From a virus, in IMG/VR virus record IMGVR_UViG_3300046355_000213, positions 61,035 to 125,034 of that record: 64,000 nt of DNA; one strand, written 5' to 3'. Each line of letters begins with the position of its first letter. Position 1 is the stretch's first letter. Under the pieces are notes generated by a model. That model was not told the DNA's origin. It was given only the letters and a program-made list of their open reading frames with translations, and made no database searches. This document shows, one piece after another, positions 1 through 64,000 of this stretch. The translations under genes were made by a program, and so were the position numbers.

Positions 1-1698
1 TCCTGCTTTGGCACCGGCAGCAAGTATTTCTGTTGCCCGGTCATACATCATGTTATATAACTGGTTAGGACTGTCTCCTAACTTATAGCTCTTAGGAATA
101 ACACCTACATCCTGCAAGCGTTTGTGTTCTTTCTCCAGCTCAGGGTTTGTTAAAAACTTACCCGTTTTAATCACGCCAGATAGGTACTGCATGTAAGCAG
201 GGGATACCATCTTATCAGGACTTTGCATACCTGCTTCTGAAATGATACTGGCCCCTGTGCTTAAATATTCATCAGCCGTGCGGTTGAACTGCTCAGTCAT
301 TCGCTGGTGAGCGGCAACAGGATCTGTGCCCATGATACTTTTACCTACATAGATAGGTGTATCATTAGGATTACCTGCGTCCTTCTTATTGCCGGATGAA
401 CTGGAGCCTGAACCAGAGCCCGAAGCTCCACTGCCGTAGCGTGTCTGAAACTGTGAGTCATCCTGCAACATCTTGGCCATAGTCTTTTCCATCTCAAGGT
501 TAGCCTTGAATACCGGATCTATGTCAATCTTGTACTTGTTATTGATAGCCTGGTTGCGGGCAAAGTTTTGGATCAGTGCATTCTTGTTGGCCCTGCGGAA
601 GAAATCTTCACCACCATTAAGCATGCTGTTATATTCATCCTGATATTCTTTAGCATCAGGCTTAGAGTACTTGTCAATATTCTCCTGTAAGGAAGAAGAA
701 GAATTCTTGTAGCTTTCTAATTGAAGGGCTATGTTTTTACGCTCTGTCAATTCCTCAACAGTAAGTTCACCTTTAGCTTGTTTAGCCTTGAACTCTACGT
801 CCATGGCATCAAGCTTCTTGGTCATCTCTGTAACCTGCTCATCTAGGTCTGACTTTCTTTCTGTGTAGTATCCTCTTTGCTTAGTCATGTAGCCATCAGC
901 TACCATCTTCTTAGCAGTAGGTTCGTCATACCCTAAACCCTGGTATTGCTGTACCTGGCTGCGGTAATCTACCACACCCTGTACACGGAACATATCATCA
1001 GCCTGGGGCATACTGGCCAGTTCATTAGCCGCCCATTCTTTAAACAAAGGCACAGCACCGTCACCATTTGTGCGGGTGATCTTATACGCATTGTTGGGTC
1101 CTCCCTGGCTTTCTGTTTCAATCATCAGGCCCTGGTCTTTGGCACGCTTTTTCAACTCAGCCATTGTATCAAAGTAAGGAACATACTTGTTCACCTTGAC
1201 TTTAGATATAGAGCCGTCACCACGCTTTGCCATAGAAAGCTCATTGGCTGACAGGGCCACATAGTTAGCACCGGTCTGCCAGTATTGTTCTCTGACCTTG
1301 GGATCATTGGATTGTGCCATAGAATCAGCACGGGTACGCTCTGCGTTGATAGCAGAGGTCTTGGAGTAGTCCATCAAAAGGTCCTGGTCTTGCCAGAATG
1401 GAGCATACACTTGTTGGGCAGCATCCACATTTTGCATCTGTGAAAAGTCAACCCCTTGTAATTTCTTTAGTTGGTCCTCGGCCTGTTTGATATAGTTGTC
1501 TCTGACCACTTGATTGTCTGACACTGACAGTGCAGCATTACGGATCAAGCTGTCTGAGGATTTAACCTGGCTCAGTCCTTGCTCAAACATGGAAGATCTA
1601 CGCTGAAGCATAGAGTTCATCATACCAAAGTCCGGTGTGTATAACGGAAGCGGTGCTATAATGTCTGAGCCTGAAGGATACGGATTAATAGATGCCAT
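1..1698 (-). CDS. Large virion/cargo-like protein, 3' part outside window
   Basis: An open frame of 566 codons runs from an ATG at 1698 to the left edge without a stop, so the gene is partial. The protein starts MASINPYPSGSD. It has an N-terminal region rich in Gln/Asp, a charged probable coiled coil at about residues 270-340, and a Gly/Ser-only linker near residue 425. I see no catalytic motif. It is the last gene seen of a block of large internal-virion-like proteins and has its own late-promoter-like motif just upstream (1701-1716). In crAss-like phages such proteins after the muzzle gene are packaged cargo. That role is inferred from position and composition only. Confidence 0.8.
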   Translation of the reverse strand, partial: MASINPYPSGSDIIAPLPLYTPDFGMMNSMLQRRSSMFEQGLSQVKSSDSLIRNAALSVSDNQVVRDNYIKQAEDQLKKLQGVDFSQMQNVDAAQQVYAPFWQDQDLLMDYSKTSAINAERTRADSMAQSNDPKVREQYWQTGANYVALSANELSMAKRGDGSISKVKVNKYVPYFDTMAELKKRAKDQGLMIETESQGGPNNAYKITRTNGDGAVPLFKEWAANELASMPQADDMFRVQGVVDYRSQVQQYQGLGYDEPTAKKMVADGYMTKQRGYYTERKSDLDEQVTEMTKKLDAMDVEFKAKQAKGELTVEELTERKNIALQLESYKNSSSSLQENIDKYSKPDAKEYQDEYNSMLNGGEDFFRRANKNALIQNFARNQAINNKYKIDIDPVFKANLEMEKTMAKMLQDDSQFQTRYGSGASGSGSGSSSSGNKKDAGNPNDTPIYVGKSIMGTDPVAAHQRMTEQFNRTADEYLSTGASIISEAGMQSPDKMVSPAYMQYLSGVIKTGKFLTNPELEKEHKRLQDVGVIPKSYKLGDSPNQLYNMMYDRATEILAAGAKAG

Positions 1699-1700
1699 AG

Positions 1701-1716
1701 TACATTAATAATATAC
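1701..1716 (-). promoter_or_regulatory. Late-promoter-like motif
   Basis: The minus strand reads GTATATTATTAATGTA after a run of eight T. It ends 2 bases before the ATG of the leftmost gene, so the transcript leader would be very short. It is one of a family of near-identical sites ahead of late genes. Confidence 0.6.
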
Positions 1717-1752
1717 AAAAAAAATCTGATAAGTTTAGTAAACCTGGGAAGT

Positions 1753-3723
1753 TTACTGTGTCATTCTCATGGCTGGAAACTGTCTGTTTTGCATACCGGC
1801 CATCATCTGCATGAATGGGTTCATCACAGAAGTAAAATCAGGGTAGCCATCATTGTCCTTATCAGTGGTAGTAGTACGGCCTTTTTGTTTCATCTGCTCG
1901 TCAGCCCATGCAGTTGCTTTGTCCATGGGCATTTTTAAGGTCTCCGTAGCATACTTGATCATCTCAGGATAAGTAGTTGCTGCTGCACCTGTACCTCTTG
2001 CACCACGGATCATGCTGTTGATGTCACGATTAGGATCTTTCTGTTTGGCAAATCCTGTACGGGAGTCAATCATGAAGTAAGGGTTGGTAGCATTGATGCC
2101 ATCCACCATTGCACGGTTGTTCCAGGCATTGTTGTATGCTGCCAGCAATTGACTGTCAGCAGCACTTTGGTTACGGAAGTTTTCTTTCAGTGCATTGTTT
2201 GCCATCTCGTTGTACATCGTACTTGCCTGGGCACGGTTAGCCAGATACTGGTTATCCATCTGTGCACCTTGTGTCTCATACTGATTGGCAATCATTACGT
2301 TTTGCTTATTTACCGCTCCTGCGTTGGCTTCATTGGCTGCCAGGTTTCTTCCTGCCACCTGTGATGCGCCTGCTAAGAATTGCTGTGGTCTTCCAAAGGT
2401 TCTCATACCCTGCATCTGCATGTTAGCCATCTCAGCATTCGCTGCATAGTCGCGGGTAGGGTCCATGAATACGGCCTTTGGTTTTACATAACCAGGTGTA
2501 GCTACAAAGGGCTTGATCGTAGGAATGGTTGCTCTGGTAGCCAGGGCCTGCATACCTGCCAGCTTATCTGGTAATAAGTAATCAGCATTAGGCATTTTAT
2601 ATGGAGCACCTGCTGTCCCTGGTTGTGGACCTGAAAGCATTTCCTCTTCAGACGTAGAACTAGTGTAAGGAGGGTAGCTGTTAGGTACAGGAGCCAAAGT
2701 AGGCAACTTCATCTGTACTGGGATAGGCATAGGAGCTCTTTGGATAGGGTCTACTTTTTCCATCAAACGCGGTGCACGGAAATCATAATAACCGTCATTG
2801 AACTGTTGCTTTAACTGCTCATCGGTTAACTGATTCACTGCTTTACCAGGATACATCTTCTTGCCCTTGTTAGTTAAAGGGACATTCTTTAGATAATTCA
2901 CAAACTGGTTGTTGAACTCAGGATCTTTTTGAGCACTCTGGATCATCCACTTCTGCCACTGGTCCACATTGTTTGGACTGCCCGTATAGCCACGGTTTCC
3001 ATAATAACTTGCCACGTCATTAAAACTGTCAAAAGAGTTCTCACGCATATCTTTCATGCCTGGTGTTCTCTTTCTGTAGTCCTCTGTTACCTGACCCTTA
3101 GTCTGGTACTGAGTTAAGCCGCCAAAAGCAGCTTGTGGCATAGCAGACTGTGCGATGTCTGGAATGCCTTGCGGGAAACCTTTCATGCTCTCCTGTAATA
3201 GGGCAAGCTGACCCAGCTTTTTTTGATTGTTGTCCATCATCATTTGAGCAGTCTGCTTTTTAAGCGGGTCTGCCAATGGATCATCAAGTACGCTCTTGTA
3301 CTTGTTCAGGTCATATTGCTTTGCCAGTTGAGCTGGAGTGTATTTTTTCTTAGAATCTGCACTTTTACCAAACATCTCCAGAGCGGCACCTCCAACCTTC
3401 ATCTTCTTTGTGTCAGAGAATATAAAGCTGCCAGGGTTCAGGTTAAGCGGCGTACCACCTTGAGAGTGACGCTTACCGCCAATCTTCATGTGTTCCTGCA
3501 TGCCGTCACCATCCAGGTCACCTACAACAGTCTCTCCTTTTTCTGCTTCCAGGTTAGCTTCTTCTCTTGGAACGGGCTGTAAGGTATCAGATACGGACTG
3601 GTAAGGACTATCCTCACGCATTTGGTTGTCTAACACCGGTTGACCTAAGTCAAGGTTGTAACCTCGCTGGCCACCATAAGCCATGTTAGGCATGTCCTTA
3701 ATACGTACTCTGTATGTTTTCAT
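1753..3723 (-). CDS. Virion cargo-like protein (656 aa)
   Basis: The protein is long, Met/Gln/Asn-rich and has no transmembrane segment. The N-terminus (MKTYRVRIKDMPNMAYGGQR) carries the NMAYGG motif also found in the 970-residue neighbour. A GDLDGDG acidic loop at about residues 68-74 is followed by an HSQGGTPLNLNPGSFIFSD stretch (about 86-104). I recognise that stretch as recurring in large Bacteroidota phage virion proteins. The C-terminal half is Ala/Asn/Gln-rich and probably helical. It lies between the lysin gene and the leftmost large gene. An internal, ejected virion component is the best guess; no enzymatic motif is visible. Confidence 0.75.
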   Translation of the reverse strand: MKTYRVRIKDMPNMAYGGQRGYNLDLGQPVLDNQMREDSPYQSVSDTLQPVPREEANLEAEKGETVVGDLDGDGMQEHMKIGGKRHSQGGTPLNLNPGSFIFSDTKKMKVGGAALEMFGKSADSKKKYTPAQLAKQYDLNKYKSVLDDPLADPLKKQTAQMMMDNNQKKLGQLALLQESMKGFPQGIPDIAQSAMPQAAFGGLTQYQTKGQVTEDYRKRTPGMKDMRENSFDSFNDVASYYGNRGYTGSPNNVDQWQKWMIQSAQKDPEFNNQFVNYLKNVPLTNKGKKMYPGKAVNQLTDEQLKQQFNDGYYDFRAPRLMEKVDPIQRAPMPIPVQMKLPTLAPVPNSYPPYTSSTSEEEMLSGPQPGTAGAPYKMPNADYLLPDKLAGMQALATRATIPTIKPFVATPGYVKPKAVFMDPTRDYAANAEMANMQMQGMRTFGRPQQFLAGASQVAGRNLAANEANAGAVNKQNVMIANQYETQGAQMDNQYLANRAQASTMYNEMANNALKENFRNQSAADSQLLAAYNNAWNNRAMVDGINATNPYFMIDSRTGFAKQKDPNRDINSMIRGARGTGAAATTYPEMIKYATETLKMPMDKATAWADEQMKQKGRTTTTDKDNDGYPDFTSVMNPFMQMMAGMQNRQFPAMRMTQ

Positions 3724-3740
3724 AGGAATATAGTCTACTC

Positions 3741-3755
3741 TTTAATATAACAAAA
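3741..3755 (-). promoter_or_regulatory. Weak late-promoter-like motif
   Basis: The minus strand reads TTTTGTTATATTAAA 18 bases before the ATG at 3723. It shares the T-run followed by TATATT layout with the better sites but lacks the ATGTA end. Confidence 0.35.
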
Positions 3756-3788
3756 TTTCTGGAGTTTAACAAGCTAAACCTAAAAGGT

Positions 3789-5234
3789 TTAAATGAACTC
3801 CACATCACCGCCCATAGCTTTGATCTGCATGATCTGGTCTGCTGTAAGCTCATACTCTCCACCTTGCTGCATCATTTCTACGTGCAGGTGATCTCCTTCA
3901 TCAATGATGTCTTCAATGCCGTAGCGCTGGCGGATCTGTGGGCTCTGGCTTAAAAGGCCTTTCAGTTGATTGTAAGCCCTTCTATCAGAAGAGTTGGCAC
4001 CAATGTCAATAGCTTTGTTCTGGTAATGCTTGGAGCCACTCATGTGCTTGCTGTCATTGCCGGAAGAAATCTTCAGGCCAGGAAACTGTGCACTCATGTC
4101 TGTAGCAAAAGCACTAAGACCTGCATCCAGGTTATTGATGTTTACTCCTGGCTTAGTATCCAGGCCGGTATAGTTTGCATTGGTTGTACCAAAAGCATCG
4201 CGGGTTATCTTACCCTTACCAAAGTAATCCATAGCTCCCTTAGGCCCTGCAAAATGAATCATCATTTTTATCTGGTCTACAGACTGCTTGGGATTGTACT
4301 GCTGTTTAATCTTCTGGGCATACGGCGTCAGGGTATTAGCATTCCAATAGTCAAAGTATTTTTCCTGGGCATCCGGAGTATCTAAGAAAGCTTGCTTGCT
4401 GTCTACTCCTGTTACCGTGCGGATAGTGTCTTTGTGTTGGTTCCATAAGAACTGATACTTACCCGCTGCAGAACTTGCCAGGGAACCGTCTTTCTTTTTA
4501 GGAAGGGCCCGGTAGTCGCCGCCACTCTCACGGGTAGCAATCTGCTCTTTTAATGATATAGAGGCAGATTTAAAGTTTGTCTCTGCAGGTTGAGCAGGCA
4601 TACTAGGCATCTCCGGCATAGTCTGTGGCATATAGTCCATAGGGTTCACCAGGGCCGTATTACTAAACGCATCAATAGAAGGCACCATGTACTGTTCTGT
4701 CTCAGCGTTAACTCCTCCTACCTGAAAGAACCGTCCACCATTGTACTGTCCTTCCGGAGACTTGACACCCATTTGATCTGGTCTGAATAAACCATAGTCA
4801 GAAGGCCCTACACCGTAGTTACCTCTATCCATGGAGTTTTCTCCTTGTTGGTTAAACTGGGCATTACGGTTACGTAATAAGGTATCACGCTCTCTTTCAG
4901 CATCACCCTTGTTGAAAGCTGCATTGTAAAGATTAGCAGCATTATATCCTGCATTCATCACATCCATGAAATTAACTGTCCTTTTAGGTAGGTCAATTTC
5001 AGGATTCTCCTTAGCAATACGTTGCTTTAGGTCATTGGCAAATACAGCATCTGCAGCAGCACCTGTAGGAGCCTGAGTAGGAAAAGCCTGATTTGTCATT
5101 TGAAAATCATTGCTGGCCTGATCAATCATTTCCTGGTCAGATAATTGAAACTGAAACTTGTTAGGAGTTATCTGAGGAAAAGTGTTCTGCCCTGCCAGCT
5201 GAAATTTCTTAAGCCCTGTTATACGGATCTTCAT
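3789..5234 (-). CDS. Virion lysin: lytic transglycosylase plus M15-like peptidase
   Basis: The start MKIRITGLKK (ATG at 5234) is preferred over an upstream in-frame ATG at 5261 because it sits 1 base after the stop of the preceding gene. Of 481 residues, about 226-310 resemble a lysozyme-like transglycosylase: catalytic Glu in ATRESGGDY (E236) followed by AAGKYQF. Residues about 365-455 resemble an M15/VanY-type DD-peptidase: SKHYQNKAIDIG gives the HxxxxAxD zinc pattern and DHLHVEM gives the second His. Together they would cut glycan strands and stem peptides during DNA entry. The C-terminus carries a tag-like segment also seen in the upstream 970-residue protein. The order TerL to muzzle to lysin suggests a virion-borne rather than a late lysis enzyme. 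Confidence 0.8.
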   Translation of the reverse strand: MKIRITGLKKFQLAGQNTFPQITPNKFQFQLSDQEMIDQASNDFQMTNQAFPTQAPTGAAADAVFANDLKQRIAKENPEIDLPKRTVNFMDVMNAGYNAANLYNAAFNKGDAERERDTLLRNRNAQFNQQGENSMDRGNYGVGPSDYGLFRPDQMGVKSPEGQYNGGRFFQVGGVNAETEQYMVPSIDAFSNTALVNPMDYMPQTMPEMPSMPAQPAETNFKSASISLKEQIATRESGGDYRALPKKKDGSLASSAAGKYQFLWNQHKDTIRTVTGVDSKQAFLDTPDAQEKYFDYWNANTLTPYAQKIKQQYNPKQSVDQIKMMIHFAGPKGAMDYFGKGKITRDAFGTTNANYTGLDTKPGVNINNLDAGLSAFATDMSAQFPGLKISSGNDSKHMSGSKHYQNKAIDIGANSSDRRAYNQLKGLLSQSPQIRQRYGIEDIIDEGDHLHVEMMQQGGEYELTADQIMQIKAMGGDVEFI

Positions 5235-5235
5235 G

Positions 5236-8148
5236 TTATAGTACTTCAAAAGTGTAACCAAGCCTTTTTAACTCTGCCATCTGTGCAGGAGTCACTTCCA
5301 TTTCATCACCTACTGAATGCTGTCCTCCATTTTTCATAGAGCCTCCGCATTCAAAGCATGGCATACCGCCTGCTTCATAAAAGGCATTACCTGAGAATGT
5401 AGAGCCGCCGTCTTTCCATGTCTTTCTGGCAAATGCCCTGAAAAATGGATTGTTGTCTAAGTTCTTTTTATGTCTGGCATAGAAAGCTGCTTTTCTCTCT
5501 GGGTCTTTAGGATGCTGACCTAAGTTAGAATCCCCAAAATATTTGACAGTGCCATCAGGACCTGTTACTTTATGGGTCTTTCCTTTTCTGTCATTGCTTC
5601 TGCTTACAGTGTACCCACCATTAGCCATCTGCTCCATCTGTTCCTCAGTCATCTCCTGGTTCTCCGGAGAGTACATCATGTTGTCATATACAGAACCGGC
5701 AAAGTCATCCATAAGAGTGATCTTGCTTGCCTGCCAGGGTTCCAGGTCAGAATCTGGCTTAATGAACTTACGAAGCTTATCCAGCTTATCCATCATAGCA
5801 TTGATCTGAGACAGAGCCATCTCACCATCTGGTTGACCACCATCACCCATGAACGGCATATAACCGCCGTAAGCATACCCGTAGTCATCCATCTTATCCA
5901 GGTTACCGGCAGCTGCAAAACGGGCACGAGCAATTTCTTCTGGCATTTTGCCTCCCTCTGCATATTGTGCTTTAGGTTTTTTTCCTGCAGCTTTCATTGC
6001 CATAGCAATAGCTGCTTGTTGTGCTGAACCGCCATAGGCCATGTTACTCATGATCTTTGCTTGTACAAATTCCGGTAAAGCTTTAAAGCCAGGATTATCT
6101 GTACCGCCACCATAAGCTTTCTCAGGCGTTACATACAATGAAGTATTAGCCCCCACGTTTTTAAAGTAAGGATTATCTAAAGTCTTTTTGCGGCAGTTGA
6201 TACAACCTGCACTCATGCGGTTATCAGATACTTTATTATTGTCAAATAATTTCTCCCTGTCACCTAACAAGTGAGTAGGAATACCGTGCATGGCTACACT
6301 CACTTTTCTGTTAGGGTTTGCAGGATCCGGAAGCAAACGCTTGTTAGGATCTGTATGCTGGATGTAAAAGAAGTTATCAGACCCATAGTTTTTACCATAG
6401 TCGGTTGCACTTGTGTTACCCTTACCTGCACGGTTCATGGTATATTCACCGGAAGGTGTAGTTCTTTTCTTATAAAACACCGGTTGTTCATCACCTGCAT
6501 CTTGGCCCAGCCCAACCTCATCTTGTAAAGCAAGGTTACCATTCTCATCAAAGAAATAACCACGGGCATTCTGCTTGGATACAATACCAAACTTCTTGCC
6601 TTTGTTCTTCTCTGCGTATTGATTGTAGTAGTTGTACACATCCTGAGGAAGGTCAAAAGATTGCTCTTGTACCTCATCCTCATTCATGCCAAAAGTTCTT
6701 TCAAACCAGTTACGGTTATCTACCTTGTTGTTTACACGTTGCATACCTTTAGCGGTTGCTTTAGTTTGCGTAGTAGGTACGTAGGCAGGCATAGCGGATT
6801 GAACCGCAGGAGAAGCATAGTTTATGTTTACTCGGGGTTTCTCCTGGTACTGCAGCATGTTGAGCATTTGCTTGTTCTGCTCAGCTGTACCTTTGTAATT
6901 ATTGGCAAAGTATTTATCAAATACTTTCTTACGGCTGCTAAAGTCTGCATCCATACCACGGGCCGCCATATAATCATACAAGCTGCCGCCTTTCTGCATC
7001 TCTACTTCCATACCGTACTCAGCTTTTTTCCAACCACCACCTTTGCTCTTATACCACTTAGCTGCCCATCCATTAGCGTAAGCACTTGGATACACATCAT
7101 ACTTTTGTCTGGCCATAGACTTAGCTCTTGACCATAAAGACGGGTTGGTAGGGACATTACCCCCTGATTTGAATTCTTCCATGTCGTTGTACATTTCTTC
7201 ACCCCCAAACTCACGTCTGCGGTGTTGGTAATTTATTTTATCACTTGATGTTTTCTCTCTGGTAAACTTTGCCTTCTCTGCAGATGATAACTCAGAAGAT
7301 GTCTTGGGTGTATCGTCATTAACTCTCTTGCTAGGCCTGCATGCCGGATAACCCTTGCGGGATTCTCCCTCTTGTCTGCCACAGTCTTTGCCTGTCTTTA
7401 CATCTACCCACTTCTCTGCAAACCATCTGTCCAGACCACCGTGTTGACCACCTGATGCATTCTTTGGTAATACACCAGTTCCTTTTTTATAATTTTCACC
7501 AAACCAGGTTGCTGCAGCATCATTAGGAAACTGTATATAAGTCTTAGTAGAGTCTGCATAATCAAATGCATCTTTGCCTAAATACTTTAAAGTACCGTTA
7601 GGCATTTGTACTACAGTTGGATATACACGACTATCACCACTTTGCATATAGTGAGTACTAGGTCCTTTTACTCCAGGTATCTGCATAGAAGGTGTATTCT
7701 TTGGATATAGTCTTTGCACCCAATTAAGATTCTTGTTAGCATTTAGTACAGAATCAACATAAGCTGTTCCACCACCTTGCATCTTAACAGAACCTCCACA
7801 CTTATGACATGTCATAGGATCAGATCCACCATCAACTGCTTTCCAAGAATGACCACAACTAGAGCAAGTAACAGATCGACTTAATAGTCCACCATTCTGC
7901 ATCATTGGATACTCAGTAACGTTATCTGCATCAGGAAATAGATAGTCTTGATTAGGATACATCATTTGAGCTTGTCCAATATTAGGGACCCCTAACACAG
8001 GATAACTAACACCATCCATCGTAATATTATTAGAAGGTATGTTAGTAATCTCACCAGGATGTTGCCACTGGTTACGGGGTACTTTAGGCTTAGAAGGCTT
8101 GGACATCTTCTTTTGGATATCGGCAAGTAAACTCTTATTTAGACTCAT
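5236..8148 (-). CDS. Multidomain virion protein with zinc ribbon and L,D-transpeptidase-like domain
   Basis: 970 residues. Near residues 90-122 two CxxC pairs (CSSCGHSW and CHKCGG) form a zinc ribbon. Residues about 235-275 (LDRWFAEKWVDVKTGKDCGR and following) and about 340-375 (YANGWAAKWYKSKGGGWKKA) resemble the small DUF5872-type modules seen in large viruses. Around residues 560-660 there is a YkuD-like layout: MHGIP near 617 and MSAGCINC near 646, with Asn replacing the usual Arg after GCI. Repeated short xxGG motifs (MQNGG, NMAYGG, MANGG) link the domains. The start overlaps the muzzle gene stop by 4 bases. A peptidoglycan-active cargo protein is inferred; transpeptidase activity is uncertain. 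Confidence 0.75.
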   Translation of the reverse strand: MSLNKSLLADIQKKMSKPSKPKVPRNQWQHPGEITNIPSNNITMDGVSYPVLGVPNIGQAQMMYPNQDYLFPDADNVTEYPMMQNGGLLSRSVTCSSCGHSWKAVDGGSDPMTCHKCGGSVKMQGGGTAYVDSVLNANKNLNWVQRLYPKNTPSMQIPGVKGPSTHYMQSGDSRVYPTVVQMPNGTLKYLGKDAFDYADSTKTYIQFPNDAAATWFGENYKKGTGVLPKNASGGQHGGLDRWFAEKWVDVKTGKDCGRQEGESRKGYPACRPSKRVNDDTPKTSSELSSAEKAKFTREKTSSDKINYQHRRREFGGEEMYNDMEEFKSGGNVPTNPSLWSRAKSMARQKYDVYPSAYANGWAAKWYKSKGGGWKKAEYGMEVEMQKGGSLYDYMAARGMDADFSSRKKVFDKYFANNYKGTAEQNKQMLNMLQYQEKPRVNINYASPAVQSAMPAYVPTTQTKATAKGMQRVNNKVDNRNWFERTFGMNEDEVQEQSFDLPQDVYNYYNQYAEKNKGKKFGIVSKQNARGYFFDENGNLALQDEVGLGQDAGDEQPVFYKKRTTPSGEYTMNRAGKGNTSATDYGKNYGSDNFFYIQHTDPNKRLLPDPANPNRKVSVAMHGIPTHLLGDREKLFDNNKVSDNRMSAGCINCRKKTLDNPYFKNVGANTSLYVTPEKAYGGGTDNPGFKALPEFVQAKIMSNMAYGGSAQQAAIAMAMKAAGKKPKAQYAEGGKMPEEIARARFAAAGNLDKMDDYGYAYGGYMPFMGDGGQPDGEMALSQINAMMDKLDKLRKFIKPDSDLEPWQASKITLMDDFAGSVYDNMMYSPENQEMTEEQMEQMANGGYTVSRSNDRKGKTHKVTGPDGTVKYFGDSNLGQHPKDPERKAAFYARHKKNLDNNPFFRAFARKTWKDGGSTFSGNAFYEAGGMPCFECGGSMKNGGQHSVGDEMEVTPAQMAELKRLGYTFEVL

Positions 8149-11100
8149 CGTAAACTAGGTTGCAACTTGGTGTTAATTAACTTGAACAGGAACTTCACAG
8201 GGCCGGATACATTCTTTCTGAGCAGTACCCTGTTTACATAGTGGCGGAACTTCTTACGTTCCATCACATTCTTATTGTAATCCACATACCGTGCGTTGAT
8301 CTTACGGGTGTATCCATTGCTGGACACATTGAACATAGGCTCCATATTAGTAGTAAACTCACCCCTGTCCTTGGTGATATCCCAGAACTGGTTGAACCGG
8401 TACTTGTTCTCTTCTTTTGAGTACAGGATGTCTACTCCATTAGCCTGGACCTTTGGATAGGTTAGCAGGGCTACCGGGTTGTTCTTTGGCTTGAGGTCAA
8501 GCTTTAGGTTACCGGAGATCTGCTCTGAGTTATATACAATGGCATTGTCAAAGTTCTCATCTAAAAGGTGGAACTTGTCCTGACCGTCATTGAAGTACTT
8601 GAACGTCTCCAGCACATACTCTACGTTTCTTACCGTAGCGACCTGCTGGCCTGTAGACACCACAAACTCCACTTCAAAAGGATAATCTTTTCCGTAGAAG
8701 TTACAGAACTGGTCTGTGCGTACATTGTGTCTCCATACGCCTCTATCCTTAACCGTTAGGAAGCTGCTTCTGCCCGGAATGATAAAGTTAGGATGCCAGT
8801 CATGGAAACTTAAGAAAGCTCCTTTGCCCTCAGCTGCCTTTGGATCATAGGAAATAGTCCAGCTGGCATCTTCAAAGTGAGAGGGGTCGCCCAAGGCTAT
8901 CTTGTTCTTAGTTTTCTTGATGGTCTTTGTGCCATCAGTATTGGTAACAACGAACTCTTCTCCGTCTGTGTAGAAACCATCCACACTGTTCCACTTCATT
9001 GCTTCAGTGGTAGGCTTGAAGTCACGCTTGGTGATATAGAGCAACTCATTGGTATTATCATAGGACATGTTACAGCCTACGCCTACCAGTGGGTTATCCC
9101 CCAGGTTATAATCAGGAAAGGCACGTAGTAACTGAGAAGGCAAGTGCTTGGCAAACCACCACTTGTTTCCTCTTCTAGAAACTTCATCCATCTCACCGCC
9201 ATAGCGGAATATCTTACCCTGTTCCTGGGATACCCAGTACACACCACCTGGAATACCGGCAATGGCAAATTTGCTTTGGCAAGAGCCATACTGGTACTCA
9301 TCATCCGTGTTCATGATGTTACGCAACGGTTGGTTAAACAATCCCGCATCACCAATGGTAAGCTTGATGCCTCCATCAGTCTGCAGACTGTCTACACCCT
9401 GGATCGTAATAGGAGCTTCATTCTCCAGCATGATCAGGGCTCCTGTGCCACCTACTGCCTTTAGAGCCGTCACACGAGATGACATGTCTAAGTAGTTGTT
9501 GGGTAGGAACCTCACCCAGTTATCCTGCTTCTGCTCAGTCTCCTGAGGTAGCGAGTACATAATACGGTTAGGCGAATAAGCATAGCAGTTCTCAGCAATG
9601 CGCGGATCATAGTCGCGGTTTTGCAAAGCTCCCCAGCTTACATAGTTATTGTACAGACGCGCAACACTTAAGGAGTAGTCATACTTATAGAAGTTGCTTG
9701 TCTTGATATTGTCAGAGCGAAACATGGTCTGCACATCTGTGAACCGGTCCGGATCATAGTGTCTCTTACTGGCGACATCTTCCCAGTCCCTGAAAGCCAG
9801 GTTGACCTCTGATTCTACCCAGAAGTCACGTACCCCGTTACAGGAAATATAGAAGTATCCTTTCTCCACAAAGAACCCTTTGTCTACGCGGTCATCTAAG
9901 TGACGGCCTATGCTCGGGAAATTAGTAATGTCTTTGTTGGGCTTACCATTTTCTATCCAGTAACGCGGATAGGCCACCGTGATATAATTACGGTAGTCGT
10001 AGGCAATGTTATCCGGCTGGTCATAGAGCCACTCACTAAAGAAAGTGAATGGGTTCTTCTCTGTATAACGACCAACGTACACATCCCCACCAAACATGAT
10101 GTCTGTAGAGTAACGCGTAGCTAGGTCTGTACCCACATTGTACATACAAGTGTAGACAGGAACCTGCTTAATGCTTTCCAGCTGTCCGTATTGGGAAGGA
10201 AAGTTGATCTTGAGTGCACCATAATGCGCGGAGATGTCGGTTGTAACATTCTTGTTCAGGTCAACTTGCAGCTGGCCCTTTGTCTTACGCGAGATATCAA
10301 CCCGTAACGGATTGGCAATCTCTTTGGTTGTGCTGACAAACACATAACCACTGCGGTCTACGTTATTGATCTTGTAGTTATTGTAGTTCTGCAGGTTGTT
10401 GTTTACATAGAAACTATCTGCAACACCCCTGCGACTGTTGTCTGAGGAAGCATTAAGACTGAAGTTGCTGTAGTAACCGTGAGAGTTATACTGTGCTGAG
10501 TATTGTTTTTCCGGCAGTAAGGAGACGATGACACTGATGATCTTCTCATTGTACATGTCAGCCATCAACTTAGCCGTAGAAATCAAAATAACAATGTTGG
10601 CTACGTGCTGTGCAAGAACAAGTGCGTACGCCACAGCATTTGCAGCTGCACCTACACCAAAGGCATCAGAGCCACCCGGAGGGCCGGGAAATGATGCAGG
10701 AGCACCACCCACCTCAAAAGAGAGCGGAAGGTCCTCGCTGGCAGCAAAGGTCAGTTTCTTACTGGCACCTGTAGCCAAAGCAGAGATACTGTTCATGGTT
10801 GCAAAAACCGACAACAGCTTTCCTACAATACTCAAAGAGTCTGAGATCTGTTTGAACTTAGGGTGTTTGTACACATGCTCAAAGTTTCCAAGCGCCTGGC
10901 CGTAAACTTCTGCATAAAGTTTTACCTCCTGAACACTCAGGTAAGGTTTGGAAAAAGAAGTATCCGGACTGTGAAAAGAGAACATGTCTTTTCTGTAAGC
11001 CGTAAGGGGATTAGATCTCCTGTTGCTCTTGGAACCACTCTCTATGGATTTCTCATCAGAGGTCAGGTACAGATCCGGGTTAAGGTCATTGTACGGATAG

Positions 11101-12761
11101 TTTTGGTACAAGCCCTTGGTCCCGTTACCACCGGGAATATTAAACTCCCGCATGTTGTTAAAGATACCCTTAGCTACAATGGTCTTGTTGCCTTCACGGG
11201 AACCTCTTAGGATCTCATAGCCTACAATAGAGGTAATGGCTTTACCGTAGTTATCTACCGGTATCTGGATGTTCTCAAACTTCACGCCCAGTACGCGGAT
11301 CTTGTCCCCGCCCTGAGAGTGGTGGTAGGTCTCCTCTGATAGTTTATTATCAGGAAACTTATGGTGACGGATAGGCTTGCCACACAGGTTCCCCCAGATC
11401 TCAAACTTGTTATCCGGATAACGCTCGGTGCTTTCCCAGTAACCCATCTCCCCCTCAGCCAGTACCATACCGCCATCGGCAAGTTTAGTGCCTGGTGTGT
11501 TGGTGATAGAGGCCGTGTTATTTACCTGCCAAGCCTGTGCTGTCTGATCATTGTCGAGCTCAATAGCATCTGCTGTAGCCAGGTTGATACGCTCACTGTC
11601 TAAAGCTTCCCTGCCAGGAATATGGAAAGAAGCACTCTTGTCCCCTGTGTTATATACCCAGCGGATAAAGAACGCGTACTGCTCATCTCTCATGTAGCCG
11701 GTGTTGTTTCCCCCGTTGGCATAATAGTTAGCCGGGTACTCTACACTCACCCACTTAGTGCGGATCTGGTTAGCCAGGTTCTGGTAGTTAAAGTCAAAGC
11801 GGTTATAGATACCCGTACGCACTAAATAATTATTCAGGCGGAACATGGCATCACTCTTCTCAATAGCCGGAGTGTTCAACGGGATCTGCTCCAGCGGAAT
11901 AGTGATCAGGTCAGGCTCTGCAGAGTCAATAAATAACTTGGTCTGACGGGTAGAGTATATACCCAGTCTTTTGGCCACTGTGCTTTGATTTACCACTGAG
12001 ATGAGTACTACTTCCATCTCATCAAAATCAGGGTCTGTATTGGTCACAGAAACGTCCAGGGAACCTCCCCCACCATCGTGGTCAAAGAGTCCCTGTACCT
12101 CAGACACTACTAAGTAATCTGTTACCCGAATAGAGTTGACAGTATAAGCCAGGGCAACCTGGTAAGAGCCGTTACGAAGGGTACCGGACGCCCGGCCCTT
12201 CTCAATACGTACACAAGGGATGGTCAGGATCTGGGCCAGTCTTAACTGCTCCACATCCAGTACACCTGTTGATTTCTCAATGATGCAGTCTCCCTGCATT
12301 TCTTTTGTAGTAAAATACGGCGGGCTGTCCATGGCCATCACCCGGTCAGGGTTGCGGCCATCAGACCAGTACACCTTAAAGCCACAGTCCGCGTTGCGTC
12401 TGGCAGCTCCTGTGATCAGGTTGGTCCTTCTGAAGTTTAGCTTGGGATCATTGACCACTAAACGATAAGTACCCAGGTTGGCATCAAAGACTCCAATCTC
12501 ACAATTGTTATCATCTGTGGTAAACAAAGCCCAGGTGCCGTCACTGATAGGAATAGCTCCTATAAGGGTGTACGGAAGGTCAATAGTGTGAAGATTGGCT
12601 GGCTCATTTCCCAATACGCCCATCTCACCCGTATGCGTGTTGTTCACCGCATTACGGGCATGTACCCACTGGCCCTCACCTATAAAGGTTTCATTGAGGT
12701 CCTTGAGCATACCCTTGGAAAAGGTATTGATCGCACCAGGATTTTGATTGCTCTGAGCCAT
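8145..12761 (-). CDS. Tail muzzle/stabilisation-like protein (1538 aa)
   Basis: This is the largest gene in the window. The N-terminus (GAINTFSKGMLKDLNETFIG, then VHARNAVNNTHTGEMGVLGNEPAN) is what I recognise as the start of the stabilisation/muzzle proteins of crAss-like phages. That family forms the distal tail-tube structure. The body is mostly beta-strand-like with repeated Tyr/Asn-rich blades. A Gly/Ala-rich hydrophobic stretch at about residues 675-740 could be membrane-active. It overlaps the ring-protein gene by one base (TAATG) and the 970-residue gene by 4 bases, which implies translational coupling. The assignment rests on N-terminal similarity from memory, size, and position after two ring-like proteins. 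Confidence 0.75.
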   Translation of the reverse strand: MAQSNQNPGAINTFSKGMLKDLNETFIGEGQWVHARNAVNNTHTGEMGVLGNEPANLHTIDLPYTLIGAIPISDGTWALFTTDDNNCEIGVFDANLGTYRLVVNDPKLNFRRTNLITGAARRNADCGFKVYWSDGRNPDRVMAMDSPPYFTTKEMQGDCIIEKSTGVLDVEQLRLAQILTIPCVRIEKGRASGTLRNGSYQVALAYTVNSIRVTDYLVVSEVQGLFDHDGGGGSLDVSVTNTDPDFDEMEVVLISVVNQSTVAKRLGIYSTRQTKLFIDSAEPDLITIPLEQIPLNTPAIEKSDAMFRLNNYLVRTGIYNRFDFNYQNLANQIRTKWVSVEYPANYYANGGNNTGYMRDEQYAFFIRWVYNTGDKSASFHIPGREALDSERINLATADAIELDNDQTAQAWQVNNTASITNTPGTKLADGGMVLAEGEMGYWESTERYPDNKFEIWGNLCGKPIRHHKFPDNKLSEETYHHSQGGDKIRVLGVKFENIQIPVDNYGKAITSIVGYEILRGSREGNKTIVAKGIFNNMREFNIPGGNGTKGLYQNYPYNDLNPDLYLTSDEKSIESGSKSNRRSNPLTAYRKDMFSFHSPDTSFSKPYLSVQEVKLYAEVYGQALGNFEHVYKHPKFKQISDSLSIVGKLLSVFATMNSISALATGASKKLTFAASEDLPLSFEVGGAPASFPGPPGGSDAFGVGAAANAVAYALVLAQHVANIVILISTAKLMADMYNEKIISVIVSLLPEKQYSAQYNSHGYYSNFSLNASSDNSRRGVADSFYVNNNLQNYNNYKINNVDRSGYVFVSTTKEIANPLRVDISRKTKGQLQVDLNKNVTTDISAHYGALKINFPSQYGQLESIKQVPVYTCMYNVGTDLATRYSTDIMFGGDVYVGRYTEKNPFTFFSEWLYDQPDNIAYDYRNYITVAYPRYWIENGKPNKDITNFPSIGRHLDDRVDKGFFVEKGYFYISCNGVRDFWVESEVNLAFRDWEDVASKRHYDPDRFTDVQTMFRSDNIKTSNFYKYDYSLSVARLYNNYVSWGALQNRDYDPRIAENCYAYSPNRIMYSLPQETEQKQDNWVRFLPNNYLDMSSRVTALKAVGGTGALIMLENEAPITIQGVDSLQTDGGIKLTIGDAGLFNQPLRNIMNTDDEYQYGSCQSKFAIAGIPGGVYWVSQEQGKIFRYGGEMDEVSRRGNKWWFAKHLPSQLLRAFPDYNLGDNPLVGVGCNMSYDNTNELLYITKRDFKPTTEAMKWNSVDGFYTDGEEFVVTNTDGTKTIKKTKNKIALGDPSHFEDASWTISYDPKAAEGKGAFLSFHDWHPNFIIPGRSSFLTVKDRGVWRHNVRTDQFCNFYGKDYPFEVEFVVSTGQQVATVRNVEYVLETFKYFNDGQDKFHLLDENFDNAIVYNSEQISGNLKLDLKPKNNPVALLTYPKVQANGVDILYSKEENKYRFNQFWDITKDRGEFTTNMEPMFNVSSNGYTRKINARYVDYNKNVMERKKFRHYVNRVLLRKNVSGPVKFLFKLINTKLQPSLR

Positions 12762-13660
12762 TATTTATAAGTCTTGTAAGTAGCAGATTGGAAAGGAGTA
12801 TAGTACTTGTGGTACATGGCTTTTCTGTTCATTGCAAAGAGGTCCTGCATTTCTTTGAAGTCAGGGGTGTTGACTACCGTCAGAGCATTGTTTCTGGCAG
12901 CCCTGTATAAAGGTTCTATCAGCTGGATACGCTGGCCCACATCCTCCCCGTTCATATATAAGTTCTCCAGGATGCGCTTCTTTAGTGCGTATTCATAATA
13001 CTCATTGATCAACGGGTGATCCAGAACAAGCAGGTTTCCCTCCTCATCCTCTAAAGCTCCTTCATAGTTCACATACAATTTGCCTGTCTCCAGGTAAGTG
13101 TAGATAAACCCATTTTTAATTTCTCCCTGGCTTACATCACCATGTCCGGCAAGTCCCTGCTTTTTGGCATAGTCGCTCAGGAATTTAGAAGTGGAAAAAT
13201 GCAGCTTCTCAAAGTGGTCATAGATACGGGTCTGGTTGCGGATCTTCTCCACCACGACCCAGGTATCACCACACTCATTGGTTGTAGTGTAAGTATCCGT
13301 GCATCCGCAAGCCATAGCCTGTGAGCCACATACGCGGCAAACCTGCGGGTCTACCACAAACTTGACATCTTCTGTCTGCCTGCCTGCAATGACCGGCTCC
13401 TGGACCTTGTAAGAGTCCATGAGCAAAGCATAGTTCATCACATAGAAGTCTTCGGGAAGCCTGGCCTTGCCTTTGATAATTTCCAGTACCCTGTCCTTTG
13501 TGCCATGGATGCGCATACCCAAATCATAGCTGACGCGCTGGGCAACTTTGATCAACTGGGCAGGCTCTATCATACCCTCTGCATTATAGAGGGTGAAGTC
13601 TTGATTGACCTCATACATGAGTTCATCAAAGGTCCGGTACTTTATCTCTATCTTACCCAT
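12761..13660 (-). CDS. Ring/neck-like structural protein (299 aa)
   Basis: A soluble protein without signal or membrane segments. The pattern at residues 1-90 (FDELMYEVNQDF, then ARLPEDFYVMNYAL) resembles proteins that stack between portal and muzzle in crAss-like virions. A Cys-rich insert at about residues 107-131 (CRVCGSQAMACGC, then a further Cys at NECGD) may bind zinc. The start and stop overlap neighbouring genes by one base (TAATG) on both sides, so the three genes are probably translated together. The structural role is inferred from order and family resemblance. Confidence 0.7.
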   Translation of the reverse strand: MGKIEIKYRTFDELMYEVNQDFTLYNAEGMIEPAQLIKVAQRVSYDLGMRIHGTKDRVLEIIKGKARLPEDFYVMNYALLMDSYKVQEPVIAGRQTEDVKFVVDPQVCRVCGSQAMACGCTDTYTTTNECGDTWVVVEKIRNQTRIYDHFEKLHFSTSKFLSDYAKKQGLAGHGDVSQGEIKNGFIYTYLETGKLYVNYEGALEDEEGNLLVLDHPLINEYYEYALKKRILENLYMNGEDVGQRIQLIEPLYRAARNNALTVVNTPDFKEMQDLFAMNRKAMYHKYYTPFQSATYKTYK

Positions 13661-14337
13661 TATCTAAGGATGTTTTGCTTGTCAGGTGCAACGTCAGTTG
13701 GGATGGACAAGGTTAATTGGAAGTCTTTGAGCACGTTGCTTTCTATCTCTCCATGGATGTAGTCAGGAGCATTGAAGGGCTCCAGTTGTCTGAGCATACA
13801 GTCATCATTTGGATCACAGTTCCAGCGGCTGATAGAGTCTTCAAAAATGCCTTCTACCCGCACCGCATCCCAGTCTAAATTGGGGAAGTACAGGTAGTCA
13901 TTTAAGAAGTAGTAGTAAAGTGTCTTGTTGTATTTGCTGTTCTTGCTGCGGGCAATGTTCAGGTAGTTTACAGACGTGGTAGCCTGCAGATCCTGGGACC
14001 CGTCTAAGGAAGTGACATGGCGGATCAAAGGCCCAAAGTAGCCTTGCATAAACGTAGGCATTTTGTGCTTGGACCGTCTGAAAGTGATGCCACTTTTGAT
14101 TCCGGTACAGTGTGCCTCCACGGCATCCACTTCAATTAACTCCACAAAGTCAAGGGTCTGGAATACCGAGTTAAAGCTCATCAGCTTGTTCTTGCTGTCC
14201 TCGCGCTTCATGAGCCACTTGGCATGCTTGGATACAAGACTGTATATAAAACGGTCAGTCAGGAACGCGTCCTGGCTGACAGCTTTTAACTGGTTACGGA
14301 TTCTGGAGATAACTTCTCCAATAGTGGTTCTGGCCAT
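13660..14337 (-). CDS. Ring/neck-like structural protein (225 aa)
   Basis: The N-terminus (TTIGEVISRIRNQLKAVSQDAFLTDRFIYSLVSKHAKWLM) is a helical start that I associate with neck/ring proteins of crAss-like phages. The rest is mixed beta structure with no enzymatic motif. It is followed by the 299-residue ring-like protein with a one-base overlap. It probably forms one of the annular layers below the portal. Exact ring number cannot be decided from sequence. Confidence 0.7.
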   Translation of the reverse strand: MARTTIGEVISRIRNQLKAVSQDAFLTDRFIYSLVSKHAKWLMKREDSKNKLMSFNSVFQTLDFVELIEVDAVEAHCTGIKSGITFRRSKHKMPTFMQGYFGPLIRHVTSLDGSQDLQATTSVNYLNIARSKNSKYNKTLYYYFLNDYLYFPNLDWDAVRVEGIFEDSISRWNCDPNDDCMLRQLEPFNAPDYIHGEIESNVLKDFQLTLSIPTDVAPDKQNILR

Positions 14338-14344
14338 AGGGTAA

Positions 14345-14929
14345 TTAGTCTAGGTCAAACTCATCATAGTCTAGTAGCTGTTGCTCTGTGTCTGCAGCAA
14401 TCATGTCCAGCTTATGTACTTTTCTAAGTAGACGGGATATTTTTTGGAAGTTGTCAATGACCGGGTACATCTTCCAGTTCTCTGGATAGGTCTTTGCAAC
14501 TGTACGCTTGAAGTCTCTTACTGCAGAAAAACCCCACATGTGGTGGAACCTAAAGCGGTACTTCACCTCATAGTTGGTGTAGAAAATCTTGGCCACATAC
14601 TGATCAGACTCCCAGTTCTGGTTCTGTATCCGCTTGCCATACATCTTACTCTTGTAGTAATCTACATTTTCAGATACTTTCCTGGGGCAGGTGCCTATAA
14701 AGACATACCCCAGTTGCTCCGGCAGCTCTACGCCATCGCGGTTATTGATTACCTCTTCCCATATCTTTCCATTAAACTCAGTGACAATTTGCTTGTACAC
14801 TGCATAGGGAATATTCTTGTACTTTGGATACCGGGTGATAAACTCCTGGTGAGTTTCCTTGGTAAGAATATTCAGTTTCCTGGGACGGAAGCGTGGGGCA
14901 GATAAGTCAGGCTCTTTAAATTCCTTCAT
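14345..14929 (-). CDS. Conserved structural-module protein (194 aa)
   Basis: A basic, aromatic-rich soluble protein with blocks FNGKIWEEVINNRDGVELPE and LGYVFIGTCPR, followed by an Arg/Tyr/His-rich segment (YRFRFHHMWGFSAVRDFKR). I recognise this layout from crAss-like structural modules but cannot name a function. It is the first gene of the ring-muzzle-cargo transcript. A late-promoter-like motif lies 12 bases upstream and the ring gene begins 7 bases after its stop. An alternative is a packaging or assembly factor. Confidence 0.65.
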   Translation of the reverse strand: MKEFKEPDLSAPRFRPRKLNILTKETHQEFITRYPKYKNIPYAVYKQIVTEFNGKIWEEVINNRDGVELPEQLGYVFIGTCPRKVSENVDYYKSKMYGKRIQNQNWESDQYVAKIFYTNYEVKYRFRFHHMWGFSAVRDFKRTVAKTYPENWKMYPVIDNFQKISRLLRKVHKLDMIAADTEQQLLDYDEFDLD

Positions 14930-14940
14930 GCAAGGTCTGC

Positions 14941-14955
14941 TACATTATAATTTAC
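14941..14955 (-). promoter_or_regulatory. Late-promoter-like motif
   Basis: The minus strand reads GTAAATTATAATGTA after TTTTTT. It sits upstream of the ring-muzzle-cargo operon and differs from the consensus at one position. Confidence 0.6.
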
Positions 14956-14984
14956 AAAAAATCAAGCTCTTTTCCAATCTAAAC

Positions 14985-16319
14985 TTAAAAGGTGTACTTA
15001 CTCTCAAAGATTTGCTGACTATCACGACACACAACGTCAAAGCATATCCCAGGTTTGTTGGGTCCAAAGTTGGTACCGATCCACTTACTGCCTCCAAATA
15101 GGGAGAGTACGTTACGGTACCTAAAGCCGTAAGTATCCTGAGAGTTAGCCATGTGCAGGTCCCCTTTTACAATGGAGATGTTTGCATCCTGCGGATTAAA
15201 CCCATGGTACATCAAATACTTGCGGAAGTAGTTTTCTACCTTGTCATTGAGGTGCAGCGGCAATCCGTGCTTCATGTCCTCATCATCCTTACCGTGCGTA
15301 AATAAGAATATATGCTCACCGTATACTTCATGCTCTATGAACTTAGTCAGCATGCGTGTCTTTACCCAAGGGTACACGGCGTTCAGGTACATTTCAATAG
15401 CGCGGTTAACCATATAATCAAAGTCACCTCCGTGATTGGAGTTACAGTTCTGGTATACGTGATAGTTAGTTGCCAGGTTATCTTCTATCAGGGTATCAAA
15501 GAACCACTTCTCTACAGAGACAGCGGTTTCAAAAGCCTGCTTGTTACTCATGTTCTGTGGCAACCTGTGACCTCCACGCGTGGTCTGTCCGTTCTGCCCA
15601 TCCATCTTGTCCCCCAGGTCAATGATATACAGATCTTCAAAAGCACCAAAGGTATTGGTGTGCAGATAGATCTGATACAGCACCTCTTCCATTCTGTCTT
15701 TATACTCCTGTGCGTTGTACGTATTTTGGTACAAAGCAGTCTCCCCTACGTACGCACCAATATGGCGGTCAGAGAGATAAACAAATAAAGCTTTGGAGTT
15801 GGAGGCAGGGGCCTCAGGTCTGATCCTGGGAGTCAGGTTGACCTGGTTAAATGCTTTGATAATAATATCTTCAGCATCTTGTAAAGTAACTTCTTGTTCT
15901 TGCTTGGCAGAACACATGGCTGAGACTTCCCAGCGGTTCTTCTTTTGTTTGTTCCAGTAGGTGGATAACTTCCACTTGTTGGTGTCAATCCTTAACCTTA
16001 GGATGATCTCTTCAGGACTCATAGGTTCAGAGGTAAGCAAGGCTTTAACCTCTAATTTCTTGTTGTCAATGAAGTGGTTCATTTCCAGGATCTGGTCCTC
16101 CTCTTCTGCGTCCTCCTCCAGCTCCTCTCTTTTCTGCAGCTTGAGCCGCACCATTTCATCAATGTTTTCACCGGCATGCTCGATCATGTCTTGCTTCATG
16201 CCAATGACCTCTTGCTTTAACTCCAGGTATTCTTCTTGGGAGATACCTAGTTTGTCTGCACAGTATTCAGCGTTCTTTTTCCACTTCAAACTGTCAAACA
16301 CTCTGGTCAATAGTGTCAT
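14985..16319 (-). CDS. Metallophosphoesterase-like protein with helical N-terminal domain
   Basis: 444 residues. Residues 1-110 are charged and helical. The second half has the calcineurin-like metal ligands in order: SDRHIG (about 185), DLGDKMDG (about 236), NSNHGGD (about 293), FTHGKDDED (about 343) and KGDLHMA (about 385). The first ligand motif is DRH rather than the usual DxH, which is within family range. It could cleave phosphodiester bonds in nucleic acids or nucleotides; the substrate is unknown. It is flanked by a terminator on the upstream side (16426-16454) and the ring operon on the other, so it is probably transcribed separately. Confidence 0.75.
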   Translation of the reverse strand: MTLLTRVFDSLKWKKNAEYCADKLGISQEEYLELKQEVIGMKQDMIEHAGENIDEMVRLKLQKREELEEDAEEEDQILEMNHFIDNKKLEVKALLTSEPMSPEEIILRLRIDTNKWKLSTYWNKQKKNRWEVSAMCSAKQEQEVTLQDAEDIIIKAFNQVNLTPRIRPEAPASNSKALFVYLSDRHIGAYVGETALYQNTYNAQEYKDRMEEVLYQIYLHTNTFGAFEDLYIIDLGDKMDGQNGQTTRGGHRLPQNMSNKQAFETAVSVEKWFFDTLIEDNLATNYHVYQNCNSNHGGDFDYMVNRAIEMYLNAVYPWVKTRMLTKFIEHEVYGEHIFLFTHGKDDEDMKHGLPLHLNDKVENYFRKYLMYHGFNPQDANISIVKGDLHMANSQDTYGFRYRNVLSLFGGSKWIGTNFGPNKPGICFDVVCRDSQQIFESKYTF

Positions 16320-16425
16320 AGGATATTAGGTAGCCAAAAGGCCATAGTTATGGAATGTAAATGTAGGGGATGACTTTGGTTCTATGCCTTAGTTGTAAAC
16401 AGTTTGTAAACAGTCTAACAAAAGT

Positions 16426-16454
16426 GAGCCCCTGCCATTGCTAGCGAGGGGCTC
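16426..16454 (-). terminator. Terminator of the fibronectin-like tail gene block
   Basis: The minus strand forms a GAGCCCCT/AGGGGCTC stem with a 13-base loop, followed by ACTTTTG. It lies about 40 bases after the stop at 16496. Confidence 0.75.
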
Positions 16455-16495
16455 GGTCTGTCAGAAGAAAACCAACAAAACTTCAGACAATATCT

Positions 16496-17107
16496 TTAAC
16501 AAGAAATAGTAGCCTGCCAGTTATCTGTCAGTGTAGAACTTCCTGCATGCTCTGCGTTAATTGTAAAGAAACGGCCATCACCGGCAGTTTTACTGAATGT
16601 AAAGGAACCACTGGTAGCGGTGCTTAAAGTAGCTCCCCAAGGCCCTGACGTAGAAGACGAACCTACCCAGCCTGTTGTGGCTAAAAGGTTGTCAGCAGAG
16701 TCATACACATTGATGCGGTTAGGCACGTCACCTGATACCCAGTTTACGGTAATGGTATTACCGGAAGCAGCGGCCAGGTCAATGAGTTCTTTTGGGTAGA
16801 TATAAAATTGAGTAGAAGAGCTGGTTCTGCTCACCGTACTTCCACATACCAAAGCACTTATTTTAGTGGCAGAAAAATTAGCGGGTGCAGAAAAAGAAGT
16901 AGAGGTACATGAACTTTCAATAGTTCCCTCAATATTATCACAGGCAGGAATACCTGTCAGGGTAATAGGAGAAGAAGTAAAAGGTCCTGTAGCTGTGGTG
17001 TAGTTTGTTGTACCAACAACTCTCCACTTTACACGATATCCGTTACCCGGTGCCGGTGAAGGGGCAGTAAAGTTAAGGACAAGACTTCTGGTGATTGGAC
17101 AAGCCAT
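16496..17107 (-). CDS. Fibronectin type III-like tail surface protein (203 aa)
   Basis: A Ser/Thr/Gly-rich beta-sandwich protein. Residues 1-75 fit a type III-like fold: SLVLNFTAPSPAPGNGYRVK, then WRVVGTTNYTT and ITLTGIPACDNIEGTIESSC. A second beta domain follows. It starts 4 bases after the 78-residue homologue ends, and the two genes share the YRVKWR / YRVRYR and I(T)GV/IPxxxxxEG layout. Such domains decorate tail fibres and can bind carbohydrates weakly. No catalytic residues are seen. Confidence 0.7.
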   Translation of the reverse strand: MACPITRSLVLNFTAPSPAPGNGYRVKWRVVGTTNYTTATGPFTSSPITLTGIPACDNIEGTIESSCTSTSFSAPANFSATKISALVCGSTVSRTSSSTQFYIYPKELIDLAAASGNTITVNWVSGDVPNRINVYDSADNLLATTGWVGSSSTSGPWGATLSTATSGSFTFSKTAGDGRFFTINAEHAGSSTLTDNWQATISC

Positions 17108-17111
17108 GCTG

Positions 17112-17348
17112 TTATGCGGTTATAAATGATTGTGAACTGGTATAGGTAGTGATCCCGTTGGTTACGCAAACACCTTCTACCATGCCTTCGTATTGTGCTG
17201 TTTGATCCACTCCGGTAATGACCAGGCTAGTACCAGTAAGAGAAGCCGTAGCATACGTATACGCCACCTCTCCTACCTTGCGGTATCTTACCCTGTAACC
17301 TCCTGTAAAGCTGACAGCGTTAGAAAGACTGATGGTCAGTGAACCCAT
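17112..17348 (-). CDS. Single fibronectin-like domain protein (78 aa)
   Basis: A short protein made of one beta-sandwich: GGYRVRYRKVGEVAYTYA, then LVITGVDQTAQYEGMVEGVC. It matches the N-terminal domain of the next gene, which suggests domain duplication into separate genes. It is packed 2 bases after the stop of its upstream neighbour and 4 bases before the next start. Confidence 0.65.
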   Translation of the reverse strand: MGSLTISLSNAVSFTGGYRVRYRKVGEVAYTYATASLTGTSLVITGVDQTAQYEGMVEGVCVTNGITTYTSSQSFITA

Positions 17349-17350
17349 AA

Positions 17351-17863
17351 TTAAGAAGCTTTAGTAGTCACTGCAATAGTGACAGAGGTGCAGTTTACGT
17401 TGCCCGAAGCTGTGCTGGCTACTTTGAACAAGTATTTAGTACTGGCAGAGAGGCTAAGTACTTCTTTTGTACTCAGGCCGTTTGATACTACGGATGTCCA
17501 TGTGCTGGCCGCCTCTGTTTTATACATCAGGGTCAAGCCTGTATTATCCAAAGGAACGTTCCAGGCTACAGTAATGGAGTTGGCTTTAACCACCGTGCTG
17601 CGAAGTGCTGTTACGCACTTGAGTGTAGGGGAGATACAACTTGTACCGCTTACCTGCGCTACAATTAATTTCTGGATGATGCTGTCTAAACGTTCTCCGC
17701 TGACAATGTTTCCCTCTACAATGGTGTCTCCGTTGTATTTTACACAGCCCAGTAAGCTAAGTTCATCACAAGGCTCACTATCCACGCAAGGCGTTAGTGC
17801 TGCCGGTGCAGGAGGACAATCAAGGCATGGGTTGCAGTTTGCTAAAGGAAGAGGATTTGACAT
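17351..17863 (-). CDS. Cys-rich, fibronectin-domain tail protein (170 aa)
   Basis: The N-terminal 45 residues are rich in Cys and Pro (CNPCLDCPPAP, then CVDSEPCDEL, then a further Cys). Residues about 80-170 form a fibronectin type III-like domain (ANSITVAWNVPLDN, then STKYLFKVAST). The middle (GNIVSGERLDSIIQKLIVAQ) resembles the segment CTGDSVSDVVYKLAQYIV of the upstream 498-residue protein, so the two may share an attachment or trimerisation module. Probably a tail appendage component. Confidence 0.65.
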   Translation of the reverse strand: MSNPLPLANCNPCLDCPPAPAALTPCVDSEPCDELSLLGCVKYNGDTIVEGNIVSGERLDSIIQKLIVAQVSGTSCISPTLKCVTALRSTVVKANSITVAWNVPLDNTGLTLMYKTEAASTWTSVVSNGLSTKEVLSLSASTKYLFKVASTASGNVNCTSVTIAVTTKAS

Positions 17864-17876
17864 GTCTGATTAGAGG

Positions 17877-19373
17877 TTAGGATAAAGTTGCACTTACAAT
17901 CGTTGGAGGCAGGCCGCATGCGTTGGTTCCACTGTTAATGGTGGTGTAAGAAGCAAATGGACATTCCTGAGCCGGTAATGTACCCACTGTAACCACTGTG
18001 CGGATCTTGTATACGTTACCTTCCACAAGGTTGATAAAGCTGTCAGATGTAACGCCCTGAGGATTAGCAAATGTTTTGCTGCCTACCTGTACGCCTGCTG
18101 CATTTTGTAACTCAACGCGGTAAGAAACATTGTTATTGATTGGTGGCTCAAAGCTGTATGAAATAACAGTTGTGCCAGGGGTAACTACCAGGTTAGGGCA
18201 AGCATTGGTTCCTGTACCCGTGTTCTTGGTAACGGTCTTGTTACAAGTTGTACCGCTGTTGGTCAGTGATGCCTCTAAGGTAAAGTTAAGGGCTGTTGCC
18301 AGGTTAAGTGGCGTGCCTTCTAATTGAATGATCAATGGAGCACTGTTGTTGGCTGCACCAATCACGTCTATATTCACCAGGTGCTTGTTACCCAGGGCAT
18401 CTGTAATAGTAAGCTTAGATCCTTGTGCCAGTGTATTAGCCCATCCTGAAGGAATAGAGCTGTAGCCAGAGAAGAATAAGTTAGCTCCTGTACCGTTGTT
18501 GATAAGCGCGACAGCAAAGTCAACAGTTACCTGTGAGCAATCTGCTTTGATCAGACCTTTAACAGTGTTAAACGCATCTCTTAAGTCACACAAAGTAAGC
18601 CAAAGGTTAGTAAGTGAATCTGCTGTTGTAGACACAGTAGTCTTCCAGCCTGGAATAGCAGCCATAGTACCTGCTTTAGATAAGGCAGGAGATGTAGATA
18701 GGTTCAAGCACTGATTGGCAGCAGCTTGAGTAAGCGCCGTAGCTGTTCCTGTTGCGTTACGTAAAGTACACAACTGGCTTTCTACGGTTAAGATAGCATT
18801 GGCTAATGTCTGAGGCGTACTTACACCTGAGCAAGTCAAGGTAACAGTGCCTGTGTTTGTAGTCGGGTTGGCAATAGCAGCTTCTAAGACAGTGATACGG
18901 TTACCGTAAGAGGTCAAAGTAGTAGTATGTGCCGTGACAGTCGTATCAATAGCACAGACCTTAAGTCCGATTACGCCTGTGTAGGCAGTGTGCTGAAGTC
19001 TGGTGATAGGATCGCCATAACTGTCTGTAGTTCTGAAGCACTGGGCAATAGTCAATAATGGATCGGGTACTGTGTCCCCGCCACCTAAGTCATTAACCAG
19101 GTCCTGGATGGTACATACTTTAGAAATCAGCAAGCTGATGATGTTCTCAACGGACATGTCAGTCACGTTGGAGGTAGTAAGGCAGCTCAAATCAACATCC
19201 AGGTCAGCCTGACCGGAGTTCACAATGTATTGAGCCAGCTTGTACACAACATCAGAAACGGAGTCCCCGGTGCATAAATTGATACTAGGCAGGTTAGGAC
19301 CTTGCCAAATAACACAATTAGATGAAACTGGAGAACACCCCTTATCTGCGGTATTGCTAAGAGTAGGTATCAT
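17877..19373 (-). CDS. Tail appendage protein (498 aa), structural
   Basis: A Thr/Ser/Asn-rich beta protein with scattered Cys. The N-terminus (CVIWQGPNLPSINLCTGDSV, then helical SVENIISLLISKVCTIQDLV) looks like an attachment region. Later parts are repeated helical blocks (LVNDLGGGD, AILTVESQLCTLRNATGTA) and a C-terminal fibronectin-like domain (ISYSFEPPINNNVSYRVELQ). It is first in a four-gene transcript with the fibronectin-like genes and has a strong late-promoter motif 36 bases upstream. Likely a tail fibre or whisker subunit. Confidence 0.7.
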   Translation of the reverse strand: MIPTLSNTADKGCSPVSSNCVIWQGPNLPSINLCTGDSVSDVVYKLAQYIVNSGQADLDVDLSCLTTSNVTDMSVENIISLLISKVCTIQDLVNDLGGGDTVPDPLLTIAQCFRTTDSYGDPITRLQHTAYTGVIGLKVCAIDTTVTAHTTTLTSYGNRITVLEAAIANPTTNTGTVTLTCSGVSTPQTLANAILTVESQLCTLRNATGTATALTQAAANQCLNLSTSPALSKAGTMAAIPGWKTTVSTTADSLTNLWLTLCDLRDAFNTVKGLIKADCSQVTVDFAVALINNGTGANLFFSGYSSIPSGWANTLAQGSKLTITDALGNKHLVNIDVIGAANNSAPLIIQLEGTPLNLATALNFTLEASLTNSGTTCNKTVTKNTGTGTNACPNLVVTPGTTVISYSFEPPINNNVSYRVELQNAAGVQVGSKTFANPQGVTSDSFINLVEGNVYKIRTVVTVGTLPAQECPFASYTTINSGTNACGLPPTIVSATLS

Positions 19374-19408
19374 GGGGTAGGATAGTTAGTAACTGGACTA
19401 TTTCAGTC

Positions 19409-19423
19409 TACATTATAATATAC
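19409..19423 (-). promoter_or_regulatory. Late-promoter-like motif
   Basis: The minus strand reads GTATATTATAATGTA preceded by TTTTG, an exact consensus match, 36 bases upstream of the ATG at 19373. Confidence 0.7.
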
Positions 19424-19465
19424 CAAAACTTGGTGGTTTTTACAAATAAATGTTGACTAACAAAG

Positions 19466-19492
19466 AAGCCCCCAGTAAAATACCAGGGGCTT
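19466..19492 (-). terminator. Terminator after the 169-aa gene
   Basis: The minus strand has an AAGCCCC/GGGGCTT stem with a 13-base loop, followed by CTTTG. It lies 24 bases after the stop at 19516 and before the next promoter. Confidence 0.75.
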
Positions 19493-19515
19493 GCTTATAG
19501 GTCACGAGGAATATT

Positions 19516-20025
19516 TTATTGAGCAGGTAGTTCTGAAACTTCCTCTTCCTTGCTTCTCAAGAGTTTGAAAAACACTGGGTATGACTCGTCAGTGTTAAAG
19601 TCAAGGTGTTCAATAGTGAAGGGATAATGTGCAATCTCTTTTTCTTCTACAAGAAGCTTGTTCATCTCATCGTTAAACTCAATGAAGTTTGGGTTAAGGA
19701 TTTTTACAGCCTCTCCCTTTTCGTTAAGCTCTGGCTGTCCTTCAGCATCCAGCTTGTCTTTGAATGTAGGAAGGCTAAAGCCATTGTCACTAGATTCTCC
19801 TAGCTTAGTAATAAGCTCATCGCGCATAGTGTCAATACTCTTCTTTTCAGCGCCTACAATCTCCACTAAATTGTTTAAGTGGTAACGTACTACCATTGGT
19901 AATGGGTGGCCCATGATACCTTTGGATACTTTCTCTCTTGTCTCCGGATTAGTAACTCCGTTGATCTCACTCTCTAGGGCATAAAGCTCACCTAGAGATA
20001 ACTTGGTTTTTACTGTTGTTGACAT
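19516..20025 (-). CDS. Acidic conserved phage protein (169 aa), possible tail assembly factor
   Basis: A charged, mostly helical protein. LSLGELYALESEINGV, then PMVVRYHLNNLVEIV, then an acidic C-terminus (EEEVSELPAQ). No membrane or catalytic motif. It has its own promoter-like motif upstream and a terminator downstream, so it is transcribed as a single gene, unusual for this block. Small acidic proteins beside fibre genes can be chaperones or assembly factors, but I cannot assign it. Confidence 0.7.
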   Translation of the reverse strand: MSTTVKTKLSLGELYALESEINGVTNPETREKVSKGIMGHPLPMVVRYHLNNLVEIVGAEKKSIDTMRDELITKLGESSDNGFSLPTFKDKLDAEGQPELNEKGEAVKILNPNFIEFNDEMNKLLVEEKEIAHYPFTIEHLDFNTDESYPVFFKLLRSKEEEVSELPAQ

Positions 20026-20048
20026 ACGGTATGGGTTGGTTAGTTGTA

Positions 20049-20063
20049 TACATTATAATATAC
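20049..20063 (-). promoter_or_regulatory. Late-promoter-like motif
   Basis: The minus strand reads GTATATTATAATGTA, an exact consensus match, 24 bases before the ATG at 20025. The leader contains ACTAACCAACCC. Confidence 0.7.
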
Positions 20064-20108
20064 TGAATATTTTCAAATTCTGCAAATTATAATGTGCTAG
20101 CTCCTAGC

Positions 20109-20618
20109 CTAGCAGTCTACAACGTTCTCTTCACCAAATAGATCTACAAGCTTAGTCTTCAGGTGAGTGTAGCCAAATTCAAAAATGTCCACTCCTTCTG
20201 CAGTAGAAAGATCCGGTACAGTCTTAGTGATTGTCTCTTCGTACTCTTCTTCCTGCTGCTCGTAAGTAGTTACATCAACAATAGTTGTTGTTGAGTTTCC
20301 GTCTGCATCTGGAGCACTTTGCTGCTCTGTAGGAGTAACTACTGGAACAGCAACCATGCGAGTTCTTGTAACAGTCTCTTCTACCTGCTTTGTAAGTGGC
20401 ACATAGAGATGCTCACCAATCTGCTGGTTACGTGCTATACCGGCCATCATGCCAGGCATAGAGTTTGTACCTGGAGTCGCATCTTCCTCTGATTGAAATA
20501 ATTCAATACGGAAACTAGCTGAACCATATTTGTTTAATTGGTAATCCGCAATGCGTACATACGCTTCTGACGTGATACCTTTGTCTGTCCCAATTTGGGA
20601 TGTAATCTTTAATGCCAT
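20109..20618 (-). CDS. Tail-associated protein of unknown function (169 aa)
   Basis: Starts MALKITSQIGTDKGITSEAY and continues with a beta-rich region (VRIADYQLNKYGSASFRIEL) typical of small tail proteins. A Glu/Thr-rich low-complexity segment (about residues 115-135) is followed by a helical C-terminus. It belongs to the transcript that comes from the S74 fibre gene, 42 bases after the 116-residue gene. No motif indicates an enzyme. Confidence 0.65.
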   Translation of the reverse strand: MALKITSQIGTDKGITSEAYVRIADYQLNKYGSASFRIELFQSEEDATPGTNSMPGMMAGIARNQQIGEHLYVPLTKQVEETVTRTRMVAVPVVTPTEQQSAPDADGNSTTTIVDVTTYEQQEEEYEETITKTVPDLSTAEGVDIFEFGYTHLKTKLVDLFGEENVVDC

Positions 20619-20660
20619 GTGTTTAGGTTGTTTATAAGGGTAATTAGATTATTTAAAATA

Positions 20661-21011
20661 TTAACAGGCTCCAAAAGGTCCATACCAGTTATCTCCTTCA
20701 CTTCCTGGTGGCGGTGTATTTCCATCTCTAACACAAATTGGACCTGATGATTCACCAGGAGATAGTTGAAAGCTTGCACCGTATCCGTCACATCCAACAT
20801 ATATAAAAGTTTCCATTGGTCCCCAAGGATCTCCAGAGTTTTGAGTTTCCCAATAGTGACAGGTTACATTAGAATATCCGTAGAACTCACTCATAGCATC
20901 AGGAGTACTCTTACCTGCTGCAGCACTAAGAGCTCGCAGAGAATTTGATGATGAACCAAGCTCTGCTTTTATTTGGGAGATGCTTATAGCACCAGAAGAT
21001 TGTAAAGCCAT
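20661..21011 (-). CDS. Small tail protein with fibre-tip-like N-terminus (116 aa)
   Basis: The N-terminus (SGAISISQIKAELGSSSNSL, then AAAGKSTPDAMSEFYGYSN) is a pattern I know from short tail/receptor proteins of Bacteroidota phages. The C-terminal half is rich in Gly, Pro, Trp and Cys (CHYWETQNSGDPWGPM, then PPPGSEGDNWYGPFGAC) and may be a disulfide-stabilised surface loop. It starts 2 bases after the S74 fibre stop, so it may cap or accompany that fibre. Confidence 0.65.
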   Translation of the reverse strand: MALQSSGAISISQIKAELGSSSNSLRALSAAAGKSTPDAMSEFYGYSNVTCHYWETQNSGDPWGPMETFIYVGCDGYGASFQLSPGESSGPICVRDGNTPPPGSEGDNWYGPFGAC

Positions 21012-21012
21012 A

Positions 21013-24000
21013 TTACTTTGCCAACAATTGTTTAACCAGGTCTTTTAGTTCTGCTATCTCTGACTGCTGAGCTTCAACTTGAACTTGCTGCTCTTTTATA
21101 GCCTCAATAAGAAGAGGAACAATCTTTTCATACTTTACAGTTAAGAAGTTCTGCCCTGACTTACTATAGTTCTTCCCATCTTTATCATGACCTTGATCAA
21201 AAGGAGCTAACTTAACTGCTTCAGGAAGTACGGCTTGGACGTCTTGTGCAAATACCCCTGCCTCTCTTGCTTCTGTATCTGGAGTCCATCCGTGCTGACT
21301 ACCTACTTCATTCCATTGATAGGTCATACCTGTTAATGAATTAACTTTTTCTAAAGCATTCTCAATAGGTTGTACTTTATGTTTAAGACGTCTATCAGAT
21401 GCGTATGCAATAATGTCGTAGTATCCTCTAAAGTTTTGATCACCATCATGGAAACTAGCTGTGATTGTACCCCAGTCAGAGTTGTTGTATATTCTTATAC
21501 CGCCATAGTTCCAGTAAGCTCCCATCTTAATACCGGTATGGTAACCTATACATAAGTCAGGATAAGGATAACCCCAGGCACCACCTTGTTGATATATAGC
21601 ATAACCAGGAGCACTGTTCTGTCCACTATCTCCTCCCACTCCATTAAAATATAAAGTAGTTGTATTTAAGTTAGAGCCTACAGATACATTTGTAGCTGAT
21701 AAAGTACCTGAACTTGATTGTATTTGTACCGCATTACAAGAATATAAATGTGATGGATCTCCTGCAGCCCAAACAACATTGTATGATGCTGAATCTGTTC
21801 TTCCTGAATAATGATCAGTATGAGTGGCAACATTTGCCCTTCCGGTAATACTTATTCCCCAACTACCACCATTATTCTCAACTAATCTATTACCATTAGC
21901 AAAAGCAGACCCGTTGGCAGTAATAGTACCTCTAGCCCAAATATTAGATGAAATAGCGGAATAAGTTACACCATTCACCATAACCATCATACCATGGTCA
22001 TTAAGGTATCCTGCCTGCCCCCCTGCATTAGGGTGCCCCCAAGAAATACCATATAAGTTTCCAGGAGATGTTCCATCAATGGCTAGTTTATAAGCATTAC
22101 CCATTGAGTAAACTCCTTGAAATCTAGTAGATGAATATACACCAACTATAGAGTTGCCATAATTATTATCCATAATTAAGTCACCTCCACTAGTCATTCT
22201 CATAATCCAACCTCTAGAGTTATTAAGGAAGCCTATCTCATTACTGCTATTTGCGTATACGTATCCTCTATTAGTACCATTAGTGTTTAGAACTAATGAA
22301 GAAGCCCCATCACTTCCAGAACGAACATACATATCACTAGCATCTTTTGGATAAAAATGCCAGCCGTTATTAGGCCAATGGAGACCAGTGCTGTTATCCA
22401 TGTGATAAGCCCAACCTGTATTTCTTGTACCATCAGACCCTGTATAAAGTCTTGTACTACCATTAAAAGATAATGTGTTTACATATGTTGTATAATTACT
22501 ACTATTTAAGTAATACACCCATCCACCAAAACTACCTCCAGATATACTTCTTGTAGCTAATCTATTAGGATTATCTTCCCATCCCCATGCTACTTGTACA
22601 CCCCATAAATTACTTGCATTTGTATGCCTAAAGTTTTGTTGTATCCACCAAGAACCTCCTGGACCATTAACGCTATTAGCTCCTACATCTCCACCATAAT
22701 TAGCAGTACCAGCAGGAGTAGAACTAAAGTCATTATTCCATGAACCAGTAGAACCCCTTTGATTAATATAGTTACCACTGTTTAAATATGTTGCATAACC
22801 TGAGACATTTGTCTGATCACCTGTATTTGTACCAGAAGATGATCCGCTAAAGTTTGCTGCATTCCAGTTACCAGCATCATCTGCCCAAGCTCCCCATGCT
22901 CCCGCTTGTGTTAAGAAACCAATTCGATTAGAGTTACAATGTATTTCACGTTGCCCCTCATCACTATCAGACATGTAAATAGAACTAGATGAACCAGCTC
23001 CTGTTACTGTAAGATATCCACCTACATTTAAACTACCAGGTGTACTTGTGTTACCTGATGCATCTAATAATGTAAGAGTTCTAGTAAGAGAACTAAATAC
23101 ACCAGTATACTGTCTTACATAAATAGGTTCTGTACCATCATCAGCTGTAGCTATCTCAGCCCATCCTGCATTAGATGAACCGCCAACTCTTATTCTAAAG
23201 AAGTCATTATCTGCTACAGTTGAGTATACTAAGTTTGCCTCTGAACCACCGGCAACTGTTTGGCTAATTGCTGCAGCTGTACCAGATGATGTTATATATC
23301 CACTAGGGTTAGTTGAATTATATGGGGTATATCCAAGAGCCGTTGTTACGTTAGCAGATGTAATACCGGTGATGTACCCTGAAGGATTTGTATTATTATA
23401 AGGCGTGTATCCTAGAGCTGTAGTTACATCAGCAGAACTAAGTGTAATAGCACCAGTACGAGTATTGAAGCTTGTTACACCTGCAGCAATAGACCAGGAT
23501 CTATCTGCAGATAAGTCATAGGCTGTGCCGTTGATTGTAATGGTTCTAGCATTAGTAACTGGCGTATATCCCAAAGCAGTTGTTACCTGACTAGATGTAA
23601 TACCTGTTAGATAAGTATTGCCATCAACAGATCCGTCAGCCTTTAGGAACTGAGCTGCCGTACCACCACTCTTTATGAAGGATGCTGCTGTTAGGTTATT
23701 AGTAAACTCAGCATTACCTGTAGTATAAATCTTAAATCTTCCTACAGAGTTAGTGACGTCATATACTGTAAAGGTACCATCCGTGTTACTGATGAAGTAA
23801 TCCGGGTTGTTGTCCGTATCTGTAAAGTAAAGACGCGGGTTGATGCCAGATAAAGTCAGATCTCCTGTTAGTGTGCCCCCTGTTAAAGCAAGCTTTCCTC
23901 CTATAGAGGTAGCAATAGTCGTAGCAAAGTTAGGATCATCTCCCAGGGCTGCTGCCAGTTCATTAAGGGTATCTAACGTACTCGGAGCTGCATCTACCAG

Positions 24001-24213
24001 GGCCGCTATAGCTGACGTTACAGAAGCAGAAGTAGCATAGGATAGTGATCCTACATAAGTACGAATCCACGCTGTTGTAGCCGCCTTAGCAGAGTTATCT
24101 GAGGATGCCGGTTCTGTACCCAAAGTCAATGAGCCAGGTATCACAATGTGACCATCATCATCGTAGGTGACAATGTTGTATAGGTGGGAGGTTTTCCTAC
24201 TCTTGTTCATCAT
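21013..24213 (-). CDS. Tail fibre with C-terminal S74-type self-cleaving chaperone
   Basis: 1066 residues. The N-terminal module (SSDNSAKAATTAWIRTYVGS) is shared with the 1278-residue fibre. Repeated SFNTRTGAITLSSADVTTAL / ALGYTPYN units follow, then a long Gly/Asn/Trp-rich shaft. The last about 130 residues form a peptidase S74 intramolecular chaperone (ASDRRLKHKVQPI with the Ser/Lys region, EAGVFAQDVQAVLPEAV, then a coiled-coil tail). S74 domains trimerise fibres and then cut themselves off. The promoter motif is 19 bases upstream. The part encoding the shaft is visibly more AT-rich than the part encoding the N-terminus, suggesting exchange of the receptor-binding part. Confidence 0.85.
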   Translation of the reverse strand: MMNKSRKTSHLYNIVTYDDDGHIVIPGSLTLGTEPASSDNSAKAATTAWIRTYVGSLSYATSASVTSAIAALVDAAPSTLDTLNELAAALGDDPNFATTIATSIGGKLALTGGTLTGDLTLSGINPRLYFTDTDNNPDYFISNTDGTFTVYDVTNSVGRFKIYTTGNAEFTNNLTAASFIKSGGTAAQFLKADGSVDGNTYLTGITSSQVTTALGYTPVTNARTITINGTAYDLSADRSWSIAAGVTSFNTRTGAITLSSADVTTALGYTPYNNTNPSGYITGITSANVTTALGYTPYNSTNPSGYITSSGTAAAISQTVAGGSEANLVYSTVADNDFFRIRVGGSSNAGWAEIATADDGTEPIYVRQYTGVFSSLTRTLTLLDASGNTSTPGSLNVGGYLTVTGAGSSSSIYMSDSDEGQREIHCNSNRIGFLTQAGAWGAWADDAGNWNAANFSGSSSGTNTGDQTNVSGYATYLNSGNYINQRGSTGSWNNDFSSTPAGTANYGGDVGANSVNGPGGSWWIQQNFRHTNASNLWGVQVAWGWEDNPNRLATRSISGGSFGGWVYYLNSSNYTTYVNTLSFNGSTRLYTGSDGTRNTGWAYHMDNSTGLHWPNNGWHFYPKDASDMYVRSGSDGASSLVLNTNGTNRGYVYANSSNEIGFLNNSRGWIMRMTSGGDLIMDNNYGNSIVGVYSSTRFQGVYSMGNAYKLAIDGTSPGNLYGISWGHPNAGGQAGYLNDHGMMVMVNGVTYSAISSNIWARGTITANGSAFANGNRLVENNGGSWGISITGRANVATHTDHYSGRTDSASYNVVWAAGDPSHLYSCNAVQIQSSSGTLSATNVSVGSNLNTTTLYFNGVGGDSGQNSAPGYAIYQQGGAWGYPYPDLCIGYHTGIKMGAYWNYGGIRIYNNSDWGTITASFHDGDQNFRGYYDIIAYASDRRLKHKVQPIENALEKVNSLTGMTYQWNEVGSQHGWTPDTEAREAGVFAQDVQAVLPEAVKLAPFDQGHDKDGKNYSKSGQNFLTVKYEKIVPLLIEAIKEQQVQVEAQQSEIAELKDLVKQLLAK

Positions 24214-24231
24214 AACTAATTCAGTATAGGG

Positions 24232-24246
24232 TACATTATAATATAC
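24232..24246 (-). promoter_or_regulatory. Late-promoter-like motif
   Basis: The minus strand reads GTATATTATAATGTA preceded by TTTTTAG, an exact consensus match, 19 bases before the S74 fibre ATG at 24213. Confidence 0.7.
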
Positions 24247-24270
24247 CTAAAAATGTTGTACTTATCGTTA

Positions 24271-26139
24271 TTACTCTAATCTTAAGAAATAAATGGTTCC
24301 GTATGCTGTATTACCACCGCTGTAATATGAGGTACATCTTACTAATAAAGAATAAGTACCGTTAGCACTGCTAGTAGTAAACTCAAAACCACCAGTGTTC
24401 CATCCGTTATCTTGATAACTAACTACTCCAAAATTGGATACACCATAACCAGGAGAAGTCATAGCCATCATATAGTTGGCTGTATCTTTAGAAGCTGCAT
24501 CTCCAAGTGTTACCCAGAAATAGCCTTTAACATCATTGATGTTTGATAATATAGTTCGCCAGTTATTATCGCATGGAGATGTTATATTAATACTACTATA
24601 ACCTAAAGGAATACCGCCTGCAGATGGAGAACCTGCAGACACACTTGCCCATCCTTCAGGCTTTAAGTTTCTTCCAAATACAGTATCTGTAGAATAAATA
24701 TTTCCCGATACTTGGAGTCTATGAGAGGGAGATGCTGTTCCTATACCTACGTTAGCTACACCATTTACAACTAATGCAGTAGCATTTACCTGCCCTCCAC
24801 CTGGACTATAAACCTGTAAAGCTAAATAATCACTTCCGCTAGAAGTGCTTCCAGTATGCTGGAACTGATAAGCAAATCTACTAGAATCATATATTAATCC
24901 AGTTGCAACTTTTCTGTTCCAAGCAAGTGAGGCGCTACCTATTGATACTTTTTCTGTTTGGGGTCCAAATACAACCTCGCCAGCTACATCTAATTTGTCT
25001 GTTGGTGAAATTGTTCCAATACCAATATTACCACCTACTGGGTTTAAAAGTAGATTATAAGAAGTTGCTGCATCGTTACGCATTTGTTGAATCCAACCTG
25101 TTCCACTATTACCATCTAAGCCAAAATACATTCCCCACAACGTGTTTGCAGATGATAAAAGTAAATTCGAGCTTGTATTATTACTACCTAGTATTGGATA
25201 TCCACCATTTATAGCAGACTGTAATAATGTTTTTGGTGAGCTTGTTCCTATACCAACTTTACCGTCACTATGAATACGCATATGCTCAGAGCCATCAATT
25301 CCTAGTTTTATAGGTTGTCCGTATGAAGTAATTAACATAGGTCTTCCACCACTACTTTCAATTCGGTTATGAACCGTGTCCCATTGACCAAACTGCAGGT
25401 TACCTCCGGTAGAACTCTGGATTCTAAAAGCAGTCTCTGAAGTATATAGATGAAGTAACCCTGTTGGACTACTTGTTCCTATGCCTACATTGCCACCAAA
25501 AGGGTTAATAGCCGTAGTAACGTTACCAAGAGAGTTAATCCCCATGTAATTACCGCTTCTACCCCACCAGATGTCACCTTTGATGGTAGTATTATCATAG
25601 AGTCTTACAAAAGGATCTCCGCTAGTAATTGTAGAAACTCCAATACCTCTGCTACCTGTACCGCTAATCATTAACTGTTCGTTAGTTAACGACCCTAAAT
25701 AAAGATTAGTAGCAGTGACTGAACTAGAAAACGTGGCTGCACGATTAGCTGCTATAGTAAGAGCAGCACTTCCTCCATTTTCAATATGGAGATCAGAGCC
25801 GTTTGAGTAAATTGTAGCATACGTAGTAGACCCATTATTAGACTGAAAACGTAATGCAGAATAATTATCTCCACTTCTACCTCTTAAAGCTATTGCTGTA
25901 GAAGAAGAAGGAGCAATAACTGATAATGTGTCAGTAAACGTAGCACTTGTACCAGATAAAGAACCAGTTAACGTACCACCTGATAAAGGAAGCTTAGTAG
26001 CTACCTGAGTACCTACATAAGACTGTGTAGCATAGGTTGCACCACCCGGACCTATAAGAGATCCGGTTAACACAATGTTACCGCTACCATCTACTGAGAG
26101 GTAATTAATAAGAGAGGCAAGGTTTGTATTCTTTGACAT
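24271..26139 (-). CDS. Tail fibre/adhesin with GNVGIGTSSP repeats (622 aa)
   Basis: The protein is a shaft of repeated units of the type GNVGIGTSSPTGLLHLYTSE, GKVGIGTSSPKTLLQSA, GNIGIGTISPTDKLDVAGEV and NVGIGTASPSHRLQVSGNI. These repeats are typical of Bacteroidota fibre-like proteins. The N-terminus (TNLASLINYLSVDGSGNIVL) matches that of the 543-residue fibre, so both may attach to the same partner. The C-terminus is a beta-rich tip without an S74 domain. It probably contributes to receptor binding. Confidence 0.8.
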   Translation of the reverse strand: MSKNTNLASLINYLSVDGSGNIVLTGSLIGPGGATYATQSYVGTQVATKLPLSGGTLTGSLSGTSATFTDTLSVIAPSSSTAIALRGRSGDNYSALRFQSNNGSTTYATIYSNGSDLHIENGGSAALTIAANRAATFSSSVTATNLYLGSLTNEQLMISGTGSRGIGVSTITSGDPFVRLYDNTTIKGDIWWGRSGNYMGINSLGNVTTAINPFGGNVGIGTSSPTGLLHLYTSETAFRIQSSTGGNLQFGQWDTVHNRIESSGGRPMLITSYGQPIKLGIDGSEHMRIHSDGKVGIGTSSPKTLLQSAINGGYPILGSNNTSSNLLLSSANTLWGMYFGLDGNSGTGWIQQMRNDAATSYNLLLNPVGGNIGIGTISPTDKLDVAGEVVFGPQTEKVSIGSASLAWNRKVATGLIYDSSRFAYQFQHTGSTSSGSDYLALQVYSPGGGQVNATALVVNGVANVGIGTASPSHRLQVSGNIYSTDTVFGRNLKPEGWASVSAGSPSAGGIPLGYSSINITSPCDNNWRTILSNINDVKGYFWVTLGDAASKDTANYMMAMTSPGYGVSNFGVVSYQDNGWNTGGFEFTTSSANGTYSLLVRCTSYYSGGNTAYGTIYFLRLE

Positions 26140-26154
26140 GTGTTATTTAGCTAA

Positions 26155-27786
26155 TTATAAAAACTGTACAATGATATCATCAGGATTAATCTGATAACCG
26201 TTACCACATGAAATATCCACAGTTACTGATGGGTGTATCATATATACTCCTGAAAAAGTCCATGTTGCTCCTTGCGTTCCTCCATCTGGCGAAGCTGCAG
26301 TTAAAGACATAGATGGGCCATTACCAGCATTTATAGAATTAACATGACTACTAAACCCAGGGTTAGAATAATAAGCTCCTGCGGTATGATATGATCCACC
26401 TGCAGATGCTAACTTAATATCATAAGTAACAGAGCCCCAGTCACGTTTATTAAAGATTACTTTAACTTGATTAAAACCTCCTGCTTGTCCATGGACAGTC
26501 ATTACTTTTCTCCAAGTCTGGGAATAATTAGAAATAGCAACAGGTCCTACAACATGAAGTCTGGCAGCAGGGCTTGTAATACCTACACCTACGTTGCCTC
26601 CATTAGTAATCCGCATACGTTCGCCATTAGTAAAATTTGCTGCATTGGTAACAAAAAGAATATCAGCAGCTTGAGCTGAAGCTAAAGCAATAGCATTGTT
26701 AGAAGTGCTTATTCCATCTGTTCCCAACCAGTTAGCTTGACCTAGGTAAAGTCTAACACCTCCACTATTTGATATATTAATTCCACCACCACCCGTTCTT
26801 CCACTGTCAAAACGAGCAATAGAGCCTCCTGAAGTATAAATATCTAGGGGGAATCCTGGTGTAGTAGTTCCAATACCTACATTACCTTGACCGTTTACCG
26901 TAAAGTAAGTAACATTATTAGCTTGGTTATTTACTCTGAAAGCTACATCATTTAAGTTAGTGCCCCCTCTAACAATCATACCAAAGGAACCACTAGCAGT
27001 ACTATGGGCGGTAGCAGAAATTGCCCAGTTGTTAGCAATACCTTGAACCTCCAATCTATTGCTTGCGTCTGTTGTTGTACCTAGTAATAAATTACCTAGC
27101 CCATTAATTCTAAACCTTTCAGCAGTTGTGCCGCCTCCGTCACTTACCAGGAATCTGATATTATTGTTAACTGAACTACCATCTGAGTGAGTGTGAGCAA
27201 TTTGATGCTTTCTTACTGTAGCATAGCCAGCCTCGGTAAATGTCATATCTCCAGTAATATGAAGCTGACTTTGTGGATTAATTAGACCTATACCAACATT
27301 ATTAGCGTTAGTAATAACCATCCCAATACTGCCTGCTACATAGTTATAAAACTGTAAATACCCTGTTGAGGTGTTGTACGCTATATTAAATTTGTTTACA
27401 TCAGACTGCTGAAAAACTAAAGAAGACTGACTGGCTGAGTTAAGCCAAATCTCATTTTGAAATTTAGCTGCTCCGTTAACATCAAGCTTATATCCAGGAG
27501 AAGTTTGTCCTATACCTACATTTCCGGTGGTTCCATTAATGACAATACCTAAAGCAAGACCTCTTAGATGCAGATCATGATAGGTACCTCCTGTCTGTTT
27601 ATAGGATACTATTTGAGCAATGTTATCAGAGTCCTGTATAACCACCCCCGCTGTAGTCATGTCAAAGGCTCCTTGACCTACTGTATGTAAGGCTCTTTGT
27701 GGGGCAGTAGTACCTATACCAATCCTACCTGATGAATCTACATTCAGGAAGTTAGTCAGGCTATATAGGTTAGATATCTTTGTCAT
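26155..27786 (-). CDS. Tail fibre/adhesin with GNVGIGTTTP repeats (543 aa)
   Basis: The N-terminus (ISNLYSLTNFLNVDSSGRIG) resembles that of the downstream 622-residue fibre. Repeats are GRIGIGTTAPQRALHTVGQ, GNVGIGQTSPGYKLDVNGA, GNVGIGTTTPGFPLDIYTS and GNVGVGITSPAARLHVVGP, separated by beta-strand blocks. The C-terminal about 120 residues differ from the other fibres and may be a separate tip. No cleavage domain is visible. It is 3 bases from the preceding small gene. Confidence 0.8.
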   Translation of the reverse strand: MTKISNLYSLTNFLNVDSSGRIGIGTTAPQRALHTVGQGAFDMTTAGVVIQDSDNIAQIVSYKQTGGTYHDLHLRGLALGIVINGTTGNVGIGQTSPGYKLDVNGAAKFQNEIWLNSASQSSLVFQQSDVNKFNIAYNTSTGYLQFYNYVAGSIGMVITNANNVGIGLINPQSQLHITGDMTFTEAGYATVRKHQIAHTHSDGSSVNNNIRFLVSDGGGTTAERFRINGLGNLLLGTTTDASNRLEVQGIANNWAISATAHSTASGSFGMIVRGGTNLNDVAFRVNNQANNVTYFTVNGQGNVGIGTTTPGFPLDIYTSGGSIARFDSGRTGGGGINISNSGGVRLYLGQANWLGTDGISTSNNAIALASAQAADILFVTNAANFTNGERMRITNGGNVGVGITSPAARLHVVGPVAISNYSQTWRKVMTVHGQAGGFNQVKVIFNKRDWGSVTYDIKLASAGGSYHTAGAYYSNPGFSSHVNSINAGNGPSMSLTAASPDGGTQGATWTFSGVYMIHPSVTVDISCGNGYQINPDDIIVQFL

Positions 27787-27789
27787 GGG

Positions 27790-28149
27790 TTATTTAGTAA
27801 ATGTTTGTGCTATCCAGGATAAAGTAGCTTCATCCCAAGTGTAAGAATTATCAACATCATCAGGACAAGGTGTTGGTGGATTCCACATACATGTTTCATC
27901 ATTCAGTATCCAAGACGGATAAGGTTGAGGAGGAATAAAAGCATCTAAAGCCTCATCATAAGAATAACCTACAGCTGCGTAATTTTTTCTTAACGGAGTT
28001 CCTCCCAAAACATGTATACCTTCTCTTGTATTATAAGATGTCTGAATCCACATAGTTGTGTCTCCAACCGCTCCTGAGTCAATAAATTCTTGATCAGCCA
28101 CAATGACTTGCGTAACTATTCCATTTTCTATTTTTGCAAAGTGTGCCAT
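27790..28149 (-). CDS. Fibre-associated small protein (119 aa)
   Basis: The start at 28149 (MAHFAKIENGIVTQVIVADQ) is preferred over an in-frame ATG at 28203. It begins just after the stop of the 1278-residue gene, and the MAHFAK opening is familiar from small proteins encoded beside phage tail fibres. The rest is Trp/Pro-rich (PPQPYPSWILNDETCMWNPP, then SYTWDEATLSWIAQTF). The function is unknown; an adhesin accessory or fibre tip chaperone is plausible. Confidence 0.75.
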   Translation of the reverse strand: MAHFAKIENGIVTQVIVADQEFIDSGAVGDTTMWIQTSYNTREGIHVLGGTPLRKNYAAVGYSYDEALDAFIPPQPYPSWILNDETCMWNPPTPCPDDVDNSYTWDEATLSWIAQTFTK

Positions 28150-28150
28150 A

Positions 28151-31100
28151 TTATGCTGTAAATGTTCCTGATGATGTAAACGTGTGATAAGTAAATCCTC
28201 CACTAGATGTTACAGTTCCACCTGTTCCTCTTTGTGCTCCAGCGTAGCGAATAATAACTATACCTGAGCCACCATTTTGACCTCCTTGTAAATATCCAGC
28301 TCCTGCAGCACCACCACCTGTTCCTGTGTTAGGATTTCCAGCAGTAGCGTTTTCTCCACCTTCTCCAGTAGTACCGCCACCACCTGTTGATCTTGATCCA
28401 CGACCTCCGTTAACACTATTATTTCCTCCAGCAGCATTGTCTACAACACCAGCACCTCCACCGCCTCCGCCACCACAGGCGTAGACAACTCCGTTGAACC
28501 AGGATAAACCGTTTCCACCTAGACCTCCACGAGAACCAGGTACAGCTGTACCACCTGTAGTATTAGCACCTCCACCTCCGCCTCCTGAACGTGTTGATCC
28601 ATTTGATCCACCGTTGTTTCCTTGGCCTGGAGTTGCTACACCAACTGGATAACTTCCGCTGTCTCCTCCTTTACCTCCACCTGAGCCTCCATTGCTTGCA
28701 CCAGTTGTGTTAGATTCTTCACCTTGTCCTTGTCCTCCACCTATTGATACTAAACCAAAAGCTGAACTGAATGCACCATTAGATCCTGGGAGACCTCCTC
28801 CATCAGCAGCTAATCTACTTATACCACCTGCGCCACCGGCACCGATAACAACACTGTATGTAGATCCTGATGTAACTGCAGAAGCACCGGCTAAATAACC
28901 ACCAGCTCCTCCTCCTGCACCACCGCCACCATAACCATTAGACATCTCGGCTCCGCCTCCTCCTCCGCCTCCTCCAACGATAAGCATATCAATTGCGTAA
29001 AACGTATTTGGTGCATACGTTGTGCTGTCAACAGAACCATCTGCTTTTAAGAACTGTGAAGAGGTGCCGCCAGTTCTGATTATAGAGGTTGCTGTTACAG
29101 AAGATGAAAATACCCCAGCACCACTTTGAGTTATACGAAACCGCTCCACTAAACTTGCAGAAGATCCTGCTGTTCCACTGACTGCAGTTAAAAACTTAAT
29201 CTCTCCTAGTGCAGAATCCAGATGTATACGAGCAGCATACTGAGATACAATATAGTTACCAGAAGATGTTCTGTTACAATCAATGTATCCACTATTTATG
29301 TCGTGCATGAAACCAAATACTCTACCTAACTGTAAAGTGGTGTCTGGAGAAGTAGTAGCAATTCCTATTCTACCTGATGAATCAATACGCATCCGTTCAG
29401 TAGGAGTTGTTGGACCAGCACCTGTTCCTTTTGTCCAGAATGTTAATGCTGTCTGATAGTCAACTGATGAGTTAGTTCTATAAGAACGAATAGCAGACGT
29501 TGCTTTGTCAGTTCCTGATTCAAAGTTTATACCTACATAGTAATTACCATCATTTAGGTTTCTTACAGTTAGTGGAGTGTAATCAATTGGTCCTGCTAAG
29601 TTTGCAGCACCAGCTTTGATAGCACCATTTAATTGTAATAATGTTACACCATCATCTACAGGAAGGAAGCTCGGTCCACCAGGACCCATTAATATTTGTC
29701 CGTTGGATGTTATCTTAATCCCATCTCCTTGATATCCTCCAAGGGCAAGGTCTGTGTTAGCACCTATGGTGACGTTTTCATATCCATACAAAACTGTTCC
29801 ATAAGCTACGCTATGATAGAATTGCATCTTATTGACACCAGCATTTTGTAATGTAATTACTGAATTATTTGTACCATTGATTGTAATACCTCCTCCATTT
29901 GCTCCAGCATTAACTGATGTAGTATTAAATCCATAGAATCCTGTCCCGCTGTCATAAAGTCCACTATTGGCAACAGTGCCGCTTGCAGTAAACTTAGGTA
30001 CATAATTAGCTGTACCGGATCCAGATACTCCTGTAACAGAAGCATTGTACCGGATAGCTTGCACCTGGTCTCCTACTGCTGAAGCAAAGGTTAGTACAAA
30101 AGTAGTTCCGTTGGTAGCTGTAAATTCTGAGCTGGTTAGTTTAGCACCGTTGACAAAGACATCGAGTAACCCAACTGTGTAGCCTCCAGATACCGTAAAG
30201 ATTGTCTGTCCGGCTGTAGCTGTATAGTCAAGTACATCTCTGGATGTAGGCAGTGCAGCAACCGTAGCTGTATAGTTAAGAATGCTTACTATGTCTCCTG
30301 CAACACAGGCTACACCAAGGACTACTGTAGTACCATTTGTAGCTGTAAAATCTGAAGGCGGATACTTAACACCGTTTACGAATACATCTACCAGTCCTAC
30401 TACATATCCACCGGTTATAGTAAACGTAGTCTGACTAGCAGTAGCTGTGAATGTCTGTTCAACACGTGCAGCAGAAGATGGAGCAATCGTCCAGGACCGG
30501 TTAGCTGATAAATCAAAGGCAGTACCATTAATAGTAAGCGTCCGGGATGTTGGTACATACGAAGACAAATCACTTGCCAGAGCCAAAGTACCAGAGGCGT
30601 CAGGCAAAGAATATTCCCTGTATGTTGTTAATAAGTTATTCTTAAGAATAATACCTTTTGTAAATCCACCAAAGAAGAATCCGATTCCATTTGTTCCGTA
30701 AGCATTTACGCTAGTATATCCTGCTGAAGCTGCGTTAATGCTAGTCGCGTGCTCAAAATATAATCCTCCACCTATACTTCCTGTTTTAGCAAGATAAACA
30801 TAACCACCAAACACACCATAAGAACCTAGTTGAATTCCACTGGTTGCTCCGTTATAAGGAACATACGCAGTGTTGTCATAAGATATAGTCGTACCTGATA
30901 TCTTAACAAAACCAGTTCCTGATAAAGATGCCTGTTTAGCATTAAGTGCTGTCTGTAAATCAGTCTGGTTAGACAGGGTCCCTGTAATAGCCCCCCAGGT
31001 ACCGCCTACTGTAGGAGAAACCTCAATGTAGGCAGATCCGCTCCAACGGTAAATTTTATTTTCTGTTAAGTCTACATAGATCTTACCAGCCTCTCCCGTA

Positions 31101-31987
31101 CCAGGAAAACCTGCCAGGTTTGTGTACTCCAGGATATCATCTACATAAGAGGGTAGCTGAGATGCAGGTATTTTACCACCTGAGTCCAGGGAAGCATAAC
31201 CATTATTAACGCCTTTGTTAGCTGCGTTCTCAGGCGTAAACTCAAGTGCATTAGTAACATCTGTTGATGTAAGGGAGATCGCGCCTGTACGGGTGTTAAA
31301 ACTAGTTACATCGGCAGCAATAGACCATGACCGGTCTGCTGATAAATCATAAGTTACTCCATTAATTGTGAGAGTACGAGCATTTGTAACTGGAGTATAA
31401 GTTAATGCAGTAGTAACATCTGAAGAACTCAGTGTTATAGCCCCTGTGCGGGTATTAAAAGAAGTAACACCTCCTTGATACTGGGGAATGTTTAAGACCC
31501 CTGTAGTGGAGTTATAGGTAGCTGCTCCGGATGTTCCTGTAGTAGTCAGTGAGATAGCCTCACGAGCGCGCGCGTCCGTGTAATATTTATTGATTGCACC
31601 TTCTCCAATTTGATCACTGGTTACTACAAAACCCTGGCTTAGAGAAGAATAGATAATGACATCCAGAATGTCCCCTAAAGAAGCGGCATCTGTTAGAACA
31701 ACAGTTGTGCCGTTAGAAGCAGTATAAGAATCTGAGTTGAGGTAGGATCCATTGACAAAGACATCAATTAGCCCCACACCATAACCGCCTGAGACAATAA
31801 ATGTAGTCTGTCCGGCAGTAGCAGTAAATGACTGAGATGACTTAAGACTTCCGTTAGCAGTAGCTCCAACAAATGTTCTTACCCAAGAGGTTGAAGCCAT
31901 CTTAGCTGAATTGTCAGATCCTGACTCAGTAACACCTGTAATAGAACCGGACACCAGGAGGCCGTTCTTTATCTTAAATTCATTCAT
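28151..31987 (-). CDS. Giant tail fibre with Gly-rich tip (1278 aa)
   Basis: The N-terminal module SDNSAKMASTSWVRTFVGA is shared with the S74 fibre. Tandem units with ATAGQTTFIVSGGYGVGLID / VFVNG occur at least three times and alternate with SFNTRTGAITLSSSDVT units. The C-terminal about 260 residues form a glycine-rich domain: IDMLIVGGGGGGGGAEM, then GYGGGGAGGGAGGY, ending HTFTSSGTFTA. Glycine-rich tips of this kind form polyglycine type II receptor-binding ends in other phage adhesins. Probably a main host-recognition fibre. The Gly-rich tip and the repeats make it prone to recombination. Confidence 0.8.
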   Translation of the reverse strand: MNEFKIKNGLLVSGSITGVTESGSDNSAKMASTSWVRTFVGATANGSLKSSQSFTATAGQTTFIVSGGYGVGLIDVFVNGSYLNSDSYTASNGTTVVLTDAASLGDILDVIIYSSLSQGFVVTSDQIGEGAINKYYTDARAREAISLTTTGTSGAATYNSTTGVLNIPQYQGGVTSFNTRTGAITLSSSDVTTALTYTPVTNARTLTINGVTYDLSADRSWSIAADVTSFNTRTGAISLTSTDVTNALEFTPENAANKGVNNGYASLDSGGKIPASQLPSYVDDILEYTNLAGFPGTGEAGKIYVDLTENKIYRWSGSAYIEVSPTVGGTWGAITGTLSNQTDLQTALNAKQASLSGTGFVKISGTTISYDNTAYVPYNGATSGIQLGSYGVFGGYVYLAKTGSIGGGLYFEHATSINAASAGYTSVNAYGTNGIGFFFGGFTKGIILKNNLLTTYREYSLPDASGTLALASDLSSYVPTSRTLTINGTAFDLSANRSWTIAPSSAARVEQTFTATASQTTFTITGGYVVGLVDVFVNGVKYPPSDFTATNGTTVVLGVACVAGDIVSILNYTATVAALPTSRDVLDYTATAGQTIFTVSGGYTVGLLDVFVNGAKLTSSEFTATNGTTFVLTFASAVGDQVQAIRYNASVTGVSGSGTANYVPKFTASGTVANSGLYDSGTGFYGFNTTSVNAGANGGGITINGTNNSVITLQNAGVNKMQFYHSVAYGTVLYGYENVTIGANTDLALGGYQGDGIKITSNGQILMGPGGPSFLPVDDGVTLLQLNGAIKAGAANLAGPIDYTPLTVRNLNDGNYYVGINFESGTDKATSAIRSYRTNSSVDYQTALTFWTKGTGAGPTTPTERMRIDSSGRIGIATTSPDTTLQLGRVFGFMHDINSGYIDCNRTSSGNYIVSQYAARIHLDSALGEIKFLTAVSGTAGSSASLVERFRITQSGAGVFSSSVTATSIIRTGGTSSQFLKADGSVDSTTYAPNTFYAIDMLIVGGGGGGGGAEMSNGYGGGGAGGGAGGYLAGASAVTSGSTYSVVIGAGGAGGISRLAADGGGLPGSNGAFSSAFGLVSIGGGQGQGEESNTTGASNGGSGGGKGGDSGSYPVGVATPGQGNNGGSNGSTRSGGGGGGANTTGGTAVPGSRGGLGGNGLSWFNGVVYACGGGGGGGAGVVDNAAGGNNSVNGGRGSRSTGGGGTTGEGGENATAGNPNTGTGGGAAGAGYLQGGQNGGSGIVIIRYAGAQRGTGGTVTSSGGFTYHTFTSSGTFTA

Positions 31988-32027
31988 TAGTTATCTGTTT
32001 TCACTGTCCAACAGAAAAGTTTTAATG

Positions 32028-33041
32028 TTATATAGCCCTTGTAGAGACTATGACGGTAAAGCCCGTAGAAGCTGCTACCGCATTTAAACTGATGTTACCA
32101 CTTGAAAGGGTAACGGTAAAAGTCAGGTCTGTAGTAGACCCAATATCATTAGAGAGTGTCTCGTAAGACTCTACATCTGTACCGTTTGTAATGGCTACCA
32201 CTGAGCCCACACGGACATTGGTGCCTTTTTTTACCACGTAGTCAAAGAAGACTCCTGTGTAAGTTGTAGCCGATACTGCCTTGACAGACGTTGTACCTAC
32301 AGCCAGTGAGGCCGTACTGTTCTTATCTGCATCTACAGCTCCTTGTAAAGACCCTGTAGGAATAGCCTGAACACCCAGGATACCGTTACTGTCTGCAACC
32401 ATCATTCTGGTTCCTGTACCACTAAGGTTTCCAATCTTTACCAGACCTGTAACCAGGTTCATTGCATAATGCGTAAGTCCTGTTGAAGAGGTAACTGTAG
32501 GATTATAGTAAAACCCGGTAAAAGTGGACGTACTTAATGTATAGTTTAACGTAGGCATCATGTTGATACCGTATTGATTCATACCTACTGTTGGCACCGC
32601 GTTTTGTCCAAAAGCATCAGTGGTAAATAACTTCATCAGTGACATTTCGCCACCGTAGACCGTACCATTGTTACTGTACGCACCATTAAATGCAAACACC
32701 GCTTTTATAGCAGCTGATGAGGCAAATCTTAAATCCCCAACAAAAGTAAGAGCATGTGCTCCTGCTGCATTATAGGTGTTTTGTTTGGTCCATCCGTCAG
32801 CTGTATGGGATATGTACATCTGATCACGGAAGGCATGTGCACCTGTGCGTATCTCTATACCCGAAAATATACCCTGAACACGGACAGTTCCATTAACATC
32901 CAGCTTAAACCCAAAGTCTGTAGGCTGGTTTATACCAATGTTACCATTGTTCCTTACCTCAAGTAAATTAGTCGGAGTAACAGCGTTATTCTGAACAGTT
33001 AACCCACCACGAAATAAAGCACTTGAAAGAAACTTCAACAT
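32028..33041 (-). CDS. Tail fibre-like protein (337 aa)
   Basis: The N-terminus (LKFLSSALFRGGLTVQNNAV) leads into one GNIGINQPTDFGFKLDVNG unit related to the fibre repeats. A beta-rich body and a C-terminal small beta domain follow (NVRVGSVVAITNGTDVESYE). No S74 or catalytic motif. It lies between two other fibre genes and is probably a spacer or branch of the appendage. Confidence 0.7.
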   Translation of the reverse strand: MLKFLSSALFRGGLTVQNNAVTPTNLLEVRNNGNIGINQPTDFGFKLDVNGTVRVQGIFSGIEIRTGAHAFRDQMYISHTADGWTKQNTYNAAGAHALTFVGDLRFASSAAIKAVFAFNGAYSNNGTVYGGEMSLMKLFTTDAFGQNAVPTVGMNQYGINMMPTLNYTLSTSTFTGFYYNPTVTSSTGLTHYAMNLVTGLVKIGNLSGTGTRMMVADSNGILGVQAIPTGSLQGAVDADKNSTASLAVGTTSVKAVSATTYTGVFFDYVVKKGTNVRVGSVVAITNGTDVESYETLSNDIGSTTDLTFTVTLSSGNISLNAVAASTGFTVIVSTRAI

Positions 33042-33063
33042 TTACATACACGGACAAATGAAC

Positions 33064-34269
33064 TTATTTCTTAATTACCACGCGGTACTGGTCTGAAGTA
33101 GGAGCTACTGCAAAACCTACGGTTACAACGTTCACAGATGTTCTTACCACGTCCGTGTATACAGTTTCTCCAGTTGCATTCTCATATACCTCCACTACTA
33201 CATCTTTGGTGTTCAAATTATGAGTAATGGTATAAGAGGTAGAAGAACCTGTAAGGTCTACTGCGTATCCACCTGTACGGTTATCTAGTAATGTCTTTAA
33301 CTTAAGCGGGGTAACAATGCGCGTATCGTCAATACCGTTGTTTACCTCACCCTGGTCAGCGATCTCTGCCAGACCAACTCTTGATTCAGTAGCTGTTCTG
33401 CCTGCTAATTTAGCTGGAGTAACTGCAGCTGTATCGTTTGTACCATCATTAGTCTCTGTCTGTGTGGCAATCTCTACCAGACCAAGTACAGTTTCTGTAG
33501 CCTGAGTACGATTTACTTCTAACTGAATCCAGTCAGATGCAAGTGTTTCAGAAGCATTGTCAATCTTGGCAATGATAACATCACCTACGTTAAAGGCTAC
33601 ACCACCCGTAGTACCTGCAACCGTTACATACCAGTAATCTCCTTTCTTTGTACCAGCAACAGGATCTGTGCCTACTGGAAAGTATCCGCTTGATGCAGCC
33701 CAGGCTCCTTCAAGGTTACCAAGACCACCAATAACACTATCAACATAAGTCTTGACAGCTGAAGATGTAGCAAGCGTTGTTGATGAAGAACTTGCCAAGT
33801 CTGTAATTACAGTTACCTCAGCAACGTCAGCTGTAGATCCGGAAAGGTTACCTAGTACTTTAAGACCGGCAATCTGTTGGATCTTACCTAGTGTTACTGC
33901 ATTAGCATTGATCTTTACAGTTGTTACTGCTCCATCATTAAGCTTAGATGTAGTTACACCAAAGTCTTTAATACGGACCGCGTCCCCAAAGATCTCCAGC
34001 GTAACGTTGTCAACGTTAACATCCAAGGTGATCACGTCACCAGAGGCAGAAGTGGAAGCGATAAGGGCTGCTCCACCTATTACGTCCTGAAGATCACCAG
34101 ACATGTCTACCCAGGCACTCCCGTTGTAGAAATACATACGGGAATCTGTAGTGTCATAATACACTTGTCCTGTTACAGGAGAAGAAGGAGCCGAAGCCAA
34201 GTTCTGAATAGCTACATTGAGTATCTGATTCTTGGTGAGGTCAATACTGGTTAAAAATTTCTTTGCCAT
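33064..34269 (-). CDS. Tail fibre-like protein with attachment-site domain (401 aa)
   Basis: The N-terminus (AKKFLTSIDLTKNQILNVAI) and the block PVTGQVYYDTTDSRMYFYNG are common at the virion-proximal end of fibres. The middle holds paired repeats (VLGLVEIATQTETNDGTNDT / VGLAEIADQGEVNNGIDDTR) known from phage tail fibre repeats. The last about 70 residues (SYTITHNLNTKDVVVEVYEN) are related to the C-termini of the two upstream genes, which suggests a common small beta tip repeated on three proteins. Confidence 0.75.
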   Translation of the reverse strand: MAKKFLTSIDLTKNQILNVAIQNLASAPSSPVTGQVYYDTTDSRMYFYNGSAWVDMSGDLQDVIGGAALIASTSASGDVITLDVNVDNVTLEIFGDAVRIKDFGVTTSKLNDGAVTTVKINANAVTLGKIQQIAGLKVLGNLSGSTADVAEVTVITDLASSSSTTLATSSAVKTYVDSVIGGLGNLEGAWAASSGYFPVGTDPVAGTKKGDYWYVTVAGTTGGVAFNVGDVIIAKIDNASETLASDWIQLEVNRTQATETVLGLVEIATQTETNDGTNDTAAVTPAKLAGRTATESRVGLAEIADQGEVNNGIDDTRIVTPLKLKTLLDNRTGGYAVDLTGSSTSYTITHNLNTKDVVVEVYENATGETVYTDVVRTSVNVVTVGFAVAPTSDQYRVVIKK

Positions 34270-34284
34270 GTTAGGTCGAGGTTA

Positions 34285-34812
34285 CTAGTTTAAGTATGCT
34301 TTACCGCTGAAAGCACTTGAGAAAGTTACTGTCAGGGTGTTAGTGTTAGTATATTGTATATCTCCAACAACTTCTGTATTAGCAGAATCTACCACTGTCA
34401 CAGAAGGATATTTGTTAAGGCTGTGGTTAATTGTCCAAAGTGTAGCAGGAACTCCCTGGTTATAGATATAAGCATGTTCCCAAGTAGCGGAAAGTGTTGT
34501 GCCATCTTCCCTGGTAAGGGTGATTACTTTTTGAGTTTCATTAGTAGTAACTGATAAAGCTCTTATAATCTGGTTATAAGCCTCAGTCCAATCTGCATAA
34601 TCAGTGTTATTAACGCCTATAAATTTCCAGTCATTACCATCCCAGGCATAAAGGTTAGCCTCTGTTGTGTCAAAGCAAATAATACCCTTGTCATTAATGT
34701 TGTAGGAGGACACAAGTGCTACCCGCTGTGATGTCGTAAGAGGAAATATCTTAGCATCCAGCAGACTGTTTTTGACCAGGTCTACATCATGGTAATACTT
34801 AACTGATGGCAT
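34285..34812 (-). CDS. Small tail appendage protein with shared C-terminal domain (175 aa)
   Basis: The middle (INDKGIICFDTTEANLYAWD) matches the virion-proximal block of the 401-residue fibre. The last about 60 residues (VPATLWTINHSLNKYPSVTV, ending SGKAYLN) are homologous to the C-terminus of the 199-residue upstream protein (ALMWVINHNMGRVPAVFAED, ending AGKAYLS). The start codon overlaps the upstream gene's stop by one base, so expression is coupled. Confidence 0.7.
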   Translation of the reverse strand: MPSVKYYHDVDLVKNSLLDAKIFPLTTSQRVALVSSYNINDKGIICFDTTEANLYAWDGNDWKFIGVNNTDYADWTEAYNQIIRALSVTTNETQKVITLTREDGTTLSATWEHAYIYNQGVPATLWTINHSLNKYPSVTVVDSANTEVVGDIQYTNTNTLTVTFSSAFSGKAYLN

Positions 34813-35411
34813 TAGGATAGGTATGCTTTACCGGCAACAGCCGAGCTGAATAATATGCGCAGGTTGTTACTGTCTATAACCTCAATTACGCCACTGATAT
34901 CATTGCCAGCCGTATCTTCTGCAAATACAGCAGGTACACGGCCCATGTTGTGGTTAATAACCCACATCAGTGCCGGTGTTGGCTGGTCAAATACAAATGA
35001 ACTGTTCTGGTTAATGGTAATAGAAGGGTTCAGGTTGATCCGGGTAATAGCTCCATTGGCATTTACCTGGATAATATTCTGTTCCCCTGTTGTGTATTCA
35101 AAGGACACACCTAAGTTGTCCGGACTGTTTGGGTTACCATAAGCAAAGCCATCCCCTTTGGTCTCAAACAACAGCTCTGAATTATAAAGCTGTGTAGGAA
35201 GCCAGGTACGGTACTGCACGTTAGGATCGCTCAATGCTCCTGCATCATCTTTTGCCTGCCAGTCCACTACGCTTTTCTTCACCTGTGCCATTAAAGCATA
35301 GTCATCAGGAAACGCTTTGCCTAAGCCATATCTGGCCTGGCGAAACTTAGCAAAGATGGAAGTGGCATAGTTCTTATAGATCTCCACTTTCTTAGGCAGC
35401 AGGTTCTTCAT
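34812..35411 (-). CDS. Tail appendage protein with shared C-terminal domain (199 aa)
   Basis: The N-terminal half (KKVEIYKNYATSIFAKFRQA) is helical and charged, probably a docking region. Residues about 140-199 form the small beta tip shared with the following gene, including INHNMGRVPAVFAED and FSSAVAGKAYLS. It overlaps the upstream zinc-ribbon gene by one base (TAATG). Probably a head or tail fibre base. Confidence 0.7.
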   Translation of the reverse strand: MKNLLPKKVEIYKNYATSIFAKFRQARYGLGKAFPDDYALMAQVKKSVVDWQAKDDAGALSDPNVQYRTWLPTQLYNSELLFETKGDGFAYGNPNSPDNLGVSFEYTTGEQNIIQVNANGAITRINLNPSITINQNSSFVFDQPTPALMWVINHNMGRVPAVFAEDTAGNDISGVIEVIDSNNLRILFSSAVAGKAYLS

Positions 35412-35590
35412 TATTGTGGATTACTGGCAGTAAGCTGTTGTAATTGTTGTTGAGCGTAAAGGTTCTGCTCATATTGACCGTGGCAGCTTGAACATACATT
35501 CACTCCGTTAGAAGCTGTTCTTTGTTGGCATCCACAGGTGATGACAGCACCGCAATTAGGGCAGGTAACAGTTGGTTGTTGATTATCCAT
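35411..35590 (-). CDS. Zinc-ribbon mini-protein (59 aa)
   Basis: A 59-residue protein translated from the minus strand. It starts MDNQQPTVTCPNCGAVITCG and ends in a Gln-rich tail (QQQLQQLTASNPQ). CPNC, CGC and CSSC supply five Cys for a zinc ribbon. The stop overlaps the start of the 199-residue gene (TAATG). The leader carries ATAATCCAAGACCAAC. A zinc ribbon also occurs in the 970-residue virion protein, so small zinc folds may serve assembly here. The function is unknown. Confidence 0.7.
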   Translation of the reverse strand: MDNQQPTVTCPNCGAVITCGCQQRTASNGVNVCSSCHGQYEQNLYAQQQLQQLTASNPQ

Positions 35591-35616
35591 GTTGGTCTTG
35601 GATTATAGGGTTAGAC

Positions 35617-36171
35617 TTAGCAAAAATCTCCGAACTGCTCGGCGTAAGCATTGAGCTTTTTCTGAGCATATATCAACAGCTCCATACCTTCTTCAGGCTG
35701 GTGGCAGTATTCTACTTTTACTTTGGCAGCGTCAATGTAGCCTTTGATGGTGTTGAGTTCTGAGAACTTCTTTCTCACATCAGCATCCGGCTCTGCACTG
35801 TTGATCTCCAGCTTGCAGAGTTCATTGAAATATTTATTCAATGTCTGAGTTACCCGCAGGTGGTTATACTCAGATAATACCTGGGTATTAGGAGCCACTG
35901 AATACCTGATTACATAAATACCGTCAGGGATGCACATAAGGCTATCTCCACACCCGGATTTTTGTAAACCCAGGGAACAACCGTTAAGAACAATGTTGAA
36001 AAAAGGCAATACTTCTATGTTCACAGGCAGGTTAAAGCCTGGAGAAGTAATCTGCAAAGTGCCGCATTCTTTATCTAAGCCCTCAGCATAGGTGCTGGTA
36101 TCAAATATCCTGAGCACTTTACAGTTGTTGGTATCAGGAGTCTCAAGGCTTAATTGATGTTTTAAGGCCAT
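35617..36171 (-). CDS. Conserved structural-module protein (184 aa)
   Basis: A soluble beta-rich N-terminal half (GTLQITSPGFNLPVNIEVLP, then IPDGIYVIRYSVAPN) is followed by a helical C-terminal half (KLEINSAEPDADVRKKFSEL onward). Several Cys (CSLGLQKSGCGDSLMC) could form disulfides or bind metal. It begins the fibre transcript, with a promoter-like motif about 40 bases upstream. A connector between tail and appendages is possible, but I cannot confirm it. Confidence 0.65.
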   Translation of the reverse strand: MALKHQLSLETPDTNNCKVLRIFDTSTYAEGLDKECGTLQITSPGFNLPVNIEVLPFFNIVLNGCSLGLQKSGCGDSLMCIPDGIYVIRYSVAPNTQVLSEYNHLRVTQTLNKYFNELCKLEINSAEPDADVRKKFSELNTIKGYIDAAKVKVEYCHQPEEGMELLIYAQKKLNAYAEQFGDFC

Positions 36172-36210
36172 TGTTTTCTATAAGGTAGGTTGGAAAATAA
36201 TCAGAGTTGT

Positions 36211-36227
36211 ACTCAATAATAATATAC
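36211..36227 (-). promoter_or_regulatory. Late-promoter-like motif
   Basis: The minus strand reads GGTATATTATTATTGAG preceded by TTTTT, about 40 bases before the ATG at 36171. It lies between the terminator of the 443-residue gene and the fibre module. Confidence 0.6.
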
Positions 36228-36252
36228 CAAAAATTGAGCAGGATTCCAAAAG

Positions 36253-36284
36253 AAAAAGGGTGAAGACAATGTCCCCACCCTTTT
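36253..36284 (-). terminator. Rho-independent terminator after the 443-aa gene
   Basis: The minus strand has an AAAAGGGTG/CACCCTTTT stem with a 14-base loop followed by TCTTTT. It lies about 20 bases after the stop at 36304. Confidence 0.8.
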
Positions 36285-36303
36285 CTCAGAGTTTCAAGTT
36301 AGC

Positions 36304-37635
36304 CTATTGAGCAGACTCCAAAGTCACAGCACCAGCTCCTTGAGCAGCAGCAGCAGCCGCAACTAAGAAATCAGTGATAGAAGTTGTAGCTGTTCCAGCA
36401 GGCACGTTGATAGTGATCAAGTACTGATCATTGTCAAATGTGCTTGATGGGTTGTTGAAACGAGGTACATTGTGAAGTACCAATACTTGATCATAAAGAC
36501 CAGCACGGTTAACTTCTTGCCATACCGGATTAGCTTCGATCTCACGCATACGTAAGAAGTCTACGTGTCCACCATCTGGGAAAGCCTCTTGACGATACTT
36601 ACCATCCAGGATTAAATCACGCAATACTGTCTCACCTACACCAGATGCCTGGTTAGCAACCTGAGTCTCAGATACTGCAATACCATTTACAGAACAAGCT
36701 TCACCTGAATCATCTACGAAAGATGCATAGATGTAGATTGGCTCTAAATCATACTTGTCAGTCTGAGTGAAAGTAGCGTTAGAGAAAGTTGTGTCTACGT
36801 ATGCACCTACTAGGTCCATGTGTGCTTTGATACCAGAGATACCAGAAGTAGCAGCTGTGTAAGTAGCACCGTCTACCAAAGCAGAGAATGTTACCGCAGC
36901 ACCGTTAGCAATCGTAGCAGTAGCTGATAATGTTACAGAAGTTCCAGATACAGCAGCTACAGTAGTTCCTACTGCAACACCGATACCTTCTACTTTCTGT
37001 CCTACAGCGATACCTGTTCCAGCAGCAACTGTCAATGCAGTTGAGTTAGATACAGCAGCAGCAGCAGTAGTTGCAGCAGCTTGCTTGTATACTTTAGCCT
37101 GGATAAAGTCTTTCAATAATGGGTAAGTGTTTACTTGTGCAGCCCATTGGTTAAGGATAGCAACCGGATCTACCGTGTTAGTAGTACCAGCAACTGCATC
37201 ACAACCAGAAAATGCATCCAGTGTGCGGTACAATTGGTGTCCTAAGAAACGTAAAGCAGGTGAACCTTTGATGTCAAGGCGTAAGCGGTACGTGTTGTCT
37301 GAAGTGAACAATTCACCGTTAGCAGTCACCTTGATGATGTTATTCTTAGCAGCTTTAGAAGCAACTTTGATAACACGTGAGATGTACTTAGGGTTGATTG
37401 TCTTAGTCTTTACAGACTCCTTGTAACCACCGTGTACAGGGCCGATCTTGTCTTGTGCAAACCAAGATCCCTGAGCAAAAATAAATGGAGCAATGCTTCC
37501 AGTTGAAAGAGCAGCAAAGCTCTTAGAGTCAAAGAAACCTACTTGACCTGCAGTCAGATCAGCCGTGCTTCCTGAAGTTCTTAAAGTGGTAGTTTTTACC
37601 AGGTAAGACTTCTTAAATGCATTAGGAAAATACAT
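36304..37635 (-). CDS. Virion structural protein with inserted Ig-like domain (443 aa)
   Basis: The protein begins MYFPNAFKKSYLVKTTTL and has a core rich in beta structure. An Ala/Thr/Val-rich insert at about residues 190-255 has the layout VGQKVEGIGVAVGTTVAAVS, then VTLSATATIANGAA, which is an Ig-like or decoration domain found inserted in phage structural proteins. It has its own terminator and a strong AT-rich upstream region, which suggests high expression. It could be a tail tube, head decoration or sheath-like protein; I cannot decide. Confidence 0.7.
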   Translation of the reverse strand: MYFPNAFKKSYLVKTTTLRTSGSTADLTAGQVGFFDSKSFAALSTGSIAPFIFAQGSWFAQDKIGPVHGGYKESVKTKTINPKYISRVIKVASKAAKNNIIKVTANGELFTSDNTYRLRLDIKGSPALRFLGHQLYRTLDAFSGCDAVAGTTNTVDPVAILNQWAAQVNTYPLLKDFIQAKVYKQAAATTAAAAVSNSTALTVAAGTGIAVGQKVEGIGVAVGTTVAAVSGTSVTLSATATIANGAAVTFSALVDGATYTAATSGISGIKAHMDLVGAYVDTTFSNATFTQTDKYDLEPIYIYASFVDDSGEACSVNGIAVSETQVANQASGVGETVLRDLILDGKYRQEAFPDGGHVDFLRMREIEANPVWQEVNRAGLYDQVLVLHNVPRFNNPSSTFDNDQYLITINVPAGTATTSITDFLVAAAAAAQGAGAVTLESAQ

Positions 37636-37673
37636 AGGGTTTAAGAATTAAGGGTTATAAATAAAAAAATAAA

Positions 37674-38081
37674 TTACTTTAGGAATAGGAGCTTGTACTT
37701 GATGCTGTTGACAGTTGATTTAACCATGTCCAGGTCATTGGCAATCTCACTATGTGGCATCATACCTTGCAGGTCTGTTACCATGTTGTTGATCTCCCGG
37801 CAGTAGGCCAGGGCATCTTGTACAGAGTTCAGCACTCTGGGTGCTTCATCTGTGTAGGTTAACAGCTTTTCAGCTGCTCCCTGGAACTGTTCTGCCAGTG
37901 TATCTGCATGCCCTGGTAGAGCATCATACAATTCATTGAGGGCAGCATGTCCGGCAAAAGAACCAATACCTGTAATCTTGAGGTGCAGTTTGTGAAAACT
38001 GGTAGCTCCGTTCATAAGCTCACTAACCAGTGACGCTGTTTTGGTTTCCAGGTTGCCTCCTGGTCTTTGTAGCTTTTGCAT
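37674..38081 (-). CDS. Helical structural-module protein (135 aa)
   Basis: Almost entirely helical with heptad-like Leu spacing (LVSELMNGATSFHKLHLKIT, then ADTLAEQFQGAAEKLLTYTD). No membrane segment or motif. It starts 2 bases after the stop of the 233-residue gene and is probably co-translated. Position between neck proteins and the 443-residue protein suggests an assembly or connector role. Confidence 0.6.
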   Translation of the reverse strand: MQKLQRPGGNLETKTASLVSELMNGATSFHKLHLKITGIGSFAGHAALNELYDALPGHADTLAEQFQGAAEKLLTYTDEAPRVLNSVQDALAYCREINNMVTDLQGMMPHSEIANDLDMVKSTVNSIKYKLLFLK

Positions 38082-38083
38082 GT

Positions 38084-38785
38084 TTAACTATTTCGGGTGC
38101 CTGCTTGTACTTCTCTTTGGTACTGTGTAATACTCTCTATGTCTCCGGCTAAAATGGCAGCTGCTTCATCACAGATAATCTCACCAATTTCATCTTTGAG
38201 TTCACAGATCTGATTGTACTTGTAGGTTTTTCCAGTCTCAATGTCCATACACCCGGCAAACTGCACGGGGCGTGGCTTTCTGTAGTAGACAAGTTTTGGT
38301 TTAATGATGTTAAACTTACCTCCTGTGTAGATCCGGATCTTGTTCTCAGCAATGGTGGCAAAGGTTTCTCCCCACTCAAAGGAAGGACCCTTAAAATTAT
38401 CCTGCAGTAACTCATCTGCGTTGCCTTCTTCTGCCAGGTAAACACTCATGATACGCTCAGGGCAGCAGTCTGTTAAAGCTCTGGAGCTGACCAGGACAAA
38501 CTTCATATAGTCATCCGGCACCTCTGTGCTTTCAAAATAAAGTTCTCTGTCTCTGCCGCCAATGAACCGCTCTTCCATGAGCATCTGCAAGTCAGAGATG
38601 GTAGCCGTTGTCTGCTCAGGTTGTGCCTGGCGGGAGTTAAGTCCCAGCAACTGGCGTCTTACCCACTCTAACTGAGCCTTGTTAAACGCTTCCGCAATTA
38701 CCCAGCACTCCAGATTATCATAGTCAAAGGAGGCTAGTTTGTTTAATCTCTGCTTTATCTTGATCTGTAGAAGGGTGTTGTTCAT
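38084..38785 (-). CDS. Possible head-tail connector protein (233 aa)
   Basis: A helical N-terminus (LLQIKIKQRLNKLASFDYDN) is followed by a mixed domain (ERFIGGRDRELYFESTEVPD) and a C-terminal helix. The layout (helices, a beta insert, LLRKP-like YYRKPRPVQF, then EIICDEAAAIL) is like small connector proteins downstream of capsid genes, where the final helix binds the portal. This is inferred from layout and position. Confidence 0.6.
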   Translation of the reverse strand: MNNTLLQIKIKQRLNKLASFDYDNLECWVIAEAFNKAQLEWVRRQLLGLNSRQAQPEQTTATISDLQMLMEERFIGGRDRELYFESTEVPDDYMKFVLVSSRALTDCCPERIMSVYLAEEGNADELLQDNFKGPSFEWGETFATIAENKIRIYTGGKFNIIKPKLVYYRKPRPVQFAGCMDIETGKTYKYNQICELKDEIGEIICDEAAAILAGDIESITQYQREVQAGTRNS

Positions 38786-38847
38786 TGCTTGTAAAAAATG
38801 ACCTGGGTGCTGTTCTTACGGGAAGCAACCCAGGTACTGTTATATGC

Positions 38848-39864
38848 TTACTGTTGCCAGTATTGTTCTACTCTTCTTGTCAGTGAAATCAATACAGACT
38901 CATTCAAAGGGTTCTTCAGGAACTCTACTACATCAGAGACATTTCTACCCATCATGGTAGAGCTCTCCAGGTCATAGATAAATCCGTCAGACTTGTTTGC
39001 AATGAACTTGTAATAGGTAGAGTCCTTTACAATAGCACGGATCTTTAAGCTCTCCATGTCAGCATTAGCTGCCTCCAGGAATTTCTCAGCGGTTCTGCGC
39101 TTGTCCTTGTCTACGGATTCACCGTTGATGAACTTATCCATGTTGTCATAGGTCAGGTCATTTGGTGTACTCTTTCTATACTGGGCACTGTTTACGTCAA
39201 GCACTTTTGCTACGTAGAACAGTTTGTTCTGATTTTTGTCAAATAACTTCTGAAGTTCTGCCAGCGCTTTGTTACGTAGCTTCTTAACTTCTGTCTTAGT
39301 GGATGCTGTCTCCTCTAAACGGTCTAAGTAAAACTTAGGTGGCACTGCGCGGCTTCTGGCATCATCTAATGACTTTGCCACAATAGAAAACCCTCCGTTC
39401 TCAATGGCGTATAACCTGATAAGGTCATAAGGGTCTTTGTCTGGTTCTAAGAACACCGGCTCATTACCACAACGTATCTTCACCTTGTCCCAGAAATCTG
39501 AGTTGTTAGGTTTTAGCAGTTGTAACTTATTCCAGAAGTCTGCATCTGCAGGATCAACTGTGTTAGCCGCCAGTTCTTTTTCCAGCTGAGCTACAACAGC
39601 TCTGATTTGTTTAACCTTAGCTACCTGCTCTTCTCCATTTAGATCTTTAATCTCCGGAGCATATTCATTAAGACCTGTGAGGTATCTCTTGATACCGTTG
39701 ATCTCCAGACAAGCCAGTTGCTCTTCGTGAAAAGCTCCTTCAAACAGGGATAACCCGTATTTCTGAAGACCCATGTTATCTACATTGGGATCAAAGTATG
39801 GTCTGATAGAAATAGAAGACCGCTTGTTTTGTGGGTATTTCTCCACAATAGTTACTGAACTCAT
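38848..39864 (-). CDS. Structural-module protein (338 aa)
   Basis: A charged alpha/beta protein. RSSISIRPYFDPNVDNMGLQ near the start, then a helical charged centre and the C-terminal segment FIANKSDGFIYDLESSTMMG. It has no enzymatic motif. The leader carries AAACCAAAACCAACCAAC immediately before ATG and a GTATATAAACC sequence that may act as a promoter. Its place two genes after the capsid gene suggests a minor capsid or neck protein. Confidence 0.65.
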   Translation of the reverse strand: MSSVTIVEKYPQNKRSSISIRPYFDPNVDNMGLQKYGLSLFEGAFHEEQLACLEINGIKRYLTGLNEYAPEIKDLNGEEQVAKVKQIRAVVAQLEKELAANTVDPADADFWNKLQLLKPNNSDFWDKVKIRCGNEPVFLEPDKDPYDLIRLYAIENGGFSIVAKSLDDARSRAVPPKFYLDRLEETASTKTEVKKLRNKALAELQKLFDKNQNKLFYVAKVLDVNSAQYRKSTPNDLTYDNMDKFINGESVDKDKRRTAEKFLEAANADMESLKIRAIVKDSTYYKFIANKSDGFIYDLESSTMMGRNVSDVVEFLKNPLNESVLISLTRRVEQYWQQ

Positions 39865-39897
39865 GCTGTTGGTTGGTTTTGGTTTATATACAAGACA

Positions 39898-40125
39898 TTA
39901 GTCCACCATCAGTGAGTATAGGCTACGCTCTGTCAAGTCCTCCGGGTTCTTCTGTGCTCTGAGCTCAGCTTTAGCCAAATCTGCTTCTGTAAAGAGCAAA
40001 CACTTGGGGTTCTTTCCAGCAGCATCCTTCACCCAAATGGCGAAGTAGGCATCATTGACATTGGGATAGTTCACCTTCTTGGTGTTCTTTACCTTAACAA
40101 GTCTTCCTAGTCTGGTACTTTTCAT
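39898..40125 (-). CDS. Small basic protein downstream of capsid gene (75 aa)
   Basis: A short basic protein (STRLGRLVKVKNTKKVNYPN) with a mixed charged C-terminus (RAQKNPEDLTERSLYSLMVD). The leader ends ATCCAACATCA. It follows the capsid gene after a hairpin. I do not recognise it; a capsid decoration or assembly factor is possible. Confidence 0.55.
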   Translation of the reverse strand: MKSTRLGRLVKVKNTKKVNYPNVNDAYFAIWVKDAAGKNPKCLLFTEADLAKAELRAQKNPEDLTERSLYSLMVD

Positions 40126-40242
40126 TGATGTTGGATTTTTCTTCTGTCCCTGTAAAGAGCTGCAAACTCTAGTGTTTCAGTGTGCTTACTACAGGGGGTC
40201 CTGGGATACTATCCACAGGAGGGGCACTTTGTTTGGTCATTC

Positions 40243-40266
40243 CCTGGGGAGTATTTCATCCCCAGG
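40243..40266 (-). terminator. Hairpin after the major capsid gene
   Basis: CCTGGGG and CCCCAGG form a perfect 7 bp stem with a 10-base loop, 13 bases after the capsid stop. No U-run follows, so it may attenuate transcription or protect the capsid mRNA end rather than terminate fully. Confidence 0.55.
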
Positions 40267-40278
40267 TAAGACCTATGA

Positions 40279-41898
40279 CTAGAATGATCCGCCAGTAACT
40301 GGGTTTCTCATTACAATCTTCAATACTTTAGTTGGATCTTTAACCCAAACAGCAGGCATTGTCTGCGTCATGAACACACGGTATCCATTGAACTGTCCAG
40401 ATGACTGGAAGCCTTGTGAACGACCCATGTAATCCATTGTACCGTTTTGGTAGAACCACTTCAATTGATTATCCCAGCTCAACTTCAATAAGTAAATATT
40501 GTCATTGTTATTATCTGTGATATCAAAGATGATGAAGTTGTAAGATGATAATGGGAAGCCATCAATGATAGGGTTCTCAATATCATTTGTGTGAATGTTG
40601 TCAAACGCAGGGTTCAATACAAACTTCACGTTAGCCAAGAATGGAATAACGTATTGAGTGTATGCAAAACCAAAGTTCAAGTCCATTCCTTTACCAGTGA
40701 TAGCACCTACTTCAGAAGCATTGATTACCAAGCCAGAGTTGATTGCCTCTTTCTTGATTGCTTCGTTGATAAGCTTCATACCACCTAAACCAGTTTGTAC
40801 AACTAGCTCACGCTTAGGATCTGGTCCTTGGAAATCAACTTTACCGTTGAAGAAGTTGAAGATCTCAGATTTGAACAAGTCAAGGTTGAATGAACCTTTG
40901 TTGTAGATACGCTTGTATGAGTTGTCAAGTTGTTTCCAAAGACCCACTGATAAGCGGATATCATCTGGTCCATCTTGCTTCACACGTCCACCTTGTCCCC
41001 ACATTAAGTAAGTCTCAATGTCAGTAGAGATTTTGCTCAAGTGAGCAGCTTCTAAAGTTGTTAAGAAAGTACGAGTCAATTGACCGTTCTCATAAGCCTT
41101 CTTCACATAGTCCTTACCCATCTTAGTCGCTAAGCCGTTAAGGTCTGTGATAGCCGGATCAATGCTCTTGTCAAATGAACGCCATAACTCAACAACTGGT
41201 ACAGTACCATCAGCCTTCATACCACCCTTCATCATCATGTCTGCACGAGATGAGATAGAGTAATGTACGTGTGCTTCAGCACCACCTACGTAGTTGTAGA
41301 ATTCACGGAATCCTGCAGATACTGTTCCTAAGTCAGAGAAACGCTCACCGTATTCACCACGAGCAGAACCCTTACGGAATACCTTTGTACCAGACTTCAA
41401 ATACTTGTTGTCTAAGAACTTAAGGTTGTCATTGTTTACCAATTGAACTGTGTAGATGAAACCGTCACCAGCAGGGATAATATCGTCTGCAGTGATGTAC
41501 ATCTCAGCACCATTGTATTTGTCATAAGTGATGATATCACCATGTCCAAACTGACGCTTGTTCAACTTGATCTTGAAAGTTTGACCATCTACACCTTTAG
41601 TGGCGTTAGCTGATTCAATATCTTCAGTGATATAAGGAAGGTCCTGTGCTACAGGAATCTGCCACTTATACTCACCACGTGCGTTATCTACCGAGATAAC
41701 ATTTTTGCCTCCGAATGATGACATCTGGTACAAAGGCATTTCTACCTTTTGTGCCATTGCCCACAGATCCACAGGACCTAAGTCCATTGGTTCTGCACTC
41801 TTCAGCAGGTTGGATAAATGGTATGAGTCTACGTGAGACGACGCTGCGTAGGTCGTGTCGCGTAAGAATATACCATTATTCAATACTGGAGTTGCCAT
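40279..41898 (-). CDS. Major capsid protein (crAss-like HK97 type)
   Basis: 539 residues. Starts MATPVLNNGIFLRDTTYAAS and contains a long alpha/beta core with an elongated loop region (FGGKNVISVDNARGEYKWQI) and a C-terminal beta-rich domain (FQSSGQFNGYRVFMTQTMPA). Size, order after an acidic scaffold-like gene and two genes from the portal, and the general pattern fit the HK97-fold capsid protein of crAss-like phages. It is probably the most abundant virion protein. I cannot verify the fold here. Confidence 0.85.
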   Translation of the reverse strand: MATPVLNNGIFLRDTTYAASSHVDSYHLSNLLKSAEPMDLGPVDLWAMAQKVEMPLYQMSSFGGKNVISVDNARGEYKWQIPVAQDLPYITEDIESANATKGVDGQTFKIKLNKRQFGHGDIITYDKYNGAEMYITADDIIPAGDGFIYTVQLVNNDNLKFLDNKYLKSGTKVFRKGSARGEYGERFSDLGTVSAGFREFYNYVGGAEAHVHYSISSRADMMMKGGMKADGTVPVVELWRSFDKSIDPAITDLNGLATKMGKDYVKKAYENGQLTRTFLTTLEAAHLSKISTDIETYLMWGQGGRVKQDGPDDIRLSVGLWKQLDNSYKRIYNKGSFNLDLFKSEIFNFFNGKVDFQGPDPKRELVVQTGLGGMKLINEAIKKEAINSGLVINASEVGAITGKGMDLNFGFAYTQYVIPFLANVKFVLNPAFDNIHTNDIENPIIDGFPLSSYNFIIFDITDNNNDNIYLLKLSWDNQLKWFYQNGTMDYMGRSQGFQSSGQFNGYRVFMTQTMPAVWVKDPTKVLKIVMRNPVTGGSF

Positions 41899-41941
41899 GT
41901 TAATTGAAATGTTTAGGGTTAAGGATTATTATAAACTGTTA

Positions 41942-43207
41942 CTATCTTCTAAAAATGTTAGTACTGCGTGGGATCTTGCGGGCAGTGCTTCTTGATGCAG
42001 GCTCATCGCTGTCATCAAATGAAGTGGAGGTTTTACGGGCCTGCTCTGTCTTTAATTGTCTCACTGTGGCTTCAACAGCTTTGCTGCTGCCTTGCTTTCT
42101 TAATTGCTCTCTGTATGCATCCGGATCTGATAATAACCAGAGTGCTTCAGCAATAAGCGGGTAATTGGGCTCAACAAACTGATGCTTCTCTAAAAGGTGA
42201 CCTAGTTGGTTGGTTGGTCTGCCGGAGATAGATGGGTAGTTGGGTTGTACCAGGCCGGTGTATAAAGACGCTTGTGTCTTCTTGTCCAGTTTTAAGCCAT
42301 TGATTTCTGCTGCTCTTAATGCTTCAAAGACATTGTCCATATAAGCTTGTGCAGCTTGTTGCTGTTGCTGATTGCGGACCTCCTGTTCTTCAATTTGGTT
42401 CTGCACAATCTGCTCCTGCATCTGGTCAAGCTTTGGCTTGAACTGCTTGGCTTTCTTTTCCAATACACCTAAGTCTTTCCAGGTGTTAAGCTCCTCATCA
42501 ATCTCTTCCGGGGAACCAAAGTTGGTTGCCTGCAGATAAGAGCGGATGATGCCTTCCTGGTCTCCTTCAGCTGTTGGATCTAAGTCACGTACTTGTTCTA
42601 CCTGAGCCAGTGCCTGGAAAAGACCTTTTAAGTCTTGTCCGCCATCCATTACATACTTTGCAGCGTACTGCAGTTCATCAGGCAGAGATTCAAAGAATTC
42701 TTTTGGTGTGCTTGAAGCAACCTCACTCTTGAGGTTATCAACGTTAGCTTTCCAAAGCTCATCCATATCTTTCTCTGAAAGCGTGCCCAGGTAATCATCA
42801 AGTGATTGCTTAGACTCATCGTAGTCATCAAAGGCAAACATTTCCTTTGACTCAATGCGCTTCTTGAAGAACTCAACTAAGCCAGACTTTTCTGTCTTAG
42901 GTCTTCCACCTTTACCTTTAGCAGGCTCATCCTGGTCATCTGAGTTATCATCACTCAGTTTACCAAATAAGTCATCCACATCTACAGGAGCGGGAGGAGT
43001 TTTACCTGCATCATCTGAATCATCATCAGCAGCAGGTGTATCTTTTTTGTCAACAAAGCTCAAGTCAACGTCTTTGTCTTGAGAGAACATGTTAGGCTTA
43101 GGATCTTCTTGCGGAGTAACAATGCTGTCTGCTCCTGGAGCTCCTAACCAGCTATCAATATCAAGGTCTACTGTCTTTACAGTAGTATTATCAGCTGCGG
43201 TTTGCAT
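41942..43207 (-). CDS. Acidic scaffolding-like protein (421 aa)
   Basis: The first 130 residues are very acidic and low in complexity (DDDSDDAGKTPPAPVDVDDL). The middle is a charged coiled coil with a Gln-rich run (EEQEVRNQQQQQAAQAY). The C-terminus is basic (STARKIPRSTNIFRR), as in scaffold proteins whose tail contacts the capsid. It lies between portal and capsid genes, the usual scaffold position. The leader holds AAACCAAACCAACCAACCC and a late-promoter motif. Confidence 0.75.
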   Translation of the reverse strand: MQTAADNTTVKTVDLDIDSWLGAPGADSIVTPQEDPKPNMFSQDKDVDLSFVDKKDTPAADDDSDDAGKTPPAPVDVDDLFGKLSDDNSDDQDEPAKGKGGRPKTEKSGLVEFFKKRIESKEMFAFDDYDESKQSLDDYLGTLSEKDMDELWKANVDNLKSEVASSTPKEFFESLPDELQYAAKYVMDGGQDLKGLFQALAQVEQVRDLDPTAEGDQEGIIRSYLQATNFGSPEEIDEELNTWKDLGVLEKKAKQFKPKLDQMQEQIVQNQIEEQEVRNQQQQQAAQAYMDNVFEALRAAEINGLKLDKKTQASLYTGLVQPNYPSISGRPTNQLGHLLEKHQFVEPNYPLIAEALWLLSDPDAYREQLRKQGSSKAVEATVRQLKTEQARKTSTSFDDSDEPASRSTARKIPRSTNIFRR

Positions 43208-43239
43208 AGGGTTGGTTGGTTTGGTTTTCTGTGTATCGC

Positions 43240-43255
43240 TACATTAATAATATAC
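43240..43255 (-). promoter_or_regulatory. Late-promoter-like motif
   Basis: The minus strand reads GTATATTATTAATGTA preceded by TTTAATT, 33 bases before the scaffold-like ATG at 43207. Confidence 0.7.
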
Positions 43256-43325
43256 ACAATTAAACCTCAAAAATTTGCAGCTCAAACCCTTGCTGTACCT
43301 GACCTGCGGACTATATGGCTATAGA

Positions 43326-46064
43326 TTATTTTTCTTTTTTTGGTGCGTCATACTTGTTCTTGTTAGTACGCGCTATTTCAAGTTGTTTTTGGGCAATACT
43401 CTCTTGTGAGCGTAATTTCTCCCGGTCTATGTTCATCTTCTCCTGGGCTGTGCGGCCTTTGTTTATTTCCTGCTCGCGCTTGAAGTTCATCTGCTCCTGG
43501 TATTGACCTTGCTGACGAATGTCTTTCATGGCATCCTGGTAGTCACCTACCTGGTTTTGATTAAGGTCAACGGATGCACCGTAACCTGCAGAGCGGATCT
43601 CAGCTACTGTGATGTCCTTCTGAATCATCTTGTCATCACGGTCAGCTGCAGCCTGGATCTCCATCTGCTTAGCTTTCTCCTGAGCGGCAAGCATTTCCTG
43701 CTGCATGGTTTGCTGCTGTTGTAACTCTGCCTGTTTCTGAGACTGAGATTTCTCTTCAGCAGATTTCAATACGTGGGTGATCTCTGCAATAGAGTCTGCC
43801 TTGATCAAATTACCCAAGTCATATATGGATGCACCGGAAGTGTTGTTACTCATGGCCAGTTGCTTTAACTGTTCCATGATCTGACGCTGGTTGGTCTTAG
43901 TTGTACAGAACACATTGAGCTCTCTAAGCAATAGGTCAGTACCATTCATCTGGAAGTTTACCTTCTCATCTGAGGAAGTAACATATTGCAGTCGTAAACT
44001 TGGCTTCTGGGAGTGATAGTACTGTGACAGATCAGTTCTCATTTCATGGACACGCGGCATCAGATAGTCTGAGTGCTGCGTAAAGTAAACCTCTGTCTGT
44101 GCGTAAGAAGAGTTCACAGCCTGGTCAATGCCTGTGGCTGATTGACGGCCTATCTCCTGGCCCAGACGTTGCGGTGTTAAGCCAATGGTTTCAAAAGCCT
44201 GTTGCTTGAAATAATTGGCCAACTGGATACGCGACATCAGTCTGTTTGTCTGCTCCAGGTTAAGTACCTGGTAGTGCTGGAATGCCAGCGGATTTTCTGT
44301 ATTGGTAATGGTTGTATCCAGCGGTAACATCTGGAAGTCCTTCATGGCCACATAAGCTTTAGCCAGGTTGTTCTTGCCCCAGTCTTCGCCCATAGAGTGA
44401 CGTGGAAGCGCGTTCTGGTCAAACATGATCACTGTTCCCAGCTCGTCTACTAAGATGTCTGCAATTTGGTTATTTACCACGTTGTATCCAATCTGGAAAG
44501 GCTTCATCAGGTCTACCATAGCCACAGAACGTGTGTTACGGTCAGAGAATACAGATCCTTCTACCGGAAGCTTGCAACCATACAGGGTAGCATCCCCCTT
44601 AAACTGGAATGGTACTCTGCCTGGCTTGCCTCCGTTCATACCCAGGTACATAGGATTCAATCCCCCAGGGTTATTTTGTCCCCAGAAAGCAGGACGGTTA
44701 GGGCCGATCTTTACACCACCCCAGGTCTCATTGATCCAGATCCAGTCAATGTGCTCACCAAAGAGTAAGTTGTCTTTGCTCTTCTCCTTGTACACTACTG
44801 TGTTGTACATGGGCTTATCTGTGACTTTGTAGTCTTCACCAATGATAGCCTGGATCATGTTGCCTTCCTCATCAATTCTGGTCAGGTGGCCTACCTTGCG
44901 TTGGCTTTTCCAATAAATAGTGGATACGCGTAGCAGGTGGGTTTTACCAAAGTCTACGGTATCTTCTGAGTCTGAAAGTATCCACTCTACAATATCGCCT
45001 GTGCCAAACTGTGTGTCATACAAAGAAGTAAATTGTCTGTATGCCAAAGAAGGCATCTGTGTATTCCATTCATGTGAACGGGTTCCGTCATAGAAAGAAC
45101 CGTCATTTTGTTTACCGCCTACGGCATAACCTGCAGCACGTACCGGGTACAGGGTTTCCAAAGACTCCATTTGCTCCTGATCCATCATCCAGCCAAACTG
45201 GTCAATCACATCAGAGACACTCATAAGGTCAATCTTTCCCACCCAGTTGCCCTGAGAGATATAGCGTACATCCGGGCTCTTATGGTAGAATGTCAATAAC
45301 GGGTTCCACAGCTCCAGGTCATAGTCATTCTCATTCATCTTGAAGTGCCAGAACTCGCGGTCTGTAATCAAGCTGTCTCTAAAGGCACGCTCTTCCAGCT
45401 CCTGCATTCTGAAACGCTCCTCATCAACATTCTGCTGGTGGGTAGCCCACTCCTCAATCATGGACCGGTAGTTCTTTTTGAAGAACTGCTCAATCTCCGG
45501 CAGTGTCATCAGGTTCTCTTTGCTAAGCTGCTGCTGAGATTCTTCAGACTCCATATCAGCACCCATGGCTAAAAGCTGTTGGCTGATCTTTTGCTGAGCC
45601 TGTTGTAGTAATACCTGCTCAATCATTTCCCGTTTCTCCTCCATCATCTCATTGTATGAAAGGTCATCTACGGCTCTGAAAGTAATCTTGCTGGCACGCT
45701 TGGAAAACTCCCCACACAGTACGTTAATTACGTTGGGAATGATAGGATAAAACTTAAGTTCAAATGCACTGGCATCTTCCTTTGTCAATACGTCAATGAG
45801 GTCACTCATCTCATTGTTCTCATCGGGCAGATAATCACTCTTGTCAATAATACCTTTAGCCAGGTTATAGTTCTTCATCAACCTGCGAGCATTTCTGCGC
45901 AGCTGCTTCATACCCTGGAATTCCAGCCAGTCTAAACAATGAGCTTTCCACTCATCATCTTTCTGCTTCTCTGGTAAGAACTGAACGGGCTGGGTGAGTG
46001 ATCCCATCTTATTCAGCTCGGTCTTTGTACCAGCTTTGGCCTGCATTGCATTAAAAACCTGCAT
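43326..46064 (-). CDS. Portal protein (crAss-like, 912 aa)
   Basis: The N-terminus is helical and polar, followed by a portal-like core with LDWLEFQGMKQLRRNARRLM (about 46-65) and the stretch YPIIPNVINVLCGEFSKRAS (about 107-126). Sections such as NVVNNQIADILVDELGTVIM and PQRLGQEIGRQSATGID are what I associate with the large portal proteins of crAss-like phages. The C-terminal about 160 residues are a Gln/Glu/Lys-rich coiled coil that may form the barrel inside the capsid. The gene order TerL, PhoH, small protein, portal, scaffold, capsid supports the call. Confidence 0.85.
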   Translation of the reverse strand: MQVFNAMQAKAGTKTELNKMGSLTQPVQFLPEKQKDDEWKAHCLDWLEFQGMKQLRRNARRLMKNYNLAKGIIDKSDYLPDENNEMSDLIDVLTKEDASAFELKFYPIIPNVINVLCGEFSKRASKITFRAVDDLSYNEMMEEKREMIEQVLLQQAQQKISQQLLAMGADMESEESQQQLSKENLMTLPEIEQFFKKNYRSMIEEWATHQQNVDEERFRMQELEERAFRDSLITDREFWHFKMNENDYDLELWNPLLTFYHKSPDVRYISQGNWVGKIDLMSVSDVIDQFGWMMDQEQMESLETLYPVRAAGYAVGGKQNDGSFYDGTRSHEWNTQMPSLAYRQFTSLYDTQFGTGDIVEWILSDSEDTVDFGKTHLLRVSTIYWKSQRKVGHLTRIDEEGNMIQAIIGEDYKVTDKPMYNTVVYKEKSKDNLLFGEHIDWIWINETWGGVKIGPNRPAFWGQNNPGGLNPMYLGMNGGKPGRVPFQFKGDATLYGCKLPVEGSVFSDRNTRSVAMVDLMKPFQIGYNVVNNQIADILVDELGTVIMFDQNALPRHSMGEDWGKNNLAKAYVAMKDFQMLPLDTTITNTENPLAFQHYQVLNLEQTNRLMSRIQLANYFKQQAFETIGLTPQRLGQEIGRQSATGIDQAVNSSYAQTEVYFTQHSDYLMPRVHEMRTDLSQYYHSQKPSLRLQYVTSSDEKVNFQMNGTDLLLRELNVFCTTKTNQRQIMEQLKQLAMSNNTSGASIYDLGNLIKADSIAEITHVLKSAEEKSQSQKQAELQQQQTMQQEMLAAQEKAKQMEIQAAADRDDKMIQKDITVAEIRSAGYGASVDLNQNQVGDYQDAMKDIRQQGQYQEQMNFKREQEINKGRTAQEKMNIDREKLRSQESIAQKQLEIARTNKNKYDAPKKEK

Positions 46065-46077
46065 TTATTCTTATAGT

Positions 46078-46398
46078 TTAGTCAGTGTTCTCATTGATTG
46101 AGCCAACTGTATTTGTTAAAGTAGCTCCCTGGGGAAGAGTTGTTGTAGTTGTTGTACCGCCAGTACTTGTCCCGAATGTAAGGTTGGGTACAGTTATAGT
46201 GCCTGTCCCTGGATAATTGTATGTTCTTGGTGGGTAATTTAGTCCGCCCCATTGTGTGCTTGAAGAAGAAATATTAATCTCAGGCTGCACAATGTCTGCG
46301 TCTAGCAACATCAACGCTTCCTGAAGTGTGATTACATGGGCATCAATGCACTTGGCAAGGATGTCAATTTTTTGCTTATGCCTTTCTTGATTTTCCAT
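46078..46398 (-). CDS. Small protein between PhoH and portal (106 aa)
   Basis: A helical N-terminal third (ERHKQKIDILAKCIDAHVIT, then LQEALMLLDADI) is followed by a Thr/Ser/Gly-rich low-complexity tail (GTSTGGTTTTTTLPQG). The ATG at 46398 is chosen; an in-frame ATG two codons upstream is also possible. It overlaps the PhoH stop by about 20 bases. Unknown function. Confidence 0.6.
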   Translation of the reverse strand: MENQERHKQKIDILAKCIDAHVITLQEALMLLDADIVQPEINISSSSTQWGGLNYPPRTYNYPGTGTITVPNLTFGTSTGGTTTTTTLPQGATLTNTVGSINENTD

Positions 46399-47110
46399 TT
46401 GCATTGTGTTCTAAGAGTTCATCATATTTATCAAGCATTGCTTCCACAACAGGATGTCTGTGGTTGGTTGCAAGTACTACTGATTCACAGTCTTTGACCT
46501 TGTTGGCAATAGACAACAGGGCTTTAAAACCACTGTCACCCCGGGACTTTAAATCTACCTGGGCAGTGTCTCCGCAGATAATCATCTTACTGCGAATACC
46601 CAGGCGGGAGATGATCATAATCATGTTCTCATTGGTGCAGTTCTGCGCCTCATCAACAATGACCACGCTATCAAGGAATGTTCTACCACGCATGAAGGCA
46701 AGGGGTACAATCTCTACCAGTTCATCCTTGATGACTGCATTGACTTTCTCCTTGTTGTATAGTTGGTAGAAGTTAGAATAGATGGGCTGCATCCAGGGCT
46801 CCATCTTTTGATTCAGGTCACCAGGCAAAAAGCCAATCTCTTCTTTAGAGACTGTAGGACGGGTAATCACAATCTTCTTCACCTGCTTCTTAAATAGAAG
46901 ATCCAGCGCTACCTGACATGCCAGTAATGTTTTACCACTACCTGCCTGCCCTGATAGCACCGTAAGGGTGTTATTGAGTATGACCTCCTTTGCTGCTTTC
47001 TGTTCCTCGTTAAGCTGAAGTTGAAACTTGATAGGGCCTTTCTTATCAGCCTTTTCGTCCTCAATCTGCCGAGTTATCTCAGCATGCTTGGCACTTCTGT
47101 TTTCTCCCAT
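46376..47110 (-). CDS. phoH: PhoH-like ATPase
   Basis: 244 residues. Walker A GQAGSGKT (about 55-62) and Walker B VVIVDEAQN (about 149-157) are both complete, with the conserved DTAQVDLKSRGDSGF motif that follows in the PhoH family. PhoH proteins are P-loop ATPases common in large phages; recent work links the family to RNA helicase-like activity, but a phage role is unsettled. Placement between terminase and portal is unusual, which might indicate a part in packaging or late RNA handling. Confidence 0.9.
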   Translation of the reverse strand: MGENRSAKHAEITRQIEDEKADKKGPIKFQLQLNEEQKAAKEVILNNTLTVLSGQAGSGKTLLACQVALDLLFKKQVKKIVITRPTVSKEEIGFLPGDLNQKMEPWMQPIYSNFYQLYNKEKVNAVIKDELVEIVPLAFMRGRTFLDSVVIVDEAQNCTNENMIMIISRLGIRSKMIICGDTAQVDLKSRGDSGFKALLSIANKVKDCESVVLATNHRHPVVEAMLDKYDELLEHNANGKSRKA

Positions 47111-47117
47111 AGGGGGC

Positions 47118-49322
47118 TTATCTTATATTTCTAAAAGGATTTCGGGACGGTCTGGCAGTAGTAGAATTGCCATTGTTTGTACCCATGTGTCTAAAAGGAG
47201 ACCTCATAGATAATTTACTCATTTTTTGCGAGTTCTCCAATTTATCATTGACGACTTCCACTCTTTTTGCTATACCCCTGTTACTTTTTTGCACGTTCAC
47301 AAAAGCTACAAGAGCACAAAATGTTACAAGCCGGTCAACGTTGAGCCCAGGTATATACACTGACATTTCTTTTAAGAGCATTGGGTCAGGTATTCTCTCC
47401 ACTCCGTAGGTTATTTTGGTGACGTTGCCGTCATCATCAGCATCTACGTGCAGCTCTTCCTGCAGGAATTCAATCCCGTAGTTTAACAAGTGCTGCTTAA
47501 ATAGAGTTCCCGTATTCTTCCACCCGTATTCTGAATACACAGAGCGGTTAGCACCCAGGTCTTTGAGGTACAGGATCTGGTCTTTAGGAACCATGTACTT
47601 CTGTTTTCTACGTGATATCATGTACTGGATAAACAAAGACACGTTGTTCTCTATCAGGGTCCAGGCATTGTAGGTCTCAATGATCATTTCCAACCGCTCG
47701 TGGGTTTTCTTTAAGTCATCATAGCGACCTGTCCAGGTACACACAATGCCATCTTTTTCCACATAGGTGCTGACCTTCCCATTACCCTCATCCCGTGTTA
47801 CCTGTATCTCGTTCTTATAAACTATGATTGAACACAAAGAGTCTGAAGTAGTAGTCTTGCCTTCACCCACGGGGTCAATGCTGGCGTAATAGGTTCCCCA
47901 GGGCACATTAGGTATGGGCCTTTCCCACATACAGATCACCCCTTCTTTGTTCTCCGTCTTCATACTGATGGGAAACTCCATAATGGGCAGCTTGTTAGAG
48001 TGCTTGATGACAATCTTGTCATTACCATCACGGGTCATATCCACGTACTCTACCGGGTACTCTTTTTCCTGGATACGTTGTAGCTGTTTGGATACAAGGT
48101 GGGTAGGGAACTTGGCCTCTTTGCGGGATGCAAAAGCCTCTTCAATGTTTCTGGGATGCTGTGAAATTTCCAGCTGGTAGTCCTTGGGATCAAGGTCTTT
48201 TTTCTTTTTGGCAAAGTATTCATCCAGGGCAATTAACGCTTCTTTGACCAGGGAGTTACCATGAGTGTCAATGTACGGAGGCATACTCCACTGCTCGGGA
48301 ATAAATAGTCCTGTTTTACCTAGTGTGCCGTCTTTGTCAATAATGTCTGAGTCTACCGCATAGAAACTATTGGCAGAGGGCTCCAGGATGTATTTCTTTA
48401 AAGGTTCACATTGGTCCAAATCACCGACAGATCCTGCACAGATAAACATACCTGTGGTAAGGAAACCGGATTGTAAGGCTGGTTTAATGAAACCGTAGGT
48501 ATCATCCATCTTTGGGGCAATACCGGCCTCCTCGTGAAAGAAGTAAGTTACCGGTCCACCGACACCGTTAGTAGGGTCTTTCTCAAAAGAGTATGAGTTA
48601 ATGGTTGACTTGAGTCCCTTGTAGGTATTTCTGCCATTGACACGTACCTGAATACGCTGTTGCCAGGCTCCTACTTTTTCCGGTTCCAGCGGTCTGTACC
48701 AGGCAGTGTGTTCGTTCAAGAAGTTCTTGTACTCATCCAGGAATTTCCAGGTTCCTTTTTCATTGATGTAGTCTTTTAGACTAGCTCCCATTTTAAGCAC
48801 CGCTCCTTCTTCAAACCAAAAGGTGTTGATGAGTTTAGCGGCATGGAAATAAGAAGAGGCTATCTGACGTTTTTTTAAGATAACAGCGTGCTCATAATGT
48901 AGCTCGGCCAATTGCTCGTATAGAGCCATGTGATACTGAGCGTCACGGATCTTGGCAAAGTCAAACTTCTTCTCTTCTTTGTCATAAATGGGTAGAAAAT
49001 TAAGCCACATGTAATAGTCCCGGCTGACATACCAGGACTTGTTGCCACTTTTTACAATTACACCGTTACGGCATTTTTCTTTTTGGTCATTCCAGTAGAA
49101 CACAAAGTCCTTGCTCTTAAAAGGAGCGTTGCAGAAATATCCCTGCTGTTGGAATAAGATGGACTGCTCCTTAAAAATAGCAGAAGACACATCATCAAAC
49201 TCATACTTACCAGGTTCTTTGAAGCAGGACTTTACAAAGTCCCTGAACTCTTCCCTGCTTTGAAACAAGGTGGTTGTCCAGTGGCCGCTATCATAGGTTG
49301 GTACTTCTTTATAAAAACTCAT
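47118..49322 (-). CDS. terL: Terminase large subunit
   Basis: 734 residues. The ATPase half has a degenerate Walker A (VILKKRQIASSYFHAAK, about residues 144-160) and a Walker B-like VTYFFHEEAG (about 260-270). The nuclease half starts at YYASIDPVGEGKTTTSDS (about residue 480), with the next acidic site around IENNVS (about 557). The Arg-Gln version of Walker A and overall size match the crAss-like TerL group as I remember it. It cuts and translocates DNA into the capsid. It overlaps the peptidase gene by 4 bases (ATGA). Confidence 0.9.
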   Translation of the reverse strand: MSFYKEVPTYDSGHWTTTLFQSREEFRDFVKSCFKEPGKYEFDDVSSAIFKEQSILFQQQGYFCNAPFKSKDFVFYWNDQKEKCRNGVIVKSGNKSWYVSRDYYMWLNFLPIYDKEEKKFDFAKIRDAQYHMALYEQLAELHYEHAVILKKRQIASSYFHAAKLINTFWFEEGAVLKMGASLKDYINEKGTWKFLDEYKNFLNEHTAWYRPLEPEKVGAWQQRIQVRVNGRNTYKGLKSTINSYSFEKDPTNGVGGPVTYFFHEEAGIAPKMDDTYGFIKPALQSGFLTTGMFICAGSVGDLDQCEPLKKYILEPSANSFYAVDSDIIDKDGTLGKTGLFIPEQWSMPPYIDTHGNSLVKEALIALDEYFAKKKKDLDPKDYQLEISQHPRNIEEAFASRKEAKFPTHLVSKQLQRIQEKEYPVEYVDMTRDGNDKIVIKHSNKLPIMEFPISMKTENKEGVICMWERPIPNVPWGTYYASIDPVGEGKTTTSDSLCSIIVYKNEIQVTRDEGNGKVSTYVEKDGIVCTWTGRYDDLKKTHERLEMIIETYNAWTLIENNVSLFIQYMISRRKQKYMVPKDQILYLKDLGANRSVYSEYGWKNTGTLFKQHLLNYGIEFLQEELHVDADDDGNVTKITYGVERIPDPMLLKEMSVYIPGLNVDRLVTFCALVAFVNVQKSNRGIAKRVEVVNDKLENSQKMSKLSMRSPFRHMGTNNGNSTTARPSRNPFRNIR

Positions 49323-49741
49323 AGGTATGCTTCCATAGTTTTTTCCATCAGGTAGCCTATCAGGTAAGCATAAGCTTCATCTGATCCGTCCACCAATGTT
49401 AACCCCCGGTAATCCAGGATAAAGTCTGTAGCATGAAAGAGTTCATGTACCAGGGTGTTATAATCTCTGGGATCTTTGAGGTCGCTGTACATGCGGATAA
49501 TTACATTACCCTGGATATGTGCGGTCTTGCCTTGTTCCTGGACAATCTGCTGGGCTACAAGATCACATGCTGACTGTGCAGCCTGTTTGTCTGCCCTGTC
49601 CCATATTTTCATGTAGGACCGGATAAACTCTGCATCTGTCTGGTTTATGGAGACTGTTACATAGCCCCCGTAAATAGGTAAACCAATAACAGTGAAGCAT
49701 TTTTTAGCTCTTCTCTGTACTTTCTTTTTGCGAACCGTCAT
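49319..49741 (-). CDS. Zinc metallopeptidase-like protein (140 aa)
   Basis: The motif LVHELFHATDFIL (about residues 97-109) is a classical HExxH zinc site, and SDEAYAYLIGYL further on provides the likely third ligand Glu. The N-terminus is basic (MTVRKKKVQRRAKK). Small peptidases beside terminase genes occur in many phages, some as prohead proteases, but capsid maturation here is unproven. The gene overlaps both neighbours, so it is probably translated together with TerL. Confidence 0.75.
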   Translation of the reverse strand: MTVRKKKVQRRAKKCFTVIGLPIYGGYVTVSINQTDAEFIRSYMKIWDRADKQAAQSACDLVAQQIVQEQGKTAHIQGNVIIRMYSDLKDPRDYNTLVHELFHATDFILDYRGLTLVDGSDEAYAYLIGYLMEKTMEAYL

Positions 49742-49904
49742 CAGTAAACATGGACAAGAGTGGATTTATAGTTTTGGCGTAGACTACACTGTCATACGGG
49801 GCATTACCATTGAGGTATTGCATGTAAAAATCCCGGTGTACACAAGCCCATTGTTTGGTGTACGGGTTAAAGTGAAAGACATGTTGTTGGATTTCTTCAT
49901 TCAT
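49704..49904 (-). CDS. Unknown small protein in anti-defence block (66 aa)
   Basis: The start at 49904 (MNEEIQQHVFHFNPYTKQWA) overlaps the stop of the Tad2-like gene; an upstream in-frame ATG at 49919 adds five residues. The core HFNPYTKQWACVHRDFYMQY looks like a compact conserved segment, but I cannot match it to a known family. Since it is coupled to two genes related to defence inhibitors, it is a candidate third inhibitor. The tail overlaps the peptidase gene by about 38 bases. Confidence 0.6.
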   Translation of the reverse strand: MNEEIQQHVFHFNPYTKQWACVHRDFYMQYLNGNAPYDSVVYAKTINPLLSMFTDDGSQKESTEKS

Positions 49905-50109
49905 AAATTTCCCAGTCATTAGCTAAAAGGTCATCGTCAGCATTCACATAAATACTCTTGGAATACTGGTCGCACTTGTAAATTTTCTTTTCAAATCCCA
50001 CCCCATTTACTGGAGTGATATAAAGCTTGATGTAAGTATCAGGCTTCCAATCTGGTCTTCGCATTTTATGCCCAAAAAGCATCTGCTCCAGCACTTCTCC
50101 AAAATTCAT
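49897..50109 (-). CDS. tad2-like: Tad2-like (DUF2829) protein
   Basis: 70 residues. The N-terminus MNFGEVLEQMLFGHKMRRPDW and the C-terminus DDDLLANDWEIYE match the signature of the DUF2829 family (FGxAL...G..v.R..W at the start and TxxxLAxDWexve at the end). Members of this family include Tad2, which sequesters the signalling nucleotide of the Thoeris defence. Length is at the short end of the family. The start overlaps the preceding gene by one base (TAATG) and the stop overlaps the next gene, so three small proteins are co-translated. The ligand is not known for this protein. Confidence 0.8.
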   Translation of the reverse strand: MNFGEVLEQMLFGHKMRRPDWKPDTYIKLYITPVNGVGFEKKIYKCDQYSKSIYVNADDDLLANDWEIYE

Positions 50110-50375
50110 TACTCCTTCAAAGTCAGGATTTTCACTACATTCATTTGTGCATTGAGGATCTCTCCGTAAGTGTGGTGAAGTAGGTGATGCTTTACTGAGT
50201 TATTAAGTACCAGATTTTCGTTGCCCTCGTATACCAGGTCAGCTAGTTCAGCACATAATTCTTTTGCCCTGGCTACTTTAGGATCCCCCGAAGGATTGAA
50301 GGTGTATCCTACTAACTTTTGACCAAAGGTTGGTTGTGGTAAAGGTTCTAAATCAGTGTAAACTTGGTTTGTCAT
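50109..50375 (-). CDS. Acb2/Tad1-like small protein (88 aa)
   Basis: Start ATG at 50375 (MTNQVYTDLEPLPQPTFGQK); a longer in-frame ORF extending into the tRNA-Cys gene is rejected. LVGYTFNPSGDPKVARAKEL followed by AELADLV, and the C-terminal helix LHHTYGEILNAQMNVVKILT, fit my memory of the Acb2/Tad1 helical-hairpin family (xxxFNPSGxxxVxxxK...A...E...AQMWAVKALT). Proteins of this family form cyclic-nucleotide sponges that block CBASS or Thoeris signalling. The leader AAACACCAACACT precedes ATG. The assignment is from remembered patterns and needs a profile search. Confidence 0.6.
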   Translation of the reverse strand: MTNQVYTDLEPLPQPTFGQKLVGYTFNPSGDPKVARAKELCAELADLVYEGNENLVLNNSVKHHLLHHTYGEILNAQMNVVKILTLKE

Positions 50376-50403
50376 AGTGTTGGTGTTTAGTATATGGCAC
50401 TTA

Positions 50404-50478
50404 GAGTAGGAAGACGGATTCGAACCGCCGTGCACCTGTTTTGCAAACAGAGGGCTAAACCGCTCACCCATTCCTACT
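50404..50478 (-). tRNA. tRNA-Cys (GCA)
   Basis: Acceptor stem AGTAGGA/TCCTACT and anticodon stem TCTGT/ACAGG around loop TTGCAAA give anticodon GCA. T-loop GTTCGAATC is present. CCA is not encoded. It is the last tRNA of the cluster and lies 28 bases before the Acb2/Tad1-like gene. Confidence 0.9.
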
Positions 50479-50482
50479 TGTG

Positions 50483-50565
50483 TTGAAAGAGAGGGATTCG
50501 AACCCCCGTACCCCGAAGAGAGCAGATTTACAGTCTGCCGGTTTTAGCCACTCACCCACCTTTCA
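50483..50565 (-). tRNA. tRNA-Tyr (GTA)
   Basis: Acceptor TGAAAGG/TCTTTCA, anticodon stem GCAGA/TCTGC with loop CTGTAAA, and a long variable arm as expected for bacterial tRNA-Tyr. The discriminator is A. Confidence 0.9.
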
Positions 50566-50600
50566 GTATCAAAACTTGCAGCTTTTACAAGTTTTGCTAG

Positions 50601-50682
50601 TACTCCCAGTCAGACTCGAACTGACACATCTTGCGACACCAGATCCTAAGTCTGGCGTGTCTACCAATTCCACCACGGGAGC
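50601..50682 (-). tRNA. tRNA-Leu (TAG)
   Basis: Acceptor GCTCCCG/TGGGAGT (with G-U ends), leucine-type D-arm GGTGGAATTGGTAGACACG, anticodon stem CCAGA/TCTGG around CTTAGGA, and a long variable arm. Confidence 0.9.
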
Positions 50683-50812
50683 AGTTAAAGAGACTGCGGG
50701 TCTTTCAAGGTTTCTGATTAGCCTGATTTTACTTACACTTACTATAAACCTTTTTTCAGTGTAATCACCATTATCAGAGGTGTGCTAACTACAGCTTCAA
50801 CCATCTCTTTAG

Positions 50813-50886
50813 AGCTTCCTGTAGGATTCGAACCTACGACCACTTGATTACAAATCAGGAGCTCTGGCCAGCTGAGCTAAGGAAGC
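50813..50886 (-). tRNA. tRNA-Thr (TGT)
   Basis: Acceptor GCTTCCT/AGGAAGC is perfect. Anticodon loop TTTGTAA gives TGT. The anticodon stem CCTGA/TCAAG has one C-A mismatch. T-arm GTAGG/CCTAC is intact. About 130 bases with no recognisable gene separate it from tRNA-Leu. Confidence 0.85.
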
Positions 50887-50951
50887 TTATGTCGCATATA
50901 TTAGACATTATGCCCAAAAACAGGGGTTAATGGCTAATATATTAATCATTG

Positions 50952-51022
50952 CACGTCCTAAAGGATTCGAACCTCTACCAACGGTTTTGGAGACCGCTAT
51001 GCTACCATTGCACCAAAGACGC
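50952..51022 (-). tRNA. tRNA-Trp (CCA)
   Basis: Acceptor GCGTCTT/AGGACGT with G-U pairs, anticodon stem GCGGT/ACCGT around CTCCAAA. The discriminator is G, as usual for tRNA-Trp. Confidence 0.88.
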
Positions 51023-51083
51023 GTACTCCAGTCTATTCCTGGATGTCAACTGCCTGCCTACTTTCGCGCTTGGACAGATTCAG

Positions 51084-51157
51084 TAGAGATAATAGGACTC
51101 GAACCTATGGCCACTGACGTATCAGATCAGTGCTCTAACCAACTGAGCTATATCTCT
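51084..51157 (-). tRNA. tRNA-Ile (GAT)
   Basis: Acceptor AGAGATA/TATCTCT, D-arm GCTC/GAGC, anticodon stem CTGAT/GTCAG with loop CTGATAC, T-stem ATAGG/CCTAT. The discriminator is A. Confidence 0.88.
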
Positions 51158-51162
51158 ATTTG

Positions 51163-51248
51163 TAGAGAGTGAGAGGCTCGAACTCTCGCGGCTGTAACAC
51201 CCTACCTCGTTAGCAGTGAGGCCCCTTCACCAACTTGGGTAACTCTCT
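51163..51248 (-). tRNA. tRNA-Ser (GCT)
   Basis: Acceptor AGAGAGT/ACTCTCT, anticodon stem CCTCA/CGAGG with loop CTGCTAA (one mismatch-like pair), and a long variable arm typical of serine tRNA. Confidence 0.85.
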
Positions 51249-51254
51249 ATTTTG

Positions 51255-51329
51255 TGGAGACGGTGGGAGTCGAACCCACGTTACCGTGCTACCCGGTTTT
51301 AATCAGAAGCACCAAAACCCGTCATCCCC
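51255..51329 (-). other. tRNA-like element without a normal anticodon arm
   Basis: The minus strand has a 7 bp acceptor-like stem GGGGATG/CGTCTCC, a canonical T-arm GTGGG-TTCGACT-CCCAC and discriminator A. The 42 bases between them do not give a D-arm plus anticodon arm. Instead they pair as GGTTTT/AAAACC or GTGCT/AGCAC. The start GGGGATGACGGG recalls the tmRNA 5' end, but there is no room for a tag ORF. It could be a decayed or processed tRNA, or a tRNA mimic. Confidence 0.5.
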
Positions 51330-51510
51330 TTAATTCAAACTTATAAGCCGGAGTATTAGTTCCTGTACCTACATTACCTGTTGTAGATATGGTTAATTTT
51401 CCACTGGCAGTAATGCGCATACGCTCTTCAGGCATCTGCCTTTTTTGCTCGGGTAATACACTCAAGGCTGCTAAAGCCCCCAGGTTTGATAAAAAGTTTC
51501 TTCTCTTCAT
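51322..51510 (-). CDS. Signal-peptide-like mini-protein with fibre-repeat fragment (62 aa)
   Basis: The N-terminus MKRRNFLSNLGALAALSVLP looks like an export signal with an RRxFL Tat-type motif. The rest (ERMRITASGKLTISTTGNVG, then TGTNTPAYKFELRG) is one unit of the fibre repeat seen at 24-28 kb. The stop codon lies inside the tRNA-like element. This may be a real exported peptide or a recombination remnant of a fibre or host gene captured in the tRNA cluster. Confidence 0.45.
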   Translation of the reverse strand: MKRRNFLSNLGALAALSVLPEQKRQMPEERMRITASGKLTISTTGNVGTGTNTPAYKFELRG

Positions 51511-51526
51511 TGTTTACTACTTTTTG

Positions 51527-51671
51527 CTGTAGCGGAAGGATTCGAACCTCCAAGTGGACTTTAGCTATAGGACATTGCGCGCTATTTGTGGTCAACCCTT
51601 TATCCTACGTTTATCAGTAGCTCCACACCCCCGAGACAGGAGGGCACGTCTGCCAATTTCATCACACTACA
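51527..51671 (-). tRNA. Atypical type II tRNA with giant variable arm (anticodon GTC by fold)
   Basis: The 145-base minus-strand element has acceptor TGTAGTG/CGCTACA (an eighth C-G pair is possible), a Leu/Ser-type D-arm GATGAAATTGGCAGACGTG, an anticodon stem CCCTC/GGGGG around CTGTCTC, and T-arm GGAGG/CCTTC with TTCGAAT loop. Between the anticodon and T arms there are about 75 bases with their own nested pairing: GTGGA/TCCAC, AGCTA/TAGCT, TAGGA/TCCTA. GTC would mean Asp, which is not a type II tRNA, and base 37 is T instead of a purine. Either a novel tRNA or a tRNA with an inserted element. Confidence 0.55.
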
Positions 51672-51676
51672 GTATA

Positions 51677-52192
51677 CTAGGTATCGTACGCTAAATTCTG
51701 TCCTCCTCGAACCTGTGAGGACTGTTCTTCTTCTAAGTCTCTTAGTGTACCCTTGAAGCTTTGTCTGATCTGTTCAAACTTGGAAGCAGCATTTACAATA
51801 GCAGTAATATTTCCATCACGTCCATGCTCAATAGGTGTAATCTCCATATAGTGAGCCAAACGGTCAAGCATACTCTTCATACCAATATAAGCCCTGTATG
51901 TAGGCGTTTCATAGAGCTGTCTGCATCTCTTTAGTGCATAGATGATCATTTCATCCTCTGTAGAAAACTCAGCGGCAATATCCCTTAATATAAGGTCTTC
52001 CTTGTCCTGCTCTGGGGTGTCAAAGTATGGATTGAGATCCGGGCTAGGGCAGCTCATGTAAAACAGGTAGGTCATGATCTTTGTGGCCTCCTCTTTGTCG
52101 TAAGATTCCAGAATAGTATTTAGGAAGCTTAGCGTATAGCAATGCTCAGATGGCACTACTTTGCCACTAGCTATGTCAAATAATCTTACCAT
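51677..52192 (-). CDS. Conserved crAss-like phage protein (171 aa), possibly packaging-related
   Basis: Motifs SEHCYTLSFLNTILESYD, LFYMSCPSPDLNPYFDTPEQ, YETPTYRAYIGMKSMLDRLA and HGRDGNITAIVNAA are ones I recall as strongly conserved in Bacteroidota phages near the terminase region. The protein is helical and soluble. Its role is not established; small terminase subunit or assembly factor are options. Start overlaps the upstream stop by one base. Confidence 0.7.
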   Translation of the reverse strand: MVRLFDIASGKVVPSEHCYTLSFLNTILESYDKEEATKIMTYLFYMSCPSPDLNPYFDTPEQDKEDLILRDIAAEFSTEDEMIIYALKRCRQLYETPTYRAYIGMKSMLDRLAHYMEITPIEHGRDGNITAIVNAASKFEQIRQSFKGTLRDLEEEQSSQVRGGQNLAYDT

Positions 52193-52701
52193 TAGTCCCA
52201 GTGCTTGTTATACTCCTCAAAGTAAAAAGTCAAATCCTGTGTCTGATCATCGTAATAATGCCCAACCACGTCACTTTTAAAATTACTTCCCAGATTTTCA
52301 CATAACGCTGTGGTGATTACCTGAGTTCCTTCTGGTAATAATTCTTTTAGCACTTGTGTAATCCACATGTAGTTAAATCCACGGATGATTCCTGCCTCAC
52401 AGAGCACCACATGCTTGTAGTTCTTTCTTGCTTCCTGAAACTTGACTCTAAGCCTGTATTCAAATGGAGAGAAATCCTGTTTAGGATAAGGAACCTCTAC
52501 GTGTTCTAAATCACACATCTCCCCTTCATGAGAAAGCTGATGGGCCATAAACATAGACACCATAGAGCTGTAATCAGGCGACACGTTGATCACCAGGGTA
52601 TTTGAAGCATTGACTTCCGGGTATTTTTTGTGGAGTTCCCCTGCTAATTTTTTTAGCAAGGTATATTCAAAATCACGGTCAATTAAATAGGGCTTTCTCA
52701 T
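52192..52701 (-). CDS. Phosphoribosyltransferase-like fold protein (169 aa), tentative
   Basis: An alpha/beta protein with a strand-loop-helix order (TLVINVSPDYSSMVSMFMAH, then HVVLCEAGIIRGFNYMWITQ) resembling a PRTase-type Rossmann core. The PRPP loop is not canonical: EAGIIRG replaces the usual acidic pair plus Gly-Thr. It may therefore be a non-catalytic relative. It overlaps both neighbours by a few bases, so it is co-expressed with the nuclease upstream. Confidence 0.55.
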   Translation of the reverse strand: MRKPYLIDRDFEYTLLKKLAGELHKKYPEVNASNTLVINVSPDYSSMVSMFMAHQLSHEGEMCDLEHVEVPYPKQDFSPFEYRLRVKFQEARKNYKHVVLCEAGIIRGFNYMWITQVLKELLPEGTQVITTALCENLGSNFKSDVVGHYYDDQTQDLTFYFEEYNKHWD

Positions 52702-53534
52702 TTTTTGCTTTTCACAATCTTTTCTCTGAAGTCATGCAGGTAACTAATCATGTTAATCACCTCACTTTTCAGATATGGAACATCATACGGAATAACATCA
52801 GCCACAATAGGATCACCGTTGCAATCACGGGCGGCTATGGGGTTGTCGTACTTATCTTTACCGGCTTCTTCAAACTTGACGTGGTGCAAAGTCATTTGAC
52901 CTGGGTCCAGTTTATGGTTATGCTTTTGGATAATGTACATGTACGTAGAGAGCTGTAAGGCGTAGTGCATAAAATTACAGTCATCTAAATGAGCCAGGGG
53001 CCCCTTCATTTTCTGTGAAATACCTTCCCAGTTCTTAAAGCTCTCTGTTTTAATCTCTTTGTTGGTCTTGTAGTCCAGGATATTGATTTTGGAATTAACC
53101 ACATCCACGTAGTCACTCTGACCACAGATACCGGCAGACTTTAAAAACACCATGTGCTCAGGATAAACGCCATCTACAAGCTTCTGTGCAGGAGCATACT
53201 TGATGCCGTCAATCTCCACAGGTTTGAACACCGGTACTTCAATACCGTCTTTGGTCATCGTGCTTAGCTCACAGATATCACTCTCACGTTGATTGTGGTA
53301 CCAGGTACCCAATGTAGTGGCTCTAAGCGCTTCTGACTTCCAGGCATCCCGGATATCGCCAGGGGTCATACCGTACCATTTGCTTCGCTTGTTCTTGGCA
53401 CTCTTCTCAGACATGCTCTGTGCATCAAAAGGCTGCTTAAAATAACCTACCAGCGTAGTTACGCTTAGCCAGTTTATAGGCTCTTCATCAATGCTCTTAT
53501 ACTCGTGTTTGTCAGGTATGAAAATTATTGCCAT
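52698..53534 (-). CDS. PD-(D/E)XK nuclease-like protein (278 aa)
   Basis: The order GICGQSDYVDVV (about residues 134-145), ILDYKTNKEI (about 150-159) and LQLSTYMYII (about 195-204) gives the Asp, DxK and QxxxY motifs of RecB/Cas4-type PD-(D/E)XK nucleases. The N-terminal half is a helical domain. Such enzymes trim or process DNA ends in recombination or in degradation of host DNA. The 4-base overlap with the next gene points to co-translation. Confidence 0.75.
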   Translation of the reverse strand: MAIIFIPDKHEYKSIDEEPINWLSVTTLVGYFKQPFDAQSMSEKSAKNKRSKWYGMTPGDIRDAWKSEALRATTLGTWYHNQRESDICELSTMTKDGIEVPVFKPVEIDGIKYAPAQKLVDGVYPEHMVFLKSAGICGQSDYVDVVNSKINILDYKTNKEIKTESFKNWEGISQKMKGPLAHLDDCNFMHYALQLSTYMYIIQKHNHKLDPGQMTLHHVKFEEAGKDKYDNPIAARDCNGDPIVADVIPYDVPYLKSEVINMISYLHDFREKIVKSKK

Positions 53535-53835
53535 GACTAAAACCTATTTGTTGTTTTGGTTTATCTATCCTCGTTAGTAATTCATCTATAGAATGAAAGG
53601 TTACATAAAACCGGGAGCTGAAGCGGTCATAGACCATGCTGCGCTTTTTATTTACCCGGTTATTCTTACCTACATATTCCTCTATAGAGGTAATGGCGTC
53701 TCTGTGAAACCATTTGCGTATGGAGATTTCTCTCACCAATACCTGACGCTCCTCAGGGAACTCATCCTCTCCATGTTTCTCATAGACCGTTTTGGTCTTG
53801 TAGATAGGATGTGATATGATGAGTTCAATCATCAT
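53512..53835 (-). CDS. Unknown protein (107 aa)
   Basis: An alpha/beta protein with a basic middle (NRVNKKRSMVYDRFSSRFYV). No recognised motif. It overlaps the nuclease start by about 23 bases and the upstream Cys-rich gene by one base, so it belongs to a tightly packed operon of DNA-metabolism-like proteins. Confidence 0.6.
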   Translation of the reverse strand: MMIELIISHPIYKTKTVYEKHGEDEFPEERQVLVREISIRKWFHRDAITSIEEYVGKNNRVNKKRSMVYDRFSSRFYVTFHSIDELLTRIDKPKQQIGFSHGNNFHT

Positions 53836-54164
53836 TACATACCCAGTTTAATGTTTAAAGCATCTTCCTGTTCCTGGGTCATAACGGCCTCCCATTTTCC
53901 TTTGGGACAATCACTGGACAGTGATCTGGTCTTAAAACTCAGAGAGCATCCACATCCACCCCTGGTCTGGTCACAGCAAGGCTGCGTTCCAGGAGCCATG
54001 CAACCGGTACCTACAAAATCATAGAGGGTACAACCCTGGCAGATATTCATACGTACCTGAGCCACTGCTTCCACATCTTCTTTTCTGAAGATATTGTTGG
54101 TGATCCCTTCCAGGATCTGGCCTTTATTTTTCCAGATGGTTATCAGGTTCTCCTTGAGACTCAT
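53835..54164 (-). CDS. Cys-rich metal-binding protein (109 aa)
   Basis: Eight Cys in a compact core: NICQGCTLYDFVGTGC, PCCDQTRGGCGCSLSF and SSDCPKGKW. The pattern CxxC...GCGC.L..KTRSLSxxCPxGKW is one I recall as widespread in Bacteroidota phages without known function. Zinc or iron-sulfur binding is likely. It overlaps the HU-like gene by about 40 bases. Confidence 0.7.
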   Translation of the reverse strand: MSLKENLITIWKNKGQILEGITNNIFRKEDVEAVAQVRMNICQGCTLYDFVGTGCMAPGTQPCCDQTRGGCGCSLSFKTRSLSSDCPKGKWEAVMTQEQEDALNIKLGM

Positions 54165-54531
54165 GTCGGTGGGTTTTAATAAACTCTTTTCGTTGCATCT
54201 CTACCTCAGCCAGCTTCTTGAGTTGCTTGAGGTCATAGATCTTCTCGGCATTCTTGTACCTGGCTGATATCTTCTGGAAACCCTGTTGCTGGTTCTTTTC
54301 TTCAAAGGTCTCCAGCCGTTCAATTTCTTTATCTATCAACCAGTGCTTGCAGGTAAAGTCGCCTAAGTTGGCCACATGGACCCTTATGTTCTTCATCCTG
54401 CTCAGGGATTCTCTCACAGTACTCCAATAGTGGGATGTGACATCCTCTATCAGCGTCTGGGATACCTGCAGCTGTAAAGCCAGTTGAGGTATCAGTTCTT
54501 TGGATTTTTTAGGACGTAGCAAGGGCGACAA
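54124..54531 (-). CDS. HU/IHF-like DNA-binding protein (135 aa), probable
   Basis: Residues about 25-70 (LIEDVTSHYWSTVRESLSRM, then IRVHVANLGDFTCKHWLID) follow the helix-helix-strand order of HU/IHF proteins, with LGDF at the usual GFGxF position. The C-terminal half is a long charged coiled coil (about 75-125), longer than in bacterial HU. Crassvirales are known to carry IHF-like genes near the structural block. It may bend DNA during packaging or replication. Confidence 0.6.
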   Translation of the reverse strand: MSPLLRPKKSKELIPQLALQLQVSQTLIEDVTSHYWSTVRESLSRMKNIRVHVANLGDFTCKHWLIDKEIERLETFEEKNQQQGFQKISARYKNAEKIYDLKQLKKLAEVEMQRKEFIKTHRHESQGEPDNHLEK

Positions 54532-54874
54532 ACTTGTAGTCTAACAATATATTCCCTTGGGTCACCATCTGGATAATAGGGTTTAGCATGATCCGTTTCT
54601 TGGTCTTACCATCCTTTACCACCAGGCTCTTACGCTCCGCTTTGTTGACGGCATTTCTAACCGTCTGTGGAGAGGAGAAGATACCTGCATCTGCACACTT
54701 GTTGCAGAACTCGGTAAGCTCTTGTTCTCCTTCCTGTGCAAGCATGGACAAGCATTCCAAATCTGATTCACTCACAGCAATCTTCTGCAGGTAACAGTGT
54801 GTCAGGATCTGGAACTTGATGCAGTCCCAGTATTCCATCCTGACCTTCTTTTCTACCTGGTTGAACGTTGCCAT
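54509..54874 (-). CDS. Winged-helix-like protein (121 aa)
   Basis: The middle (LECLSMLAQEGEQELTEFCN, then FSSPQTVRNAVNKAERKSLV and RIMLNPII) resembles a winged-helix with recognition helix and C-terminal strands. No catalytic motif. It may bind DNA as a replication or regulatory factor. It overlaps the HU-like gene by about 23 bases and its start meets the upstream gene end. Confidence 0.6.
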   Translation of the reverse strand: MATFNQVEKKVRMEYWDCIKFQILTHCYLQKIAVSESDLECLSMLAQEGEQELTEFCNKCADAGIFSSPQTVRNAVNKAERKSLVVKDGKTKKRIMLNPIIQMVTQGNILLDYKFVALATS

Positions 54875-55116
54875 TATCCTCGTTTCAATTTCTTACTGGA
54901 CTCTTCGGTCTCTGTAAGGGTATCGTCTTCCTTTGGTGGCTCCATCATCTGCGTTAAGAAAGCAATAGCTTTCACTTCCTCAGCTCTGGCACGTGCATAG
55001 TTCATGTTTAGCTCCTGGAGCTTTACACGCTTTTCCATGATTTCAATTTGCTCTTCTAAATGAGCCATCATCTGCTCCTTTGAGGGCATCTCTTGTTGTT
55101 GTTCTTCTTGGGACAT
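54874..55116 (-). CDS. Coiled-coil mini-protein (80 aa)
   Basis: Glu/Lys/Gln-rich helix (KEQMMAHLEEQIEIMEKRVK) with heptads through most of its length and a basic C-terminal end (KKLKRG). The leader reads ATAAACCAACAATCCA before ATG, fitting the AACCAAC pattern of other late genes. Unknown function; a dimerising adaptor is possible. Confidence 0.6.
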   Translation of the reverse strand: MSQEEQQQEMPSKEQMMAHLEEQIEIMEKRVKLQELNMNYARARAEEVKAIAFLTQMMEPPKEDDTLTETEESSKKLKRG

Positions 55117-55128
55117 TGGATTGTTGGT

Positions 55129-55422
55129 TTATAGTTCTAAATCTTTATCAGTGTGGGTGGTGATCTTTAAACCCTTTGCTTTGGTCCAAAGATTAAACAC
55201 GCTATCATAGGGTACATCCACGGTGTATGTATCGCCTACTTTGGTGTATATCGTGGTACAGTAGTACAAAGGATCCAGGATCTCATCAATGGTCTGTTTA
55301 ATGGCACATACCTCCGTAAGGTCAATGGCAAACTTGATCCAACTGCCTGGATCCGGTAGGTTCAAATCCTCAGATTCTTCCTGGGAAATGGCATAGCAGT
55401 GTACGTTACATTGTAGTATCAT
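55129..55422 (-). CDS. Unknown protein at head of late transcript (97 aa)
   Basis: A small alpha/beta protein (DLNLPDPGSWIKFAIDLTEV, then YTKVGDTYTVDVPYDSVFNL). No motif recognised. It is the first gene downstream of a late-promoter-like motif, so it leads the packaging and morphogenesis transcript. Confidence 0.6.
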   Translation of the reverse strand: MILQCNVHCYAISQEESEDLNLPDPGSWIKFAIDLTEVCAIKQTIDEILDPLYYCTTIYTKVGDTYTVDVPYDSVFNLWTKAKGLKITTHTDKDLEL

Positions 55423-55433
55423 AGGATAGGCCC

Positions 55434-55448
55434 TCAGTAATAATATAC
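55434..55448 (-). promoter_or_regulatory. Late-promoter-like motif
   Basis: The minus strand reads GTATATTATTACTGA preceded by TTTTTAA, 12 bases before the ATG at 55422. It would start the transcript through the DNA-binding, nuclease and tRNA region. Confidence 0.65.
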
Positions 55449-55472
55449 TTAAAAAGTTTAAACTCTACAAAT

Positions 55473-55543
55473 TTACTCACATTTATTGTAGAGGTGCAAG
55501 CATTACTTTTGCACAGGTGTTCATATTAACACCGCAGGTATAT
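55473..55543. other. Three consecutive hairpins
   Basis: CTCTACAA/TTGTAGAG (55473-55503), GTGCAA/TTGCAC (55504-55524) and GGTGTT/AACACC (55526-55543) follow one another with at most one base between. They lie between the HxlR gene and the late promoter. They could terminate HxlR transcription or be a small RNA. An AT-rich GTATATAATATATTTT sequence follows. Confidence 0.6.
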
Positions 55544-55612
55544 AATATATTTTACTGTAAAGGGAGGGAATAATAGAAAGGTAAGAGAGTAACTATCAAG
55601 TAACTAAATGTG

Positions 55613-55993
55613 CTACTCTCCCTGGGCCTCATCCTGGATAGCTTCATGGAGGTATTCAGCTACTTCTGGAGATATTTCGTAGACGTCCTGATTTATGTAG
55701 ATATGGCCTTTAAGGAATTTTATATAGTCGGCAATCAGGTACACGTAATTCATAACATGCCCACTGAGCTCATAGGTCACCTTAACCGGGATGGTATTGT
55801 ATTGCTTGCGTAGAATAATGCGGTGGTACTCTAACTGTTGCAAAGATTCTGAAAGCACCTTCACAGAACAATCCGGCAACCCTGCCTTTATCTGGGAGAA
55901 CCTCATAGGACCATCCTTTAAACTGTGTAGTATAATCACTCTCCATTTCCTACCAAATATATCAGCTCCATAGTGGGTAATTGCAGCATTCAT
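55613..55993 (-). CDS. HxlR-type transcription regulator
   Basis: 126 residues with the HxlR winged-helix pattern: IFGRKWRVIILHSLKDGPMR (about 12-31), RFSQIKAGLPDCSVKVLSES, LQQLEYHRIILRKQYNTIPV and KVTYELSGHVMNYV. The family binds DNA as dimers and often senses small molecules or redox state; the N-terminal Cys of some members is absent. It is the first gene of the minus-strand block, next to the divergent region, so it is placed to control the early-late switch. That role is inferred. Confidence 0.9.
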   Translation of the reverse strand: MNAAITHYGADIFGRKWRVIILHSLKDGPMRFSQIKAGLPDCSVKVLSESLQQLEYHRIILRKQYNTIPVKVTYELSGHVMNYVYLIADYIKFLKGHIYINQDVYEISPEVAEYLHEAIQDEAQGE

Positions 55994-56402
55994 TCTTATA
56001 AATTATAATAGTATCAACTGACAAAGTAATTGCATACAACTTGTATAGCTTATTGCATACGTTTACTTTTTTTTGTCTTAATACTAAGTGAGTAAGAAGT
56101 AACCTAGTTACCGTTTAGGGATTGGGTATCCAGGTGTTAGTGAGGTTAAACAGAAAGGAGTAGTTCTTGGTAGATGTAATGTACAACTATTCCTGGTATA
56201 AACACGCCCCCCTATGTATAACTTGTGCAGACACCCCCCCGGTAGTTCTCTAAATGGACCTGGTGTGTGTGGGAAGGGAATGGGCATGTTGCATATAGTA
56301 GGTTATGTAGGAGGCCACCTCCAACGACCCCTCCCTGTGATTGATGTGTAAGGTACCCCCTAGCGGTTGTGGGGTCACTAAACATACACATCACCCACTA
56401 CT
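55994..56402. promoter_or_regulatory. Divergent control region between late and early genes
   Basis: No gene is supported here. It holds a TATTATAATTTATAA sequence just before the HxlR ATG (minus strand), two copies of ATTGCATAC, and runs of C (6 at 56207, 7 at 56234, CCCCTCCC at about 56328 and 5 at about 56355) that are unlike the neighbouring DNA. It is a candidate site for promoter control, replication origin or packaging signal; none is proven. Confidence 0.5.
56029..56060. repeat. Direct repeat ATTGCATAC, 23 bp apart
   Basis: ATTGCATAC occurs at 56029-56037 and 56052-56060, on the same face two turns apart; a third copy lies at 57008-57016. They are near the HxlR start and may be operators. 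Confidence 0.5.
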
Positions 56403-56678
56403 ATGCTAAAATTCGTAGCAAGCAATGTAAAGAAAGTTGTTGCTCTGGAAGAGTCAACTTCACCTGTAACAGGTATCGCAGTATTCCAGGATGGTACGCA
56501 AGCTATGTTCTCTGTGGTAAAGCACCTCGAAGAAGATGGCACTCCCAAGTTCTTAACGGCTGATGACACGCTCAAAGCTGGCTGGAAGGTGGAGGGTGAC
56601 TGGTTGCGCGACCCTAACGCAGCACGTGGCGGCTTAACGCTGGCTACTGCTAAGCGCAGAACTATTGCGGACGAGTAA
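56403..56678 (+). CDS. Small early protein (91 aa)
   Basis: Starts MLKFVASNVKKVVALEESTS and continues as a small beta-rich protein (PVTGIAVFQDGTQAMFSVVK, then KAGWKVEGDWLRDPNAARGG). No known motif. It is the first plus-strand gene and GC-richer than its neighbours. A hairpin begins on its stop codon. Unknown function. Confidence 0.7.
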   Translation: MLKFVASNVKKVVALEESTSPVTGIAVFQDGTQAMFSVVKHLEEDGTPKFLTADDTLKAGWKVEGDWLRDPNAARGGLTLATAKRRTIADE

Positions 56679-56692
56679 GCCCTAAGGGGCTT
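56677..56692 (+). terminator. Hairpin overlapping the stop codon
   Basis: AAGCCC and GGGCTT pair around TAAG directly on the stop of the 91-residue gene, followed by CTCGCCCTTTTAG. A compact terminator or attenuator. Confidence 0.5.
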
Positions 56693-56748
56693 CTCGCCCT
56701 TTTAGCTCATTTAGCCTCAGCTTCCGTCAGCATATTACAAGTCCTTCA

Positions 56749-56782
56749 GGGCAGGTGTAGTACAGACTATGTCTGCCCTTTT
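56749..56782 (+). terminator. Terminator hairpin
   Basis: GGGCAG/CTGCCC stem with inner AGAC/GTCT pairing, followed by TTTT. It ends the first early transcript. From 56783 to 57072 I see no gene; that stretch has several short GTGTGT runs and one ATTGCATAC copy. Confidence 0.65.
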
Positions 56783-57072
56783 ACAAAGCTAATGTCAGGT
56801 GTGATTAGTGTCAATCACGGAATAGTACAACACATTTTAGTATAATCCCTGGGATTTCTCTTCCGGGTTCTTAAAATAGTACAAGAGTGTGTGTGTTAGT
56901 AAGAGTGTGAGACACCATCAACACCACTATCCTTTAACTCTCAGTACTCCTCTCAACATATCCCTCAAAAGCGGATTAGATAGCTATACACTGCATCTAA
57001 GCCCTTCATTGCATACAAACCTTAGTTTCACCCAACACCTCTGACAGTAGGTCCTCACTGTTCTCAGTCATT

Positions 57073-57294
57073 ATGGTAATCTCATACACCATGTCACTTG
57101 TTAATCATCATGCTATTCCTCAGATAGTAGATAACCTCTCTTTGCTTAAAGACAAGATATCTAATATCAAGGTTATAGAGTATTATTCTACAAGCCTTAC
57201 CATTAAGATGGCGCTCACTCGTGAGTTCACTCATGAAGAGCTTATTAGCCTTGGTGTTCTTATAGGTAATATAGAGAAACAAGCGGTTTCTTAA
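57073..57294 (+). CDS. Small early protein (73 aa)
   Basis: A short helix-rich protein (HAIPQIVDNLSLLKDKISNI, then TREFTHEELISLGVLIGNIE). An internal start at 57091 (MSLVNHH) is equally possible. No motif recognised. It is followed by a small hairpin. Function unknown. Confidence 0.6.
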   Translation: MVISYTMSLVNHHAIPQIVDNLSLLKDKISNIKVIEYYSTSLTIKMALTREFTHEELISLGVLIGNIEKQAVS

Positions 57295-57302
57295 ATCATT
57301 CA

Positions 57303-57354
57303 CCGGGCCCTTAGTGGCTCGGTTTCACCCAATCTCTGACTGTAGACAACAGTC
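57303..57354 (+). other. Two hairpins between early genes
   Basis: CCGGGCC/GGCTCGG (57303-57322) is followed by TTTC, and GACTGT/ACAGTC (57338-57354) sits 11 bases before the next ATG. They may be a terminator and a translation control element. Confidence 0.55.
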
Positions 57355-57365
57355 GCAATCTATGT

Positions 57366-57818
57366 ATGGAAAAGATACTAGAACTGGCGCTCAAAAGTGC
57401 GCCGATTAATACCAAAAACCTGATGCGTATCTTCAAGGCTACCGGTAATGCTCAAGTAGCAACAGAAATTGCCCTGGGCATCTTTGAAGAACCTGAAGTT
57501 CCTTATCACTGCTCTCTTTATATCGACAGCATGTATCATGATGCTAAGCTTGTAGAGTATAATCCTTTTACAGATGAGGTGAGGTTCAGCTACACCCCTT
57601 GTGAAATGAAAAGAGGGTGGGTACCAAAAGGAACAAAAAATCCCACAACAGATGACTTCGCATCTACCTCAACCTACTCTAATAGTGCAGCTGGTGATCT
57701 GGGTATAACAACCGAAGAGCTGGAAGAGCAGTATGATAAGGTGAGTATTGTAACAAACCTTAGAGACTATCGTAACGAAACCACTACCTCTCTTTCCTCT
57801 TGGACAAGACGAGAGTAA
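57366..57818 (+). CDS. Unknown early protein (150 aa)
   Basis: An alpha/beta protein (LELALKSAPINTKNLMRIFK, then VPYHCSLYIDSMYHDAKLVE) with a polar C-terminus. No recognised domain. The region downstream (57819-58033) holds a strong hairpin and no convincing gene. Confidence 0.65.
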   Translation: MEKILELALKSAPINTKNLMRIFKATGNAQVATEIALGIFEEPEVPYHCSLYIDSMYHDAKLVEYNPFTDEVRFSYTPCEMKRGWVPKGTKNPTTDDFASTSTYSNSAAGDLGITTEELEEQYDKVSIVTNLRDYRNETTTSLSSWTRRE

Positions 57819-57845
57819 AATACGTACAAAAGGGTCTCTTTCGTG

Positions 57846-57866
57846 CCGGTGTGTTGCTTACACCGG
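57846..57866 (+). other. Hairpin in early intergenic region
   Basis: CCGGTGT and ACACCGG form a perfect 7 bp stem with a 7-base loop. It lies in a 215-base stretch between genes and could be an mRNA processing or terminator element. Confidence 0.55.
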
Positions 57867-58033
57867 ATTGCTCTTACAAGCAAAGACAGGCAGACTATCC
57901 TGGGTAATTACCAGGCATCAGTGGCAGGATTGATGCACAATGTCATGGAGGACCTGCTTTCCTCTACTGTTTCACCTGGGTGGAGTGATGCTAGGCAATA
58001 TGTCCTGGCGAATCCACCCATTTTTTTATCCCA

Positions 58034-58273
58034 ATGAGTAAATTCAAAGTATTCAACACGCTCAAGAAAGCTAAGCACTATGTCAAGTATTACAATACCA
58101 TGATGGCTAATGAGATAAACACCGACCCATACTACGGTGGTGACTATCATCATGACTATCTGAGTATTGATGGCGACAGAGTGCTTAATCATTCTGGTTG
58201 GCGGTGTGGCTGCGGCTGTGACCGTGGACACAACAATCTGACCGTAATAGGCAGAATTAAATCAATTGTATAA
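58034..58273 (+). CDS. Small early protein with Cys/Gly motif (79 aa)
   Basis: The N-terminal helix is basic (KFKVFNTLKKAKHYVKYYNT). The C-terminal part (NHSGWRCGCGCDRGHNNL) has three Cys and His residues that may bind a metal. Unknown function. The start may be coupled to a weak upstream frame via ATGA. Confidence 0.6.
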   Translation: MSKFKVFNTLKKAKHYVKYYNTMMANEINTDPYYGGDYHHDYLSIDGDRVLNHSGWRCGCGCDRGHNNLTVIGRIKSIV

Positions 58274-58290
58274 CCCATAACAAAAAAACA

Positions 58291-58584
58291 ATGAAAAAAG
58301 TAATCCTTGCCCTGGCATTATCAGGGCTTCTGTTGAGCTGTTCAGATAGAAACAAAACAGTAAAAGTAAAAAGTGGTGCCTTGATCTCAGTATTTGATCC
58401 GGGAAGAGTTGATCTTCCTAGAGGTACTAAAGTATGCGCACTTGGTTACACCCAAAGTGGTGGAATCCGCTGGACAATGTGTACTGATGGTGAGTTCCTG
58501 GATACAACCTATGTTATCAAACACAACATCAAGGGTATATCTAAGAACGTAGCTATCATCCACAAAACCGGATACGTACAGTAG
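58291..58584 (+). CDS. Phage lipoprotein (97 aa)
   Basis: MKKVILALALSGLLLSCSDR is a lipoprotein signal with LLSC lipobox, so Cys17 is probably lipidated after cleavage. The mature part is a small beta-rich domain (TKVCALGYTQSGGIRWTMCT). Phage lipoproteins often block superinfection by related phages. It starts after AACAAAAAAACA, a typical Bacteroidota leader. Confidence 0.75.
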   Translation: MKKVILALALSGLLLSCSDRNKTVKVKSGALISVFDPGRVDLPRGTKVCALGYTQSGGIRWTMCTDGEFLDTTYVIKHNIKGISKNVAIIHKTGYVQ

Positions 58585-58586
58585 TC

Positions 58587-58772
58587 ATGAAAGTAGGTAA
58601 CTACGTTGCATTAGTGCTGGCAAGTGCCGGACTAATGATCATGCTCCTGGCTTTATTTATCTTTGGCCAGAATAGTAACAGCCTGAATGAAATCTCAGTG
58701 CACCTTTTATTTTTTCTTGGATCTGTGATAGCTGCTTTTGGTATCTTCTCTTTGAAGCCAACCAAGCAGTGA
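58587..58772 (+). CDS. Small membrane protein (61 aa)
   Basis: Two hydrophobic segments (VALVLASAGLMIMLLALFIF and LLFFLGSVIAAFGIF) suggest a hairpin membrane protein. It begins 2 bases after the lipoprotein stop, so the two are probably made together at the cell envelope. Confidence 0.65.
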   Translation: MKVGNYVALVLASAGLMIMLLALFIFGQNSNSLNEISVHLLFFLGSVIAAFGIFSLKPTKQ

Positions 58773-58793
58773 TCACGCAAACTCTAATCTAAC

Positions 58794-59051
58794 ATGAAGA
58801 CTTATCATATTTTTCATGCAGTGATGCCTCAGTTTGAGGAAATCATTGAACAAGAACGTAAGTACGTAGGTTCTGTACTTGCTGAATCTTTAGAACACGC
58901 ATTTGTGCGTAGTCAGAATCTTGAACGTCACTGGAACCAACAGAGTCCGTGTCGTAGCACCAGTGTAGGTGATGTTATTCAGTCAGAAGACAATAACATT
59001 GACTATTTGGTAGCAGGTATTGGTTTTAAGGCTCTTATCCAGTTTGGGTAA
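58794..59051 (+). CDS. Unknown early protein (85 aa)
   Basis: A soluble alpha/beta protein (MKTYHIFHAVMPQFEEIIEQ, then SVGDVIQSEDNNIDYLVAGI). This layout recalls small phage proteins of unknown function. It lies directly before the tRNA-like gene. Confidence 0.65.
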   Translation: MKTYHIFHAVMPQFEEIIEQERKYVGSVLAESLEHAFVRSQNLERHWNQQSPCRSTSVGDVIQSEDNNIDYLVAGIGFKALIQFG

Positions 59052-59063
59052 GAGCTTTTAACT

Positions 59064-59160
59064 GGTCAGGTGGCGGAATTGGTAAGACGTGCTTAAAACA
59101 GGCGGTTATAGAGTGTAGCTATGTATATAACTTTTGCAGGTTCGAATCCTGTCCTGACTA
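59064..59160 (+). tRNA. tRNA-Leu-like gene with disturbed anticodon arm
   Basis: Acceptor GGTCAGG/CCTGACT, leucine-type D-arm TGGCGGAATTGGTAAGAC, T-arm GCAGG-TTCGAAT-CCTGT and long variable arm GTTATA/TATAAC are visible. The CTTAAAA loop would give anticodon TAA (Leu), but its stem pairs at only three of five positions and competes with the D-stem. It appears to lack a few bases relative to a normal tRNA-Leu. It is the only plus-strand tRNA-like gene. Confidence 0.6.
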
Positions 59161-59246
59161 CAGTGGTGTCATTACCATAGTTTACGAACTGAAATAAAAA
59201 TGTGACAGCTGGAAAGACAGCATTTTTTTCAACCAAACAAAATAGT

Positions 59247-59843
59247 ATGAAAGCAATATTGCTCTTATTACTCGGGTTTAGTGACGCGGACACCAAGATG
59301 ATTAAGAAAGAAGTAGAATCTTTCTATCATGTCAAGGTAACAAGCGTGCAACAGGCAGATCTTCCAGAGATTGCCTATGAACCCATTCGCAAGAGGTACA
59401 AAGCAAATGAGATTCTTGACTACCTGGTCCACGCTTATCCGGAATACACTGTACTGGCTATAACTTCCAAAGACATTGCCATGAGCAAGCACGGAAGCTA
59501 TGACTGGGGTATCCTGGGTTACAGCATTGTGGGGCGCGGAGTTTCAGTAGTCTCCACGCATCGTATCAAATCACGGGACTTACTCGTGAAGGTGGTCTTA
59601 CATGAGTTTGGCCACGGGCAGGGTTTACCGCACTGTAGTAGTGCAGATCCTTGCATAATGAAAGACGCAAAGGGCAAAGGCAAGACTATCAGTCAGCAAC
59701 CTAAGGCTCTATGCAAGAAATGTAATCTTCAACTTAAAATCTCAAGACATGAAAGTAATTATCATGGTAACAATCTACCTGAGCACGTTTGCTCTGTTTT
59801 TCTTAATGCTGTCCGCCTTTGGCATCCTATGGGGATCTTATAA
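59247..59843 (+). CDS. Archaemetzincin-like metalloprotease
   Basis: 198 residues from ATG 59247 (chosen over 59202 because CAACCAAACAAAATAGT precedes it). The motif HEFGHGQGLPHC is followed, after five residues, by CIM, then exactly 17 residues, then CKKC. This closely fits the archaemetzincin signature HExxHxxGxxHCx4CxMx17CxxC, with one extra residue in the first gap. A short hydrophobic N-terminus (AILLLLLGFSDADTK) may be structural rather than a signal. The C-terminal end runs about 95 bases into the next gene, an unusual overlap. Confidence 0.85.
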   Translation: MKAILLLLLGFSDADTKMIKKEVESFYHVKVTSVQQADLPEIAYEPIRKRYKANEILDYLVHAYPEYTVLAITSKDIAMSKHGSYDWGILGYSIVGRGVSVVSTHRIKSRDLLVKVVLHEFGHGQGLPHCSSADPCIMKDAKGKGKTISQQPKALCKKCNLQLKISRHESNYHGNNLPEHVCSVFLNAVRLWHPMGIL

Positions 59844-59967
59844 GGACGTGATCACCAGTTCTAGCTGGTTTATGTGCTACAGTCTATTCATTGGCTGGTG
59901 GTTGGCTATATTCCCTACCAGGGAGTACTACCTGACACAAGAAAAATATTTTGACAGAGTATTCTAA
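59749..59967 (+). CDS. Small membrane protein (72 aa)
   Basis: Two hydrophobic stretches (VIIMVTIYLSTFALFFLMLS and WFMCYSLFIGWWLAIF). It overlaps the protease reading frame by about 95 bases. A membrane-localised phage protein of unknown function; a holin-like role is possible but not shown. Confidence 0.65.
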   Translation: MKVIIMVTIYLSTFALFFLMLSAFGILWGSYKDVITSSSWFMCYSLFIGWWLAIFPTREYYLTQEKYFDRVF

Positions 59968-59991
59968 GACATTGTTTGGGTAAACAAGAAG

Positions 59992-60033
59992 CAAGTGGGG
60001 GCTGGTGTAGCAATACATTAGCCCTTTTACTTG
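59992..60033 (+). terminator. Terminator hairpin
   Basis: CAAGT...ACTTG brackets an inner GGGGCT/AGCCC stem followed by TTTT. It ends the transcript of the protease and membrane-protein pair. Confidence 0.65.
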
Positions 60034-60070
60034 TCTAAGATCCAAACTACATAGTATTTAACACGGATGG

Positions 60071-60114
60071 AAGCCTGGGTGTCGTATGATGCCTGGGCTT
60101 TATCTATTTTTTTT
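60071..60114 (+). terminator. Second strong terminator hairpin with T-run
   Basis: AAGCCTGGGTG and TGCCTGGGCTT pair over 11 positions with wobbles; eight T follow shortly after. It lies just before the next ATG at 60133, so it may act as an attenuator. Confidence 0.6.
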
Positions 60115-60132
60115 CACCCCAAACAAACGAAC

Positions 60133-60561
60133 ATGAAAGAATTCACTTTCACAACCAAAAGTGGTGGGTCCTACCAGGTAATTATCCAGCTGGGTAAGTA
60201 CAAAAACGGACAAACATCTATGCAGCTTATTGATGCAGCAGATGGAACGCCTGTGGCAGTGGCTAGTATAGCTGTGCCAGAACTTTCTATCAGTGATCAC
60301 CAGATCATTGTGAAAGACTACAGTGAGAATCTCGGCATGCTTGAGTTCTTACTGGACAATAACATTGCAGAAGAAACCAACGAGTACGTAGAGACTGGTT
60401 ATCACCTGTCTTCTGTAGTGAACCTGTTACCAGAATCAGAATGGACACCGGCAGTACCTGAAAACAGACAGTTTCTCATCAACGGAATGACTGTTTGGGC
60501 CAAAGATTACTTCTCGGCACTGGACATTTATGAGTTGGCTTTACAGGCTGAACAAGAGTAA
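60133..60561 (+). CDS. Unknown early protein (142 aa)
   Basis: The ATG at 60133 (MKEFTFTTKSGGSYQVIIQL) is preferred over 60067, since AAACAAACGAAC precedes it and the upstream part is a hairpin. Beta-rich N-terminus, helical C-terminus (DYFSALDIYELALQAEQE). No motif recognised. Confidence 0.65.
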   Translation: MKEFTFTTKSGGSYQVIIQLGKYKNGQTSMQLIDAADGTPVAVASIAVPELSISDHQIIVKDYSENLGMLEFLLDNNIAEETNEYVETGYHLSSVVNLLPESEWTPAVPENRQFLINGMTVWAKDYFSALDIYELALQAEQE

Positions 60562-60570
60562 TTTAGAAGA

Positions 60571-60653
60571 GGGTTGTATCACAGCTGTGACACACAAATA
60601 GAAGTACTATATTATTAGTATATATATTAGTGTGTCACAGCTGTGATACACCC
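60571..60653. promoter_or_regulatory. Large inverted repeat with two CACAGCTGTG palindromes
   Basis: Arms GTATCACAGCTGTGACACAC (60576-60595) and GTGTGTCACAGCTGTGATAC (60630-60649) are exact reverse complements extending into flanking GGGT/ACCC with one extra base. The 34-base spacer is AT-rich and contains CTATATTATTAGTA, like the late promoter core, in plus orientation. It may be an operator pair around a promoter for the gene at 60690, or a terminator of the preceding gene. Confidence 0.7.
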
Positions 60654-60689
60654 TTGTTTTTTTCCCACCACCATTATCCCCTTTATTTT

Positions 60690-61283
60690 ATGTTAAACAT
60701 CACTTTTAACCATGATGTCGTTAGTTTGATTGACTCCATTTCAGCTGACGATGATGCCCTAGATAAGGCAAGATCCATCATACATTTTCACGCACTCTCT
60801 CAACCGTATATTATCAAGGACCTTTACGGCATTGATCTTACAACGGAAGCCATTGATGATGATGATCCTTTGTGGAACTCAATACCACCTGATTTACGCA
60901 CTAAGTCTTCTGTGCTGGAGAAATGTTTTAGAACCTGCACAACAGATGAGGAGCAGTTTATAATGCTTTTTCTGTTTGAGTCACAACGTAAAACTGCTAT
61001 TGAAATCTTCCGCGCGTATGAAACTTACTCCAGGGTTGATGAAATCATTAAAAAAATAGCTGACGAGCAAGGCTCTGAGCTTAATTCTATGCAACAGATC
61101 AAAGTTTTACTGCTTAAAGAAAAGCTAAAGCACCTTAAGGAGCTTGACGAGTTCTTTAAGTTTGTTAAAGCCTCCTCAGGTAGCTATGATATTTTCAAAG
61201 CTCTGGTGCCAGATAACAATCCTGTACAGTATCTGCTGGGTAAACTTTCTGTTATTATGGATTCCTTAGGAGAAGAAGAGTAA
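60690..61283 (+). CDS. Helical early protein (197 aa)
   Basis: The ATG at 60690 (MLNITFNHDVVSLIDSISAD) is chosen over 60630, which lies inside the inverted repeat. The protein is charged and helical with a probable coiled coil at about residues 105-160 (AYETYSRVDEIIKKIADEQG, then KVLLLKEKLKHLKELDEFFK). No domain known to me. A large hairpin follows its stop. Confidence 0.65.
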   Translation: MLNITFNHDVVSLIDSISADDDALDKARSIIHFHALSQPYIIKDLYGIDLTTEAIDDDDPLWNSIPPDLRTKSSVLEKCFRTCTTDEEQFIMLFLFESQRKTAIEIFRAYETYSRVDEIIKKIADEQGSELNSMQQIKVLLLKEKLKHLKELDEFFKFVKASSGSYDIFKALVPDNNPVQYLLGKLSVIMDSLGEEE

Positions 61284-61289
61284 AGTAAA

Positions 61290-61341
61290 GGGTATCAAGG
61301 CCGGGTTACTGTTTAGTAACCTGGTCACTTGATTTATACCC
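61290..61341 (+). terminator. Long hairpin after early gene
   Basis: GGGTATCAAG, GCCGGGTTACT and AGTAACCTGGTC, CTTGATTTATACCC form a long imperfect stem around loop GTTT. No clear T-run follows, so this may be a structured RNA or processing site as well as a terminator. Confidence 0.55.
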
Positions 61342-61387
61342 AATACTTGTAGAACTCAACAAACTTCTCTAATTTAGTCTTCAAATA

Positions 61388-61666
61388 ATGAAACTGAAAG
61401 GATATGGCAAATACGCGCGATCTGTGGGTATGGACCCAAGCTACACTCTCTTGGAGAAAGCTGTGTTTGCGGTGCTTTGCTGTAGTATAAACAGTTCATT
61501 GGGCTATGCCTGGATAACTGTTGGAGAAATAGCTAACAGAGTACCATGCTCTACAGCTTCTGTAAACAGGGCCCTGAAATCTTTAGAGAACTCAGGAGTC
61601 ATACAAAGAGAAGGATACCACTATTCCCATGGAAAGTCCACCCGGATCACCAAGATAGTGGTATAA
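61388..61666 (+). CDS. Winged-helix DNA-binding protein (92 aa)
   Basis: LLEKAVFAVLCCSINSSLGY, then WITVGEIANRVPCSTASVNR and ALKSLENSGVIQREG form a winged helix-turn-helix. A dimer of such a protein could bind a palindromic operator; the CACAGCTGTG repeats about 800 bases upstream are a candidate. No sensor domain. Its leader sequence has no clear ribosome site. Confidence 0.75.
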   Translation: MKLKGYGKYARSVGMDPSYTLLEKAVFAVLCCSINSSLGYAWITVGEIANRVPCSTASVNRALKSLENSGVIQREGYHYSHGKSTRITKIVV

Positions 61667-61730
61667 AGATAATCTAGTTGGAAGCCAGGGCAGAGATGAC
61701 CCGTATACCTGGTAAAATACAAGGATAAAA

Positions 61731-61811
61731 ATGCAATATGTGAACTGGTCTTGGTCCCTGCGACGGATCACAGCACCAGATGGCTCTGACCATAATCCAA
61801 CCCTTGTCTAG
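61731..61811 (+). CDS. Possible leader peptide (26 aa)
   Basis: ATG to TAG gives 26 residues starting MQYVNWSWSLRRITAPDG. AAGGA lies 6 bases before ATG. A strong hairpin begins immediately after its stop, as in attenuators. Coding is uncertain because no relatives can be checked. Confidence 0.35.
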   Translation: MQYVNWSWSLRRITAPDGSDHNPTLV

Positions 61812-61812
61812 A

Positions 61813-61855
61813 GGTTAAGGTGTGCAAGGCAGGCTTCGTGCTTGTCTTGCTAACC
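61813..61855 (+). other. Hairpin with UUCG-like loop, possible ncRNA/attenuator
   Basis: GCAAGGCAGGC and GCTTGTCTTGC pair over 11 positions around TTCGT, extended by GGTTA/TAACC after an internal loop. It lies in the 61667-61895 stretch without a standard gene, upstream of the 72-residue gene. Confidence 0.65.
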
Positions 61856-61895
61856 TTTAAATGTTTAATAAACCAAACAAGTTTAATTCATCCTT

Positions 61896-62114
61896 ATGAA
61901 AAAAGTGTATTACCCGGACTATGCTCCTAAGAATGTCAGTTACTCTGACTGGATAGCAAGCATACACAAACAAGTTGCGGCTGACAAAGCCAAGATTTCA
62001 ACGGAGAGAGACAAACTCCACCTCCATGAAGTAAACACACACGCTGTGATAAAATGGGACACCAGCGCAGCCTTAAACAGATTCAGACATGAAACAGGTC
62101 GAGTTAAGAAATAG
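61896..62114 (+). CDS. Small charged early protein (72 aa)
   Basis: A Lys/His/Asp-rich helical protein (MKKVYYPDYAPKNVSYSDWI onward). No motif. It overlaps the start of the next gene by 26 bases, so the two are probably co-translated. Confidence 0.6.
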   Translation: MKKVYYPDYAPKNVSYSDWIASIHKQVAADKAKISTERDKLHLHEVNTHAVIKWDTSAALNRFRHETGRVKK

Positions 62115-62475
62115 CCCGAAGTATAACCTCTTGGTTTTTCACGGGCTCTGTGGTATGCTGGCAAATTTCATGGAAGAACATCCATTGCCTAAATACATAG
62201 AAAAGCACAAGATTAAATATCTCTCTAAGCAGCTCTTTGAAGCTTTACAGCAACCAGCAGACAAACTGCTGACAAGTTTAAAAAATGAACACGCAGAAGA
62301 TGCAGAAATAACGGGCTTGTTGCACCTCAGTGCGGTAGGTATGGAACACTTCTTCAGGCTGAATATGCAAATCAGTGACCTTGATGAAGTCAGAAAGAAC
62401 ACATTGATTGCACAACTAAATAGTTTACTCATCTCCTATGGTATTGAAACCATGGACATAAAAATCTACGAGTAA
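62089..62475 (+). CDS. Helical early protein (128 aa)
   Basis: A helix-rich soluble protein (LVFHGLCGMLANFMEEHPLP, then YLSKQLFEALQQPADKLLTS). No domain recognised. It shares its stop/start bases with the next membrane protein (TAATG), consistent with an operon. Confidence 0.65.
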   Translation: MKQVELRNSPKYNLLVFHGLCGMLANFMEEHPLPKYIEKHKIKYLSKQLFEALQQPADKLLTSLKNEHAEDAEITGLLHLSAVGMEHFFRLNMQISDLDEVRKNTLIAQLNSLLISYGIETMDIKIYE

Positions 62476-62900
62476 TGAAGAAAGAACACTTACCTAAAGT
62501 ATTTGATGCAGTTGTCATCATCACGCTCTGTATTGCCATTGGACACAATGTATCCTTGGTAATAAAATGCATTGAGCCTCTAAATCAAATGGGGTTATAT
62601 GCCCACGGATTAGTTGTTGTTTTGTATCTGTTTATTCTTATAGGTTACTTGTGGATACGCAACCTGCAAATGAACATTGATAGTCTCAAAAGAGTTCGTG
62701 AAGTAGATCTAAGAATGATCATCTTTCTGCAAGAAAACGTAGAGTTCTACAAAAGGCAAGGTGAAAAAGACAGAGGCACTGTAATCGAGCTGAAAAGAGA
62801 GCGAATGCACCTTATTGAAAAGTTGTCTATATATCAGGCAGCTGAAAAAAAAGTAATCAAAAAGAAAAATGTCACATCAAAAGATAAAGCTGCAGAATAA
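62475..62900 (+). CDS. Two-TM protein with cytoplasmic coiled coil (141 aa)
   Basis: Two hydrophobic segments (AVVIITLCIAIGHNVSLVIK at about 12-31 and YAHGLVVVLYLFILIGYLWI at about 42-61) are followed by a charged coiled coil to the C-terminus. Could be a holin/spanin-related or membrane anchoring protein. It overlaps the phosphoesterase start by about 32 bases. Confidence 0.65.
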   Translation: MKKEHLPKVFDAVVIITLCIAIGHNVSLVIKCIEPLNQMGLYAHGLVVVLYLFILIGYLWIRNLQMNIDSLKRVREVDLRMIIFLQENVEFYKRQGEKDRGTVIELKRERMHLIEKLSIYQAAEKKVIKKKNVTSKDKAAE

Positions 62901-63504
62901 CACCACTGTATGGTTTACTTCTGACACCCATTATGGACACAAGAATATCTGCAGAGGTGTGAGTAACTGGTCTAATCCAGAACTAGGCACACGTGACTTT
63001 GCGGATCTCAGCAAGATGAACCAGGCTATTGTAGACAACATCAATAACCATGTTGCCCAGGATGATATATTCTATCACCTGGGAGACTGGTCTTTTGGTG
63101 GCGTGGAAAACATAGCAAGGTTCAGGGAGCAAATCATCTGTAAAAACATTCACCTGGTACTAGGCAATCATGATACGCATATTGCCCAAGATAGAGAGAA
63201 CACGCATTCTTTGTTTAGTTCGGTTAATCATTACAGTGAGCTGACTATTCAGTTGGCTGATGGTGACAAACTGGACCTGGTGCTTATGCACTATCCTATC
63301 CAAAGCTGGAACGGTTTGAGCAGAGATGCTATTCACCTACATGGTCATGTGCATTTGCCTGCTGATAAAAAGCTGGGTAAAGGCAAGATGATGGATGTAG
63401 GGGTGGATGGTAATGACCTTGTGCCTTACAGTATCCAGGATATCTGTAGAATCATGGCTAAGCAGCCTGTAAAATCCAACTTTAACTTTGATCATCATGA
63501 GTAA
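62869..63504 (+). CDS. Metallophosphoesterase (211 aa)
   Basis: Complete calcineurin-like ligand set: SDTHYGH (about residues 18-24), HLGDWSFGG (about 70-78), LGNHDTH (about 98-104), MHYP (about 142) and HLHGHVH (about 157-163). It resembles small phage and bacterial phosphoesterases of the YfcE-like type. The substrate may be a nucleotide or nucleic acid end. It is the second such enzyme in the window; the other lies in the late region. Confidence 0.85.
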   Translation: MSHQKIKLQNNTTVWFTSDTHYGHKNICRGVSNWSNPELGTRDFADLSKMNQAIVDNINNHVAQDDIFYHLGDWSFGGVENIARFREQIICKNIHLVLGNHDTHIAQDRENTHSLFSSVNHYSELTIQLADGDKLDLVLMHYPIQSWNGLSRDAIHLHGHVHLPADKKLGKGKMMDVGVDGNDLVPYSIQDICRIMAKQPVKSNFNFDHHE

Positions 63505-63513
63505 CCTATAGCA

Positions 63514-63903
63514 ATGGAAAAAGAATTTGTAACATACAAGGTTTCATTAGCCTTAAAGGAATTAGGGTTTGATGATATGTGTTTTGCGTTTTATCGAAGC
63601 CCAATCGTTGAGTTAATGCGTTGTAGAAATAGTGAGCCTTGGATGGGTAATGCTACTGTTGCTGCCCCACTTAAACAACAAGTTTTGCGATGGTTTAGGG
63701 AGAAGTATAATATGTTAGCTTGTGTCTACTCTAATGCTTCAGGTTTTCTATATGAATACCACGACACAATTGGTGGAACCCACAGATTTGATTCAGGTTT
63801 TACTGGAGATTGTGAGTATAGTGGAGCTTTTACCACTTATGAAAAAGCAGAGAATGCTTGTATAGATAAATTAATTGAACTAGCTAAACAACAAGACAAA
63901 TGA
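63514..63903 (+). CDS. Conserved hypothetical protein of Bacteroidota mobile elements (129 aa)
   Basis: SLALKELGFDDMCFAFYRSP and VAAPLKQQVLRWFREKYNML, ending AENACIDKLIELAKQQDK, match a pattern I often see in Bacteroidota phages and integrative elements, without known function. The start is 9 bases after the phosphoesterase stop. A host-interaction or regulatory role is possible. Confidence 0.75.
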   Translation: MEKEFVTYKVSLALKELGFDDMCFAFYRSPIVELMRCRNSEPWMGNATVAAPLKQQVLRWFREKYNMLACVYSNASGFLYEYHDTIGGTHRFDSGFTGDCEYSGAFTTYEKAENACIDKLIELAKQQDK

Positions 63904-64000
63904 GTAAAGAAGAAGAGTGCCCCGAAGACGTTATAGACGGCAGAGGTGAAGATGATGGTTTTCTGTCAGCTGTTATAGAAAAAGCACAAGTTTTTTCACA
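63900..64000 (+). CDS. Early gene, 3' end outside window
   Basis: ATG at 63900 overlaps the preceding stop by 4 bases (ATGA). The visible start is acidic: MSKEEECPEDVIDGRGEDDG. Too short to identify. Confidence 0.6.
   Translation, partial: MSKEEECPEDVIDGRGEDDGFLSAVIEKAQVFS

What the first reader, a model, noticed from the sequence alone, without database searches (positions are those of the whole stretch)
49704..50375. Three co-translated small genes: Acb2/Tad1-like, Tad2-like and an unknown, a likely anti-defence operon
The 70-residue protein carries the DUF2829/Tad2 signature at both ends (MNFGEVLEQ...G, and LLANDWEI). The upstream 88-residue protein has the FNPSGDPKV...K and AQMxxVK pattern of the Acb2/Tad1 helical hairpin. 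Both families are known to sequester cyclic nucleotide or gcADPR-type signals of CBASS, Thoeris or type III CRISPR defence. Finding them together, overlapping by single bases, just before the terminase is notable. The third gene (HFNPYTKQWACVHRDFYMQY) has no family I know and may be a new inhibitor.
Basis: partly seen in the sequence, partly recalled or inferred. Interest (0 to 1): 0.88.

Follow-up and report, generated by a model that had tools for sequence, protein, structure and literature searches.

The report
Paired signal-sponge genes before phage terminase

Summary
The three ORFs are real. P2 (70 aa) is Tad2-like: Pfam PF11195, 42.3 bits, cut-off 25. P1 (88 aa) has no direct Pfam hit, but its family aligns profile-to-profile with the Acb2/Tad1-hairpin family (99%, E=5e-18). 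Its AlphaFold model is a short helix plus a long helical hairpin, as described for Acb2. Foldseek did not confirm it.

Two scans that did not ask for hairpins support a signal-evasion role. Of 61 distinct Tad2 loci, 5 have a hairpin gene within 3 kb, adjacent each time. Of 71 distinct RyR loci, 7 do, adjacent or fused each time (three RyR-hairpin fusions). Phage RyR proteins are anti-Thoeris proteins (PMC13232231).

P3 differs: its homologues lie directly before terminase in 46 of 48 distinct contigs, usually without sponge genes, so it is probably a core packaging-linked gene. P1 and P2 are cargo in a variable slot (gap -10 to 2558 bp) upstream of P3-TerL. Related contig L252 holds tRNA-Cys, a hairpin gene and a canonical Tad2 there.

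Ligands are untested, and P2 has lost the canonical GWNG and SQTD motifs.

The parts
50109..50375 (-). P1: 88-aa divergent Acb2-type helical-hairpin protein ('NAQMN' subfamily)
49897..50109 (-). P2: 70-aa divergent Tad2-like protein
   Evidence: PF11195 42.3 bits, cut-off 25; GWNG and SQTD motifs lost
49704..49919 (-). P3: 71-aa member of an unnamed phage family; conserved TerL-linked gene, not cargo
   Evidence: TerL follows in 46/48 distinct contigs; variable slot lies upstream of P3
49319..49741 (-). P4: 140-aa HExxH protein between P3 and TerL (phrog_1365, unknown function)
47118..49322 (-). TerL, terminase large subunit, crAss-like
   Evidence: phrog_6681 E 3e-60; about 25% identity to crAss-like TerL
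50404..51248 (-). seven-tRNA cluster directly upstream of P1
51677..52192 (-). D170: conserved 171-aa gene that bounds the variable slot on the upstream side
   Evidence: homologue in 39 of 48 distinct P3 loci

Best explanation
P1 and P2 are a tandem of two small counter-defence proteins, an Acb2-type helical-hairpin protein and a divergent Tad2-type protein. They are carried as cargo in a variable slot between a conserved 171-aa gene plus tRNAs and the conserved P3(-P4)-TerL block of a crAss-like phage. They most likely work as sponges: oligomers that bind and hold cyclic nucleotide signals (CBASS cyclic di- or trinucleotides for P1; cADPR-type or cyclic dinucleotide signals for P2), so that the host's suicide effectors are not switched on. 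Shown by computation: the family relations, the predicted hairpin fold, the recurrent adjacency with Tad2 and RyR genes, and the slot. Inferred: oligomerisation, ligand binding and inhibition of defence. P3 is not part of this set; it is a conserved TerL-linked gene.
For: P2 matches PF11195 above cut-off. P1's family aligns with PF24729-positive hairpins at 99%, E=5e-18; 10 of 23 relatives give weak PF24729 hits; the model is a short helix plus helical hairpin, as described for Acb2. From the Tad2 side, 5 of 61 distinct loci have a hairpin gene within 3 kb and all five are adjacent; from the RyR side, 7 of 71, all adjacent or fused, including fusions L020, L179 and L239. Phage RyR proteins degrade or sequester cADPR signals (PMC13232231). 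The slot carries Tad2, hairpin and RyR genes in several contigs; L252 repeats the window's arrangement with a canonical Tad2.
Against: P1 has no direct Pfam match; Foldseek finds no Acb2 or Tad1 for its model; the profile comparison with T4 Vs.4 alone fails. P2 lacks the canonical GWNG and SQTD motifs. In other phages many P1-family genes sit beside GroES-like genes, which a pure anti-defence reading does not explain. Most Tad2 and RyR loci have no hairpin nearby. No binding or defence assay exists.
Confidence: 0.68

Rival explanations
1. All three genes, including P3, form one anti-defence operon and P3 is a new inhibitor.
For: P3 overlaps P2 and is in the same operon-like string; P3 has no known family.
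Against: P3 homologues lie directly before TerL in 46 of 48 distinct contigs, mostly with no sponge gene near, including contigs with an empty slot.
Confidence: 0.1
2. P1's 'NAQMN' subfamily has left signal binding and does another job, perhaps linked to chaperonin or to an essential early function.
For: The NAQMNVVK block is nearly invariant; 23 of 52 distinct P1-family loci have a GroES-like gene nearby, often adjacent, some also GroEL.
Against: Members of the same subfamily are adjacent to or fused with RyR and adjacent to Tad2 (L009, L020, L031, L132). The window's record has no recognisable GroES.
Confidence: 0.2
3. P2 has lost signal binding; it is a decayed or repurposed Tad2 and only P1 is active.
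For: Loss of GWNG and SQTD. One PHROG match is annotated as a transcriptional regulator.
Against: It keeps a full-length profile match; frame, length and position are kept in L004 at 59% identity.
Confidence: 0.25

Closest known systems
Acb2 (phage T4 Vs.4, phage PaMx33 p26) and the Acb2/Tad1 hairpin domain PF24729
   Same: Small helical-hairpin protein; FNP(S) start, conserved V...K in the first long helix and A-x-M-x-x-V-K in the last; short helix plus hairpin predicted.
   Different: P1 itself is not matched by PF24729; the common AxMW is AQMN; T4 Vs.4 scores 71 bits where P1 scores nothing.
Tad1
   Same: Shares the hairpin domain family with P1.
   Different: Tad1 has an N-terminal antiparallel beta-sheet (PMC12043709); P1 has no strands.
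Tad2 / AcrIIA7 (PF11195)
   Same: P2 matches the full profile.
   Different: P2 lacks GWNG and SQTD and is shorter than the solved Tad2 proteins.
Phage SPO1, which carries Tad2 and Acb4 (PMC11722364)
   Same: Precedent for one phage carrying two different sponges.
   Different: Acb4 (PF13876) is a different fold and was not found here; here the two genes overlap as a tandem.
RyDEP, phage RyR-domain anti-Thoeris proteins (PMC13232231)
   Same: RyR genes pair or fuse with P1-type hairpins in related phages and use the same slot.
   Different: The window's record has no RyR gene; the paper's text does not mention Acb2, Tad1 or Tad2.

Membership tests
Acb2/Tad1 hairpin (PF24729) for P1 | Direct profile match above the curated cut-off | tested here: not met
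   No Pfam match for P1; none in the record; relatives only weak
Acb2/Tad1 hairpin (PF24729) for P1 | Homology to proven family members through profiles | tested here: met
   hhalign 99%, E=5e-18 with an alignment whose members mostly pass the cut-off
Acb2/Tad1 hairpin (PF24729) for P1 | Short N-terminal helix plus two long antiparallel helices | tested here: met
   AlphaFold pLDDT 88.9, H17-22, H32-51, H60-85; description of Acb2
Acb2/Tad1 hairpin (PF24729) for P1 | Structural match to solved Acb2 | tested here: inconclusive
   Foldseek best E 4.5, none Acb2, although Acb2 entries exist in the PDB; small hairpins are hard for this method
Acb2 for P1 | Hexamer with cyclic-nucleotide pockets | not testable with these tools
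   No multimer or ligand modelling; pocket positions Y11/K26 of Acb2 (own knowledge) appear to map to F26/K38 by alignment only
Tad1 for P1 | N-terminal beta-sheet domain | tested here: not met
   No strand in the model
Tad2 (PF11195) for P2 | Full-length profile match above cut-off | tested here: met
   42.3 bits, cut-off 25, profile 1-73 of 73
Tad2 (PF11195) for P2 | GWNG and (W)xxSQTD motifs shared with the solved Tad2 proteins | tested here: not met
Tad2 for P2 | Tetramer that binds cADPR-type signals | not testable with these tools
   No assay or complex modelling
Anti-defence cargo, for P3 | Patchy presence in a variable locus, independent of core genes | tested here: not met
   Directly before TerL in 46/48 distinct contigs

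The most novel reading that the evidence does not exclude
The helical hairpin is a general scaffold that phages pair or fuse with other signal-binding proteins (Tad2, RyR), making compact cassettes that block CBASS and Thoeris at once. The 'NAQMN' subfamily common in crAss-like phages is then an undescribed sponge clade with its own ligand specificity.
Probability: 0.35. Interest if true: 0.72.

Novelty: new variant of a known kind. Interest (0 to 1): 0.52.

Why it matters
If the pairing is functional, crAss-like phages carry ready-made double counter-defence cassettes at a predictable address, between the 171-aa gene and P3-TerL. That address can be read in other crAss-like genomes to find further inhibitors. 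The RyR-hairpin fusions link a newly described anti-Thoeris domain to the Acb2 scaffold and allow a direct test of whether one protein can neutralise two signalling systems. Showing that P3 is a core terminase neighbour removes a false lead and names an unstudied packaging-linked family.

Tried and rejected
Promoter and terminator scans were at chance level. NCBIfam gave nothing useful for any of the genes. Foldseek of P1 and P3 against PDB gave no significant fold. P3 against BFVD gave only two good matches, both uncharacterised phage proteins, probably the same family. tblastn of P3 in named phages and a scan of cellular genomes with the P3 family found nothing. Mantel tests were too noisy to use: P3-TerL r=0.24, p=0.004 over 42 loci, but not significant on the loci that also have P1; P1-TerL not significant. 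Acb4 (PF13876), RyR and GroES were sought in the record and not found. Profile comparison of P1 with P3 showed no relation.

Full report
What is there. The window is part of a 125,034-bp virus record. On the minus strand, downstream of a seven-tRNA cluster, run P1 (88 aa), P2 (70 aa), P3 (71 aa), P4 (140 aa, HExxH) and TerL, with overlaps of 1, 23, 38 and 4 bp. TerL belongs to the crAss-like/Flavobacterium phage group at about 25% identity. The phrase 'overlapping by single bases' holds only for P1/P2, and P4 separates P3 from TerL.

P2. Pfam PF11195 (Tad2-like) matches over its full length at 42.3 bits against a cut-off of 25; it is the only copy in the record. Against solved structures it gives only weak hits, to Tad2 and AcrIIA7. 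Canonical relatives such as L132 score 48-54 bits against the SPO1 and SptTad2 structures. Compared with them, P2 keeps the FGE start, the W and the DxLAxDW end, but has lost GWNG and SQTD. Its family is secure; its pocket is not.

P1. No Pfam, NCBIfam or significant PHROG match. It has 71 related loci in IMG/VR at 34-100% identity, with an invariant NAQMNVVK block in the first alignment. Ten of 23 relatives give weak PF24729 hits. Distant tblastn relatives in Pasteurella, Enterobacter and Providencia phages score 42, 38 and 24 bits, the cut-off being 27. Profile-profile comparison of the P1 family with these hairpins gives 99%, E=5e-18 over 76 columns. The AlphaFold model is a short helix followed by a long helical hairpin, the shape described for Acb2. 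Two checks did not confirm it: Foldseek finds no Acb2, and the comparison with T4 Vs.4 alone fails. I take P1 as a divergent Acb2-type hairpin protein, not Tad1, which has an additional beta-sheet domain (review PMC12043709).

Context as a functional test. I scanned IMG/VR from the RyR side and from the Tad2 side without asking for hairpins. Of 61 distinct Tad2 loci, five have a hairpin gene within 3 kb, and it is the immediate neighbour in each (L132/L245, L252, L273, L302, L316). Of 71 distinct RyR loci, seven have one, all adjacent or fused. Loci hold roughly 6-16 genes, so by my rough estimate this adjacency has a chance of order 1e-3 or less in each set. Three proteins are RyR-hairpin fusions (L020, L179, L239). 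RyR is the most frequent Pfam family among 133 neighbours of P1-family genes. Phage RyR proteins were reported in 2026 to degrade or sequester 2'cADPR and 3'cADPR (PMC13232231). This is the best evidence that the hairpin family, P1's subfamily included, works against nucleotide immune signals.

The slot. In related contigs the order is exonuclease, D170, variable genes, P3, TerL, then a large gene that is probably the portal. The D170-P3 gap runs from -10 bp (empty) to 2558 bp. Of 63 proteins scanned (62 slot genes plus the L020 fusion), Pfam finds SNase (9), Tad2 (3), Acb2/Tad1 hairpin (3), RyR (3), glycosyltransferase-like (3), DUF5522 (2) and single hits. L252 has D170, tRNA-Cys, hairpin, canonical Tad2, a 238-aa gene, P3 and TerL, close to the window's arrangement.

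P3. At least 198 relatives exist in IMG/VR. In 46 of 48 distinct loci TerL follows, usually with no sponge gene present. No significant family match, solved fold, named phage or cellular genome was found. It is best read as a conserved gene of the packaging block. Its exact role is unknown; F, H, W, R and Y residues are invariant.

Possible trace of insertion. About half of the P3 homologues begin with a short [E/Q]xYxDxE leader. In the window, L004 and L252 that leader is instead at the start of P1, and P3 lacks it. One reading is that the P1-P2 cassette landed behind the old P3 start in an ancestor of this group. This is inference.

How it would work. P1 would oligomerise and hold cyclic oligonucleotides; P2 would hold a second signal; together they would keep CBASS- or Thoeris-type effectors off. 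Sponges that act on both systems are established (PMC12043709), and SPO1 carries two different sponges (PMC11722364). Nothing here shows binding. The main doubts are P1's missing direct profile match, its GroES-linked relatives in other phages, and P2's altered motifs.

Noticed in passing
L020/L082:143-874, L179:2983-3633, L239:2977-3606; operons in L009, L031, L032, L084, L148, L188: RyR domain fused to, or directly beside, an Acb2-type hairpin: a possible combined anti-Thoeris/anti-CBASS protein.
   Followed up: partly
L063, L068, L051, L005, L007, L023, L026, L031 and others: P1-family genes sit near a GroES-like gene in 23 of 52 distinct loci, often adjacent and sometimes with GroEL; no explanation.
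   Followed up: partly
window 50340-50375 and the N-termini of P3 homologues: The same short leader (NxVYTDLE-like) begins P1 in the window group and many P3 homologues elsewhere, in two unrelated proteins.
   Followed up: partly
window 49319-49741 (-): P4 carries a HELFH (HExxH) metallopeptidase-like motif, phrog_1365 of unknown function; a different small HExxM-type protein lies between GroES and P1 in L048, L067 and L070.
   Followed up: no
L018:2589-2972: A MazG-like protein (judged from its sequence; one PRA-PH Pfam hit occurs among the neighbours scanned) lies directly upstream of a P1-family gene.
   Followed up: no
L020:143-280, L006:2866-2990, L148:4845-5000: A small cysteine-rich DUF5522-like segment is fused in frame before different slot genes; shown by Pfam for L020 and L006, by sequence likeness for L148.
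   Followed up: no
window 46376-47110 (-): A PhoH-like ATPase gene follows TerL; in many relatives PhoH lies upstream of the slot instead.
   Followed up: no
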